Shown: positions 1 to 64,000 of the stretch, piece by piece
Layout: every line of letters starts with the position of its first letter
Position numbering within the stretch: the stretch's first letter is position 1
The notes under the pieces: model-generated
The model's input: only the letters and a program-made list of their open reading frames with translations
What the model was told of the DNA's origin: nothing
Database searches by the model: none
Position numbers and translations under genes: made by a program
Assembly (NCBI RefSeq): GCF_019649055.1
Contig: NW_026570354.1
Span: 62,001-126,000 of the forward strand
Direction: 5' to 3'
Source of the DNA: Paramacrobiotus metropolitanus
Taxonomy: Eukaryota; Tardigrada; Eutardigrada; Parachela; Macrobiotidae
DNA: 64,000 nucleotides

Positions 1-2389
1 TGCCCTGTTTAAATCGGTTAGTCGAGAATCCCGCAAAACTGAACCTATTAGTATATATCTTGTCCGATAATTGATTTTTTCTGTCTGTCTCGAACTCTGG
101 CAATATAGATGACCAAAAACAGCCCGAACAGCATTGGCCTATCGTGGGCCGAAAATAAACAATTGCCCTGCTTAAATCGGTTAGTCGAGAATCCCGCAAA
201 ACTTAACCTATTAGTATTTATCATGTCCGATAATTGATTTTTTCTGTCTGTCTCGAACACTGGCAATCTAGATGACCAAAAACAGATCAGGTAGCATTGG
301 TCTATCGTGGGTCGAAAATAAACAATCCCCTTGTTTAAATCGGTCAGTCGAGAATCCCGCAAAACTGAACTTTATTAAACGTATAAAGATTGGAACTGGA
401 TTTTCTTTGTCTGTCTCGAACACTGGTAATCTAGATGACCAAAAACAGATCACGCAGCATTGGCCTATCGTGGGCTGAAAATAAACAATTGCCTTGTTTA
501 AATCGGTCAGTCGAGAATCCGGCAAAACTGAACTTATTAGTATATATCACGTCCGATAATTGATTTTTTCTGTCTGTCTTGAACTCTGGCAATCTAGATG
601 ACCAAAAACAGATCAAACAGCATTGGCCTATCGTGGGCTTAAAATAAACAATTGCCTTGTTTAAATCGGTCAGTCGGGAATCCGGCAAAACTGAACCGAT
701 TAGTATATATCATGTCCGGTAATTGATTTTTTCTGTCTGTCTCGAACTTTGGCAATCTAGATGACAAAAAACAGATCAAGCAGCATTGGCCTATCGTGGG
801 CTGAAAAAAAAACAATTGCCCTGCTTAAATCGGTTAGTCGAGAATCCCGCAAAACTGAACCTATTAGTATATATCATGTCCGATAATTGATTTTTTCTGT
901 CTGTCTCAGAACACTGGTAATCTAGATGACCAAAACAGATCAAACAGCATTGGCCTATCGTGGGCTTAAAATAAACAATTGCCTTGTTTAAATCGGTCAG
1001 TCGGGAATCCGCAAAACTGAACCGATTAGTATATATCATGTCCGATAATTGATTTTTTCTGCCTGTTTCGAACACTGGCAATATAGATGACCAAAAACAG
1101 CCCGAACAGCATTGGCCTATCGTGGGCCGAAAATAAACAATTGCCTGTTTAAATCGGTTAGTCGAGAATCCCGCAAAACTGAACCTATTAGTATATATCA
1201 TGTCCGATAATTGATTTTTCTGTCTGTCTCGAACACTGGCAATCTAGATGACCAAAAACAGATCAGGTAGCATTGGTCTATCGTGGGTCGAAAATAAACA
1301 ATCCCTTGTTTAAATCGGTCAGTCGAGAATCCCGCAAAACTGAACTTTATTAAACGTATAAAGATTGGAACTGGATTTTTCTTTGTCTGTCTCGAACACT
1401 GGTAATCTAGATGACCAAAACAGATCACGCAGCATTGGCCTATCGTGGGCCGAAAATAAACAATTGCCCTGTTTAAATCCGGTCAGTCGAGAATCCCGCA
1501 AACTGAACCTATTAGTATATATCTTGTCCGATAATTGATTTTTCTGTCTGTCTCGAACTCTGGCAATATAGATGACCAAAACAGATCGAACAGCATTGGC
1601 CTATCGTGGGCCGAAAATAAACAATTGCCCTGCTTAAATCGGTTAGTCGAGAATCCGCAAAACTGAACCTATTAGTATTTATCATGTCCGATAATTGATT
1701 TTTTCTGTCTGTCTCGAACACTGGCAATCTAGATGACCAAAACAGATCAGGTAGCATTGGTCTATCGTGGGTCGAAAATAAACAATCCCTTGTTTAAATC
1801 GGTCAGTCGAGAATCCCGCAAAACTGAACTTTATTAAACGTATATAAAGATTGGAACTGGATTTTCTTTGTCTGTCTTCGAACACTGGCAATCTAGATGA
1901 CCAAAACAGATCACGCAGCATTGGCCTATCGTGTTTAGAAAATAAACAATTGCCTTGTTTAAATCGGTCAGTCGAGAATCCGGCAAACTGAACTTATTAG
2001 TATATCACGTCCGATAATTGATTTTTCGTCTGTCTTGAACTCTGGCAATCTAGATGACCAGAAACAGATCAAACAGCATTGGCTTATCGTGGGCTTAAAA
2101 TAAACAATTGCCTTGTTTAAATCGGTCAGTCGGGAATCCGGCAAAACTGAACCGATTAGTATATATCATGTCCGGTAATTGATTTTTTCTGTCTGTCTCG
2201 AACTTTGGCAATCTAGATGACAAAAAACAGATCAAGCAGCATTGGCCTATCGTGGGCCGAAAATAAACAATTGCCCTGCTTAAATCGGTTAGTCGAGAAT
2301 CCCGCAAAACTGAACCTATTAGTATATATCATGTCCGATAATTGATTTTTTCTGTCTGTCTCGAACACTGGCAATCTAGATGACCAAAA
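1..2389 (+). repeat. Divergent left block of the 163-bp satellite array
   Basis: About 15 tandem monomers of the same ~163-bp satellite as the rest of the array, but more divergent and with many 1-nt indels, mostly in A and T runs. It contains a second monomer type, around 361-415, 1336-1390 and 1819-1872, in which the usual block after the TGAAC is replaced by a TTTATTAAACGTATAAAG-type segment. Marker variants recur about 976 bp apart (for example at 120 and 1097), then about 485 bp apart, giving six-monomer and three-monomer higher-order units. The array continues beyond the left edge of the window. Confidence 0.93.
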
Positions 2390-2390
2390 N
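2390..2390. other. Single ambiguous base marking an assembly join
   Basis: The only N in the window. The monomer breaks off just after the TGACCAAAA segment and resumes at TTTTTCCGTCTG, so roughly two thirds of a monomer is missing in phase. The N is probably a collapsed gap or contig join of unknown real length rather than one uncertain base. Indel-rich sequence lies to its left and cleaner sequence to its right. Confidence 0.85.
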
Positions 2391-5300
2391 TTTTTCCGTC
2401 TGTCTCGAACACTGGCAATCTAGATGACCAAAACAGATCAAGCAGCATTGGCTATCGTGGGCTTAAAATAAACAATTGCCTTGTTTAAATCGGTCAGTCG
2501 AGAATCCGGCAAAACTGAACCGATTAGTATATATCATGTCCGATAATTGATTTTTCCGTCTGTCTCGAACACTGGCAATCTAGATGACCAAAAACAGATC
2601 AGGCAGCATTGGCCTATCGTATCCTGAAAATAAACAATTGCCTAGTTTAAATCGGTCAGTCGAGAATCCGGCAAAACTGAACCGATTAGTATATATCATC
2701 TCCGGTAATTGATTTTTTCTGTCTGTCTCGAAGTCTGGCAATCTAGATGACCAAAACAGATCAAACAGCATTGGCCTATCGTAGGCTGAAAATAAACAAT
2801 TGCCTTGTTTAAATCGGTCAGTCGGGAATCCGGCAAAACTGAACCGATTAGTATATATCATGTCCGATAATTGATTTTTTCTGTCTGTCTCGAACTCTGG
2901 CAATCTAGATGACCAAAAACAGATCAAGCAGCATTGGCCTATCGTGGGCTTAAAATAAACAATTGCCTTGTTTAAATCGGTCAGTCGGGAATCCGGCAAA
3001 ACTGAACCGATTAGTATATATCATGTCCGATAATTGATTTTTTCCGTCTGTCTCGAACACTGGCAATCTAGATGACCAAAAACAGATCAAGCAGCATTGG
3101 CCTATCGCGGGCTTAAAATAAACAATTGCCTTGTTTAAATCGGTCAGTCGGGAATCCGGCAAAACTGAACCGATTAGTATATATCATGTCCGATAATTGA
3201 TTTTTTCCGTCTGTCTCGAACACTGGCAATCTAGATGACCAAAAACAGATCAAGCAGCATTGGCCTATCGTAGGCTGAAAATAAACAATTGCCTTGTTTA
3301 AATCGGTCAGTCGGGAATCCGGCAAAACTGAACCGATTAGTATATATCATGTCCGATAATTGATTTTTTCCGTCTGTATCGAACACTGGCAATCTAGATG
3401 ACCAAAACAGATCATGGCCTATCGCGGGCTTAAAATAAACAATTGTCTTGTTTAAATCGGTCAGTCGGGAATCCGGCAAAACTGAACCGATTAGTATATA
3501 TCATGTCCGATAATTGATTTTTTCCGTCTGTCTCGAACACTGGCAATCTAGATGACCAAAAACAGATCAAGCAGCATTGGCCTATCGCGGGCTTAAAATA
3601 AACAATTGCCTTGTTTAAATCGGTCAGTCGGGAATCCGGCAAAACTGAACCGATTAGCATATATCATCTCCGGTAATTAATTTTTTCTGTCTGTCTCGAA
3701 CTCTGGCAATCTAGATGACCGAAAACAGGTGAAGCAGCATTGGCCTATCGTGGGCCGAAAATAAACAATTGCCTTGTTTAAATCGGTCAGTCGGGAATCC
3801 GGCAAAACTGAACCGATTAGTATATATCATGTCCGATAATTGATTTTTTCCGTCTGTATCGAACACTGGCAATCTAGATGACCAAAAACAGATCAGCAGC
3901 ATTGGCCTATCGCGGGCTTAAAATAAACAATTGCCTTGTTTAAATCGGTCAGTCAAGAATCCGGCAAAACTGAACCGATTAGTATATATCATCCCCGATA
4001 ATTGATTTTTTCCGTCTGTCTCGAACTCTGGCAATCTAGATGACCGAAAACAGATGAAGCAGCATTGGCCTATCGTGGGCCGAAAATAAACAATTGCCTC
4101 GTTTAAATCGGTCAGTCGGGAATCCGGCAAAACTGAACCGATTAGTATATATCATGTCCGATAATTGATTTTTTCCGTCTGTCTCGAACACTGGCAATCT
4201 AGATGACCAAAAACAGATCAAGCAGCATTGGCCTATCGTAGGCTGAAAATAAACAATTGCCTTGTTTAAATCGGTCAGTCGGGAATCCGGCAAAACTGAA
4301 CCGATTAGTATATATCATCTCCGGTAATTGATTTTTTCTGTCTGTCTCGAAGTCTGGCAATCTAGATGACTAAAAACAGATCAGGCAGCATTGGCCTATC
4401 GTGGGCCGAAAATAAACAATTGCCCTGTTTAAATCGGTAAGTCGAGAATCCCGCAAAACTGAACTTATTAGTATATATCATGTCTGATAATTGATTTTTT
4501 CTGTCTGCATCGAACTCTGGCAATCTAGATGACCAAAAACAGATCAAGCAGCATCGGCCTATCGCGGGCTTAAAATAAACAATTGCCTTGTTTAAATCGG
4601 TCAGTCGGGAATCCGGCAAAACTGAACCGATTAGTATATATCATGTCCGATAATTGATTTTTTCCGTCTGTCTCGAACACTGGCAATCTAGATGACCAAA
4701 AACAGATCAAGCAGCATTGGCCTATCGCGGGCTGAAAATAAACAATTGCCTTGTTTAAATCGGTCAGTCGGGAATCCGGCAAAACTGAACCGATTAGTAT
4801 ATATCATGTCCGATAATTGATTTTTTCCGTCTGTATCGAACTCTGGCAATCTAGATGACCAAAAACAGATCAAGCAGCATTGGCCTATCGCGGGCTTAAA
4901 ATAAACAATTGCCTTGTTTAAATCGGTCAGTCGGGAATCCGGCAAAACTAAACCGATTAGTATATATCATGTCCGATAACTGATTTTTTCCGTCTGTATC
5001 GAACACTGGCAATCTAGATGACCAAAAACAGATCAAGCAGCATTGGCCTATCGCGGGCTTAAAATAAACAATTGCCTTGTTTAAATCGGTCAGTCGGGAA
5101 TCCGGCAAAACTGAACCGATTAGTATATATCATGTCCGATAATTGATTTTTTCCGTCTGTATCGAACACTGGCAATCTAGATGACCAAAAACAGATCAAG
5201 CAGCATTGGCCTATCGTGGGCTTAAAATAAACAATTGCCTTGTTTAAATCGGTCAGTCGGGAATCCGGCAAAACTGAACCGATTAGTATATATCATGTCC

Positions 5301-8300
5301 GATAATTGATTTATTCCTTCTGTCTCGAACTCTGGCAGTCTAGATGACCAGAAACAGATCAAGCAGCATTGGCCTATCGTGGGCTTGAAAATAAACAATT
5401 GCCTTGTTTAAATCGGTCAGTCGGGAATCCGGCAAAACTGAACCGATTAGTATATATCATGTCCGATAATTGATTTTTTCTGTCTGTATCGAACACTGGC
5501 AATCTAGATGACCAAAAACAGATCAAGCAGCATTGGCCTATCGTGGGCCGAAAATGAACAATTGCCTCGTTTAAATCGGTCAGTCGAGAATCCCGCAAAA
5601 CTGAACTTATTAGTATATATCATGTCCGATAATTGATTTTTTCTGTCTGTCTCGAACTCTGGCAATCTAGATGACCAAAAACAGATCAAGCAGCATTGGC
5701 CTATCGTGGGCCGAAAATAAACAATTGCCTTGTTTAAATCGGTCAGTCGGGAATCCGGCAAAACTGAACCGATTAGTATATATCATGTCCGATAATTGAT
5801 TTTTTCCGTCTGTCTCGAACTCTGGCAATCTAGATGACCAAAAACAGATCAAGCAGCATTGGCCTATCGTGGGCCGAAAATGAACAATTGCCTCGTTTAA
5901 ATCGGTCAGTCGGGAATCCGGCAAAACTGAACCGATTAGTATATATCATCTCCGGTAATTGATTTTTTCTGTCTGTCTCGAACACTGGCAATCTAGATGA
6001 CCAAAAACAGATCAAGCAGCATTGGCCTATCGTGGGCCGAAAATAAACAATTGCCTCGTTTAAATCGGTCAGTCGGGAATCCGGCAAAACTGAACCGATT
6101 AGTATATATCATGTCCGATAATTGATTTTTTCTGTCTGTATCGAACTCTGGCAATCTAGATGACCAAAAACAGATCAAGCAGCATTGGCCTATCGTGGGC
6201 CGAAAATAAACAATTGCCTTGTTTAAATCGGTCAGTCGAGAATCCGGCAAAACTGAACCGATTAGTATATATCATGTCCGATAATTGATTTTTTCCGTCT
6301 GTCTCGAACACTGGCAATCTAGATGACCAAAAACAGATCAAGCAGCATTGGCCTATCGCGGGCTTAAAATAAACAATTGCCTTGTTTAAATCGGTCAGTC
6401 GGGGATCCGGCAAAACTGAACCGATTAGTATGTATCATGTCCGATAATTGATTTGTTCCTTCTGTCTCGAACACTGGCAATCTAGATGACCAAAAACAGA
6501 TCAAGCAGCATTGGCCTATCGCGGGCTGAAAATAAACAATTGCCTTGTTTAAATCGGTCAGTCGGGAATCCGGCAAAACTGAACCGATTAGTATATATCA
6601 TGTCCGATAATTGATTTTTTCCGTCTGTCTCGAACACTGGCAATCTAGATGACCAAAAACAGATCAAGCAGCATTGGCCTATCGCGGGCTTAAAATAAAC
6701 AATTGCCTTGTTTAAATCGGTCAGTCGGGAATCCGGCAAAACTAAACCGATTAGTATATATCATGTCCGATAACTGATTTTTTCCGTCTGTATCGAACAC
6801 TGGCAATCTAGATGACCAAAAACAGATCAAGCAGCATTGGCCTATCGTGGGCCGAAAATAAACAATTGCCTCGTTTAAATCGGTCAGTCGGGAATCCGGC
6901 AAAACTGAACCGATTAGTATATATCATGTCCGATAATTGATTTTTTCTGTCTGTCTCGAGCTCTGGCAATCTAGATGACCAAAAACAGATCAGGCAGCAT
7001 TGGCCTATCGTGGGCCGAAAATAAACAATTGCCCTGTTTAAATCGGTAAGTCGAGAATCCCGCAAAACTGAACTTATTAGTATATATCATGTCCGATAAT
7101 TGATTTTTTCTGTCTGTCTCGAACTCTGGCAATCTAGATGACCAAAAACAGATCAAGCAGCATTGGCCTATCGTGGGCCGAAAATAAACAATTGCCTTGT
7201 TTAAATCGGTCAGTCGGGAATCCGGCAAAACTGAACCGATTAGTATATATCATGTCCGATAACTGATTTTTTCCGTCTGTATCGAACACTGGCAATCTAG
7301 ATGACCAAAAACAGATCAAGCAGCATTGGCCTATCGTGGGCTTAAAATAAACAATTGCCTTGTTTAAATCGGTCAGTCGGGAATCCGGCAAAACTGAACC
7401 GATTAGTATATATCATCTCCGGTAATTGATTTTTTCTGTCTGTCTCGAAGTCTGGCAATCTAGATGACCAAAAACAGATCAGGCAGCATTGGCCTATCGT
7501 GGGCCGAAAATAAACAATTGCCCTGTTTAAATCGGTCAGTCGAGAATCCGCAAAACTGAACTTATTAGTATATATCATGTCCGATAATTGATTTTTTCTG
7601 TCTGTCTCGAACTCTGGCAATCTAGATGACCAAAAACAGATCAAGCAGCATTGGCCTATCGTGGGCCGAAAATAAACAATTGCCTTGTTTAAATCGGTCA
7701 GTCGGGAATCCGGCAAAACTGAACCGATTAGTATATATCATGTCCGATAATTGATTTTTTCCGTCTGTCTCGAACACTGGCAATCTAGATGACCAAAAAC
7801 AGATCAAGCAGCATTGGCCTATCGTAGGCTGAAAATAAACAATTGCCTTGTTTAAATCGGTCAGTCGGGAATCCGGCAAAACTGAACCGATTAGTATATA
7901 TCATGTCCGATAATTGATTTTTTCTGTCTGTCTCGAAGTCTGGCAATCTAGATGACTAAAAACAGATCAGGCAGCATTGGCCTATCGTGGGCCGAAAATA
8001 AACAATTGCCCTGTTTAAATCGGTCAGTCGGGAATCCGGCAAAACTGAACTTATTAGTATATATCATGTCCGATAATTGATTTTTTCCTGTCTGTCTCGA
8101 ACTCTGGCAATCTAGATGACCAAAAACAGATCAAGCAGCATTGGCCTATCGCGGGCTTAAAATAAACAATTGCCTTGTTTAAATCGGTCAGTCGAGAATC
8201 CGGCAAAACTGAACCGATTAGTATATATCATGTCCGATAAATGATTTTTTCCGTCTGTATCGAACACTGGCAATCTAGATGACCAAAAACAGATCAAGCA

Positions 8301-11300
8301 GCATTGGCCTATCGTGGGCCGAAAATAAACAATTGTCTTGTTTAAATCGGTCAGTCGGGAATCCGGCAAAACTGAACCGATTAGTATATATCATGTCCGA
8401 TAATTGATTTTTTCTGTCTGTCTCGAACTCTGGCAATCTAGATGACCAAAAACAGATTAAGCAGCATTGGCCTATCGTGGGCCGAAAATGAACATTTGCC
8501 CTGTTTAAATCGGTAAGTCGAGAATCCCGCAAAACTGAACTTATTAGTATATATCATGTCCGATAATTGATTTTTTCTGTCTGTCTCGAACTCTGGCAAT
8601 CTAGATGACCAAAAACAGATCAAGCAGCATTGGCCTATCGTGGGCCGAAAATAAACAATTGCCTCGTTTAAATCGGTCAGTCGAGAATCCGGCAAAACTG
8701 AACCGATTAGTATATATCATGTCCGATAATTGATTTTTTCCGTCTGTATCGAACACTGGCAATCTAGATGACCAAAAACAGATCAAGCAGCATTGGCCTA
8801 TCGTGGGCCGAAAATGAACAATTGCCTCGTTTAAATCGGTCAGTCGGGAATCCGGCAAAACTGAACCGATTAGTATATATCATGTCCGATAATTGATTTT
8901 TTCCGTCTGTATCGAACACTGGCAATCTAGATGACCAAAAACAGATCAGGCAGCATTGGCCGATCGTGGGCCGAAAATAAACAATTGCCCTGTTTAAATC
9001 GGTAAGTCGAGAATCCCGCAAAACTGAACTAATTAGTTTATATCATGTCCGATAATTGATTTTTTCTGTCTGCATCGAACTCTGGCAATCTAGATGACCA
9101 AAAACAGATCAAGCAGCATTGGCCTATCGTGGGCCGAAAATAAACAATTGCCTCTTGTTTAAATCGGTCAGTCGAGAATCCGGCAAAACTGAACCGATTA
9201 GTATATATCATGTCCGATAATTGATTTTTTCCGTCTGTCTCGAACACTGGCAATCTAGATGACCAAAAACAGATCAAGCAGCATTGGCCTATCGTGGGCT
9301 TAAAATAAACAACTGCCTTGTTTAAATCGGTCAGTCGGGAATCCGGCAAAACTGAACCGATTAGTATATATCATGTCCGATAATTGATTTTTTCCGTCTG
9401 TCTCGAACTCTGGCAATCTAGATGACCAAAAACAGATCAAGCAGCATTGGCCTATCGCGGGCTTAAAATAAACAATTGCCTTGTTTAAATCGGTCAGTCG
9501 GGAATCCGGCAAAACTGAACCGATTAGTATATATCATGTCCGATAATTGATTTTTTCCTTCTGTCTCGAACTCTGGCAATCTAGATGACCAGAAACAGAT
9601 CAAGCAGCATTGGCCTATCGTGGGCTTAAAATAAACAATTGCCTTGTTTAAATCGGTCAGTCGGGAATCCGGCAAAACTGAACCGATTAGTATATATCAT
9701 GTCCGATAACTGATTTTTTCCGTCTGTATCGAACACTGGCAATCTAGATGACCAAAAACAGATCAAGCAGCATTGGCCTATCGCGGGCTTAAAATAAACA
9801 ATTGCCTTGTTTAAATCGGTCAGTCGAGAATCCGGCAAAACTGAACCGATTAGTATATATCATCCCCGATAATTGATTTTTTCTGTCTGTATCGAACTCT
9901 GGCAATCTAGATGACCAAAAACAGATCAAGCAGCATTGGCCTATCGTGGGCCGAAAATGAACAATTGCCTCGTTTAAATCGGTCAGTCGAGAATCCGGCA
10001 AAACTGAACCGATTAGTATATATCATGTCCGATAATTGATTTTTTCTGTCTGTCTCGAACTCTGGCAATCTAGATGACCAAAAACAGATCAAGCAGCATT
10101 GGCCTATCGTGGGCCGAAAATGAACAATTGCCTCGTTTGAATCGGTCAGTCGAGAATCCGGCAAAACTGAACCGATTAGTATATATCATCTCCGATAATT
10201 GATTTTTTCCGTCTGTCTCGAACACTGGCAATCTAGATGACCAAAAACAGATCAAGCAGCATTGGCCTATCGTAGGCTGAAAATAAACAATTGCCTTGTT
10301 TAAATCGGTCAGTCGGGAATCCGGCAAAACTGAACCGATTAGTATATATCATGTCCGATAATTGATTTTTTCCGTCTGTCTCGAACACTGGCAATCTAGA
10401 TGACCAAAAACAGATCAAGCAGCATTGGCCTATCGTAGGCTGAAAATAGACAATTGCCTTGTTTAAATCGGTCAGTCGGGAATCCGGCAAAACTGTACCG
10501 ATTAGTACATATCATGTCCGATAATTGATTTTTTCCGTCTGAATCGAAGTCTGGTAATCTAGATGACCAAAAACAGATCAAGCAGCATTGGCCTATCGTG
10601 GGCTTAAAATAAACAATTGCCTTGTTTAAATCGGTCAGTCGGGAATCCGGCAAAACTGAACCGATTAGTATATATCATGTCCGATAATTGATTTTTTCCG
10701 TCTGTCTCGAACACTGGCAATCTAGATGACCAAAAACAGATCAAGCAGCATTGGCCTATCGCGGGCTTAAAATAAACAATTGCCTTGTTTAAATCGGTCA
10801 GTCGGGAATCCGGCAAAACTGAACCGATTAGTATATATCATGTCCGATAATTGATTTTTTCCGTCTGTCTCGAACTCTGGCAATCTAGATGACCAAAAAC
10901 AGATCAAGCAGCATTGGCCTATCGTGGGCCGAAAATAAACAATTGCCCTGTTTAAATCGGTAAGTCGAGAATACGGCAAAACTGAACCGATTAGTATATA
11001 TCATGTCCGATAATTGATTTTTTCTGTCTGTCTCGAACTCTGGCAATCTAGATGACCAAAAACAGATCAAGCAGCATTGGCCTATCGTGGGCCGAAAATG
11101 AACAATTGCCTCGTTTAAATCGGTCAGTCGAGAATCCGGCAAAACTGAACCGATTAGTATATATCATGTCCGATAATTGATTTTTTCTGTCTGTATCGAA
11201 CTCTGGCAATCTAGATGACCAAAAACAGATCAAGCAGCATTGGCCTATCGTGGGCCGAAAATAAACAATTGCCTCGTTTAAATCGGTCAGTCGAGAATCC

Positions 11301-14300
11301 GGCAAAACTGAACCGATTAGTACATATCATGTCCGATAATTGATTTTTTCCGTCTGAATCGAACACTGGCAATCTAGATGACCAAAAACAGATCAAGCAG
11401 CATTGGCCTATCGTAGGCTGAAAATAGACAATTGCCTTGTTTAAATCGGTCAGTCGGGAATCCGGCAAAACTGAACCGATTAGTACATATCATGTCCGAT
11501 AATTGATTTTTTCCGTCTGAATCGAAGTCTGGTAATCTAGATGACCAAAACAGATCAAGCAGCATTGGCCTATCGTGGGCTTAAAATAAACAATTGCCTT
11601 GTTTAAATCGGTCAGTCGGGAATCCGGCAAAACTGAACCGATTAGTATATATCATCTCCGGTAATTGATTTTTTCTGTCTGTCTCGAACTCTGGCAATCT
11701 AGATGACCAAAAACAGATCAAGCAGCATTGGCCTATCGTGGGCCGAAAATAAACAATTGCCTCGTTTAAATCGGTCAGTCGGGAATCCGGCAAAACTGAA
11801 CCGATTAGTATGTATCATGTCCGATAATTGATTTATTCCTTCTGTCTCGAACTCTGGCAATCTAGATGACCAGAAACAGATCAAGCAGCATTGGCCTATC
11901 GTGGGCTTAAAATAAACAATTGCCTTGTTTAAATCGGTCAGTCGGGAATCCGGCAAAACTGAACCGATTAGTATATATCATGTCCGATAATTGATTTTTT
12001 CCGTCTGTATCGAACACTGGCAATCTAGATGACCAAAAACAGATCAAGCAGCATTGGCCTATCGCGGGCTTAAAATAAACAATTGCCTTGTTTAAATCGG
12101 TCAGTCGGGAATCCGGCAAAACTGAACCGATTAGTATATATCATGTCCGATAACTGATTTTTTCCGTCTGTATCGAACACTGGCAATCTAGATGACCAAA
12201 AACAGATCACGCAGCATTGGCCTATCGTGGGCCGAAAATGAACAATTGCCTCGTTTGAATCGGTCAGTCGAGAATATGGCAAAACTGAACCCATTAGTAT
12301 ATATCATGTCCGATAATTGATTTTTTCTGTCTGTCTCGAACTCTGGCAATCTAGATGACCAAAAACAGATCAAGCAGCATTGGCCTATCGTGGGCCGAAA
12401 ATGAACAATTGCCTCGTTTAAATCGGTCAGTCGAGAATCCGGCAAAACTGAACCGATTAGTATATATCATGTCCGATAATTGATTTTTTCTGTCTGTCTC
12501 GAACTCTGGCAATCTAGATGACCAAAAACAGATCAAGCAGCATTGGCCTATCGTGGGCTTAAAATAAACAATTGCCTTGTTTAAATCGGTCAGTCGGGAA
12601 TCCGGCAAAACTGAACCGATTAGTATATATCATGTCCGATAATTGATTTTTTCCGTCTGTCTCGAACACTGGCAATCTAGATGACCAAAAACAGATCAAG
12701 CAGCATTGGCCTATCGCGGGCTTAAAATAAACAATTGCCTTGTTTAAATCGGTCAGTCGGGAATCCGGCAAAACTAAACCGATTAGTATATATCATGTCC
12801 GATAACTGATTTTTTCCGTCTGTATCGAACACTGGCAATCTAGATGACCAAAAACAGATCAAGCAGCATTGGCCTATCGCGGGCTTAAAATAAACAATTG
12901 CCTTGTTTAAATCGGTCAGTCGGGAATCCGGCAAAACTGAACCGATTAGTATATATCATGTCCGATAACTGATTTTTTCCGTCTGTCTCGAACTCTGGCA
13001 ATCTAGATGACCAAAAACAGATCAAGCAGCATTGGCCTATCGTGGGCCGAAAATGAACAATTGCCTCGTTTGAATCGGTCAGTCGAGAATCCGGCAAAAC
13101 TGAACCGATTAGTACATATCATGTCCGATAATTGATTTTTTCCGTCTGTCTCGAACTCTGGCAATCTAGATGACCAAAAACAGATCAAGCAGCATTGGCC
13201 TATCGTGGGCCGAAAATGAACAATTGCCTCGTTTGAATCGGTCAGTCGAGAATCCGGCAAAACTGAACCGATTAGTATATATCATGTCCGATAATTGATT
13301 TTTTCTGTCTGTCTCGAACTCTGGCAATCTAGATGACCAAAAACAGATCAAGCAGCATTGGCCTATCGCGGGCTTAAAATGAACAATTGCCTTGTTTAAA
13401 TCGGTCAGTCGGGAATCCGGCAAAACTGAACCGATTAGTATATATCATCCCCGATAATTGATTTTTTCCGTCTGTCTCGAACACTGGCAATCTAGATGAC
13501 CAAAAACAGATCAAGCAGCATTGGCCTATCGCGGGCTTAAAATAAACAATTGCCTTGTTTAAATCGGTCAGTCGGGAATCCGGCAAAACTGAACCGATTA
13601 GTATATATCATGTCCGATAATTGATTTTTTCCGTCTGTCTCGAACTCTGGCAATCTAGATGACCAAAAACAGATCAAGCAGCATTGGCCTATCGTGGGCT
13701 TAAAATAAACAATTGCCTTGTTTAAATCGGTCAGTCGGGAATCCGGCAAAACTGAACCGATTAGTATATATCATGTCCGATAATTGATTTTTTCCGTCTG
13801 TATCGAACACTGGCAATCTAGATGACCAAAAACAGATCATCGCCTATCGCGGGCTTAAAATAAACAATTGTCTTGTTTAAATCGGTCAGTCGGGAATCCC
13901 GCAAAACTGAACTTATTAGTATATATCATGTCCGATAATTGATTTTTTCTGTCTGTCTCGAGCTCTGGCAATCTAGATGACCAAAAACAGATTAAGCAGC
14001 ATTGGCCTATCGTGGGCCGAAAATGAACATTTGCCCTGTTTAAATCGGTAAGTCGAGAATCCCGCAAAACTGAACTTATTAGTATATATCATGTCCGATA
14101 ATTGATTTTTCCTGTCTGTCTCGAACTCTGGCAATCTAGATGACCAAAAACAGATCAAGCAGCATTGGCCTATCGTGGGCCTGAAAATAAACAATTGCCT
14201 TGTTTAAATCGGTCAGTCGAGAATCCGGCAAAACTGAACCGATTAGTATATATCATGTCCGATAATTGATTTTTTCTGTCTGTCTCGAACACTGGCAATC

Positions 14301-17300
14301 TAGATGACCAAAAACAGATCAAGCAGCATTGGCCTATCGTGGGCTTGAAAATAAACAATTGCCTTGTTTAAATCGGTCAGTCGGGAATCCGGCAAAACTG
14401 AACCGATTAGTATATATCATGTCCGATAATTGATTTTTTCCGTCTGTCTCGAACACTGGCAATCTAGATGACCAAAAACAGATCAAGCAGCATTGGCCTA
14501 TCGTGGGCCGAAAATAAACAATTGCCTTGTTTAAATCGGTCAGTCGGGAATCCGGCAAAACTGAACCGATTAGTATATATCATGTCCGATAATTGATTTT
14601 TTCCGTCTGTCTCGAACTCTGGCAATCTAGATGACCAAAAACAGATCAAGCAGCATTGGCCTATCGTGGGCTTGAAAATAAACAATTGCCTTGTTTAAAT
14701 CGGTCAGTCGGGAATCCGGCAAAACTGAACCGATTAGTATATATCATGTCCGATAATTGATTTTTTCTGTCTGTCTCGAACTCTGGCAATCTAGATGACC
14801 AAAAACAGATCAAGCAGCATTGGCCTATCGCGGGCTTAAAATAAACAATTGCCTTGTTTAAATCGGTCAGTCGGGAATCCGGCAAAACTAAACCGATTAG
14901 TATATATCATGTCCGATAACTGATTTTTTCCGTCTGTATCGAACACTGGCAATCTAGATGACCAAAAACAGATCACGCAGCATTCGCCTATCGCGGGCTT
15001 AAAATAAACAATTGTCTTGTTTAAATCGGTCTGTCGGAAATCCCGCAAAACTGAACTTATTAGTATATATCATGTCCGATAACTGATTTTTTCCGTCTGT
15101 CTCGAACTCTGGCAATCTAGATGACCAAAAACAGATCAAGCAGCATTGGCCTATCGTGGGCCGAAAATGAACAATTGCCTCGTTTAAATCGGTCAGTCGG
15201 GAATCCGGCAAAACTGAACCGATTAGTATATATCATCTCCGGTAATTGATTTTTTCTGTCTGTCTCGAACTCTGGCAATCTAGATGACCAAAAACAGATC
15301 AAGCAGCATTGGCCTATCGTGGGCCGAAAATGAACAATTGCCTCGTTTGAATCGGTCAGTCGAGAATCCGGCAAAACTGAACCGATTAGTATATATCATC
15401 TCCGATAATTGATTTTTTCTGTCTGTCTCGAACTCTGGCAATCTAGATGACCAAAAACAGATCAAGCAGCATTGGCCTATCGTGGGCCGAAAATGAACAA
15501 TTGCCTCGTTTGAATCGGTCAGTCGAGAATCCGGCAAAACTGAACCGATTAGTACATATCATGTCCGATAATTGATTTTTTCCGTCTGTCTCGAACACTG
15601 GCAATCTAGATGACCAAAAACAGATCAAGCAGCATTGGCCTATCGTGGGCCGAAAATGAACAATTGCCTCGTTTAAATCGGTCAGTCGGGAATCCGGCAA
15701 AACTGAACCGATTAGTATATATCATGTCCGATAATTGATTTTTTCCGTCTGTCTCGAACTCTGGCAATCTAGATGACCAAAAACAGATCAAGCAGCATTG
15801 GCCTATCGTGGGCCGAAAATGAACAATTGCCTCGTTTAAATCGGTCAGTCGGGAATCCCGCAAAACTGAACTTATTAGTATATATCATGTCCGATAATTG
15901 ATTTTTTCTGTCTGTCTCGAACTCTGGCAATCTAGATGACCAAAAACAGATCAAGCAGCATTGGCCTATCGTGGGCTTAAAATAAACAATTGCCTTGTTT
16001 AAATCGGTCAGTCGGGAATCCGGCAAAACTGAACCGATTAGTATATATCATGTCCGATAATTGATTTATTCCTTCTGTCTCGAACTCTGGCAATCTAGAT
16101 GACCAAAAACAGATCAAGCAGCATTGGCCTATCGTGGGCTTAAAATAAACAATTGCCTTGTTTAAATCGGTCAGTCGGGAATCCGGCAAAACTGAACCGA
16201 TTAGTATATATCATGTCCGATAATTGATTTTTTCCGTCTGTCTCGAACACTGGCAATCTAGATGACCAAAAACAGATCAAGCAGCATTGGCCTATCGCGG
16301 GCTTAAAATAAACAATTGCCTTGTTTAAATCGGTCAGTCGGGAATCCGGCAAAACTGAACCGATTAGTATATATCATGTCCGATAACTGATTTTTTCCGT
16401 CTGTCTCGAACACTGGCAATCTAGATGACCAAAAACAGATCAAGCAGCATTGGCCTATCGTGGGCCGAAAATGAACAATTGCCTCGTTTAAATCGGTCAG
16501 TCGGGAATCCGGCAAAACTGAACCGATTAGTATATATCATCTCCGGTAATTGATTTTTTCTGTCTGTCTCGAACTCTGGCAATCTAGATGACCAAAAACA
16601 GATCAAGCAGCATTGGCCTATCGTGGGCCGAAAATGAACAATTGCCTCGTTTAAATCGGTCAGTCGGGAATCCGGCAAAACTGAACCGATTAGTATATAT
16701 CATGTCCGATAATTGATTTTTTCTGTCTGTCTCGAACTCTGGCAATCTAGATGACCAAAAACAGATCAAGCAGCATTGGCCTATCGTGGGCCGAAAATGA
16801 ACAATTGCCTCGTTTGAATCGGTCAGTCGAGAATCCGGCAAAACTGAACCGATTAGTACATATCATGTCCGATAATTGATTTTTTCCGTCTGTCTCGAAC
16901 ACTGGCAATCTAGATGACCAAAAACAGATCAAGCAGCATTGGCCTATCGTGGGCCGAAAATAAACAATTGCCTTGTTTAAATCGGTCAGTCGGGAATCCG
17001 GCAAAACTGAACCGATTAGTATATATCATGTCCGATAATTGATTTTTTCCGTCTGTCTCGAACTCTGGCAATCTAGATGACCAAAAACAGATCAAGCAGC
17101 ATTGGCCTATCGCGGGCTTAAAATAAACAATTGCCTTGTTTAAATCGGTCAGTCGGGAATCCGGCAAAACTGAACCGATTAGTATATATCATGTCCGATA
17201 ATTGATTTTTTCCGTCTGTCTCGAACTCTGGCAATCTAGATGACCAAAAACAGATCAAGCAGCATTGGCCTATCGCGGGCTTAAAATAAACAATTGCCTT

Positions 17301-20300
17301 GTTTAAATCGGTCAGTCGGGAATCCGGCAAAACTGAACCGATTAGTACATATCATGTCCGATAATTGATTTTTTCCGTCTGTATCGAACACTGGCAATCT
17401 AGATGACCAAAAACAGATCAAGCAGCATTGGCCTATCGTGGGCTTAAAATAAACAATTGCCTTGTTTAAATCGGTCAGTCGGGAATCCGGCAAAACTGAA
17501 CCGATTAGTATATATCATGTCCGATAATTGATTTTTTCCGTCTGTATCGAACACTGGCAATCTAGATGACCAAAAACAGATCATGGCCTATCGCGGGCTT
17601 AAAATAAACAATTGTCTTGTTTAAATCGGTCAGTCGGGAATCCGGCAAAACTGAACCGATTAGTACATATCATGTCCGATAATTGATTTTTTCCGTCTGT
17701 CTCGAAGTCTGGCAATCTAGATGACCAAAAACAGATCAAGCAGCATTGGCCTATCGTGGGCCGAAAATAAACAATTGCCCTGTTTAAATCGGTCAGTCGA
17801 GAATCCGGCAAAACTGAACCGATTAGTATATATCATGTCCGATAATTGATTTTTTCCGTCTGTATCGAACTCTGGCAATATAGATGACCAAAAACAGATC
17901 AAGCAGCACTGGCCTATCGTGGGCCGAAAATAAACAATTGCCTCGTTTAAATCGGTCAGTCGAGAATCCGGCAAAACTGAACCGATTAGTATATATCATG
18001 TCCGATAACTGATTTTTTCCGTCTGTATCAAACACTGGCAATCTAGATGACCAAAAACAGATCAAGCAGCATTGGCCTATCGTGGGCTTAAAATAAACAA
18101 TTGCCTTGTTTAAATCGGTCAGTCGGGAATCCGGCAAAACTGAACCAATTAGTATATATCATGTCCGATAACTGATTTTTTCCGTCTGTATCGAACACTG
18201 GCAATCTAGATGACCAAAAACAGATCAAGCAGCATTGGCCTATCGTGGGCCGAAAATAAACAATTGCCTTGTTTAAATCGGTCAGTCGGGAATCCGGCAA
18301 AACTGAACCGATTAGTATATATCATGTCCGATAATTGATTTTTTCTGTCTGTCTCGAACTCTGGCAATCTAGATGACCAAAAACAGATCAAGCAGCATTG
18401 GCCTATCGTGGGCTTGAAAATAAACAATTGCCTTGTTTAAATCGGTCAGTCGAGAATCCGGCAAAACTGAACCGATTAGTATATATCATCTCCGGTAATT
18501 GATTTTTTCTGTCTGCCTCGAAGTCTGGCAATCTAGATGAAAAAACACATCAGGCAGCATTGGCCTATCGTGGGCTGAAAATAAACAATTGCCTTGTTTA
18601 AATCGGTCAGTCGGGAATCCGGCAAAACTAAACCGATTAGTATATATCATGTCCGATAACTGATTTTTTCCGTCTGTATCGAACACTGGCAATCTAGATG
18701 ACCAAAAACAGATCACGCAGCATTCGCCTATCGCGGGCTTAAAATAAACAATTGTCTTGTTAAAATCGGTCAGTCGGAAATCCCGCAAAACTGAACTTAT
18801 TAGTATATATCATGTCCGATAACTGATTTTTTCCGTCTGTCTCGAACTCTGGCAATCTAGATGACCAAAAACAGATCAAGCAGCATTGGCCTATCGTGGG
18901 CCGAAAATGAACAATTGCCTCGTTTGAATCGGTCAGTCGAGAATATGGCAAAACTGAACCCATTAGTATATATCATGTCCGATAATTGATTTTTTCTGTC
19001 TGTCTCGAACTCTGGCAATCTAGATGACCAAAAACAGATCAAGCAGCATTGGCCTATCGTGGGCCGAAAATGAACAATTGCCTCGTTTAAATCGGTCAGT
19101 CGAGAATCCGGCAAAACTGAACCGATTAGTATATATCATGTCCGATAATTGATTTTTTCTGTCTGTCTCGAACACTGGCAATCTAGATGACCAAAAACAG
19201 ATCAAGCAGCATTGGCCTATCGTGGGCCGAAAATAAACAATTGCCTTGTTTAAATCGGTCAGTCGGGAATCCGGCAAAACTAAACCGATTAGTATATATC
19301 ATGTCCGATAATTGATTTTTTCCTGTCTGTCTCGAACTCTGGCAATCTAGATGACCAAAAACAGATCAAGCAGCATTGGCCTATCGCGGGCTTAAAATAA
19401 ACAATTGTCTTGTTAAAATCGGTCAGTCGGAAATCCCGCAAAACTGAACTTATTAGTATATATCATGTCCGATAACTGATTTTTTCCGTCTGTCTCGAAC
19501 TCTGGCAATCTAGATGACCAAAAACAGATCAAGCAGCATTGGCCTATCGTGGGCTTGAAAATAAACAATTGCCTTGTTTAAATCGGTCAGTCGGGAATCC
19601 GGCAAAACTGAACCGATTAGTATATATCATGTCCGATAATTGATTTTTTCTGTCTGTCTCGAACTCTGGCAATCTAGATGACCAAAAACAGATCACGCAG
19701 CATTGGCCTATCGCGGGCTTAAAATGAACAATTGCCTTGTTTAAATCGGTCAGTCGGGAATCCGGCAAAACTGAACCGATTAGTATATATCATCTCCGGT
19801 AATTGATTTTTTCTGTCTGTCTCGAACTCTGGCAATCTAGATGACCAAAAACAGATCAAGCAGCATTGGCCTATCGTGGGCCGAAAATAAACAATTGCCT
19901 CGTTTAAATCGGTCAGTCGAGAATCCGGCAAAACTGAACCGATTAGTATATATCATGTCCGATAATTGATTTTTTCTGTCTGTCTCGAACTCTGGCAATC
20001 TAGATGACCAAAAACAGATCAAGCAGCATTGGCCTATCGTGGGCCGAAAATAAACAATTGCCTCGTTTAAATCGGTCAGTCGGGAATCCGGCAAAACTGA
20101 ACCGATTAGTATATATCATGTCCGATAATTGATTTTTTCCGTCTGTCTCGAACTCTGGCAATCTAGATGACCAAAAACAGATCAAGCAGCATTGGCCTAT
20201 CGTGGGCTTAAAATAAACAATTGCCTTGTTTAAATCGGTCAGTCGGGAATCCGGCAAAACTGAACCGATTAGTATATATCATGTCCGATAATTGATTTTT

Positions 20301-23300
20301 TCTGTCTGTCTCGAACTCTGGCAATCTAGATGACCAAAAACAGATCAAGCAGCATTGGCCTATCGTGGGCCGAAAATAAACAATTGCCTTGTTTAAATCG
20401 GTCAGTCGGGAATCCGGCAAAACTGAACCGATTAGTATATATCATGTCCGATAACTGATTTTTTCCGTCTGTATCGAACACTGGCAATCTAGATGACCAA
20501 AAACAGATCAAGCAGCATTGGCCTATCGTGGGCTTAAAATAAACAATTGCCTTGTTTAAATCGGTCAGTCGGGAATCCGGCAAAACTGAACCGATTAGTA
20601 TATATCATGTCCGATAATTGATTTTTTCCTTCTGTCTCGAACTCTGGCAATCTAGATGACCAGAAACAGATCAAGCAGCATTGGCCTATCGTGGGCTTAA
20701 AATAAACAATTGCCTTGTTTAAATCGGTCAGTCGGGAATCCGGCAAAACTGAACTTATTAGTATATATCATGTCCGATAACTGATTTTTTCCGTCTGTCT
20801 CGAACTCTGGCAATCTAGATGACCAAAAACAGATCAAGCAGCATTGGCCTATCGTGGGCCGAAAATGAACAATTGCCTCGTTTAAATCGGTCAGTCGAGA
20901 ATCCGGCAAAACTGAACCGATTAGTATATATCATGTCCGATAATTGATTTTTTCTGTCTGTCTCGAACACTGGCAATCTAGATGACCAAAAACAGATCAA
21001 GCAGCATTGGCCTATCGTGGGCCGAAAATGAACAATTGCCTCGTTTAAATCGGTCAGTCGAGAATATGGCAAAACTGAACCCATTAGTATATATCATGTC
21101 CGATAATTGATTTTTCTATCTGTATCAAACTCTGGCAATCTAGATGACCAAAAACAGATCAAGCAGCATTGGCCTATCGCGGGCCAAAATAAACAATTGC
21201 CTTGTTTAAATCGGTCAGTCGGGAATCCGGCAAAACTAAACCGATTAGTATATATCATGTCCGATAACTGATTTTTTCCGTCTGTCTCGAACTCTGGCAA
21301 TCTAGATGACCAAAAACAGATCAAGCAGCATTGGCCTATCGTGGGCCGAAAATGAACAATTGCCTTGTTTAAATCGGTCAGTCGGGAATCCGGCAAAACT
21401 GAACCGATTAGTATATATCATGTCCGATAATTGATTTTTTCTGTCTGTCTCGAACTCTGGCAATCTAGATGACCAAAAACAGATCACGCAGCATTGGCCT
21501 ATCGCGGGCTTAAAATGAACAATTGCCTTGTTTAAATCGGTCAGTCGGGAATCCGGCAAAACTGAACCGATTAGTATATATCATCTCCGGTAATTGATTT
21601 TTTCTGTCTGTCTCGAACTCTGGCAATCTAGATGACCAAAAACAGATCAAGCAGCATTGGCCTATCGTGGGCTGAAAATAAACAATTGCCTCGTTTAAAT
21701 CGGTCAGTCGAGAATCCGGCAAAACTGAACCGATTAGTACATATCATGTCCGATAATTGATTTTTTCCGTCTGAATCGAACACTGGCAATCTAGATGACC
21801 AAAAACAGATCAAGCAGCATTGGCCTATCGCGGGCTTAAAATAAACAATTGTCTTGTTTAAATCGGTCAGTCGGGAATCCGGCAAAACTGAACCGATTAG
21901 TATATATCATCCCCGATAATTGATTTTTTCCGTCTGTCTCGAACACTGGCAATCTAGATGACCAAAAACAGATCAAGCAGCATTGGCCTATCGTAGGCTG
22001 AAAATAAACAATTGCCTTGTTTAAATCGGTCAGTCGGGAATCCGGCAAAACTGAACCGATTAGTATATATCATCTCCGGTAATTGATTTTTTCTGTCTGT
22101 CTCGAAGTCTGGCAATCTAGATGACCAAAAACAGATCAGGCAGCATTGGCCTATCGTGGGCCGAAAATAAACAATTGCCCTGTTTAAATCGGTAAGTCGA
22201 GAATCCCGCAAAACTGAACTTATTAGTATATATCATGTCCGATAATTGATTTTTTCTGTCTGTCTCGAACTCTGGCAATCTAGATGACCAAAAACAGATC
22301 AAGCAGCATTGGCCTATCGTGGGCCGAAAATAAACAATTGCCTTGTTTAAATCGGTCAGTCGGGAATCCGGCAAAACTGAACCGATTAGTATATATCATG
22401 TCCGATAACTGATTTTTTCCGTCTGTATCGAACACTGGCAATCTAGATGACCAAAAACAGATCAAGCAGCATTGGCCTATCGTGGGCCGAAAATGAACAA
22501 TTGCCTCGTTTAAATCGGTCAGTCGGGAATCCGGCAAAACTGAACCGATTAGTATATATCATGTCCGATAATTGATTTTTTCCGTCTGTCTCGAACTCTG
22601 GCAATCTAGATGACCAAAAACAGATCAAGCAGCATTGGCCTATCGTGGGCTTAAAATAAACAATTGCCTTGTTTAAATCGGTCAGTCGGGAATCCGGCAA
22701 AACTGAACCGATTAGTATATATCATGTCCGATAATTGATTTTTTCCGTCTGTCTCGAACACTGGCAATCTAGATGACCAAAAACAGATCAAGCAGCATTG
22801 GCCTATCGCGGGCTTAAAATAAACAATTGCCTTGTTTAAATCGGTCAGTCGAGAATCCGGCAAAACTGAACCGATTAGTATATATCATGTCCGATAATTG
22901 ATTTTTTCCGTCTGTCTCGAACACTGGCAATCTAGATGACCAAAAACAGATCAAGCAGCATTGGCCTATCGTAGGCTGAAAATAAACAATTGCCTTGTTT
23001 AAATCGGTCAGTCGGGAATCCGGCAAAACTGAACCGATTAGTATATATCATGTCCGATAATTGATTTTTTCTGTCTGTCTCGAACACTGGCAATCTAGAT
23101 GACCAAAAACAGATCAAGCAGCATTGGCCTATCGTGGGCCAAAAATAAACAATTGCCTCGTTTAAATCGGTCAGTCGGGAATCCGGCAAAACTGAACCGA
23201 TTAGTATATATCATGTCCGATAATTGATTTTTTCTGTCTGTCTCGAACTCTGGCAATCTAGATGACCAAAAACAGATCAAGCAGCATTGGCCTATCGCGG

Positions 23301-26300
23301 GCTTAAAATAAACAATTGCCTTGTTTAAATCGGTCAGTCGGGAATCCGGCAAAACTGAACCGATTAGTATATATCATGTCCGATAATTGATTTTTTCCGT
23401 CTGTCTCGAACTCTGGCAATCTAGATGACCAAAAACAGATCAAGCAGCATTGGCCTATCGCGGGCTTGAAAATAAACAATTGCCTTGTTTAAATCGGTCA
23501 GTCGGGAATCCGGCAAAACTAAACCGATTAGTATATATCATGTCCGATAACTGATTTTTTCCGTCTGTATCGAACACTGGCAATCTAGATGACCAAAAAC
23601 AGATCAAGCAGCATTAGCCTATCGTGGGCTTGAAAATAAACAATTGCCTTGTTTAAATCGGTCAGTCGGGAATCCGGCAAAACTGAACCGATTAGTATAT
23701 ATCATGTCCGATAATTGATTTTTTCCGTCTGTCTCGAACTCTGGCAATCTAGATGACCAAAAACAGATCAAGCAGCATTGGCCTATCGTGGGCTTGAAAA
23801 TAAACAATTGCCTTGTTTAAATCGGTCAGTCGGGAATCCGGCAAAACTGAACCGATTAGTATATATCATGTCCGATAATTGATTTTTTCTGTCTGTCTCG
23901 AACTCTGGCAATCTAGATGACCAAAAACAGATCAAGCAGCATTGGCCTATCGTGGGCCGAAAATAAACAATTGCCTTGTTTAAATCGGTCAGTCGGGAAT
24001 CCGGCAAAACTGAACCGATTAGTATATATCATGTCCGATAATTGATTTTTTCCGTCTGTCTCGAACTCTGGCAATCTAGATGACCAAAAACAGATCAAGC
24101 AGCATTGGCCTATCGCGGGCTTAAAATAAACAATTGCCTTGTTTAAATCGGTCAGTCGGGAATCCGGCAAAACTGAACCGATTAGTATATATCATGTCCG
24201 ATAATTGATTTTTTCTGTCTGTCTCGAACTCTGGCAATCTAGATGACCAAAAACAGATCAAGCAGCATTGGCCTATCGCGGGCTTAAAATAAACAATTGC
24301 CTTGTTTAAATCGGTCAGTCGGGAATCCGGCAAAACTGAACCGATTAGTATATATCATGTCCGATAATTGATTTTTTCCTGTCTGTCTCGAACTCTGGCA
24401 ATCTAGATGACCAAAAACAGATCAAGCAGCATTGGCCTATCGCGGGCTTAAAATAAACAATTGCCTTGTTTAAATCGGTCAGTCGGGAATCCGGCAAAAC
24501 TGAACCGATTAGTATATATCATGTCCGATAATTGATTTTTTCCGTCTGTCTCGAACTCTGGCAATCTAGATGACCAAAAACAGATCAAGCAGCATTGGCC
24601 TATCGTAGGCTGAAAATAAACAATTGCCTTGTTTAAATCGGTCAGTCGGGAATCCGGCAAAACTGAACCGATTAGTATATATCATGTCCGATAATTGATT
24701 TTTTCTGTCTGTCTCGAACTCTGGCAATCTAGATGACCAAAAACAGATCAAGCAGCATTGGCCTATCGTGGGCCGAAAATAAACAATTGCCTTGTTTAAA
24801 TCGGTCAGTCGAGAATCCGGCAAAACTGAACCGATTAGTATATATCATGTCCGATAATTGATTTTTTCTGTCTGTCTCGAACTCTGGCAATCTAGATGAC
24901 CAAAAACAGATCAAGCAGCATTGGCCTATCGCGGGCTTAAAATAAACAATTGCCTTGTTTAAATCGGTCAGTCGGGAATCCGGCAAAACTGAACCGATTA
25001 GTATATATCATGTCCGATAACTGATTTTTTCCGTCTGTCTCGAACTCTGGCAATCTAGATGACCAAAAACAGATCAAGCAGCATTGGCCTATCGTGGGCC
25101 GAAAATGAACAATTGCCTCGTTTGAATCGGTCAGTCGAGAATCCGGCAAAACTGAACCGATTAGTATATATCATGTCCGATAATTGATTTTTTCTGTCTG
25201 TCTCGAACTCTGGCAATCTAGATGACCAAAAACAGATCAAGCAGCATTGGCCTATCGTGGGCCGAAAATGAACAATTGCCTCGTTTGAATCGGTCAGTCG
25301 AGAATCCGGCAAAACTGAACCGATTAGTACATATCATGTCCGATAATTGATTTTTTCCGTCTGAATCGAACACTGGCAATCTAGATGACCAAAAACAGAT
25401 CCAACAGCATTGGCCTATCGTAGACTGAAAATAAACAATTGTCTTGTTTAAATCGGTCAGTCGGGAATCCGGCAAAACTGAACCGATTAGTATATATCAT
25501 CTCCGGTAATTGATTTTTTCTGTCTGTCTCGAACTCTGGCAATCTAGATGACCAAAAACAGATCAAGCAGCATTGGCCTATCGTGGGCCGAAAATGAACA
25601 ATTGCCTCGTTTGAATCGGTCAGTCGAGAATCCGGCAAAACTGAACCGATTAGTACATATCATGTCCGATAATTGATTTTTTCCTGTCTGCCTCGAAGTC
25701 TGGTAATCTAGATGAAAAAACACATCAGGCAGCATTGGCCTATCGTAGGCTGAAAATAAACAATTGCCTTGTTTAAATCGGTCAGTCGGGAATCCGGCAA
25801 AACTGAACCGATTAGTATATATCATGTCCGATAATTGATTTTTTCCTGTCTGTCTCGAACTCTGGCAATCTAGATGACCAAAAACAGATCAAGCAGCATT
25901 GGCCTATCGTGGGCCGAAAATAAACAATTGCCCTTGTTTAAATCGGTCAGTCGGGAATCCGGCAAAACTGAACCGATTAGTATATATCATGTCCGATAAT
26001 TGATTTATTCCTTCTGTCTCGAACTCTGGCAATCTAGATGACCAAAAACAGATCAGGCAGCATTGGCCTATCGTGGGCCGAAAATAAACAATTGCCTTGT
26101 TTAAATCGGTCAGTCGGGAATCCGGCAAAACTAAACCGATTAGTATATATCATGTCCGATAACTGATTTTTTCCGTCTGTATCGAACACTGGCAATCTAG
26201 ATGACCAAAAACAGATCAAGCAGCATTGGCCTATCGTGGGCCGAAAATAAACAATTGTCTTGTTTAAATCGGTCTGTCGGAAATCCCGCAAAACTGAACT

Positions 26301-29300
26301 TATTAGTATATATCATGTCCGATAACTGATTTTTTCCGTCTGTCTCGAACTCTGGCAATCTAGATGACCAAAAACAGATCAAGCAGCATTGGCCTATCGT
26401 GGGCCGAAAATGAACAATTGCCTCGTTTAAATCGGTCAGTCGGGAATCCGGCAAAACTGAACCGATTAGTATATATCATCTCCGGTAATTGATTTTTTCT
26501 GTCTGTCTCGAACTCTGGCAATCTAGATGACCAAAAACAGATCAAGCAGCATTGGCCTATCGTGGGCCGAAAATGAACAATTGCCTCGTTTGAATCGGTC
26601 AGTCGAGAATCCGGCAAAACTGAACCGATTAGTATATATCATGTCCGATAATTGATTTTTTCTGTCTGTCTCGAACTCTGGCAATCTAGATGACCAAAAA
26701 CAGATCAAGCAGCATTGGCCTATCGTAGGCTGAAAATAAACAATTGCCTTGTTTAAATCGGTCAGTCGGGAATCCGGCAAAACTGAACCGATTAGTATAT
26801 ATCATGTCCGATAATTGATTTTTTCCGTCTGTCTCGAACTCTGGCAATCTAGATGACCAAAAACAGATCAAGCAGCATTGGCCTATCGTGGGCTTAAAAT
26901 AAACAATTGCCTTGTTTAAATCGGTCAGTCGGGAATCCGGCAAAACTGAACCGATTAGTATATATCATGTCCGATAATTGATTTATTCCTTCTGTCTCGA
27001 ACTCTGGCAGTCTAGATGACCAAAAACAGATCAAGCAGCATTGGCCTATCGTGGGCTTAAAATAAACAATTGCCTTGTTTAAATCGGTCAGTCGGGAATC
27101 CGGCAAAACTGAACCGATTAGTATATATCATGTCCGATAATTGATTTTTTCCTGTCTGTCTCGAACACTGGCAATCTAGATGACCAAAAACAGATCAAGC
27201 AGCATTGGCCTATCGCGGGCTTAAAATAAACAATTGTCTTGTTTAAATCGGTCAGTCGGGAATCCGGCAAAACTGAACCGATTAGTATATATCATGTCCG
27301 ATAATTGATTTTTTCTGTCTGTCTCGAGCTCTGGCAATCTAGATGACCAAAAACAGATCAAGCAGCATTGGCCTATCGTGGGCCGAAAATAAACAATTGC
27401 CCTGTTTAAATCGGTAAGTCGAGAATCCCGCAAAACTGAACTTATTAGTATATATCATGTCCGATAATTGATTTTTCCTGTCTGTCTCGAACTCTGGCAA
27501 TCTAGATGACCAAAAACAGATCAAGCAGCATTGGCCTATCGTGGGCCGAAAATAAACAATTGTCTTGTTTAAATCGGTCAGTCGGGAATCCGGCAAAACT
27601 GAACCGATTAGTATATATCATGTCCGATAATTGATTTTTTCCTGTCTGTCTCGAACTCTGGCAATCTAGATGACCAAAAACAGATCAAGCAGCATTGGCC
27701 TATCGTGGGCCGAAAATAAACAATTGCCTTGTTTAAATCGGTCAGTCGAGAATCCGGCAAAACTGAACCCATTAGTACATATCATGTCCGATAATTGATT
27801 TTTTCTGTCTGTCTCGAACTCTGGCAATCTAGATGACCAAAAACAGATCAAGCAGCATTGGCCTATCGTGGGCTTGAAAATAAACAATTGCCTTGTTTAA
27901 ATCGGTCAGTCGAGAATCCGGCAAAACTGAACCCATTAGTATATATCATGTCCGATAATTGATTTTTCCTGTCTGTCTCGAACTCTGGCAATCTAGATGA
28001 CCAAAAACAGATCAAGCAGCATTGGCCTATCGCGGGCTTAAAATAAACAATTGTCTTGTTTAAATCGGTCAGTCGGGAATCCGGCAAAACTGAACCGATT
28101 AGTATATATCATCTCCGGTAATTGATTTTTTCTGTCTGTCTCGAAGTCTGGCAATCTAGATGACTAAAAACAGATCAGGCAGCATTGGCCTATCGTGGGC
28201 CGAAAATAAACAATTGCCCTGTTTAAATCGGTCAGTCGAGAATCCCGCAAAACTGAACTTATTAGTATATATCATGTCCGATAATTGATTTTTCCTGTCT
28301 GTCTCGAACTCTGGCAATCTAGATGACCAAAAACAGATCAAGCAGCATTGGCCTATCGTGGGCCGAAAATAAACAATTGCCTCGTTTAAATCGGTCAGTC
28401 GAGAATCCGGCAAAACTGAACCGATTAGTATATATCATGTCCGATAATTGATTTTTTCCTGTCTGTCTCGAACTCTGGCAATCTAGATGACCAAAAACAG
28501 ATCAAGCAGCATTGGCCTATCGTGGGCCGAAAATAAACAATTGCCCTGTTTAAATCGGTAAGTCGAGAATCCCGCAAAACTGAACTTATTAGTATATATC
28601 ATGTCCGATAATTGATTTTTTCTGTCTGTCTCGAACTCTGGCAATCTAGATGACCAAAAACAGATCAAGCAGCATTGGCCTATCGCGGGCTTAAAATAAA
28701 CAATTGCCTTGTTTAAATCGGTCAGTCGGGAATCCGGCAAAACTAAACCGATTAGTATATATCATGTCCGATAAATGATTTTTTCCGTCTGTATCGAACA
28801 CTGGCAATCTAGATGACCAAAAACAGATCACGCAGCATTCGCCTATCGCGGGCTTAAAATAAACAATTGTCTTGTTTAAATCGGTCAGTCGGGAATCCGG
28901 CAAAACTGAACCGATTAGTATATATCATCTCCGGTAATTGATTTTTTCTGTCTGTCTCGAAGTCTGGCAATCTAGATGACTAAAAACAGATCAGGCAGCA
29001 TTGGCCTATCGTGGGCCGAAAATAAACAATTGCCCTGTTTAAATCGGTAAGTCGAGAATCCCGCAAAACTGAACTTATTAGTATATATCATGTCCGATAA
29101 TTGATTTTTCCTGTCTGTCTCGAACTCTGGCAATCTAGATGACCAAAAACAGATCAAGCAGCATTGGCCTATCGTATCCTGAAAATAAACAATTGCCTCG
29201 TTTAAATCGGTCAGTCGAGAATCCGGCAAAACTGAACCGATTAGTATATATCATGTCCGATAATTGATTTTTTCCTGTCTGTCTCGAACACTGGCAATCT

Positions 29301-30870
29301 AGATGACCAAAAACAGATCAAGCAGCATTGGCCTATCGTGGGCCGAAAATAAACAATTGCCTTGTTTAAATCGGTCAGTCGAGAATCCGGCAAAACTGAA
29401 CTTATTAGTATATATCATGTCCGATAATTGATTTTTCCTGTCTGTCTCGAGCTCTGGCAATCTAGATGACCAAAAACAGATCAAGCAGCATTGGCCTATC
29501 GTGGGCCGAAAATAAACAATTGCCCTGTTTAAATCGGTAAGTCGAGAATCCCGCAAAACTGAACTTATTAGTATATATCATGTCCGATAATTGATTTTTC
29601 CTGTCTGTCTCGAGCTCTGGCAATCTAGATGACCAAAAACAGATCAAGCAGCATTGGCCTATCGTGGGCCGAAAATAAACAAATGCCTCGTTTAAATCGG
29701 TCAGTCGAGAATCCGGCAAAACTGAACCCATTAGTATATATCATGTCCGATAATTGATTTTTTCTGTCTGTCTCGAACACTGGCAATCTAGATGACCAAA
29801 AACAGATCGGGCAGCATTGGCCTATCGTGAGCTGAAAATAAACAATTGCCTTGTTTAAATCGGTCAGTCGAGAATCCGGCAAAACTGAACTTATTAGTAT
29901 ATATCATGTCCGATAATTGATTTTTTCTGTCTGTCTCGAACTCTGGCAATCTAGATGACCAGAAACAGATCAAGCAGCATTGGCCTATCGTGGGCTTAAA
30001 ATAAACAATTGCCTTGTTTAAATCAGTCAGTCGGGAATCCGGCAAAACTGAACCGATTAGTATATATCATGTCCGATAATTGATTTTTTCCTGTCTGTCT
30101 CGAACACTGGCAATCTAGATGACCAAAAACAGATCAGGCAGCATTCGCCTATCGCGGGCTTAAAATAAACAATTGTCTTGTTTAAATCGGTCAGTCGGGA
30201 ATCCGGCAAAACTGAACCGATTAGTATATATCATCTCCGGTAATTGATTTTTTCTGTCTGTCTCGAAGTCTGGCAATCTAGATGACCAAAAACAGATCAG
30301 GCAGCATTGGCCTATCGTGGGCCGAAAATAAACAATTGCCCTGTTTAAATCGGTAAGTCGAGAATCCCGCAAAACTGAACTTATTAGTATATATCATGTC
30401 CGATAATTGATTTTTCCTGTCTGTCTCGAACACTGGCAATCTAGATGACCAAAAACAGATCAGGCAGCATTGGCCTATCGTGGGCCGAAAATAAACAATT
30501 GCCTCGTTTAAATCGGTCAGTCGAGAATCCGGCAAAACTGAACCGATTAGTATATATCATGTCCGATAATTGATTTTTTCCTGTCTGTCTCGAACTCTGG
30601 CAATCTAGATGACCAAAAACAGATCAGGCAGCATTGGCCTATCGTGAGCTGAAAATAAACAATTGCCTTGTTTAAATCGGTCAGTCGAGAATCCGGCAAA
30701 ACTGAACTTATTAGTATATATCATGTCCGATAATTGATTTTTTCTGTCTGTCTCGAACTCTGGCAATCTAGATGACCAAAAACAGATCAAGCAGCATTGG
30801 CCTATCGTGAGCTGAAAATAAACAATTGCCTTGTTTAAATCGGTCAGTCGAGAATCCGCCAAAACTGAAC
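2391..30870 (+). repeat. Main satellite array, ~163-bp monomer
   Basis: About 175 head-to-tail copies of a ~163-bp AT-rich monomer. Landmarks are TTAGTATATATCATGTCCG, GATTGATTTTTTC, TCTGGCAATCTAGATGACC, CAGCATTGGCCTATCG, AAACAATTGCC and TTTAAATCGGTCAGTCG. Copies differ at a limited set of positions, such as CGTGGGCCG/CGCGGGCTT/CGTAGGCTG, GTCTGTCTC/GTCTGTATC and ATGTCCGATAA/ATCTCCGGTAA, and these variants recur in mosaic combinations. Short-deletion monomers occur near 3412, 13838 and 17582. Rightmost copies (after ~27 kb) favour a TTTTTCCTGTCTG form. Minus-strand open frames of 70-85 codons appear in nearly every monomer, but 163 is not a multiple of three, so the frame changes at each copy and the array is not coding. 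The monomer length is close to nucleosome repeat length. Confidence 0.97.
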
Positions 30871-30873
30871 TAC

Positions 30874-30909
30874 AGTATATACCACCGGCCCGAGTATATA
30901 CCACCGGCC
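30874..30909 (+). repeat. Two-copy 17-bp direct repeat at the satellite edge
   Basis: AGTATATACCACCGGCC occurs at 30874-30890 and again at 30893-30909, separated by CG, starting four bases after the last satellite sequence. Related GTATGTGGTRTGC and GTATGTTGTGACCGGC strings follow to ~31020. It marks the junction between array and unique DNA. Confidence 0.8.
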
Positions 30910-32060
30910 AACACATCTGGTTTTGATAGTAGGGTAACGGTGCATGTGTGCGTTTCCTAGTATGTTGTGACCGGCATTAGTATGTGGTGGCGGCCGTTTC
31001 CTAGTATGTGGTATGCATTAGATGGCGGTGGGTAGTAAGTTACAGAACTTTTCTGTAACTTACTGGCGATGGCCAGTAAGTTACAGAAAAGTCAATATTT
31101 CTCACCGGCTTTGCAATTATTATTATTGAGTAATTTCACCGTTTGTTGTATTGTATCGCCACTAGAGATTTTAAGTGAAAGTCAGAACTAACTTTCGGAA
31201 TATACGTAGGTAATTTTAACCGGCATTCCGTGAAAATGCTAGACACTGCAAATAATTTCAATGGCGCGCTGTTCCGGTCTAGAAGGTCCTTCAGCTGTTG
31301 GATTATGATCTGGAAGCATTGAATGTGTATGAACTCGAATGGTTTTCATCTCTTAGCAGTTTATCAAAAGTTTAAAAATGCTAATTGCCTAATCCAAATT
31401 ACTTGTATTTTAAAAGAAGCTACGTAAATCTGCTTTTTCTCTAACACTCAGCGCTTGCATCTGGCGAAATGAAGGATTGCCAAGAAACTGATGGCCTGAG
31501 AGCCTCCATAATGTTTGAAAATTATGATTTAAATGTATCTGACATCTTGGTGCCCATATAAATCAAGAATAATTTCACACAGCTTTAGTCAATATTTTAG
31601 GACGGCCAAAAAGGGTGGAATGCATCTGCCGATTGAACAAAAAATAAGATCAGAGACGACTTTTTTGCTTTTTGACCGTTGTAACCGCTTTCTTTGCTTT
31701 AAATAATAGTTGTCATGTGAAGTCACAATTAACGTTTCTTTATTTTTTAGTTTTTTTTAACGTTTTAATTTCTTCCTTGGGTTTCTTAGTTTTGTCAAGC
31801 CGTTTTATGCCTTAAGCTTCGTACATTTTTCAAAGTTATTTGTAGTCCGGCGAATAGCGGAAACTCGTAGACGCGTTTTAAAATTATTCAACACAAACCT
31901 TAGTATAAATTAAACATAAATTTAAAGGCATATCATTGTGCAGTAGCATGTCCAAGTGCCGAACTTATCAGCCGTCAGATTTAGAATAAATGTAGTTAAC
32001 AGTGTAAGGCAAATGGTTCCTTATAATCTGACTGCAATGATTTCGCATAAATTCTTGCAC
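30910..32060. other. Intergenic DNA between satellite and F-box gene
   Basis: AT-rich unique DNA with no open frame that I can support. It holds the hairpin at 31034-31088 and the 3' flank of the minus-strand F-box gene. I see no clear polyadenylation signal for that gene. Confidence 0.6.
31034..31088. repeat. Perfect 14-bp-arm hairpin plus a third arm copy
   Basis: AGTAAGTTACAGAA at 31034-31047 is followed after 3 nt by its exact reverse complement at 31051-31064. A third, direct copy lies at 31075-31088. It is only 160 bp from the satellite edge. It could be the remnant of a small inverted-repeat element; function unknown. Confidence 0.8.
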
Positions 32061-35000
32061 TTATTCTCCGGGCGCATCCGAATGAGGGCACCATGCTAAA
32101 TAGTCTCTGGCAAAGAGGGCTTGAGATATTTTCCCCAATGGCAAAGAATCAAAGTTTCTCACATCCAGGTTGGCCCAGAATTGTTTGGGTTGATACGTAA
32201 AGCTGTAACTGCAACCACGAAACGTAAATACAGCGGAAAACAAACGTATACGTAGCAATAAAAGATAAGAAGGTGAAAACAAAAATTTAAGTGCTTCGAA
32301 TCTGCCCGGACGACACGCTGGGTCAGTCTTTAATGTCTAGATATCGTTCAATAGAGCCGTGTTTGTAAAACTGTAGATGGGCCCGAAGATGCAGGTTTGT
32401 ACCGTAGAAATCAGTAACTGACAGTTTCAGGAAAAATCTAAAGGTTATTCTATTAATACTATATTGCAGAAATGCTGCATGACGCTAATATCGTCTCGAC
32501 TGACTGCATAAGAAGGTGCAGGGAATTAGGACAATTAATTTTTTCATCACAAACCGTTTATTTAAACTCAAAAACTGTAGAGGTTTCAGTTTTTTTTCTG
32601 TTTCCCATGAAAGCTATGGTTTGTTATTACTTACAATCTGATCAGGTATTTAAATGCATGCCACTCGTTCACGAGAGGTTCATCGCGCAGAAGCCATTGT
32701 GCGTGCAAAGCCTTAAACTGCTCCTTGACCACTGCGTCCACGACAGGACAGTGTTGCTCCAGAGCTATTTTGAAGATCCGTACAATTTCCGTATCAGAAG
32801 TGGAACCATCCCAACTCAAATGCGGTATGGTTACAACCAAGGGTATGTCGTCGCGATAACCCGGCATCTTGACCAGGCCAATATTGAAGATCTGGTTGCT
32901 GATTGTCACACTGAAACGGGACAAAACCAGACGACCTGTCTGATGACACGTTCGTGCAAATGGGAACCGCGTTTCTAAGGCCCCATCCCGATCCCATTGG
33001 GCTGGCGCGTGCGGGAATGTAGCTGGTCGGAAATAGTTCTGCAGTGATAGTACAGTCAGCAGTTTCCGCTTTAGGGCCAAGACGTAGGAAACCACATAAT
33101 CCATGGCTGGAAGTTCATTATAGTCGACTAAATTCACAAGCGCGAGACCGGTTGTCTTCCGCATGACGAATTTGTCCAACAGGAAGCCAATGCGATAGCC
33201 TTCTGTTTCCCGGAAGTAGAAATTGTTCCTGGTTACAACGCCTAAGTTGATAATCGTTAGCGTTGAGAGGCAACGCGGGTCAGTAAGCAGCAGGTTCCAA
33301 GTCTTGCATGCGCTGCAATAGCGTTAAATACATGTTAATCATTAAATTCGTATTTCCCACAAGCACTACGAGTAGTAAAAACCTGCCGTAGATTGCTATT
33401 CAAGAACTTCGACGCGTCGTATTATATATATGTACACGGACTCTTTGCGTTAAACGAGAACCAAAATTATAAAGATTTATGGTTTTACATTTCAGTAGTA
33501 ATTTCTGGAAGCGTCGTACACAGTTTCTAAATACATAGATCAAAAACGCCTTTTAAAAAAGTATATACCAAGAAGTTAAGAACGATTTCGAGGTTTTTCG
33601 AAGTTCATAAAAAAATTAAAAGACTTCTAGACTCTTAAAAAATCCTTACATTTTTATAATGGTCTAGGTAAAATCCATGGCTACAGTGCCAAAAATTGCA
33701 CATTGCCCAGATATGATTAGATCGTAATTCGGATCCGGAAATTACCATCGCCCTTACCGTCTGCATCTGGCAAGCGAATGAACGTCGATGTAAGCGAATA
33801 CTTGAGACAAAATTTCCATAGGCAGGACGGCGATGTGAGCTTGGTCCAACTCTACAAAAAGAGTTGAAAAACCTATATATACGAGTATACATGATAATAT
33901 TATACTGCGATATACCGTACTGAAATAAAGGTGCACTTTCGTGCGGAGCGCGAACCTAACAAACGGCTTGACTGCACAAACCGCCAGAAATTCAGTACAA
34001 AAATTTTATGCAGTTTTTTCTAAAACCGGTAAACTTTTTTAAACAATAGCCCTCCGCTACTGCTTTGAAGTAGCCATGTTATACTGCATTGAAAAGCTCA
34101 GAGATTTAAAAAAACGTGTTTCTCCACGAGAATTTATTTTCTTTTTCTCCAGTCTTCCCGCTTGTGTGAATGCAGAATTCGTTGTTCCCATAAAACAACA
34201 TTTCATGCCAAATGATGCCATTTCATGCCATTTCATGCCCACCGTAGACACTGAAACTTCTAAATATGCTAACGACGAGAGAATATTTTCGAAGTTTTTT
34301 CACTTTTCTACGGTCCGTATGCTGAATAGCTTTCGATTGTCGGCAACGGTGTTTTCTGATTCTGAATGGAACAGCTGGGTTGGAGTATACCTTCTTTTGT
34401 TGTGGCTACAAAGATCTATAGATCTAGATAACTTCATAACAAACTTCTCGTATCAAAAAGTACAAACTGCCGGATTGCAGCCGGAAGCATTAATCCAAAT
34501 CTATCTTAAATACCTTTTGAACAAAAAATAAATCTCGTGCGAAGCCGATGCTTTATTTTGCTCCGGTCATCGATAGAAATTTCATAAAATAAATTGCTTT
34601 TATTACATGAGCGTGTCTAGAAGTATCAATTTTTTTAACCTGATGATTTTTATTGTTAAGGAGCATAAAAATAACTTGCTCAATGCAACTGTCAAAAAAG
34701 GCGGACTTTTAAGCATCAACTCTTCGGAATTGCAGAAACAAATTACGAATCCGGTGATCAGGATTTCCTATCCAAATACCAAACTTACCAAGAGCAATCT
34801 GACCGCTGAAGCCACCACCTTCGGCACTTCGACTAGCTGGATGTGCTTTCGGGATGAGCAAACAGCCGTACAAATACTCCGCCGCAGCCGCCAGTTTTTC
34901 TCCGGCGGAGATGTACCAGAAATTGGTTCTATCGAGCCCGCTCGCTGGCAGAATATGTAGAATTACAAAAGTGATTGATTCTGCGCCGATCCTGACAAAT

Positions 35001-35777
35001 AGTCGATCGGTTATTGAGAGACATGCTCTTTTCTGGCGAGGCCGCGGTCGACCTCCCCGAAACGCTATATCCAAAAATGCGCAGACACGACGCTCATCCG
35101 CTATGGAAAAGGCATCAGCGCCATTCAACGGCATTACATGTTTAATAAAATGAACTGCTCCAGGTTGGCCGACCAAGGAATTCTTAGATGAAACCGGCAA
35201 TTGCATTACTACAATGTACGACAAAAAGAGGTTGAACCGATCAGTCGGTCCGCGGTTCAAAATAACCTCGCAACGACACGCCACCACTAAAACTTGGACG
35301 CTTGCGAGGTTATTTTGAACCGCGGACCGACTGATCGGTTCAACCTCTTTTTGTCGTACATTGTACCTGCCAGCGATGCACAATGTTGACCGTTGCTTGA
35401 CTCGATGAATTCTTCGGGGCTTTAACGCAACATAGACATAAGGTGCTGTCCGCACACCTGTTAAGAATCTTCCCTGGTCGAAATATATATGCACCCTTCC
35501 ATGGTCCATCGTTGGTCCGTAAAGCTACGTACACTTCCGTATTAGCTTTGTGAAACAGCGAGATCGCGTTGTGCTGCCAGACATGTCGCTTATGTAGCCA
35601 ACGCGCCGATACGGTGACTGAATCAAAGTCAATAAACACGGTGTCGTTCTCCATGTCCTGTAGATAACCCAGAGCAAAAACGCCTTGTTCCAGTTGAACA
35701 AGGACCGTGTTCGCCATGTTGATTTGGCGACTGCCGCGGGGTCCTCCCGTGAAAAAGTCTGAAGTGTCGTCAGCCAT
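32061..35777 (-). CDS. F-box protein with a conserved-looking N-terminal region, five exons
   Basis: Spliced gene of predicted 585 aa. Proposed exons on the minus strand are 35777-35360, 35208-34789, 33851-33758, 33312-32635 and 32208-32061; all phases agree. The ATG at 35777 has an A at -3 and G at +4. Residues ~21-75 (beginning MANTVLVQLEQGVFALGYL, then VFIDFDS and SARW) look like a small beta-barrel of Tudor/SH3 type, but this is tentative. The F-box spans ~287-325: LPMEILSQVFAYID, SLARCRRACKTWNLLLTDP. It is split by a 445-bp intron (GTAAGG to TTGCAG) that restores the motif exactly. F-box proteins bind Skp1 and present substrates to SCF ubiquitin ligases. The remaining ~260 residues are not recognised as LRR or WD repeats. 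The first intron is the inverted-repeat element at 35210-35365; an alternative in-frame splice uses the donor at 35366 and a TCTAAG acceptor ending near 35190. If the element is not spliced the gene is frameshifted. Confidence 0.82.
33852..34788 (-). other. 937-bp third intron of the F-box gene
   Basis: Bounded by GTAAGT (34788) and CTTTTTGTAG (33852), phase 1 on both sides. It contains a 151-codon plus-strand open frame (34076-34531) with no recognisable domain, and a short tandem ATTTCATGCC run near 34200-34240. A TATATATA string lies just upstream of the F-box exon, so an internal promoter cannot be excluded. The plus-strand frame is probably chance. Confidence 0.6.
35210..35365. mobile_element. 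Inverted-repeat MITE forming an intron (introner-like)
   Basis: Two perfect 64-bp arms (35210-35273 and 35302-35365) face each other across a 28-bp spacer. The outermost bases of the arms are TA, and removing the element plus one TA rejoins the two F-box gene reading frames exactly. The inferred event is therefore a 152-bp element inserted at a TA with a 2-bp target duplication, as in Tc1/mariner-type MITEs. On the gene strand a GTACGA donor (35359) lies inside the arm. The TAG acceptor (35211-35209) is made from the duplicated TA plus the next genomic G. Splicing these removes 151 nt and keeps frame with one extra codon. Perfect arm identity points to a very recent insertion. Confidence 0.8.
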
Positions 35778-36407
35778 TTTTGTTGATGCAGGCAAAATTT
35801 CCACAACTCTGAAAGCAATAAAATATTTTCCAGAACCATTAATATCGCATCTCTAGTATGCCACGTGCCAAGCAGAAATTATTCGCACTTATTACATTTA
35901 CATTTCTGGTCTTGCGGCGATATCGCTTGAAAAGAGAACGGTGCATACGAAAGAGACTACCTCATCGAGGGGCGTGCATTTGCGTGGATCTACTGCCCCC
36001 TACTCGAGTACTATTTATAGAAACTGACCGGCCAACCGGCAACGCAAACGAGCTACACAACTGCCATTACCCGTCATAACACATGTGGGAAATACATCGT
36101 GCTGCATTCCACTTCCTACAGTTACTGTACAGTGTACAGTATCGATTTCAATAATCCCACTTTTCTCCTGCATTGCGCATGCCGACAGACATGAGTCTGC
36201 CACTGGGTTCTTACATCTGCATCCGATGCATTGACAATACTGCAGTTCGCCACTGTACTGTGCGCCGCGTCTACTGTCATAAGTTTAAATTCTATTACGG
36301 TATGTTTTCTATAAAGGCGTCTGCAGTATGTATTGCACAGATAATCCTATATTTCCTTTGATTTCGAAGGTTTACTGATTGTGACTTGATATTATTCGGA
36401 AGCCGCG
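35778..36407. other. 5' flank of the F-box gene and upstream DNA of the next ORF
   Basis: Divergent intergenic region. A 73-codon plus-strand frame (35858-36079) has no domain and is probably chance. A self-complementary TACTGTACAGTGTACAGTA string lies at ~36124-36142. No TATA box or other core promoter that I would defend. Confidence 0.5.
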
Positions 36408-37235
36408 ATGAATGATCGGGGTTCGCAGCCAGCTGCAACACGGAGAAGGGGCCATTCTCCACAGATTGTCCGTTGGCGAGAGCGGACGCCGGACAGCGAG
36501 CCAACGCGACGTCTTAGTCCCTCGGCTTCCACAGAAAGCCGTCCTACAACCAGTGTGCCCGTGCATACTGGATCCACGTCCTTCAATCAGCTCCTCCAAG
36601 GCCGACAGCCGACAACTGATTCTGGAGGCCCCGGTTTTCCAGAGAATAACGCAATTTTCCAAACAGACAGTCAGTGCGACGACATGCGTGGTGTGGAGCA
36701 AATGCTGGCAGATGATACAGATAATTGCGCTAGCAGTCCCGGTTCTGCGGAAGGAAGACGCACCGATACAAATAACACCCAGATGATCAGCGCGAGTCCT
36801 AATGAGAAGTACCGGGACAGCCAGTTATGTCGACAGACCCTAGTGGTAATTCCGCAACGGAAGGAGAACAATGCGAAGCGTAACAAGTCCGAAGGAAATC
36901 TTCAGTTCCGCCCGTGGCGATTGCCGCATCCGGAAATGCGTATGCGGTTATGCCGGCCAGTGACTCCCTGGAAAAAGTGGTGTCCACAGCAAAAGGTCGA
37001 TGCCATCCGCTGGTTGAAGGCCTACCCGGAGCACTGTGCGGAAGAAACGCAAAAAGAATGGGTAATGCCGGATCAACGGTTTTGGCCGGTGTTTGTGGAT
37101 GGCGTTTGGCGGTTACCTGCTCAACAAGCAAGGAAGCGCAAAGCCGCATCTAAAGCCCAAGCAAATATACACGGAGTGGCATCATCTTGGACGGACGCTA
37201 TTGCATCTGGGAACAAGCCGAATACTGAAAAATAG
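36408..37235 (+). CDS. Hypothetical disordered basic protein, 275 aa
   Basis: Open frame from ATG (36408) to TAG. The first ~150 residues are low in hydrophobics and rich in Ser, Thr, Pro, Arg and Asn, so probably disordered. The C-terminal third is denser, with many Trp and Pro (FRPWRLPHPEM, VTPWKKWCPQQKVDAIRWL, DQRFWPVFVDGVWRLP), followed by a lysine/arginine tail (ARKRKAASK) that could be a nuclear signal. I do not recognise the family. A good donor (GTAATG at 37062, phase 0) could instead join this exon to the zinc-finger exon at 37382, making a ~284-aa nuclear protein and skipping the last 58 codons. Which form is real is open. Confidence 0.5.
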   Translation: MNDRGSQPAATRRRGHSPQIVRWRERTPDSEPTRRLSPSASTESRPTTSVPVHTGSTSFNQLLQGRQPTTDSGGPGFPENNAIFQTDSQCDDMRGVEQMLADDTDNCASSPGSAEGRRTDTNNTQMISASPNEKYRDSQLCRQTLVVIPQRKENNAKRNKSEGNLQFRPWRLPHPEMRMRLCRPVTPWKKWCPQQKVDAIRWLKAYPEHCAEETQKEWVMPDQRFWPVFVDGVWRLPAQQARKRKAASKAQANIHGVASSWTDAIASGNKPNTEK

Positions 37236-37381
37236 AGGTACTTGAAGAATGGTACTTTTAAAAAAACACTTTAAAAAAAGTATCATCGTGAACGCGTTAT
37301 ACTGGCAGTCTGGCACGCTGTAATACCGTAATAGTGTGATTTTTGCATCAGCAGAATAACTACTTTTCTCTCACTTGTCAG

Positions 37382-37582
37382 GGTAATGAATCTGCGGGCC
37401 CGGTGCACGAGCCAGGTGCCACTTTACCGGAAACCAGTCCGTATGCAATTAAACCCCGGCTCAGTCACAGCAAGTGGATTCGTGTTTGTAACATTTGTGG
37501 GCAGGATTTGTACAGCATCCAACAGTTGTACCGGCATTTGAAAACAGCACATGCTATTCGATTATGGTCACTGCGCAAGTAG
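37382..37582 (+). CDS. C2H2 zinc-finger terminal exon (partial gene)
   Basis: A 66-residue open exon begins right after a strong acceptor (TTCTCTCACTTGTCAG, AG at 37380-37381) and ends at TAG. It carries one classical C2H2 finger: CNIC, then 12 residues, then H, four residues, H (CNICGQDLYSIQQLYRHLK and TAH), about 15 residues before the end. The upstream part (EPGATLPETSPYAIKPRLSHSKW) is linker-like. The most likely partner is the ORF starting at 36408, because both are phase 0 at the GTAATG donor. A single finger can bind DNA, RNA or protein, so no target can be inferred. Confidence 0.55.
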   Translation, partial: GNESAGPVHEPGATLPETSPYAIKPRLSHSKWIRVCNICGQDLYSIQQLYRHLKTAHAIRLWSLRK

Positions 37583-38604
37583 ATGATGAGATGACAGGTC
37601 ACTGCGCTCCTGTTCCTGCGAACACGATGGCCAATAAGTTGACGAGCATTCACGTAATCCCGCTGATGGGTGCACTTCACGTTCATCGAAAAATTGGTAA
37701 ACACTAAATAGTCGAATGTTTTTGTACAAAGTACAACACTGTTTTGCCGCCGGAAAATGCCGCAACTATTGGAACACCACCGGCTAAAAATGCAGTGCCT
37801 GCATAAGAACATGCTGACGTTGTATAACTGCAATAGGTATACAAAATTCAAACACAGTAACTTTTTTAAGGTCTAACCATTACATTTAAGCTTACGGCTC
37901 TAAATTCAGTTGTGCATAAACAGTATTTAAAAGAACAACATTAAATATATATATATAAGTGCTAAAACGTGTGCTGCTTTGATATTATATAGAGTCTTTC
38001 ATCAGCTTTTACACCTGACATTCTGAATTATAGACGTCGATTGTAAAGGTCATACATTTTAAAATAAATATTGCTATACACTATACGGCAATAAAGACGT
38101 GGTGTTGTACAAAGTGCTGCACAACCATACAAAAGCAGCAAAAGCCTGAAAAAAGCCTGCCATAATTCGAGAAGCGATTGTGGTGCAAATAAAAAAAAAG
38201 CAAATTCATCTGCAACCGGCAAAACGAATGAACCGTCCGCCCGACAGTTTGCCGCTAAGCCGTAAACATTGTCGGGCCGCCTGAAAAAAATACGACATAC
38301 CTACTTTGTTCACGACCTTTTCTGAGCTCGAGGACGATTATAAAGCGAATCAAATGCAATGTTCACGGACCGTAGGTCCGAGCTGTGGTAGTCAATGAAA
38401 CTTTGCTGTTTTTTTATTTGTTTGCGTTTTGGTGCACTGTAATCTAGCAGTATCGCACTACTGTAACATATATTACTGATTCGAGTACTCTAATGGTTTT
38501 GCAACGGAAGGATAGAAAAACATAATTTCTCTATCCGAAAAACACATTAGAAAAACATAGAAAAACATAGAAAAAAAAGAGCGCTTTTGTAGAGCAACGG
38601 GGCT
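37583..38604. other. Intergenic AT-rich DNA
   Basis: No supported gene. Holds a short (TA)n run near 37945-37957 and three AGAAAAACAT-type tandem units at ~38547-38575. Open frames on both strands are short and lack domain features. Confidence 0.5.
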
Positions 38605-39090
38605 CCCGCTGCAGTACTTCCGCTCCACGCCACGCCCACCGCCAGCGAACTCTTCCTGGCGCCGCTGATGCGCAACGTCACCATCGTCGGCTCTGACGAG
38701 GCGATTCCGGTGCATCACTAGCCTGACCTTTCCCACCCAGTACCTCCATGCTGGGATAAGCTCCATCTGGCGCTACAACGCGCAGTGGCTGGCGGCGCCC
38801 CGGTACCACGCTCTGGAGCCCTTCTTGGGGCTGGTAGCCACGCCTCCGCGGCGGCGCCTCCCCCAAGCATGTTCCGCCGTGGCTGCGGGACCGTATACCC
38901 GGAGAAACATTGGCGGAATACAGGGTTTTTGAAAATAACACCGACGGCGACAATTACACCAGCACGCTTGTCTTTCCGACTGCGCAGCTGCGGGCGCCGA
39001 CACTGGCGCGGGTGGAGTGCTGGGTGCAGCCGGATCACCAGCGGGAAGTCTGGCTAAGGCAGACGGCGTACTTGCACTACATATCGGCAG
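38605..39090 (+). pseudogene. Degenerate Ig-like domain gene fragment, paralogue of the 50.1-kb gene
   Basis: Matches the second half of the 50.1-kb Ig gene in order: TASELF at ~38640, then NVTIVGSDEA, then a stop (TAG) at ~38728. In another frame come ISSIWRYNAQWLAAP (38757-38801) and finally LARVECWVQPDHQREVWLRQ (39005-39064). The intact gene has ASELF, PAFIWRLNGHVTAAP and ARVECWVRPDDRQEVWRRQ at the same spacings. The Trp and second Cys of the Ig fold survive, but the first Cys is not visible (VHH where a VxC is expected). At least one stop and two frame changes separate the pieces, so this is a pseudogene or badly damaged copy. No first Ig domain is visible upstream. Confidence 0.75.
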
Positions 39091-39136
39091 CAGAACTGCT
39101 CAGATGGCTGGCTGCGAAGCCGCGGTTTCATATACA

Positions 39137-39178
39137 ACGTTTTAGTGTAGAAATTCAGCGTGGTAATGCTGCCTGTGT
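39137..39178 (+). repeat. Short dispersed match (VEIQRGNAA-coding), copy 1
   Basis: About 42 bp containing GAAATTCAGCGTGG match the minus strand at 52804-52845. Both read VEIQRGNAA and then VL in one frame. In this copy the frame is continuous with the 3' end of the Ig pseudogene ORF. It could be a shared exon remnant or a short dispersed repeat. Confidence 0.6.
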
Positions 39179-39426
39179 ATTGGGAACTGTTGAGCAGCAT
39201 GAGCTGGATGGTTTATTTTTAATCTGTGCATGGTTTGTTCTCGAAAATTATTTTCAATTTAATTATTCATAACACTGACTTTTTTAAAACTGTTTATGGG
39301 GATATACTCATTCAAAAAGAATATACCCTTTTGTGGAGAAATGAAATTGGCTGCATAGGGCACAGTGCAAATGTATAATGGCCTGCGCTAACGGCTCTTG
39401 GGCACTGACAACACTAAGTCTTGAAA

Positions 39427-39986
39427 TCATCCAAATTCGAGCACTGTAAAGCAGAAAAGCAAAACTGTTATTTGTGATTTTAGGGTGACTGTTCTTATGG
39501 TCGTGAACGCTCGTAACTGACCTAGCGCGGTTACCCAAAAACATGAACGCAAAAGCACCGGCACTCCACAAGCCCGATCTGTGTACACCTGGCTAGTTGT
39601 TTCGCGTGCTCTGCCAGATTTGTACACTCGTACTGGACAAGCCAGGCATGAAAAATGAATACAACGAAGGGTGCTAGTGCAAACCGTATTATCACACACG
39701 GAACCAGCGTCCAGCCTTTTGGATCGACAATTATAAAGCAGGCGTTGGTCGTACTGACCGGTGCAGCACACCCGCAGCGACAACAGCGGCAGTGGTGCCA
39801 TAGAGCCAACTCCGCAGATGTTGACCAGAATTCCAAGTAGGAATAAAAATGCCCGACTGTCGCGCTGAGTGCTCGGGGCCAGCATGTTGTCCTGTCTACC
39901 GTTCTGAATATGGTGTGTTTTGAATGCAGGTAAGCGCATGCTACACATTCATGCACAGCAAATTGCGGAGCAGAGAGTGCCAACAC
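39427..39986 (-). pseudogene. Possible relic of a membrane-protein exon
   Basis: Two overlapping minus-strand frames, both without a domain I can name. One has a hydrophobic start (AFLFLLGILVNICGVGSMA) and then about ten cysteines. The other, shifted, has a transmembrane-like stretch (WTLVPCVIIRFALAPFVVFI) exactly where the first becomes hydrophilic. A frameshifted membrane protein is one reading; chance is another. I see no clean start or splice set. Confidence 0.25.
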
Positions 39987-40106
39987 TCGAAACTTTTTTA
40001 AATTTTATGACGCATTTTGGAACACCTAAAGTGAGTTCATTTGAAATACTGGTAGGTAAAAAGGATGTCACCCTGACATCGGTGTAAGACAGATTTTCAT
40101 ATTTAC

Positions 40107-40189
40107 TTTTGTTTATTAGCACAATTCGAAGAATATCAGTACATAACTAATTATGTGCTGATAATCTCGAATTGCGCTTATAAACAAAA
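40107..40189. repeat. 83-nt imperfect hairpin, pre-miRNA-sized
   Basis: A 39-nt left arm (40107-40145) and a 38-nt right arm (40152-40189) pair along almost their whole length with about six mismatches or bulges and a 6-nt loop. The outer ends are TTTTGTTTAT and ATAAACAAAA. Arm length, loop size and scattered mismatches fit a pre-miRNA or a very small MITE. No protein frame crosses it. Confidence 0.65.
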
Positions 40190-40703
40190 CCTTTGGTACG
40201 TCTGGTTGTAGCTAAACTTTGGGGAATTTACGAACAGCTACAGCGCAACTCCCCTACCAAATACTGTGCGAACAAACGGTTTCCCGTTAATGCGTACAGG
40301 CCATTCAGCTGCACATTCATGGCATGTCGGCACGAAGCACACGGCAGAAAAGTATTTGGTTTGGGATGGCGTCAGTACTGCTGCTGAATCGTCAATACTG
40401 TTATAGCCACTTTGACTTGTACCACGATCAAGCGGCTCAACTGACGTCTTTGGCCAAAGGCTGGCCAGAGACGATAGTGACCTTTAGCGTTACCTTTTCC
40501 TATGCTTATGGTGCTCTTTTAGATAGCGCTCAATTTGATTAGTCCGATTCCTAACAAGTAACAACCACAACGGAACTGTCCTGACTGCCTTGGCATGCAA
40601 CCATGTACGAGTACAAGATTATTGAATGTTCGACGCCGTACGCACAGAAGTAAGTGGCAACGATTCCTGCATTTTAATCGGCAGTAAATCAGAAATAGGA
40701 GAA

Positions 40704-41135
40704 TTACAATACACCGTTTCCGATAAACAGCAGCACCGGCACATGCTCCGTCAGCATGCTCCGCCGCTCTCTCGCGTCAGCGTCACCGTCGAACGCCGGC
40801 CAGTCGCCGTTAACTAACCACTTAACTTCCAGTACGACACAACCCACCGCCCAACTATCACCGCGCAGTTCTAGCTTTCGCAACTTGTCAGCGGTATTGC
40901 TCGGCGCGGATTCGCTCCGGCGGGACGAAGAGGAAGGTGCCCCGCTCGTATCCCTCTGCGCTGCGTCGCTGATGTGCCAGTGATTTTAATTTGAGGGTTG
41001 CTTGTCTTGTAATTGGTGCGTTGGCCCAGATCATTATGTTGGCGCTCCCCAATCGCGGTGTGCGTAGACGTGATCGTGCAAGTATTCCAGACCGGCGAGA
41101 CGGCGACGATTTGGCGGGTTATGTCTTACAATTGG
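40704..41135 (-). pseudogene. Frameshifted protein-kinase domain relic
   Basis: Reading the minus strand, kinase landmarks appear in correct order but in different frames. They are LAGLEYLHDHVYAHRDWGA (helix E and the HRD of the catalytic loop, ~41044-41100), NIMIW in the next frame, GTFLFVPPERI (the GT-x-x-APE region, ~40910-40947) and DSWAVGCVVLEV (subdomain IX, ~40824-40859). Last comes VPVLLFIGNG before a stop at 40704. The catalytic-loop Lys (HRDLK) is replaced, and no intact DFG is visible; an IKITG string stands where IKITDFG would be. At least two 1-nt frame changes (~41043 and ~40900) are needed. Spacing suggests an STE/MAP3K-like kinase, but this is weak. No N-lobe was found upstream. 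Confidence 0.72.
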
Positions 41136-42087
41136 AGAGCGGGGATAGTGTTGTAGTACTGCTGATCAGTTCTATGGTAAACATCTCCAGTATGATAAAG
41201 CAAAACAAAATACAAGCTTGTCTCGTACTTTCTAGCGCCTCAACACAACGGCAAGAACGCAACTCCTGCCGGCACGTGGCGCTACGCCAGACGATTTACC
41301 CTCTACGTGCATGCATTCCGGCATGGCTACCTATTACGTGCCAAAATCTCCATCTAATTTATAATAACTACCGATGTATACAAATTATAAAGGCATAACT
41401 TTTCTCCTGTATAATGACCTAACTCTTGACAGGGGTGAATTAGTTGTCATTGTCGTAAACGTAGTTACGTTTATAGATAATCGTTCACAGCGCAACTTTC
41501 GCGCTAAATACTTACCGGTACGTGTACGGTAGAAATATTATGGGAGAAGCTTGGTGGACTACACGGACACGGGCATAGTACATGATATTATGTACAATGC
41601 GACAGCACTTTTTCTGAGACCAGGATGTTTATAATTTGCAGCTGGGACTGCTCACGATGTCTGTAAGTTTTATTGCTCTTGGCATGTTCATATTTGTTCA
41701 TAAATGATAAACTCATTCATGTTCATTATCACATCATAGACATACTGTATCTGTACTGTATATAATATAAAGTCTTTTTTTCTAGTTCGTCATAAGTAGA
41801 CATAATTATAACATATGGGAAATGCAAGCCAAAACTTGTTAGGAAAAATGAACTAAAAAATTGCCAGTAGCATTTAATTGACTGTGTCTGTACATGTGCT
41901 ACGAAGTGCCGGCCGGTAGCAACAAATAACCGGCACGGATAGTGTCAGCCGAAGTCTAAGAGCACGCAAAGCGTTACGAAAAAGAATAATTATCAATAAT
42001 TAACTGAATTATTTATCACAGAAGGTCATGCTCGACGGTACGCTGCACAGTCCCGGTATCTTGAATAAATTAGACGGTCTGCAGATG
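41136..42087. other. Intergenic AT-rich DNA
   Basis: No supported gene. It separates the kinase relic from the 3' end of the dioxygenase gene. The 135-codon plus-strand frame at 40991-41398 is antisense to the kinase relic at its start and has no domain. Confidence 0.5.
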
Positions 42088-43637
42088 TTAAGCAGCGAGG
42101 ACGACGTCCCAGGTGCCGAAGAAGGACTTGTAGTCGCCGTTGTGCTGCAGCGGCGCGATTTGCGAGGGATTGCTGGAGCCGCAGCGCTGGCAGGAGTCGT
42201 TCGGGCCCAGGTACGTGTCTGCCAATTAAGACACATGTAAGAGCCATTATAATTTCTCTGCTTAGCGCAAGTGTCTTATATTATTGCTGGAAACGAGTGT
42301 GTTATCAATGTTTTGTACATTAATTACAGTAACAGAACACTGTTATCGCGACCATTATAATTTCTGACATTCAGTTAAGCAATGCTCCATAATGCACTCA
42401 ATCTGCCATATCTTCACAGTGGCAAAGAATTACCCTTCTGTTAACATTTCTTAGCTGAGTGTGCAGTGTGCACGTGGTAATTAAGCGTTTGCGAATATTC
42501 AGATACAAACAGCGGCTATAGTTGTACATGTCAATGTCTTGAGGATTAATTAAGAAGCATGCTAAGCCGTGTGATTACAATACATGGTTACAACTGCCGT
42601 GGCCGTATGAAAAGGACGTACCTTCGGCGAAGTAGAGTTGCGTGGTGAAGATGGGCCCGACGGGGCGGTTGTTGGCGTCGACGGGCGTGATGCGGAAGTG
42701 GATGTGCGCCGGTCGGTAGCCGCCGTCGTCGTAGCGGCCCGGGTAGATGCTGTCGAACTGGTAGTAACCGCTGTTATCGGTGTAGATACGCAGACGGCAG
42801 CCCTGCACAAAAATATTTGTTCAGTACACAGTTGTGCAACTTGTGCCCATGAATTTACGTAGCTATACATGCAAATAATCATAGCCCCGATAAGTATAAA
42901 AATAATAAATAAATAACCCCGCTGAATGACAGGCATAAGAAATAATACTAAACGATCCCAATAATTAAGCCGAAAGCGTAAAACTACCGCAAAGGTCAAC
43001 CTTTGCTTCTGCAAGAAAGTGAAATTAATTTCAAAAGGTCATCCTTAATCTTTATATATAAAGCAATTAATGGATGCTGTTAATAACATAAATAAATACA
43101 CGCGACAGTACGTATACATACGTAGTCGGGGCTCTGGGGACTGATGTTGCTGTAGACGCCGTTGAAGTCGGCGGACCAGATGTCCATCAGCGCACGGACA
43201 GCCTGTCCTTGGCAGCCCTGGCCGGTCTGCAGCCGGCGGATGGTGCCGTTGAGGAAGAGGCGGTCGTGCGCGGGGACGTTGTAGCACAGACTGGCCCAGT
43301 CGCCGTTGACCGCCAGCGGGCGGATGGGCGCGTTGGGCTTGTAGTACGGACCCAGGATGTCCGGCCGCGTGATGTCGCACACGTCCTGCCGCAAACCTGC
43401 AACAAATGTCTCCACCTATAATCCCATACCGATGCATGCATTCTTTATCGGTCCGTATTTTAGTAATTTTATTTTTTACTTTCTTCTTTATCTTTCGATA
43501 CCGTTGTAATTCATTATTATATACTGACCTCGGTTGTTGTTGCGGTTGGGATTATCGTTGGTGTACTCCGCAAACTGGTCGTACTGTCCGGCGGCAGCGT
43601 AGCCGATCACGCAGGCTAACAAGACAAACTTCAACAT
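42088..43637 (-). CDS. Secreted intradiol ring-cleavage dioxygenase, four exons
   Basis: Predicted 231 aa from exons 43637-43529, 43396-43122, 42802-42622 and 42218-42088; all junctions are GT-AG and phases match. Residues 1-16 (MLKFVLLACVIGYAAA) form a signal peptide. The core is an intradiol dioxygenase: DILGPYYKPNAPIR near 50, DIWSADFNGVYSN, RIYTDNSGYYQFDSIYPGRY and YRPAHIHF. The four non-haem Fe(III) ligands of the family are present: Tyr118, Tyr152, His161 and His163. Bacterial and fungal relatives open catechol or protocatechuate between the hydroxyls using O2. Among animals, secreted single-domain forms are known from spider mites, where fungal horizontal transfer is proposed. The protein lacks the N-terminal dimerisation region of bacterial catechol dioxygenases, as expected for this secreted class. 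The C-terminal exon adds two Cys (CQRC) that may form a disulfide. Substrate is unknown; dietary or cuticular catechols are plausible. Confidence 0.93.
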
Positions 43638-44429
43638 TTTCACTGATATAATGGTCAATTAGACAAGAAAATAAATAAGCGCGGAAGAGTGCAACGGTAT
43701 AGCGAGAATGCCGAACATGGCGCAGCACTGCGTCGGTATTTTAAAGACTTCCGGCGGGCGTCGCAGTCTTGTTCGGAGCGGGAACAATGGTGGCAATGGA
43801 ACGGCTGCTGGACGGGCTTTGTCGTCTTATCAACGCTTATCAGAATCTGAACTTGTAGCGACAAAACCATACTGTTGCACTGCATGCACTGCGCATTGTC
43901 GCGCTGACAGTGGTTTACATTTTGTTCAATGAACCGTTCGATTGGCTTCTTGTGTTGCAAAGATACGGCGCGTACCATTGGAACACATCATGATGTAAAG
44001 TGTATACTGTGTAGTGTGCAACAATCTTGCAGTCTAATCAGGAATTAAATGACAGAAAACAATATTACAGTACTCTAGTCACATGCTTAATTGCAGGGCT
44101 CTGTATCGTATCTATTCACCATTCTAATCAGCGCTTACCTTAGCCGGCGATAAAATCTCACCTGCCGTCCTCTTCGCTATATTCTTTATCAGTCTGCGTA
44201 ATCAACTATAGCTGCAAACCGGTTTAGACGTGTTGAAATCAAATCATGAGCGCCTGCACACGGGTAAGATGCAGCGGGAAAGTGATAAAATTTACTAAAG
44301 CGATGGGAAAGTTGCCGCTTGCCTTACTACATAATGAGTTATTTATATAAGGGCTACTGACCATTATGGCTTATCGAACCAGGCTACTCCCATTCCCTGT
44401 ACCACTGCCGGACTTTTACGTTGTGCCTA

Positions 44430-44508
44430 AACATGGTGCTTATGCGCCGCGCCTGATTTAACCATATGTACTGCCGCAACGTCACACTCCAGCCGGCTGA
44501 CGGCAGCA
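44430..44508 (+). promoter_or_regulatory. Two-part conserved intergenic motif, copy 1
   Basis: Block B (44430-44472, containing TTTAACCATATGTAC) is followed after 5 bp by block A (44478-44508, AACGTCACACTCCAGCC then GGCTGACGGCAGCA). Block A matches 56417-56447 at 29 of 31 bases in the same orientation. Block B matches 56367-56409 in the opposite orientation. Located 38 bp upstream of a TATA-like string on the plus strand. A promoter-proximal role is inferred. Confidence 0.6.
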
Positions 44509-44545
44509 TTGCCGTCAACTGGTTCGACTGACATGGTTTTCCTCC

Positions 44546-44560
44546 CTATATAATATATGG
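44546..44560 (+). promoter_or_regulatory. TATA-like element
   Basis: CTATATAATATATGG lies downstream of the conserved two-part motif. No plus-strand gene follows that I can support, and the string is nearly symmetric, so it could serve a minus-strand transcript or nothing. Confidence 0.3.
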
Positions 44561-44961
44561 CTTCGCTTTCCGCTTCAGCAAGCACTTCAAATTAATTCAT
44601 GTAGTTTGTGGTAATAATAGTTAATTCATTTAAATTAACTTGCGACTAATATTTATAATAAACTTATTAATTCTATCTGCGAAAACGTTGTCAGTACTTA
44701 CATTATTATACGTACATACTGTACATTAAACAGCTAATTCGAGAGAGAGATACATGTACAGGTGAATTATTAACGATGAATCGTTTTTATTAGAAGCAAC
44801 TTAAAACGCGTAAGCCATATATACCACCCGGTGACCTTTAGCCAAACATGCACACAACTAGTTTGAAATAGAGGTAAGAAACTGACGTCAGAATTGGTGG
44901 AATTCTAATGCTCGTGCGTATAAAATTGTATGGGTATGAAGTGCATCGTGCGGTGTGTCGG

Positions 44962-45546
44962 TCACTCGGCGGCGTTGTCCATGACGGCCTCGCGCTCAAA
45001 GCGGGCGTCTTCGGCGGCGCGGGAGTGACGGTAGCCGGAACCGCGGTAGCTGGATCCGCGGTAGGAGGAGCCCGAGCCGCGGTTGTAGCTGGAGCGGCGA
45101 CCCGAGCCGCTGTAACCCGACGATCGGGAGTAGCTGTCCTTGGCTTCTACACCGCTATCCACCAGCAACACGCCTGCACATTTAATTAATTTGTATTAAT
45201 ATTAGTACATACTAATACATACAATATTATGCAGTTATACGTATACAGCACGTGTTTAATTTACTAACAGCAACAATAAAATTAATATAATACTTGGTAT
45301 TATATATAATACATGTACATATATTAATGACAGTAATTAATGGTGATACATAAATATAAATATATATAATACTTGCTTAATGGCAATATTTAATACGAAT
45401 ATTAATTAAATACTTTAAATATAGGTATTAGCTGTCGATTTCAGTAATTCTCGAACAGCAGCGCAATAACGCATAATTCGTTCAGCATTTACTCGCTTAC
45501 CGGCAACGATAGCCACGATCAGCACAAGAGCGATGACCTTATACAT
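44962..45546 (-). CDS. Small secreted Arg/Ser/Tyr/Gly-rich peptide, two exons
   Basis: Predicted 85 aa from exons 45546-45501 and 45173-44962 (donor GTAAGC, acceptor TGTGCAG, phase 1). Residues 1-25 are a hydrophobic secretion signal or anchor, interrupted by the intron after residue 15. The middle (residues ~27-66) is an Arg/Ser/Tyr/Gly low-complexity region with SYNRGSGSSYRGSSYRGSGY and no Cys. The C-terminus turns acidic (AAEDARFEREAVMDNAAE). GC content rises sharply over exon 2 against an AT-rich surround, supporting coding. I do not recognise a family. Arg/Tyr/Gly-rich secreted peptides occur as cuticle or silk components and as antimicrobial peptides, but nothing here decides. A TATA box lies 127 bp upstream of the ATG. 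Confidence 0.75.
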
Positions 45547-45672
45547 TCTGCTGCCTTTTCCCTAGTGAACGGAATAGAAGAGCAAATTCCAAGGCAATGG
45601 AAGACTTCAGCCGAATTAAAGTTCTTTCTTCCCGGTCGAACAACTACGGTGAAATGTCAACTTTTTACTGGC

Positions 45673-45680
45673 TTTTTATA
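45673..45680 (-). promoter_or_regulatory. TATA box of the small secreted peptide gene
   Basis: On the minus strand GGTATAAAAAGCC lies ~127 bp upstream of the ATG at 45546, implying a 5' leader of about 100 nt. Confidence 0.55.
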
Positions 45681-48091
45681 CCGATTCTTCTTTGGCGAAT
45701 AAATATACGTTGGTGTCACGCCGCATGCAAAGTGACGCGTAAATTAATCCCGGCACACTTTTGTCCAGGCACCATTATTTGCCATGGAATCTTCTTCGAT
45801 GCCAACACCTATGGACAACCGTCAGGCCGCCTTACTCATCAGACCAGACCGCTTCTTCTCGTATATGCGTAGTGGAGTGGGCGAAACCGGTAGAATTAGT
45901 GCAAAATCAATAAACTTCAACGCTATAATGTAATCATGCCGTCCATATCATTGCGCTCACACGTGTACGTATCTGTAGAAGTACACTAATTCGGTAAATA
46001 AAACTACGGATTTTATTAATCCACGGGGTCAACAATTTTTGACCTAGCCAAAAATGGCGCTGCGACCGTGGCAGATTTTAGCGTGCCTGGGAACTGTTAG
46101 CAGTCGGTAAATTTTGCCTAACGCGTCAAGTTTGATTGAGCTGAAAAACGGCAGTAAAAAGAGAAATAAAAACATAGGGATGAAAAATAAAAATGTAGAC
46201 AAGTTAGGATGAAATTTATTTCTCCAGAATAATTTGTTTCTTAAGAATAAGACATATGTATTTTCAAAGAGCAAAGTAAAAATCTGAACAGTAAACACAG
46301 AAAAAGAAAAACAGGAATAAAAGCGAGAAAATAGGAAATAGCGGCGAATTATAAAAAATGCGATGTGTATTCATCACACCTGAATTTTATGTTCGTGCGA
46401 TAATTGAAATTTCTTTCTTGTTTTCCGCTGCATAACAGACAGCACCGGAAATTAATCTTCATAACGTAAAGTGATGTTTGTCTGCCGGAGAAACGTCGTG
46501 TCAGCGCGAAAGAGCGGACTCAGTGGAGTGAAGCAAAACACGCGTGACGGATTAAAATGGAAGTGAGCAAACACAGCCACAGCCGTCTTGCAACAGTGGC
46601 ATTATTTTGGCAGGCTGCAGTACTGCTACCGACAGCCGGCATCGCGGAATTTTTAAATTTAATTTTACCCTCGTGCCGGCTGCCGAGACTGCGTCTCCGA
46701 CGCTCCGGCCTTCCGGGGAGGCGATGGCGTTTTCTGTGAAACAGTCAAAGCTGCACAGTTGTGTAGTTAGTCAATTAATTTTCCGGTGAAGCTTTCAAAG
46801 CATCAACAATAATTCTTTCGCTGGCGATGTAAACAGCGGAAACTGTCCATTTCTCCGAAATATTTTCCAAGTCACAATTTCAACGTCCCGCTAGGATTCT
46901 GTGTTTGATTTTTACGCGGCAGGATTTTACAGACAACTTCCGCTTAATTTTCCCGTCAATCTTGCATGACTGTTTTCGGACGTTCCCGGTCGTCTGGGAC
47001 GGTAAAAGGTCACTTTAATTTTGCGTTAAAATAGCGTTGATTGCATGGAGAAAACAGCTGGCCTGATGCGCGCCGTCACGTGCGCAAATGATTACTAAAT
47101 AAAACACCGGGAAACACGAGCCGGCACGCATTGTTAGCGGTACAGTAAAACGCGCAAACTGGCTTTATCAAGCGCTCAAATTAAGCGCATTATGTGCCGC
47201 GAGTATACGATAAGCTGCCATTATAGCAGCGCGAGGCGGCCTAATCACACGGGCCACTTCCGGCGCGGCGTGGGCGCCACCGCGGAAACCGGCTGGCCAA
47301 ACACGCAGCGGATGTTGCCGGCCACAATTGGCTGTATTTAAAACTATACTGTATAGGTAATCCGCGACTGCAGCCCGCGCACGAACACCGGCATGTGATC
47401 AACGGGAACTTGATTATACACACCATGTCAATCTGAACCCGTGCCCATAGTGTACCTGTACAGTAGCGCTTGTAGTTTGAACGTTTCCTGATAATCCTGA
47501 CGGTTGATTCTATGAGTGCATTGTGTCCGGTGTGGCGTGTTACAAAAGCGTCAGCGGAAGAGGGTCATTTCACGCCGCTGCAGCGGGAACAGCACCGCTT
47601 CCGGCGCTTCCGGCGGCCGCGCGTATTGTTAGCCAGCCTATAATAATGTGGTCGCGCCGCTTAATCAGCCGGTGGATGTGGATGGAGCGGAAATGCGAAA
47701 ACGCTGTAGCGCAGTGACTCCTCTTGATCGTCATTATTGCCTGCTATTTGCAGCCAGTTTGGCAGGAACGGCTTCGCGGATCGACTGATTAATATAGCGT
47801 TATATCTAATTTTTCGCGCAGTTTTTACGTGGAGTGCGTCCCACGCCGTGGAATGCGTACGCCTTGTATGAATGCCAGCTGATTTTCGGTTTACGCACAC
47901 ATATACGGAAAATCAGTCCGGGATGGAAGAACGGCAACAGCTGTACGCGGATTGATCTCCCACGCGATTCCCGTGGTTTTGCAACTAGTTTCTCTCAGCG
48001 TGCGATATTTGTGTGATATAACAGGCTCCTGATTTATCTCTTTTAGTAATCCATCGTTCAGTGATAGTTTAATTGCTTTTATTTAATAAGA
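45681..48091. other. Long intergenic region upstream of the GPCR
   Basis: No supported gene in 2.4 kb. Open frames at 45597-45872 and 46557-46739 lack domain features. GC rises from ~47.0 kb onward with several CCGGCGC-type strings. Non-coding leader exons or enhancers of the GPCR may lie here, but I cannot place a start site. Confidence 0.45.
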
Positions 48092-49192
48092 ATGTCCGGC
48101 AACGCATCCCAACAATTAGCTGCTGTGGTCATTAATGTGACCTTTACGGGACTGTCGGACGGACCGACGTGGACCGGCTCGGCGCTCTTCGAAGTAGTCG
48201 TCACTGTCCTAGCCTTCATTTTTAACACGGCGGTGCTGCTCGTGTTCCTGTACCACAGCCACCTGCAGACCTCCTTCACGCTGAACATCATGGCGTTGCT
48301 GGCCTCCAACATCATCCTGACCATCATGAACTTCCCGCTGGACATCATCGGCAGCGTGTACAGCAGCTGGTGGCTGAGCAGCGCCGCCTGCAATCTGTAC
48401 TTATACGGCAACTGGGTCCTGGAAGGCGGGATGATGCACATGCACGTGTTAATCACGGCCAACCGCATCTGGGCCATGCAGTTCCCGGTGTCGTATAAAA
48501 CGCACCACGGGAGCAGCAAGCGTACCGGATTATTCCTGATTTTGCTCGCCTGGATTTACGTTCACGTGGTTTGTTTGCCGGGTGTCGTGTTAGACGCGCT
48601 GTACTACCGGCAGCCCCCCGCGGACGGCTGCAGCATGAACGACGTCCAGGTGGAGTGGATCAACACGGCGCAGTTCCTCGTCTACGACATGCCGGTGCTC
48701 TTCATCGTCTTCGCCTATCCCTTCCTCCTCCTGAAGCAGCTGCAGCGCAACCGGAAGTCCCTGGAGCGCCGCGGGACGCTGATGGTCAGCCACGCCCCCT
48801 CGCGCATGTCCCCCTCCAACGGCCAGGACGGCCACCACGCCCCGCTGCAGCGCCGCAAGTCGGTCTTCTCCAAGGAGACCACCCGCGCCTTCCTGGTTTT
48901 AACGGTCGTCACAGCGAGTGTGTTCATCTGCTGGACACCCTCGCAGATCTGGTGGACGATCAAACTGGCCAACTCCCGGATCCAGCTGCCGGACATCTTC
49001 TACAAGGTCACCTCGGCGCTGTACGGCCTGCAGGCCGTCATCGATCCGCTGCTCTTCGTGGTGACCTTTAAGGACCTCCGCGATGTCGTCCTGGATGGGG
49101 TCAAGGAGGGGTGGCGGTGCGGGCGGGAGCAGCGCCGGCGGACCTCCATCTGGTCCAGCAACACCGCCCGCGGCCAGGTGCATCCGGCTTAA
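48092..49192 (+). CDS. Class A (rhodopsin-like) G-protein-coupled receptor, intronless
   Basis: Uninterrupted 366-aa frame in a GC-rich block, ATG with A at -3. The N-terminus has N-glycosylation sites (Asn4, Asn15). Seven hydrophobic helices: ~33-55 (Asn45 = position 1.50), 64-87, 101-123, 146-167, 192-214, 264-290 and 303-326. Cys100 at the start of helix 3 and Cys180 in loop 2 can make the family disulfide. Helix 4 has Trp154. Helix 6 has the CWTP motif (280-283). Departures: the DRY motif is Asn-Arg-Ile (124-126), the helix 2 Asp is absent, and NPxxY is Asp318-Pro319-Leu-Leu-Phe. The third intracellular loop (~215-262) is basic with a run of Ser and Pro. The ligand is not predictable; the NR(I/Y) and DP variants resemble divergent peptide or orphan receptors of invertebrates. 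Confidence 0.92.
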   Translation: MSGNASQQLAAVVINVTFTGLSDGPTWTGSALFEVVVTVLAFIFNTAVLLVFLYHSHLQTSFTLNIMALLASNIILTIMNFPLDIIGSVYSSWWLSSAACNLYLYGNWVLEGGMMHMHVLITANRIWAMQFPVSYKTHHGSSKRTGLFLILLAWIYVHVVCLPGVVLDALYYRQPPADGCSMNDVQVEWINTAQFLVYDMPVLFIVFAYPFLLLKQLQRNRKSLERRGTLMVSHAPSRMSPSNGQDGHHAPLQRRKSVFSKETTRAFLVLTVVTASVFICWTPSQIWWTIKLANSRIQLPDIFYKVTSALYGLQAVIDPLLFVVTFKDLRDVVLDGVKEGWRCGREQRRRTSIWSSNTARGQVHPA

Positions 49193-49313
49193 TAAGGGAT
49201 TAACCAGCTTGGAGATTAAGCGTTCAGAACGGTGCTTTTTGATTGTAGCCGTAATAAGTGTTAAATTTGCCATAATATCGTGTCAAGTCGTGCGCCGTGT
49301 ATGATGCATATTA

Positions 49314-49319
49314 AATAAA
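49314..49319 (+). terminator. Polyadenylation signal of the GPCR gene
   Basis: AATAAA lies 121 bp downstream of the GPCR stop codon in AT-rich sequence, a normal 3' UTR distance. Confidence 0.6.
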
Positions 49320-50112
49320 ATCAGCCATTTATTGTTTACTGTGACGTACTGTACATGCGCGAGTATCCCGAGAATTTAATTAAAGACACCGGGGATAATC
49401 TGTACCGATTTGTGAACAAATTAAATTGAGTAACTTTGTTAGTTACCCGTAATTTTAATTAATTCAGTTGGCCTTATCATTGTCACGGTTGTAGGCAAAG
49501 GTTGCCCGGCAACGGAATATAGGTACTCAAGAAGAATATATAGAACTAGTAATGATAGATAGAACACATAATGATAGAAGCAAGATGAGTGGAATCATCT
49601 GATCTGAATTATCATCTGATGAGCAAGATGAGTGGAATTATACAATGTCATATATATATATACATAATATGTAGAAGTACATATTAGTGCATGCATTAGT
49701 ACACAAGGACTTGTTGTAACTGCTTTGCTTTGATGATTTATCGTTAGTGCTGCATTTCAGCAAACGATACATTCATGCCAGTTTTCTTCTTAATAGCCGT
49801 TGACGGCGTCGTTGTCAGCTTGTTGACTGTGTGCTGACAACGCGATGGAGCCTCGATGGACAAGTGCCGTTGTCGCCTGAAGTGTGCGGCAGCCGGGTCG
49901 CTTGTGGTTCATGCAGTGTTCTTCCTGACCCGTTCCTCCTCGTGAGCCTGTCCACCGGCCGTACCGAAGGCCTGCCGCAACGCCACCTGCCACTACAGCA
50001 TCCAACCCCGTCAGTGCATTCACACTGACCGCATCATAGCTAAGCTCTTTCACTGCAGACGACGCTTATACCTCACGTGCTCTGCAGATAACGGCGTGTT
50101 GACCTTTTGCAG
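49320..50112. other. Intergenic DNA upstream of the Ig gene, possible leader exon
   Basis: Contains a repeated GCAAGATGAGTGGAAT (about 49581 and 49623) and a (TA)n run near 49655-49665. At 49856 an ATG opens a 28-codon frame that reads like a signal peptide (AAAGSLVVHAVFFL) and ends at a GTGAGC donor (49942). Its phase does not fit the Ig exon acceptor at 50112, so the link is unproven. Confidence 0.4.
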
Positions 50113-51013
50113 TGGAGCGCCTTGTGCAGGACGCCGCGTCCAACCCCGCCAGCAAGAAGATCCACCTGGTCTTCGAGCCAGTCGCCCCGCGCGCCACGCG
50201 CCGCATGGTGCAGTTCGTCGCCGTTGACGCCGGCGCGACAGTCGCCTTCCCGTGCGCCGTGCACAACGTGTCTGACCGCGCTCCGCTGCCGCACTTCGCC
50301 TGGATGCACAATAAACGTGTGCTGGCCCACCTCCGCAACGGCCGCCTCATCAACACCGGCCCCTTCGACCTCCAGCACTCCGTCCAATCCCGCCCGGCGC
50401 CGGCCTCCCCCTTCGCCGACGCCACCGTGACCTTGACCTGGAAGAACGTCACCTGGCCGGCCAGCGGCGACGTGACCTGTGTCCAGCACTGCCTCGGGTC
50501 TCCAGGAATGTTGCCCGTGCTACTAGAGACCGCGGAGGCGCCCTTATGCGCCAGTCACTACTTCCGGCTGCTTGTCTTCTCCTCCGCCAGCGAACTCTTT
50601 GCAGTCCCCATGTCCGACGTCAGCGTGAATCGCGGGGCGGACGCCCACATCAGCTGCGTCGCCCACCGCCTGGAGGGAAACATGCCGGCGTTTATTTGGC
50701 GCCTCAACGGCCACGTGACCGCCGCCCCCGCCGACCACCCGCTGCAGGCGCTGGCCCGTGCCGTGGTGGACCGACGGAGCCGCTTCCTGCCGGCGGAGCA
50801 CTTCCCTTTAAGCGGCATCTCCACGGCGGAGGATTCCACCATCGCGTTCTCTACTCCGCGACGGCGACGACAGTCAACAGCTCGCTGACCGTCAGCCGGT
50901 TGGACCTGCATACGTCGGCGCGTGTCGAGTGCTGGGTGCGGCCGGACGACCGACAGGAGGTGTGGCGCCGGCAGACCGCCTCCCTGGACGTTTTGACCAC
51001 TCCGGCTGGGTAA
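50113..51013 (+). CDS. Two-domain immunoglobulin-like protein, partial and apparently frameshifted
   Basis: An open GC-rich exon starts after a strong acceptor (GACCTTTTGCAG); an in-frame TGA lies just upstream, so an earlier exon is required. The first ~240 codons contain Ig-like domain 1 (FPCAVHN, then FAWMHNKRV, then GDVTCVQHC) and the start of domain 2 (AHISCVAHRL, PAFIWRLNGHV). Domain 2 finishes only in another frame (SSLTVSRLDLHTSARVECWV, then a stop at 51011-51013). The frame change lies between ~50826 and 50842, where one base seems missing; no GT-AG intron fits in that gap. So this is either a recent pseudogene or an assembly error. Conserved Cys-Trp-Cys sets in both domains, and no transmembrane segment, suggest a secreted or surface recognition protein. 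The 38.6-kb pseudogene is its paralogue. Confidence 0.7.
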
Positions 51014-51181
51014 TGTTTCTTCTCGGGATAGCCGTTTATAGATGTCTGTGGCACGGTGTTGGGTGCTCAATATGCAGTGCACACAATTACAGACTTGTTC
51101 TGATTTTTGCATTCACAAATTATTCAAGTACAGAGAAACACGATAACCTAAAATTACGATTTTTTTCAACACTGACAGATA

Positions 51182-51187
51182 AATAAA
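51182..51187 (+). terminator. Likely polyadenylation signal of the Ig gene
   Basis: AATAAATAAATAAAT begins 169 bp after the Ig-gene stop in AT-rich DNA. Confidence 0.4.
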
Positions 51188-51472
51188 TAAATCTTCATTA
51201 ATTTCTGTCTAAAAAAATCAGTTATCTGTCTGATACTGTATTCATAAATAGGAAAAAACAAATCTCTGCCAACGTGAAGCAGAATTTTTCCTTCCGACCG
51301 GTGCGTGTATGAGCTAATACATTATTAATTTTACACAGTATCCCAACTAAAAAGAACAAAACTTAAAAGAATCAATGTGTGGGAAGCAAATATACACCAA
51401 TAAGAAGTTATTAAAATCAAAAATGCCCAGGTCATATTTTGTGCATATTTTATTTAGGAAAGTGGCTCAATC

Positions 51473-51764
51473 TGTACCAAGTTCGGAATTGACCGTAACT
51501 GTCTCGTTGCGGACCAAATTCCGCAACGAGCGCAACAGCGCTAACGTGTATGCTACACTGTTGCGGCGTTGCAGCAGCCCTGTCCAACACACATGCTGGC
51601 ACTGGTTGCGGCCCGTTGCTGCGTGTTGTGGCTGATAATAATGCAGGCTGGTGACTGGTCTGCCTTGCAGTCACGCTTGTACTGTTGCGGTCTTGTTGCG
51701 TCAGATAATGTTTTTGGTGCCGCAACTTGTTGCGCAACAGGATCTTGGTACGAATTGAGCCAGT
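51473..51764. mobile_element. Non-autonomous inverted-repeat element with GTTGCGG repeats
   Basis: The left end TGGCTCAATCTGTACCAAG and the right end CTTGGTACGAATTGAGCCA are imperfect terminal inverted repeats of ~20 bp enclosing ~290 bp. AGT directly flanks both ends (51471-51473 and 51762-51764), a possible 3-bp target duplication. Inside, GTTGCGG/CCGCAAC and GTTGC strings recur at least eight times on both strands, as subterminal transposase sites often do. No transposase frame is present, so it would be a MITE. The superfamily is undetermined. Confidence 0.65.
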
Positions 51765-52411
51765 CCTAATTATAATGTTTGTTGTATAATACATACGAGT
51801 ATAATATTATTGGTTCCGTATAACATGCATGTTAATCAAATTGCACCTTTCCAATTTTCTAACATAAGAAAATGCGCAAGGCTAAACAAATATTACGATA
51901 ATCGGAATCTTTCAATCAGAAATCGATGACAAAAATTTTGAATTGTATACCCGGAGAGATATGTATTCCAGTTAGTAGAATACAGTTGTGCCAGATACAG
52001 TAATGCGGAAGCGCAGCCGCCGTCGTTTCTTGTCGTAATATAATTTCAAGGAAAAATACAAATTAACATAATGAATATAAATAAATCAAAAGCAGAAGAT
52101 ATTGCAGTAGATAAAGGGTATATTTATGTAATCTACCAAACTAAACAATAAATAGCGAAAACGAAGAAATGCTTCGTCAAATTAAACAAATAAAAATATC
52201 ATCGTGACGACAAAATGGATTTCAAATATAAAGGAAAAACAAAAATATTTCATCGATTAAACAGCTAAAAATTAATGGGAGAACTTACTGGTTACGTTTG
52301 TATGCTGAGGAGGTGTATTTTTATTGTCCTGATAATTTTGTATGGTCCAACCAGCCGTCTTCCCGACGTATCGGATCCCGTACGGATAAAGGTAGTCTAC
52401 TCTTTATATCG

Positions 52412-52499
52412 GTATAATAATTACTAAACTGTACTGTACACGGAGTCAGTATAAAGAGCCATATCCGCATAATAATTACTAAACTGTACACGGAGTCAC
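52412..52499 (+). repeat. Two-copy direct repeat
   Basis: GTATAATAATTACTAAACTG... at 52412-52448 recurs as GCATAATAATTACTAAACTG... at 52468-52499, both ending ACACGGAGTCA. The first copy has an extra TGTAC. Confidence 0.75.
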
Positions 52500-52803
52500 G
52501 GACCATACAACTGGTACAGTATAGTGATTAAATCAGCAGTTAACGATTCCGGTATACAACACATATTGTACTGTACAATACAGGGCTGTGGCTGTGAGAT
52601 TATTCTTAACCAGAATGTGACCACCTGGTGTATATTAGACGTATATTAAATATGACTTCTTTTATTTTCAAACTTCACGAATTAACTTTTTATTTCAAAC
52701 TTGTACAAACAAATGCCCTTTAAAAACTTAGACTCAAGTAACCAAAAGCTAGAACCAATAAAACAACTCCTCTAGCTCTTTTGAACAACCAACAGCTCAA
52801 AGA

Positions 52804-52845
52804 ACAGAAGCGGCATTTCCACGCTGAATTTCAACAAAAACGCGG
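52804..52845 (-). repeat. Short dispersed match (VEIQRGNAA-coding), copy 2
   Basis: The minus strand reads GGRYRVFVEIQRGNAASVL and then a stop. About 42 bp match the plus strand at 39137-39178. Amino-acid matches exceed the base matches at third positions, which hints at a once-coding origin. Confidence 0.55.
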
Positions 52846-54232
52846 TAGCGCCCGCCTCTCCTGTTTGTTCCTTTATGCGTCGACCCACTTCATTGATGAA
52901 CTGACGAGTACTGAACGGGACCTTCCGCGCGGCTACGGTCGTCGCCGGGTCCTAGAAACCTTCCCTACAGCGACGTCAGCCATCTCCCTCCCGACGCTTT
53001 CCACACGCGTCTGGGGGATATCTGCACCTCTCGCGACACTGTGACGACATCCGGGACGTCGTCAATCTGTCCGCAACCGCAAGTGATCAGGCTCACGGGC
53101 ACCCCGGGGCTTGACCTTTTCGGTGGAGATTGGACGCGTCGGACGCGTCGGTCAGCCGTCAACAAATCAATAATTATTTCATTTTAACATGGTTGCAGCA
53201 TGTGTCTATATAATATGTTTTGCACTGGAGATCGCCCTGCTGAGGACGTGTTGCAAACCCCAGTGATATCGAAATTGAATCCGACCGGCTTGCAAATGTG
53301 GCCTGACCCGTCGGCGGTGGTTGCAGTCTTCCGACTTCAAATTTCTTTCAAGCTTTCATTGACGTCTTAGAGCAAAAGTGTTAAGTTTGGGCTGTTTCCC
53401 GACCAGTACTCTTGCGAAACAGCCCTACCATCCGCCGAGTGTTACCCATCCGGCGTGACCTTTGCAGAGTCACTGCGGGCACCGTGTAAAGATTGGGTGA
53501 CCCCATTTCCGCCCTCGCAGTGCAGCCACGGAGTGTCTCAAATGTCCGTTCGCGACAAAATCGCGTTGAAAAAATGTTCAGTGTACGCTTAAAACTCTGC
53601 ATCAAAACAAAAGGCTCGAGACGTTACCACCGACCACTTCTCCAGCACGTTATGGCTTTTTTAGTCATCGCTTCATTAATTTTTCCCTCCATGTCCCACA
53701 CTTATATTTCCTTTTCTGTGTTGTAGAATTTGGTGATAGCGCGCAGCGAACACCGTGTGGGCCGTACAATAACTTCCAGAAAAATCCCCGCAGAAATCTT
53801 AAGCGCTGAGATTTCCCAGGGGCAGACATAAGCATAAAAAACTTAACCGGTACCCCTTCCCCTAAAACACCGCTCGGCTCCCTACTAGCACATCAAAAGA
53901 TCAACGTTGGTTTTGATGTTGCTGGATGCGCACTAAAAAATTTTATTAGAAATGTGCCAAAAAAGCAATAAAACGACTTACAGAAATATTTTTACTTTGA
54001 TTTTATGCAACTGCCCACACGTGCTGCGAGCGACCTGTATATGCGGTAATGCCGGTACATGGTCCAGTCTCCAGAGCGGCGGGATATTTTGTATATAATA
54101 CAAACAATATTCATACTTTGTATAATATTATAATACAAAGAATATAATACATCCGGCTAGTGCACGTACACAGTACTAGTACCATAAGCTGAATTGTCGG
54201 TGACTCGGTACTCGGTATACATGGAGTGTACA

Positions 54233-54298
54233 GGCTACACCGACATGTACAATACACCTACTGCGTGTATGTACAGGGGTGTATCTGTAGGTGTAGCC
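54233..54298. repeat. Short inverted repeat around a GTAC-rich core
   Basis: GGCTACACC (54233-54241) pairs with GGTGTAGCC (54290-54298); inside, ATACACC and GGTGTAT can extend the stem. Hairpin of ~66 nt. Confidence 0.5.
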
Positions 54299-54758
54299 AG
54301 CAGATTACACCAACGAATGGTGGTGATTAGTTTGTCATTAATTTGTTTTCCTTATGGTGTTGACTAACAGGGATGCCGGTGCAGACAGTGCATTGCTGCA
54401 GCATCGCGGAAATGGATAGTACTGTATAGAGGTGTGACGTTCTAGTACTATCATACTCTATCGTACAATACATACAGGTAGCTGCATAGCGCGCTAGCGG
54501 TGTTTATAATACCGTAGCCCGGCAATTCTGCAGCTGCTGCACAAATACAGTAGCCGGCTAACTAACTGGCTGCCTGTGTAGCCTGCCCGGCTAAATTCGC
54601 CGGTAGTTGCTAATAGAAAAGCTTGTCAGGGCGTCAGTTTGTCACTCTACGGGAAGCAGCTCTTGTGGCGCTAATCGAAGACTCGCATTTTGTGCCGCAT
54701 CGCCGTTGTGCATTCCAGTGACATCCAGTCGTGATTTTGCCACTGCATCACCATCAAG

Positions 54759-55720
54759 ATGAAGCGCCATCATGATTCCTGCTTGGGAACCTATTTAAGC
54801 AACGATGGACGAATTGTCGGCAAAGATCCGTTGCAACCACCGGCAAAACGGCGGAAGATAAATCACCTCCCTCACTCGGGGCGCCATTCCAGAAAGTTCT
54901 TCTGTCAGGCGGCCCTCGTGGCCGCTGCAGTGATCCTGTTAGTCTGCATTTTGCAATTGTACCAACATACTGCGTCCGCCATAAAAGCTAAGAAGTTTTC
55001 TTCGCTATTTTCTGTACGTGATCTTATTAATCTATATGTTTTCTTTTAAATACTACCGGGGAACTGAAATTCACATTAAAATTTACTATCACTATTACTT
55101 GCAATTTATTTTAAGTTAACTAAAATTATGATGATTATTTATTCGAATTTATGGATAATTTAACATATATCAAGTGGGTCTACAAATAGTTGAAATTTCA
55201 TCAAAATTTTACTTAATTGATTGACTGCACAACTACACATATCGGTAGGCTTCCGCATATTGACACTAATTAAAATGTGCGCTGTGAATCAAGTTGATCT
55301 TAATGCGAGCATGACCAGTTGTCGGATTGTACGGCAAGATTTTGCCGACTTATTGGCAAACAACTACGGGAAAGAATTGAACGTAAATATTAACGTTTAA
55401 TTTCGTAATTAGGTGAATTCAAAGAGGACAACTTACAGGGCACCATCCCTGGTGCCTCCGTGCAGTTTCTGCGGAAATCCATCGGTGAGACGGCATTTGA
55501 GACGAAATCCGTCGGAGACACAGATTTTGACGCCCCGACCGCCGAGCAGTCCAGTCTGCTCACAGTCATCAACAAGCAGGCCGACATCATCCAACGCATC
55601 GCACGAATGATGGAGTTTTGCTGTGCCCACCAGAGCCATGATGACCTCATCCTGCTACACGTTATCATGCAGCACTTCGTCACTGGTAACGCGCAGGCCA
55701 CTGAGACCCTCATGGTCTGA
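54759..55720 (+). CDS. Single-pass membrane protein of unknown family, two exons
   Basis: Predicted 178 aa from exons 54759-55013 and 55439-55720, using GTACGT (55014) and ACTTACAG (55438), phase 0. The N-terminus is basic and cytosolic-looking, with PPAKRRK at ~28-34. Residues ~50-67 (AALVAAAVILLVCILQLY) form one transmembrane segment without a cleavable signal, so type II topology is likely. The second exon gives a polar linker (GASVQFLRKSIGETAFETKS) and then an amphipathic helix-rich end (SSLLTVINKQADIIQRIARM, then LHVIMQHFVTGNA) that could be a short coiled coil. A nearer alternative acceptor (GAATTAG, 55412) would give a wrong frame with the same donor. No homologue recognised. A ~65-bp segment across the exon-1 end recurs at 57373-57450. 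Confidence 0.6.
54988..55055 (+). repeat. Exon-end/donor segment repeated elsewhere, copy 1
   Basis: CTATTTTCTGTACGTGAT, an ATTAATC... stretch, then TTTTCTTTTAAATAC with ACTACCGGGG, matches the reverse complement of 57373-57450 apart from small indels. It covers the last codons of exon 1 and the splice donor of the 54759 gene. Confidence 0.6.
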
Positions 55721-56271
55721 GAGAGCAGCAAGCATTTCCAAGGCCACAGCATCTGTGCGTTGGCGGACGCGGCCGCTGTGCCGGTGCAAGGACGGATTCG
55801 GCACTACCGCCCGGAAATCCTGGCCTGGAACGGGATGAAAGAGTTTGCGCAGAAGAAGCTGGTCGCCGGATATTTTCTTGGTTAACCATGAAAGACAATA
55901 ACGATTATCCATGCATTGTATTTGTGCCCGAAATTTGACTGTATGCAAGCGTTTCGCATATCGCGCGAACTACGGTGAGACTCACCACGCCGCTGACAAA
56001 TTGTTGTGGAGTGATGCGGTGAACTGGAAAATGTCGATAATTAATTAACTGAGTTGTCTTACGTGACGGCAATTTAATTGCTAAGAGTGCGACTGTGCTT
56101 ATGAATAAACGTGTGAAGTCTGAACCTTACTGCTGCTTGTCAAGTTGGTTTGTGACCTTCGATTTCCCTATTCCTTATGTTTCCAATACTCGTAGCAGAT
56201 TTGTGTTTGGCTTGGAGAGCCGCCTTACAGCAAATCTAATTATTCTGCTCCACAAGTGTACAGCGTTTCAG

Positions 56272-56279
56272 TATATAAG
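56272..56279 (-). promoter_or_regulatory. TATA-like element near motif copy 2
   Basis: The minus strand reads CTTATATAC about 90 bp downstream of the two-part motif (56367-56447). No minus-strand gene is recognised below it; the nearest is the membrane protein, which runs on the plus strand. Confidence 0.25.
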
Positions 56280-56366
56280 AGGCGAAACCAAGCGCCGTCC
56301 ACCGTTCACCTCTATAATTCTATCACTGCCGTCACCAGTGAAGTTACGGGGATACAATACAGTACG

Positions 56367-56447
56367 GTACATATGGTTAAATCCGGCGCGCTGCATAAAG
56401 CGCCATGTTCAGCCATAACGTCACACTACAGCCGGATGACGGCAGCA
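56367..56447 (+). promoter_or_regulatory. Two-part conserved intergenic motif, copy 2 with one half flipped
   Basis: Block B is here inverted (56367-56409, GTACATATGGTTAAA), 7 bp before block A (56417-56447, AACGTCACACTACAGCC then GGATGACGGCAGCA). See the entry at 44430 for the comparison. Confidence 0.6.
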
Positions 56448-57372
56448 GTACAAGGGAACGCATTGACTTAACCTTTACCCTTGGAAATAGTGAGCCGACG
56501 CTACTACGGACTTGGTGACGGCAAAGGTCACGGCGCACTGCGGCAGCCGGAGCATTTTATGCTGCGAGAAGCGGTTACGGAGTTAACTGTATCTGTCCTG
56601 CATCATAACTACTGCTACTGAAAATGTGGCAGCTAAACAGGGCGTGGCCTCGTTGCCTAAATAAATGCTGCAAATGTCTGTAAATGCGCTCTTTTCCTCA
56701 CTGCAACCGGGATGTGGTGGCACTAGCAATTGTGACTGTGCGCCCGCGTTCCTTCCGAGCGACACACTGTTCATATCACATTCACGGCTGACAAACATTC
56801 GCTGCATGCCCACCTTTGCCTATAACACGGTTAAGCTAACAGTAGCGAGAAAAATAATAGCGCTGAGTCTTTGGGTTGCGGTTCTTCCTTTAATTAAATG
56901 CCTGATTCTGCTTAGGAAAACTGCTTTCACGGCACACATGCATAGGCAACGTTAATCGAACGTAGAATAGTGCCAGTGTTAAGCGATCAAACGGGGCTCC
57001 GGCCTGCCAATGCACTCCATAGTGAATTCTCGTAGTTTTAATTATTTTTGATAACAGTTTTCTTTCTATTCCGTTTATATTGATTAATTTTTAACGATTT
57101 TCCTGATTTCAGTGAGTCTCCGTTAAAATATTATTTATTTTGGTTACCTGTTACCTGGAACCCCAAGCAACGTTTTGGGGACGCGGAGGGAAAGTAACGG
57201 GCCTTCCGCCAGGGAATTCCACTGGCTCTCCTGGTGCACCGCGCAGCCGGGAACTTGGCCGTCGAAATGGGTCAGCGGCTGGGTGTGGCGGGTGGACTGG
57301 CCAGTACGCGGGCGCCCAGGGACCGGAGCGCGCAGCCCAAGGCGAAATTTTCAGGAGAATTTTGATTCCCCG

Positions 57373-57450
57373 CTAGTACGTATTTGAAAAGAAAGCATCT
57401 GAATTAATTAAATCACGTATACGTATAGAAAATAGGGAACAAAATTTGTT
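57373..57450 (-). repeat. Exon-end/donor segment repeated elsewhere, copy 2
   Basis: The reverse complement matches 54988-55055 with short insertions, including the GTGAT...ATTAAT...TTTCTTTT..AAATAC order. The minus-strand frame reads CSLFSIRIRDLIN, like SSLFSVRDLIN in copy 1. Confidence 0.55.
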
Positions 57451-57460
57451 ACATTTGATG

Positions 57461-57563
57461 GTGTGTCTTCGACCATGAGCGGTGCGGGCGCCGGTTGTCG
57501 GCACAAAATGAATAAAAGTTTGCCCACAAACGGCGCCGGCACCGTTCATGATCGAAGACACAC
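57461..57563. repeat. 103-bp imperfect hairpin
   Basis: GTGTGTCTTCGACCATGAGC (57461-57480) and on to GGCGCCGGTTGT pair with the right arm ending GATCGAAGACACAC at 57563. Arms are ~38 bp with about five mismatches around a ~26-nt loop. Resembles a small MITE; adjacent to the repeat at 57373-57450. Confidence 0.65.
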
Positions 57564-57893
57564 GGTTTGTGAGCACTGTGCTTGTACCGATTCAGTCCAG
57601 AATTCAGCGCAGTGTCCGTCCTCAAAATGTAAGTTACATACTGTATAACGACGAAAATATTAAAAACAAAAAATCAACGAATGGATTATTTTGTTAAGCG
57701 AATAACATTCCCAGTGATTATCAGATTTAAAGCGGATTACCGAGATTTCTTGATGGTAGTAGAGAAGACTAATCAGCATAGCGCGCACTGACCTTTTCTC
57801 GGGTTGACTTGCCTGCGGCTGCGGGGGACGGCGCATTCGCATTCGCTGCCAACGGCAAGTCCAAGGCGGCCTCCACTGTCCTTCCAGCAGCGC

Positions 57894-57975
57894 CAAGGGC
57901 ACCGCTGCCGGTCGCCAAGCAACGTAAACGCCGGTGTACACCGTGGTCTACCGGGTGGAGCAAAAAAATGGCGGT
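57894..57975 (+). repeat. Dispersed GC-rich repeat, copy 1
   Basis: GCACCGCTGCCGG and, ~35 bp later, TACCGGGTGGAGCAAAAAAATGGCGG match the minus strand at 62300-62358, where the two parts are ~14 bp apart. Two different frames look equally conserved between the copies, so this is DNA-level similarity rather than evidence of a protein. Confidence 0.55.
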
Positions 57976-58798
57976 CCGGTTTATCGTTGTGCACTGGCCC
58001 CGCCCAACATCCGATTGACTTCACATTAGTTTTTTTCGAAAGAGCAATGTTTAAGACATAGAATTGCTTAATCGTATTAAACCTAAACAAAGATTTAGCT
58101 TCTTCGTAATTTATTTAAATAAAATAGGTGGATTTTGACGGTGTCCCAGAACCGAAAATTTGGATTTCCCCATTAGCGAATTAAAAATTGCTACTAGTAT
58201 TATTCAGCGTAGTAGGTTAAAGTTAGTCACTTTAGTATTTTAGGTAGAGGGATTGTTTGAATTGTTTCTTGTTTTTTTAACGTAAAGGTATACGGTATTC
58301 TGGTCAGGTCGCGTTCGGTGCAGAAACTGGAGAGCTGGAGCGCCGCACATTTAATTTTCGTGAAATCCTCCATCAGCATTTTCAAAAATGAATTGCTCAC
58401 CAGCGCTGCAAGAGCGGATCTCAATCAAACTTGCTACCATTAGAGCAATACCTGAGCTATACATAACAACTAAATTGATCCGTTTTGTTGCAGCCTGCCA
58501 TGCAGCAAAAAAATTACAATAAAATGGATCAAAAATTAATTAAAAAATCGGCATTTTTCCAAAAAGTGAGTCGGGTGCATTGCTCCCCCATTGCGTGCAC
58601 TATGGAAACCGCTTTTTGTATGCTGATAAAGGACGACCTTCTCTATATATGAAAAAGCTGAAAACAATAAAATACTTAGCAGATAATAAATTACACAAAA
58701 TTTTGGAGTTCAAAAGCTGGGTCACAATACGCTTCCGCACGATTTCAGTTGGCTTAGGTTTTCGCGATCCGGTCACAACTTTTTTTTCAAAAAAATTT

Positions 58799-58980
58799 AT
58801 CGACCGAAGCGAAGCGAAGGTCCTCTATGTTCAAGAAAACGGGAATTTTTGTGCGTCGGTCACGCACGTCGGTCACTAAGTTGTCGGTCACGCCCTAAGT
58901 AGTTAGGGCGTGACCGACACTTAAACATAGATGAGACTGCTAGGCGCTCAATAACATTTAGGCCCTACAACGTAGGGAAC
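58799..58980 (+). repeat. ~180-bp direct repeat with perfect hairpin, copy 1
   Basis: From TCGACCGAAGCGAAG to GTAGGGAACC, matching 60159-60340. Contains repeated GTCGGTCACG and a perfect 16-bp hairpin: GTCGGTCACGCCCTAA (58883-58898), loop GTAG, complement 58903-58918. Confidence 0.8.
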
Positions 58981-59892
58981 CTGTAACCGCGCATTAAACC
59001 AAAACACTAATGTGCTTACTAACGTGTTTTGTCAGTCCTAAGAGCAAATTTTACTAAACACGGTACTAACAGAATGTCCTTAGACTAACTACCAAGAAAC
59101 AGCGCACAGCTGACTGATTTAGCAGCTGAAGTGATAGTAGACCCTCTATATTCAAAAAAAGCAACCCCTATCCTTTTTTCCTGTATCATTTATTACTGAC
59201 ATAGAAGTAGCACCGTTCTATGCTAGCATATAAGACCGAAGCTAAGCTAGGAGTCGGAACAGTAAAGGGAATGTAGTCCAGCAAATTCCTAGATTCAGCT
59301 TGATTCAATTCTATCTGCTAAGAAACAGTGGATTGGCAGGGGCGCAGACATTAAGAAACTGCAGAACGGTAAACGAGATGTCGTAGCAACCGTAACCTTT
59401 GTTGTATTTATGACCTCTGTCCATTGTGATATCTATTGACCTACGTTTGCATTGTTAGTCAATCAGTTAGCAGACAAATCTTGAGCGGCAACTCGTGAAA
59501 ACGCGTAACAGGGCATTCTGCCGCAAGGTTGTAATGAGGGACCACGCCCCTATCGCGGGCAACTTTTTTCTTATTTGGCGCCCAAAACTTGCTCGTATCA
59601 CTTGCAGTACGTATAAAGAGTTCGGTAAGCACGTTTCCACTTAAAAAGAAAAGCGTGACTTACTCGTACTTTTAGCAGTAAGCGGCATTAATATTCCGTG
59701 CATCTTGTACTAATGGTGAGTAATGAACGTTAATCTGTAGTATACGAATGTTATGGAAACACATACAGTCTTGTAATCAATATCGTACTCAAGGACTTTG
59801 TTGTATTACTTACATTATACAGAATGGTGAGTCTTAGTACGAAAGTCTTGGCAAGCAGATATGAACGTATGACCTCGTTGGGTCGTGTCCCT

Positions 59893-59972
59893 TCATTTGG
59901 TCCACCACTCATTTTGTCCACCACTCATTTCGTCCACCATTCATTTTGTCCACTGTACATTATGTCCACCAT
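59893..59972 (+). repeat. 16-bp minisatellite, five copies
   Basis: Five tandem units of the type TCATTTTGTCCACCAC fill 59893-59972, with 1-4 differences each. Confidence 0.9.
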
Positions 59973-60158
59973 ACAGTTCGATGCACACTACCGAGTTCGA
60001 TTTATACTTTACTGCACCTACGCAAACGCTAACTCTGTGCTGAAACGATTACAGTGGTTTAGGTTAAACGATATACAACACCTCGCAACCCTCAACACTA
60101 TGCTGAGAAGTGAGAACGATTACTGTGCTTTAGGTTATCTTAGGATTTCTTAGATTCA

Positions 60159-60340
60159 TCGACCGAAGCGAAGGTCCTCTATGTTCAATAAAACGGGAAT
60201 TTTTGTGCGTCGGTCACGCACGTCGGTCACGCACAAAGTTGTCGGTCACGCCCTAAGAAGTTATGGCGTGACCGACGCTTGAACGCGGTTAAGGGACATC
60301 TAGGTGCTCAATAATACTTACGCACTACAGCGTAGGGAAA
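60159..60340 (+). repeat. ~180-bp direct repeat with hairpin, copy 2
   Basis: Same sequence as 58799-58980 with substitutions. The hairpin arms are 60241-60256 and 60261-60276 with one mismatch and loop GAAG. Confidence 0.8.
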
Positions 60341-60957
60341 CCGCCATTGTTTGAGCAAGCAAAGTAATCAGTTTCTTCAAAGAAATGCTGAGCCGAAGCA
60401 ATTAGTGACACGACGGTTTTTAATGGCTTGTTTGACCAACGGCCTTTGTCTTTGCATGCGGCACGCATTCACCCGCCGTCCCAGAGTCATCTGCCTTTCA
60501 TTTGTTTTACTCAGCGGTCCAGCTGAACATTCTCTGTACTAGACATAGCGCAACAAAACACCGTAAACTCTGAATGCGCTTCCTGAGAAATTAAACTTAA
60601 TCGAAAAACAAATCAACGCGTTATAAAAAAATTGACTGTATAATGTCAATCGAGCTCTGTCTCTTGAGCTTATCAAACACACCGATTTTGGATATCATTG
60701 AAACTACCAACGTTATAACGATAAACGTGCAGGGGCGGTACGGTCCCAACATCCCAGAAACAGCTTCTGGATATTTAGATTTTTAAATGAATCGGTATTC
60801 AAATTTCCAATGTGTGAAAAGCTTTTACAAAAGACGCTCCAAAAGTAAATTTCCCAATTTTGCCTCCCTGCCATTTGAAGTAATAGTCATGTGATTTATT
60901 TTTAGTTGTATAAGCAATTATGTAAACAAATTAGAGACATACGAATCAAAAGATTCA

Positions 60958-61311
60958 ATGAAGAACTGGGAAAACGAAAAACAGAATAGCAATACTACTT
61001 ATACATCAATTTCCACGGGTTTTTTTGAAGTTCGTTCTTTTTATTACCACTTCCGTTCCTGTTATAATCTCAACAGCAAATTTAAAGTACCAGCTACGAA
61101 TACTGTTCTTAATATCACTGCGATAACAGAATGGTTTGAAAAATTTCCGGATGAGAGCAAACCTTTTTTTTCTCCACGACCCCGGAATCCTCTTTTTCAG
61201 CCTTCTTGCTGATATGAATCCAAAAGTTCTTGGCATTAATAAAAAGGAAATTTCATGCGCAGTCATGCGGGTCTTGGACACAAATAACTTCAAGTTGTAC
61301 CGACGACAGTA
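60958..61311 (+). pseudogene. Possible transposase N-terminal remnant
   Basis: The frame reads FYYHFRSCYNLNSKF, AITEWFEKFPDESKPFF and PRPRNPLF, an arrangement like the helix-turn-helix plus F-x-x-x-G-S-V-x-x-x-x-G-R-P start of Tc1/mariner-like transposases. After a TGA the next frame continues NPKVLGINKKEISCAVMRVL and LYRRQ, which would be the second HTH. The catalytic DDE part is not recognisable. Similarity is judged by eye and is weak. Confidence 0.35.
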
Positions 61312-62208
61312 ATGTTTTACAAGAAATTTTCGATTTTTTACCGTCTGGCACCTTGAGCAGCTCTGGGGTTTTTCTACCTAGTCATCGAGAGTTTTTACTT
61401 TTCTGGAAAAGCGTTGCAAAGAAGTTATTTTGTTTCGTTCATGGAATTAGGACAGAAAAGAATTCCTAATCTGATGATATTTGTTGCTTTTCGAAAAGTG
61501 AGCAGGATGACTGAGACTAACAAAGACTGTCAGGGTAAAACCCGTGGCAAAGTGCCGAAAACCTTGGACGGCTTTCTCGGCAGTTCTTCTCCGTTTGATT
61601 GTAGTTAGGTAGAGTTATATTTTATTTTGGTTCGTAATGAAGGACGTTTCTAAAAATATGGTTCATAAGAAATAAAAGCGTTCAAGCAGGGAGATCCAAA
61701 ATAGGGAAACTTACTTTTGGAGCGTCCTTTGTACAATGTTTCTGCGCAAGATAGAGTTTCCACATTATTTTTTTACCAAACAGCGCTTAGTGAATTTAAA
61801 CCTAGAATTTTTGACTTTAAAACCATATAACCGATTGAGTGAAAGTAAAATAATTTTTCTGCCAACGTAGTAGTGTAGTATGATCATCCCTCTAAGTCAT
61901 CTTTACATTCACACAACTCAAAATCGACTAATAGTGAGTCACGAACATCAGTAGAATGTTACGGAAACACATTTCTGTAACCAATAATTATTGTACTCAA
62001 GGACTTTGTTATATTACTTACATTATACAGAATAGTGAGTACGGCAAGTACTGTTCCAATGTAAGCAACTACTTAAACTTATGCCTCAGTAAGAGTAAGT
62101 CGCAAGCAGACCTGAACTTGTGACCTTTTTGGGTTATATTCCCCTTTACTGTTCCTAGCTTCGCTTCGGTCTTATAGTGCTAGCCTAAAGCGGTGCACTT
62201 TTCTAGTA

Positions 62209-63166
62209 GTATTTTCAGTAGGTAACAAAATTTGTAATTTATCGACCTTAAGACCTTTGCTGTACGACAACTGGTTCACGAACAGCAAACAAAAAACTGA
62301 GAGCGCCATTTTTTTGGGCCACCCGGTACCTTGATTTGTAGCCGGCAGCGGTGCTCTGGTCCGGAGGAAGCCGAAGAACGCGGCCCGGCCGCCACCCGGC
62401 CCACCTTCATCGACCGACAGCAAGGAACAGTTACACGCAGCAGAGAGCAGTTACAGACTTACAGTTGATATTATACAACTCCCATCGGCGCATTTAACGA
62501 TCAACCGAGCACTTGTTTGCTGTTTTCAAGTTCGGTTCCAAAAAAAGTGGTGATTATACGCTTTCTGGTTGGCTTTGACGCTTTTATTGGTGTTTGATGC
62601 TGTCATGCTATGATGCTGCGTCATGCTATGATACTGTTACTCGCTGCTCTTTCTTACGGACCGGAAGTGAGCCTGTCATGTGGGCACAGACTGCAGGGTA
62701 TTGCTTTTGCGGAGAGATAGTCTGAGACAGGCTCAGCTAGGATCGCTCAGCGATTTTAAAGCTGCACGTTGTTGCCTGCCTTGTCTTTTCAACACTGTTT
62801 GGCTTCCCGACATTATGCTGAGCGACATACTGTACATATAATTGCTGATTAGTGATTACACTGACACAACCTGTTTACCCGCTGATTCCTGACCGACTAT
62901 TCACTCTTCTACAGATACAATCTGCTGCGGAATGTTGTGCAGAAACTGTTTTTTGAGAGAATGATATTGTAGAGGCCAGCTGGTTGTTGGTTGTCCCTGT
63001 TTCTGGTTGAGAACCTTTCTGTAGATTCCTGCTATCATCTCTTGTACGGTTGAGACTGATCTCTTACACCACTGGTTGCCGATTTCTAACCTAACTTGGC
63101 TTTACATCTGGACTTTGATGTATTTTCCGTCAACACCTTCTCACCGACAATATCCTGGATGAGTTG
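62209..63166. other. Intergenic DNA
   Basis: No supported gene. Contains the minus-strand copy of the GC-rich repeat (62300-62358), whose short minus-strand frame is not convincing as a protein. Confidence 0.45.
62300..62358 (-). repeat. Dispersed GC-rich repeat, copy 2
   Basis: The reverse complement carries GCACCGCTGCCGG and TACCGGGTGGCCCAAAAAAATGGCG, matching 57894-57975 with an internal deletion of ~20 bp. Confidence 0.55.
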
Positions 63167-63472
63167 ATGTATCTCATCCTTCTCCAGCCGCACGTGTACA
63201 GTCTGTACGGCCACCGTGTTCCGGCCGCTGATATGGACTCACTGCCAGCCGGAAGCCGTCCCACTGGCCCAGTCACTTACCGGCAAACCATTTCCTGCTA
63301 CAAGACCAAAAGGGAATACTACTTGTACCGTTGTACGGTTGTACCATACTTCAGGCGCGCTGTACTCGTTTGGGCCAGAGCGACCTTGAGAATCGAGCCC
63401 GAAAACCGCAGAGTCGCTGCACATTACTGCTGCTGCTTTCAACTGCTGTGGAAAGGCTTTGAAATCCTTTAG
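63167..63472 (+). CDS. Hypothetical 101-aa ORF
   Basis: ATG-started frame of moderate GC, with HVYSLYGHRVPAADMDSLPA and TISCYKTKREYYLYRCTVVP. No domain recognised, no splice or promoter support. It could be an exon of a gene that extends beyond the window, or chance. Confidence 0.2.
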   Translation: MYLILLQPHVYSLYGHRVPAADMDSLPAGSRPTGPVTYRQTISCYKTKREYYLYRCTVVPYFRRAVLVWARATLRIEPENRRVAAHYCCCFQLLWKGFEIL

Positions 63473-64000
63473 GAATAAGTCAGCTGATTCAGTCAGCGTG
63501 TAATATAAATGCAAAGTGCTGACGTCATAAATTTGATCGAATTTCTAGCGATTTCCGCAGGGAATCACTCGTTGGCTTCGCCCGACAAATGGGTTATTGA
63601 CACAAGTATAATTCATAAGGTAACATAAGAAAACTGCTGGAAATAAATTTCTTGAAACAAAACAGAAATAATTCCTAATTTTTCGCGGCAAAAGAAAACA
63701 CAGAGTTTACAGCAAAGGTAAACGTTCGCACCAGGCGCAAAGCTGATGCTCGTTTTGATGCGGGAACTGGCAGAAATCCTATAAAAAAATCATAAATTAT
63801 TAAGAATTCCTTGTAAAGCATTTCGTAATGCATGGTTTAAATTAATAAACGAGTACTGTACTGCTACCCTGCACTTGTCCAGACTTTTGTACGGTTTGAG
63901 CCTACTGCACTGTAGGCGAGTGAGAGCTAAAGCCGCTCACGTTCAGTCAGCTGCCTGCTCTCTGCACGCAGTTGCAGGCCGTGTATGTGAATCGTGAATG
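63473..64000. other. Right-edge intergenic DNA
   Basis: AT-rich, no feature that I can support. Confidence 0.4.

Follow-up and report, generated by a model that had tools for sequence, protein, structure and literature searches.

Within the window, by which we mean the whole 64,000-nt stretch of Paramacrobiotus metropolitanus DNA that was analysed, the coding sequence of one F-box gene on the reverse strand is interrupted by a short palindromic element (Table 1). The gene is otherwise intact: its F-box exon and third exon are open, the second intron has the donor ACG/GTAAGG, and the protein read from exons 2 and 3 gives an F-box-like match of 40 bits against a cut-off of 24.3. The initial annotation had described two perfect 64-bp arms around a 28-bp spacer, with TA flanks and no divergence between the arms, and the inverted-repeat analysis of the window agrees: the 64-nt arms are 100% complementary, the spacer is 28 nt long and, since the arms contain the flanking TA, the element proper measures 152 bp. 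Its transcript strand folds at -132 kcal/mol, whereas shuffled sequences average -50 (z -19.5), so that the palindrome is far beyond chance expectation. An Rfam search of the window returned zero matches at the gathering threshold. The window also holds a second inverted pair, of 37 nt (58883-58919 and 60240-60276, GTCGGTCACGCCCTAA..), which is palindromic in itself.

Table 1. Features of the interrupted F-box gene and of the inserted element, in window coordinates.
Feature	Position	Strand	Basis
152-bp palindromic non-autonomous transposon	35212..35363	.	letter-identical to copies L001, L002, L004 and L005
TA target-site duplication, left	35210..35211	.	TA/TA in 44/46 two-ended copies
TA target-site duplication, right	35364..35365	.	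TA/TA in 44/46 two-ended copies
Inverted arm 1, including TA	35210..35273	.	inverted-repeat analysis
Inverted arm 2, including TA	35302..35365	.	inverted-repeat analysis
Candidate donor GTACGA inside the arm (splice A, 151 nt)	35354..35359	-	in-silico splice
Candidate boundary donor CAG/GTACAA (158-nt splice B, 184-nt splice C)	35361..35366	-	in-silico splice
Candidate acceptor TAG, formed by the duplicated TA and a G of the host	35209..35211	-	in-silico splice
Candidate alternative acceptor AG (CATCTAAG), 184-nt splice	35183..35184	-	in-silico splice
Coding sequence before the insertion, from ATG 35777 to ..VHRWQ plus one base	35366..35777	-	paralog matches
Open frame after the insertion (VMQLPVSS..), to its stop	34712..35209	-	residue 263 is the end of the query taken from it
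F-box exon, acceptor CTCTTTTTGTAG to donor ACG/GTAAGG	33758..33851	-	putative boundaries
Third exon, after acceptor TATTGCAG to end of open frame	32634..33312	-	putative boundaries

As the initial annotation had stated, removing the element together with one TA leaves a single continuous frame, in which VHRWQ runs into VMQLPVSS; with the element left in, the host frame stops eight residues past VHRWQ. The protein of the empty site was used to search for paralogs, and 145 places out of 647 candidates were scored, two of them being the host gene itself. Among the other 143, 142 align unbroken across residue 137, the insertion point (counted by eye), with one internal stop in 8 of the 142, and the single place that does not cross this residue stops at residue 107. 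Seven paralogs that were fetched are contiguous at the insertion motif. Since the paralogs are empty and contiguous at residue 137, the insertion is derived and went into a previously uninterrupted exon.

The element belongs to a family whose ends read CAATGTACGAC. The 21-nt end matches the genome, with at most two mismatches, at 88 + 81 places, against 0 for the reversed control; 100 of these 169 matches were listed, and 60 loci fetched from among them make 61 with the window. The two-ended copies number 46 including the window, the remaining 15 of the 61 loci, single-ended or odd copies, being left out. TA stands on both sides of 44 of the 46 (the other two have AA/TA and TA/CT), a target-site duplication like that of Tc1/mariner MITEs, and the family likewise combines terminal inverted repeats and many copies with the absence of a transposase, for which 152 bp is too short. 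We conclude that it is a multicopy, TA-targeting, non-autonomous transposon; the palindromic transposon of the initial annotation is thereby upheld as a DNA transposon. Five copies, that of the window among them, are identical over all 152 bp; a sixth (L003) has a single-base difference, and L006 is two bases shorter in a T run, which may be an assembly error. Such identity between copies suggests a recent spread of the family.

The common long form (L011) is 556 bp long and almost wholly palindromic. The first 92 and last 62 bases of the 152-bp form match its two sides, with a 2-base overlap: the short form is a deletion derivative of the long one. In the long form and its relatives the arms are about 244 bp long and near-perfect. 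A 1.49-kb relative (L050, on G000:C51) has ends 86-95% alike to those of the family over 39-51 bp and holds a broken-frame transposase (Pfam DDE_3, E 8e-21), in which 34 residues separate the second D from the E (hand count). The DDE_3 (DD34E-type) link to the family ends comes from this single, broken-frame copy; it points to Tc1-like elements, and we infer from it that the short family is probably Tc1-like too. This assignment leans on the end similarity of L050, since a transposase of the exact 152-bp family was not found among the loci examined. Another locus (L009) was considered as an autonomous element and rejected: its interior carries a gag-like zinc-knuckle frame (by eye) and showed no transposase, so that it looks like a nested insertion. 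Five further loci (L071-L075) form a related subfamily, with ends CAATGGACGAC in place of CAATGTACGAC.

The reading that we favour, at a probability of roughly 0.8, is that a palindromic MITE of the Tc1/mariner type jumped very recently into an exon of one gene from a large F-box family. The 152-bp form would have arisen by internal deletion of the palindromic form of about 556 bp and then spread as identical copies, one of which would have inserted at a TA in a coding exon of the F-box gene, duplicating the TA. Once transcribed, the element would form a long hairpin. As it brings a stop codon, the protein would by default be truncated before the F-box. Where the target TA precedes a G, the insertion could also create a potential GT..AG intron with three bases left over, in any phase and at any length, and the window gene may occasionally be rescued by splicing. 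The exonic insertion is well supported; an intron function is a candidate only, and so is the 'first intron' that the initial annotation placed at the element.

Three splices were drawn in silico. Splice A (AAT/GTACGA..ATTGTAG) uses the GTACGA that lies within the element ends, six bases in from the TA; it removes 151 nt in frame, as the initial annotation had calculated, and changes V to QL. Splice B (CAG/GTACAA..TTGTAG) removes 158 nt, namely the interval 35209-35366 under which the initial annotation listed its intron; CAG is then followed directly by TAA, and the frame ends immediately. Splice C (CAG/GTACAA..CATCTAAG) removes 184 nt in frame, with ten residues deleted. Against the U1 consensus both candidate donors are weak, the boundary donor having the longer run of matches. 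Because both its sites keep a fixed distance from the element ends, splice A always leaves three extra bases, and it suits any element length and phase, given a G after the TA.

The alternative that survives best, although we regard it as unlikely, is that of a nascent intron, in which the arm donor GTACGA and the acceptor made of TA plus G are spliced efficiently to give the F-box protein with one more residue. Splice A is open, in frame and nearly neutral, as a working intron needs, and an intron-like pyrimidine tract, CTCTTTTTGTC, lies at the element ends upstream of TTGTAG; these points count against our preferred reading, as does the otherwise intact host gene, except that intact flanks are uninformative here, the insertion being young. 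There is also precedent: in C. elegans, Tc1 insertions are reportedly spliced from pre-mRNA, a result ascribed to Rushforth and Anderson, 1996. At one Tc1 insertion described in PMC4910058, 3 of 5 cDNAs are given as in frame, with 48 extra bases, through splicing or imprecise excision.

On the other side, both sites of splice A are within the hairpin or at its base, where the predicted fold pairs the donor GTACGA and also its complement beside the acceptor. Splice sites that are base-paired are more probably hidden than helped. The initial annotation expected a stem of this strength to draw the two splice sites together; that argument cuts both ways, and as modelled the stem would more probably hide the candidate sites. 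Paired with the same acceptor, moreover, the boundary donor brings in a stop (splice B). Nor is the fit of splice A rare. When the element was placed in silico at 266 TA sites in the open frames of seven paralogs, a G followed the TA at 39, an open in-frame splice of the 151-nt type arose at 32, and some in-frame GT/AG pair was available near the ends at 198; with this last figure, the in-frame argument becomes weak. In its boldest form the idea would make the locus a tardigrade intron caught at birth, with a donor from the MITE arm and an acceptor from TA and the host G, and the family an accidental introner of built-in frame-safe design. Any TA-G insertion would then add exactly three bases, whatever the phase, the orientation or the element length. 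We consider this reading unlikely.

One might speculate instead that the transcribed hairpin serves chiefly to produce small RNAs targeting the transposon family, and not as an intron. A perfect 64-bp stem and the many near-identical copies would suit such a role, but nothing beyond stem and copies points there, and we consider it improbable.

A further possibility, proposed by the initial annotation, is that the element multiplies by making introns in many genes, the window copy being one case. Introners are defined by Gozashti et al. 2022 (PMC9860276) as at least four similar introns after paralog filtering, with similarity to both splice boundaries, and the classes given there include cases with a 5' site in the element and a 3' site co-opted at the target-site duplication, as well as cases in which splicing adds codons. 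The present family resembles these classes in being multicopy, with target-site duplication and terminal inverted repeats, a candidate donor in the arm and a candidate acceptor at the duplication, and the window copy did enter an uninterrupted exon. The definition asks for four or more such introns in genes that are not paralogs; among the copies tested, no second fitting copy appeared.

Four of the copies examined lie in host coding exons (the window copy, L001, L029 and L055), and in the window copy alone is the TA followed by G. An identical 152-bp copy (L001, G000:C29:133455-133610) interrupts an LRR gene of a tandem cluster, at a site that is contiguous in three tandem paralogs (82-87% identical); a T follows its TA, and the LRR gene has a 7-nt deletion relative to its three neighbours. 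A remnant of about 390 bp (L055, G000:C122, around 369540-369935) interrupts a coding exon of another F-box gene, at a site contiguous in paralogs at 80, 69, 67 and 59%, some weaker matches ending before the point. Relative to paralogs L076-L078, an end of the element and about 8 bases of the host are gone, and the base after the TA would be T, judging from L076. This remnant was considered as a second introner-like case and rejected, as an end is lost and splicing GTACGA..CAACAG would break the frame (by hand). The fourth, a 548-bp copy (L029, G000:C76:410698-411249), sits one base into a BTB exon, by our placing of the boundary, and splits the BTB Pfam match at profile positions 69/70, again with T after the TA. 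Many-member families host the F-box and LRR insertions.

Across the family we joined the flanks of each copy and measured the open frame spanning the site, taking as threshold the 243 aa below which 95% of 4161 control TA sites fall. These spans replaced a codon-usage score of the flanks, for which the training sequence was too small, even the window gene scoring badly. Two of the 46 two-ended copies, the window and L021, exceed 243 aa and the other 44 fall below, so that the 46 copies show no enrichment across open frames. The frequency of G after TA (12 of 92 ends of the 46 copies, against 15.1% in the flanks) is no more suggestive. Pfam scans of the flanks, covering 73 of 130 flank frames, and follow-up scans gave kinase, F-box, LRR, BTB and mariner transposase matches together with weak ones. 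The mariner transposase match, in the flank of L003, is itself a transposon; a midasin lid match (9e-5) occurs among the flank frames. Twelve exact matches to the end plus TAG were found among those listed, the window included. For the window one alone did we find coding sequence on the strand concerned; the other exact loci retrieved showed none running across the site on this strand.

Two individual candidates were rejected as introner cases when the other exon could not be placed: L020, beside which a kinase frame starts 19 nt away, and L014, with a 7TM-like frame by eye and a weak Pfam match. A third (L058), with TA-G and a frame of 106-108 aa directly after it, was set aside as the upstream frame closes within 3 codons and the scanned frame has no Pfam match. 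L014 (G000:C8:370011-370578) stands at the TA of GTATATG beside its 7TM-like frame, possibly within an existing donor site.

The initial annotation had asked how many copies genome-wide sit at introns flanked by TA. There are many TA-flanked copies; no second copy fitting as a clean intron was found among the 46 two-ended copies and the 73 of 130 flank frames scanned. A few element-bounded introns may exist elsewhere, since about 40% of the end matches lie outside those listed and 11 of the 61 loci entered neither the span test nor the Pfam scan. At the level of the family the introner reading is not supported by the tests run, and we hold it very improbable; the family has the look of an ordinary MITE that targets TA. 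As for an ordinary old intron later filled by a transposon, at least one copy of the family (L021, with TATTTTGCAG immediately after the element) does appear intronic, but the uninterrupted paralogs, and the conserved frame that closes without any intron remnant when element and one TA are taken out, have already refuted this as far as paralogs can show.

What the window offers under the preferred reading, an exonic MITE insertion, is a clean and young case with empty paralogous sites. Spliced, it would give an intron of nearly zero age; unspliced, the locus simply shows a MITE disrupting a gene that belongs to a large family. The strain appears to be one with published RNA-seq, that of Paramacrobiotus sp. 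TYO described in PMC8277472, with raw sequencing data under BioProject PRJDB7223, which gives a direct way to learn whether a TA-targeting MITE can produce a functional intron in a tardigrade.

Among the open-licence PMC papers listed for tardigrade introners, transposon-derived introns and tardigrade MITEs, titles and abstract openings contain no report of this element, and the word "tardigrade" is absent from the main text of PMC9860276. Like the introners described in that paper, the window copy is a transposon in an exon, with a candidate 5' site in the element and a candidate 3' site at the target-site duplication, and the codon-adding splicing described there has its counterpart in splice A; it differs in that the copies tested here include no family of element-bounded introns, and most two-ended copies have no long open frame across the site. 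With Tc1/mariner MITEs the family shares the TA duplication, the terminal inverted repeats and the short deletion derivatives in many copies; one relative (L050) with similar ends carries a broken-frame DDE_3 transposase. The family departs from them in that the arms take up almost the full length of the element, that of the 556-bp form included, and in that no autonomous member with the same ends was identified among the loci examined. The closest parallel for the splicing is that of Tc1 in C. elegans, where a TA-flanked transposon likewise lies in an exon and an in-frame message can still be made, with the difference that removal from the message has been reported there, whereas here it is an in-silico splice of a perfect hairpin of 152 bp. 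Splicing of the window element, if it occurs, would by this analogy be of the kind known for Tc1.
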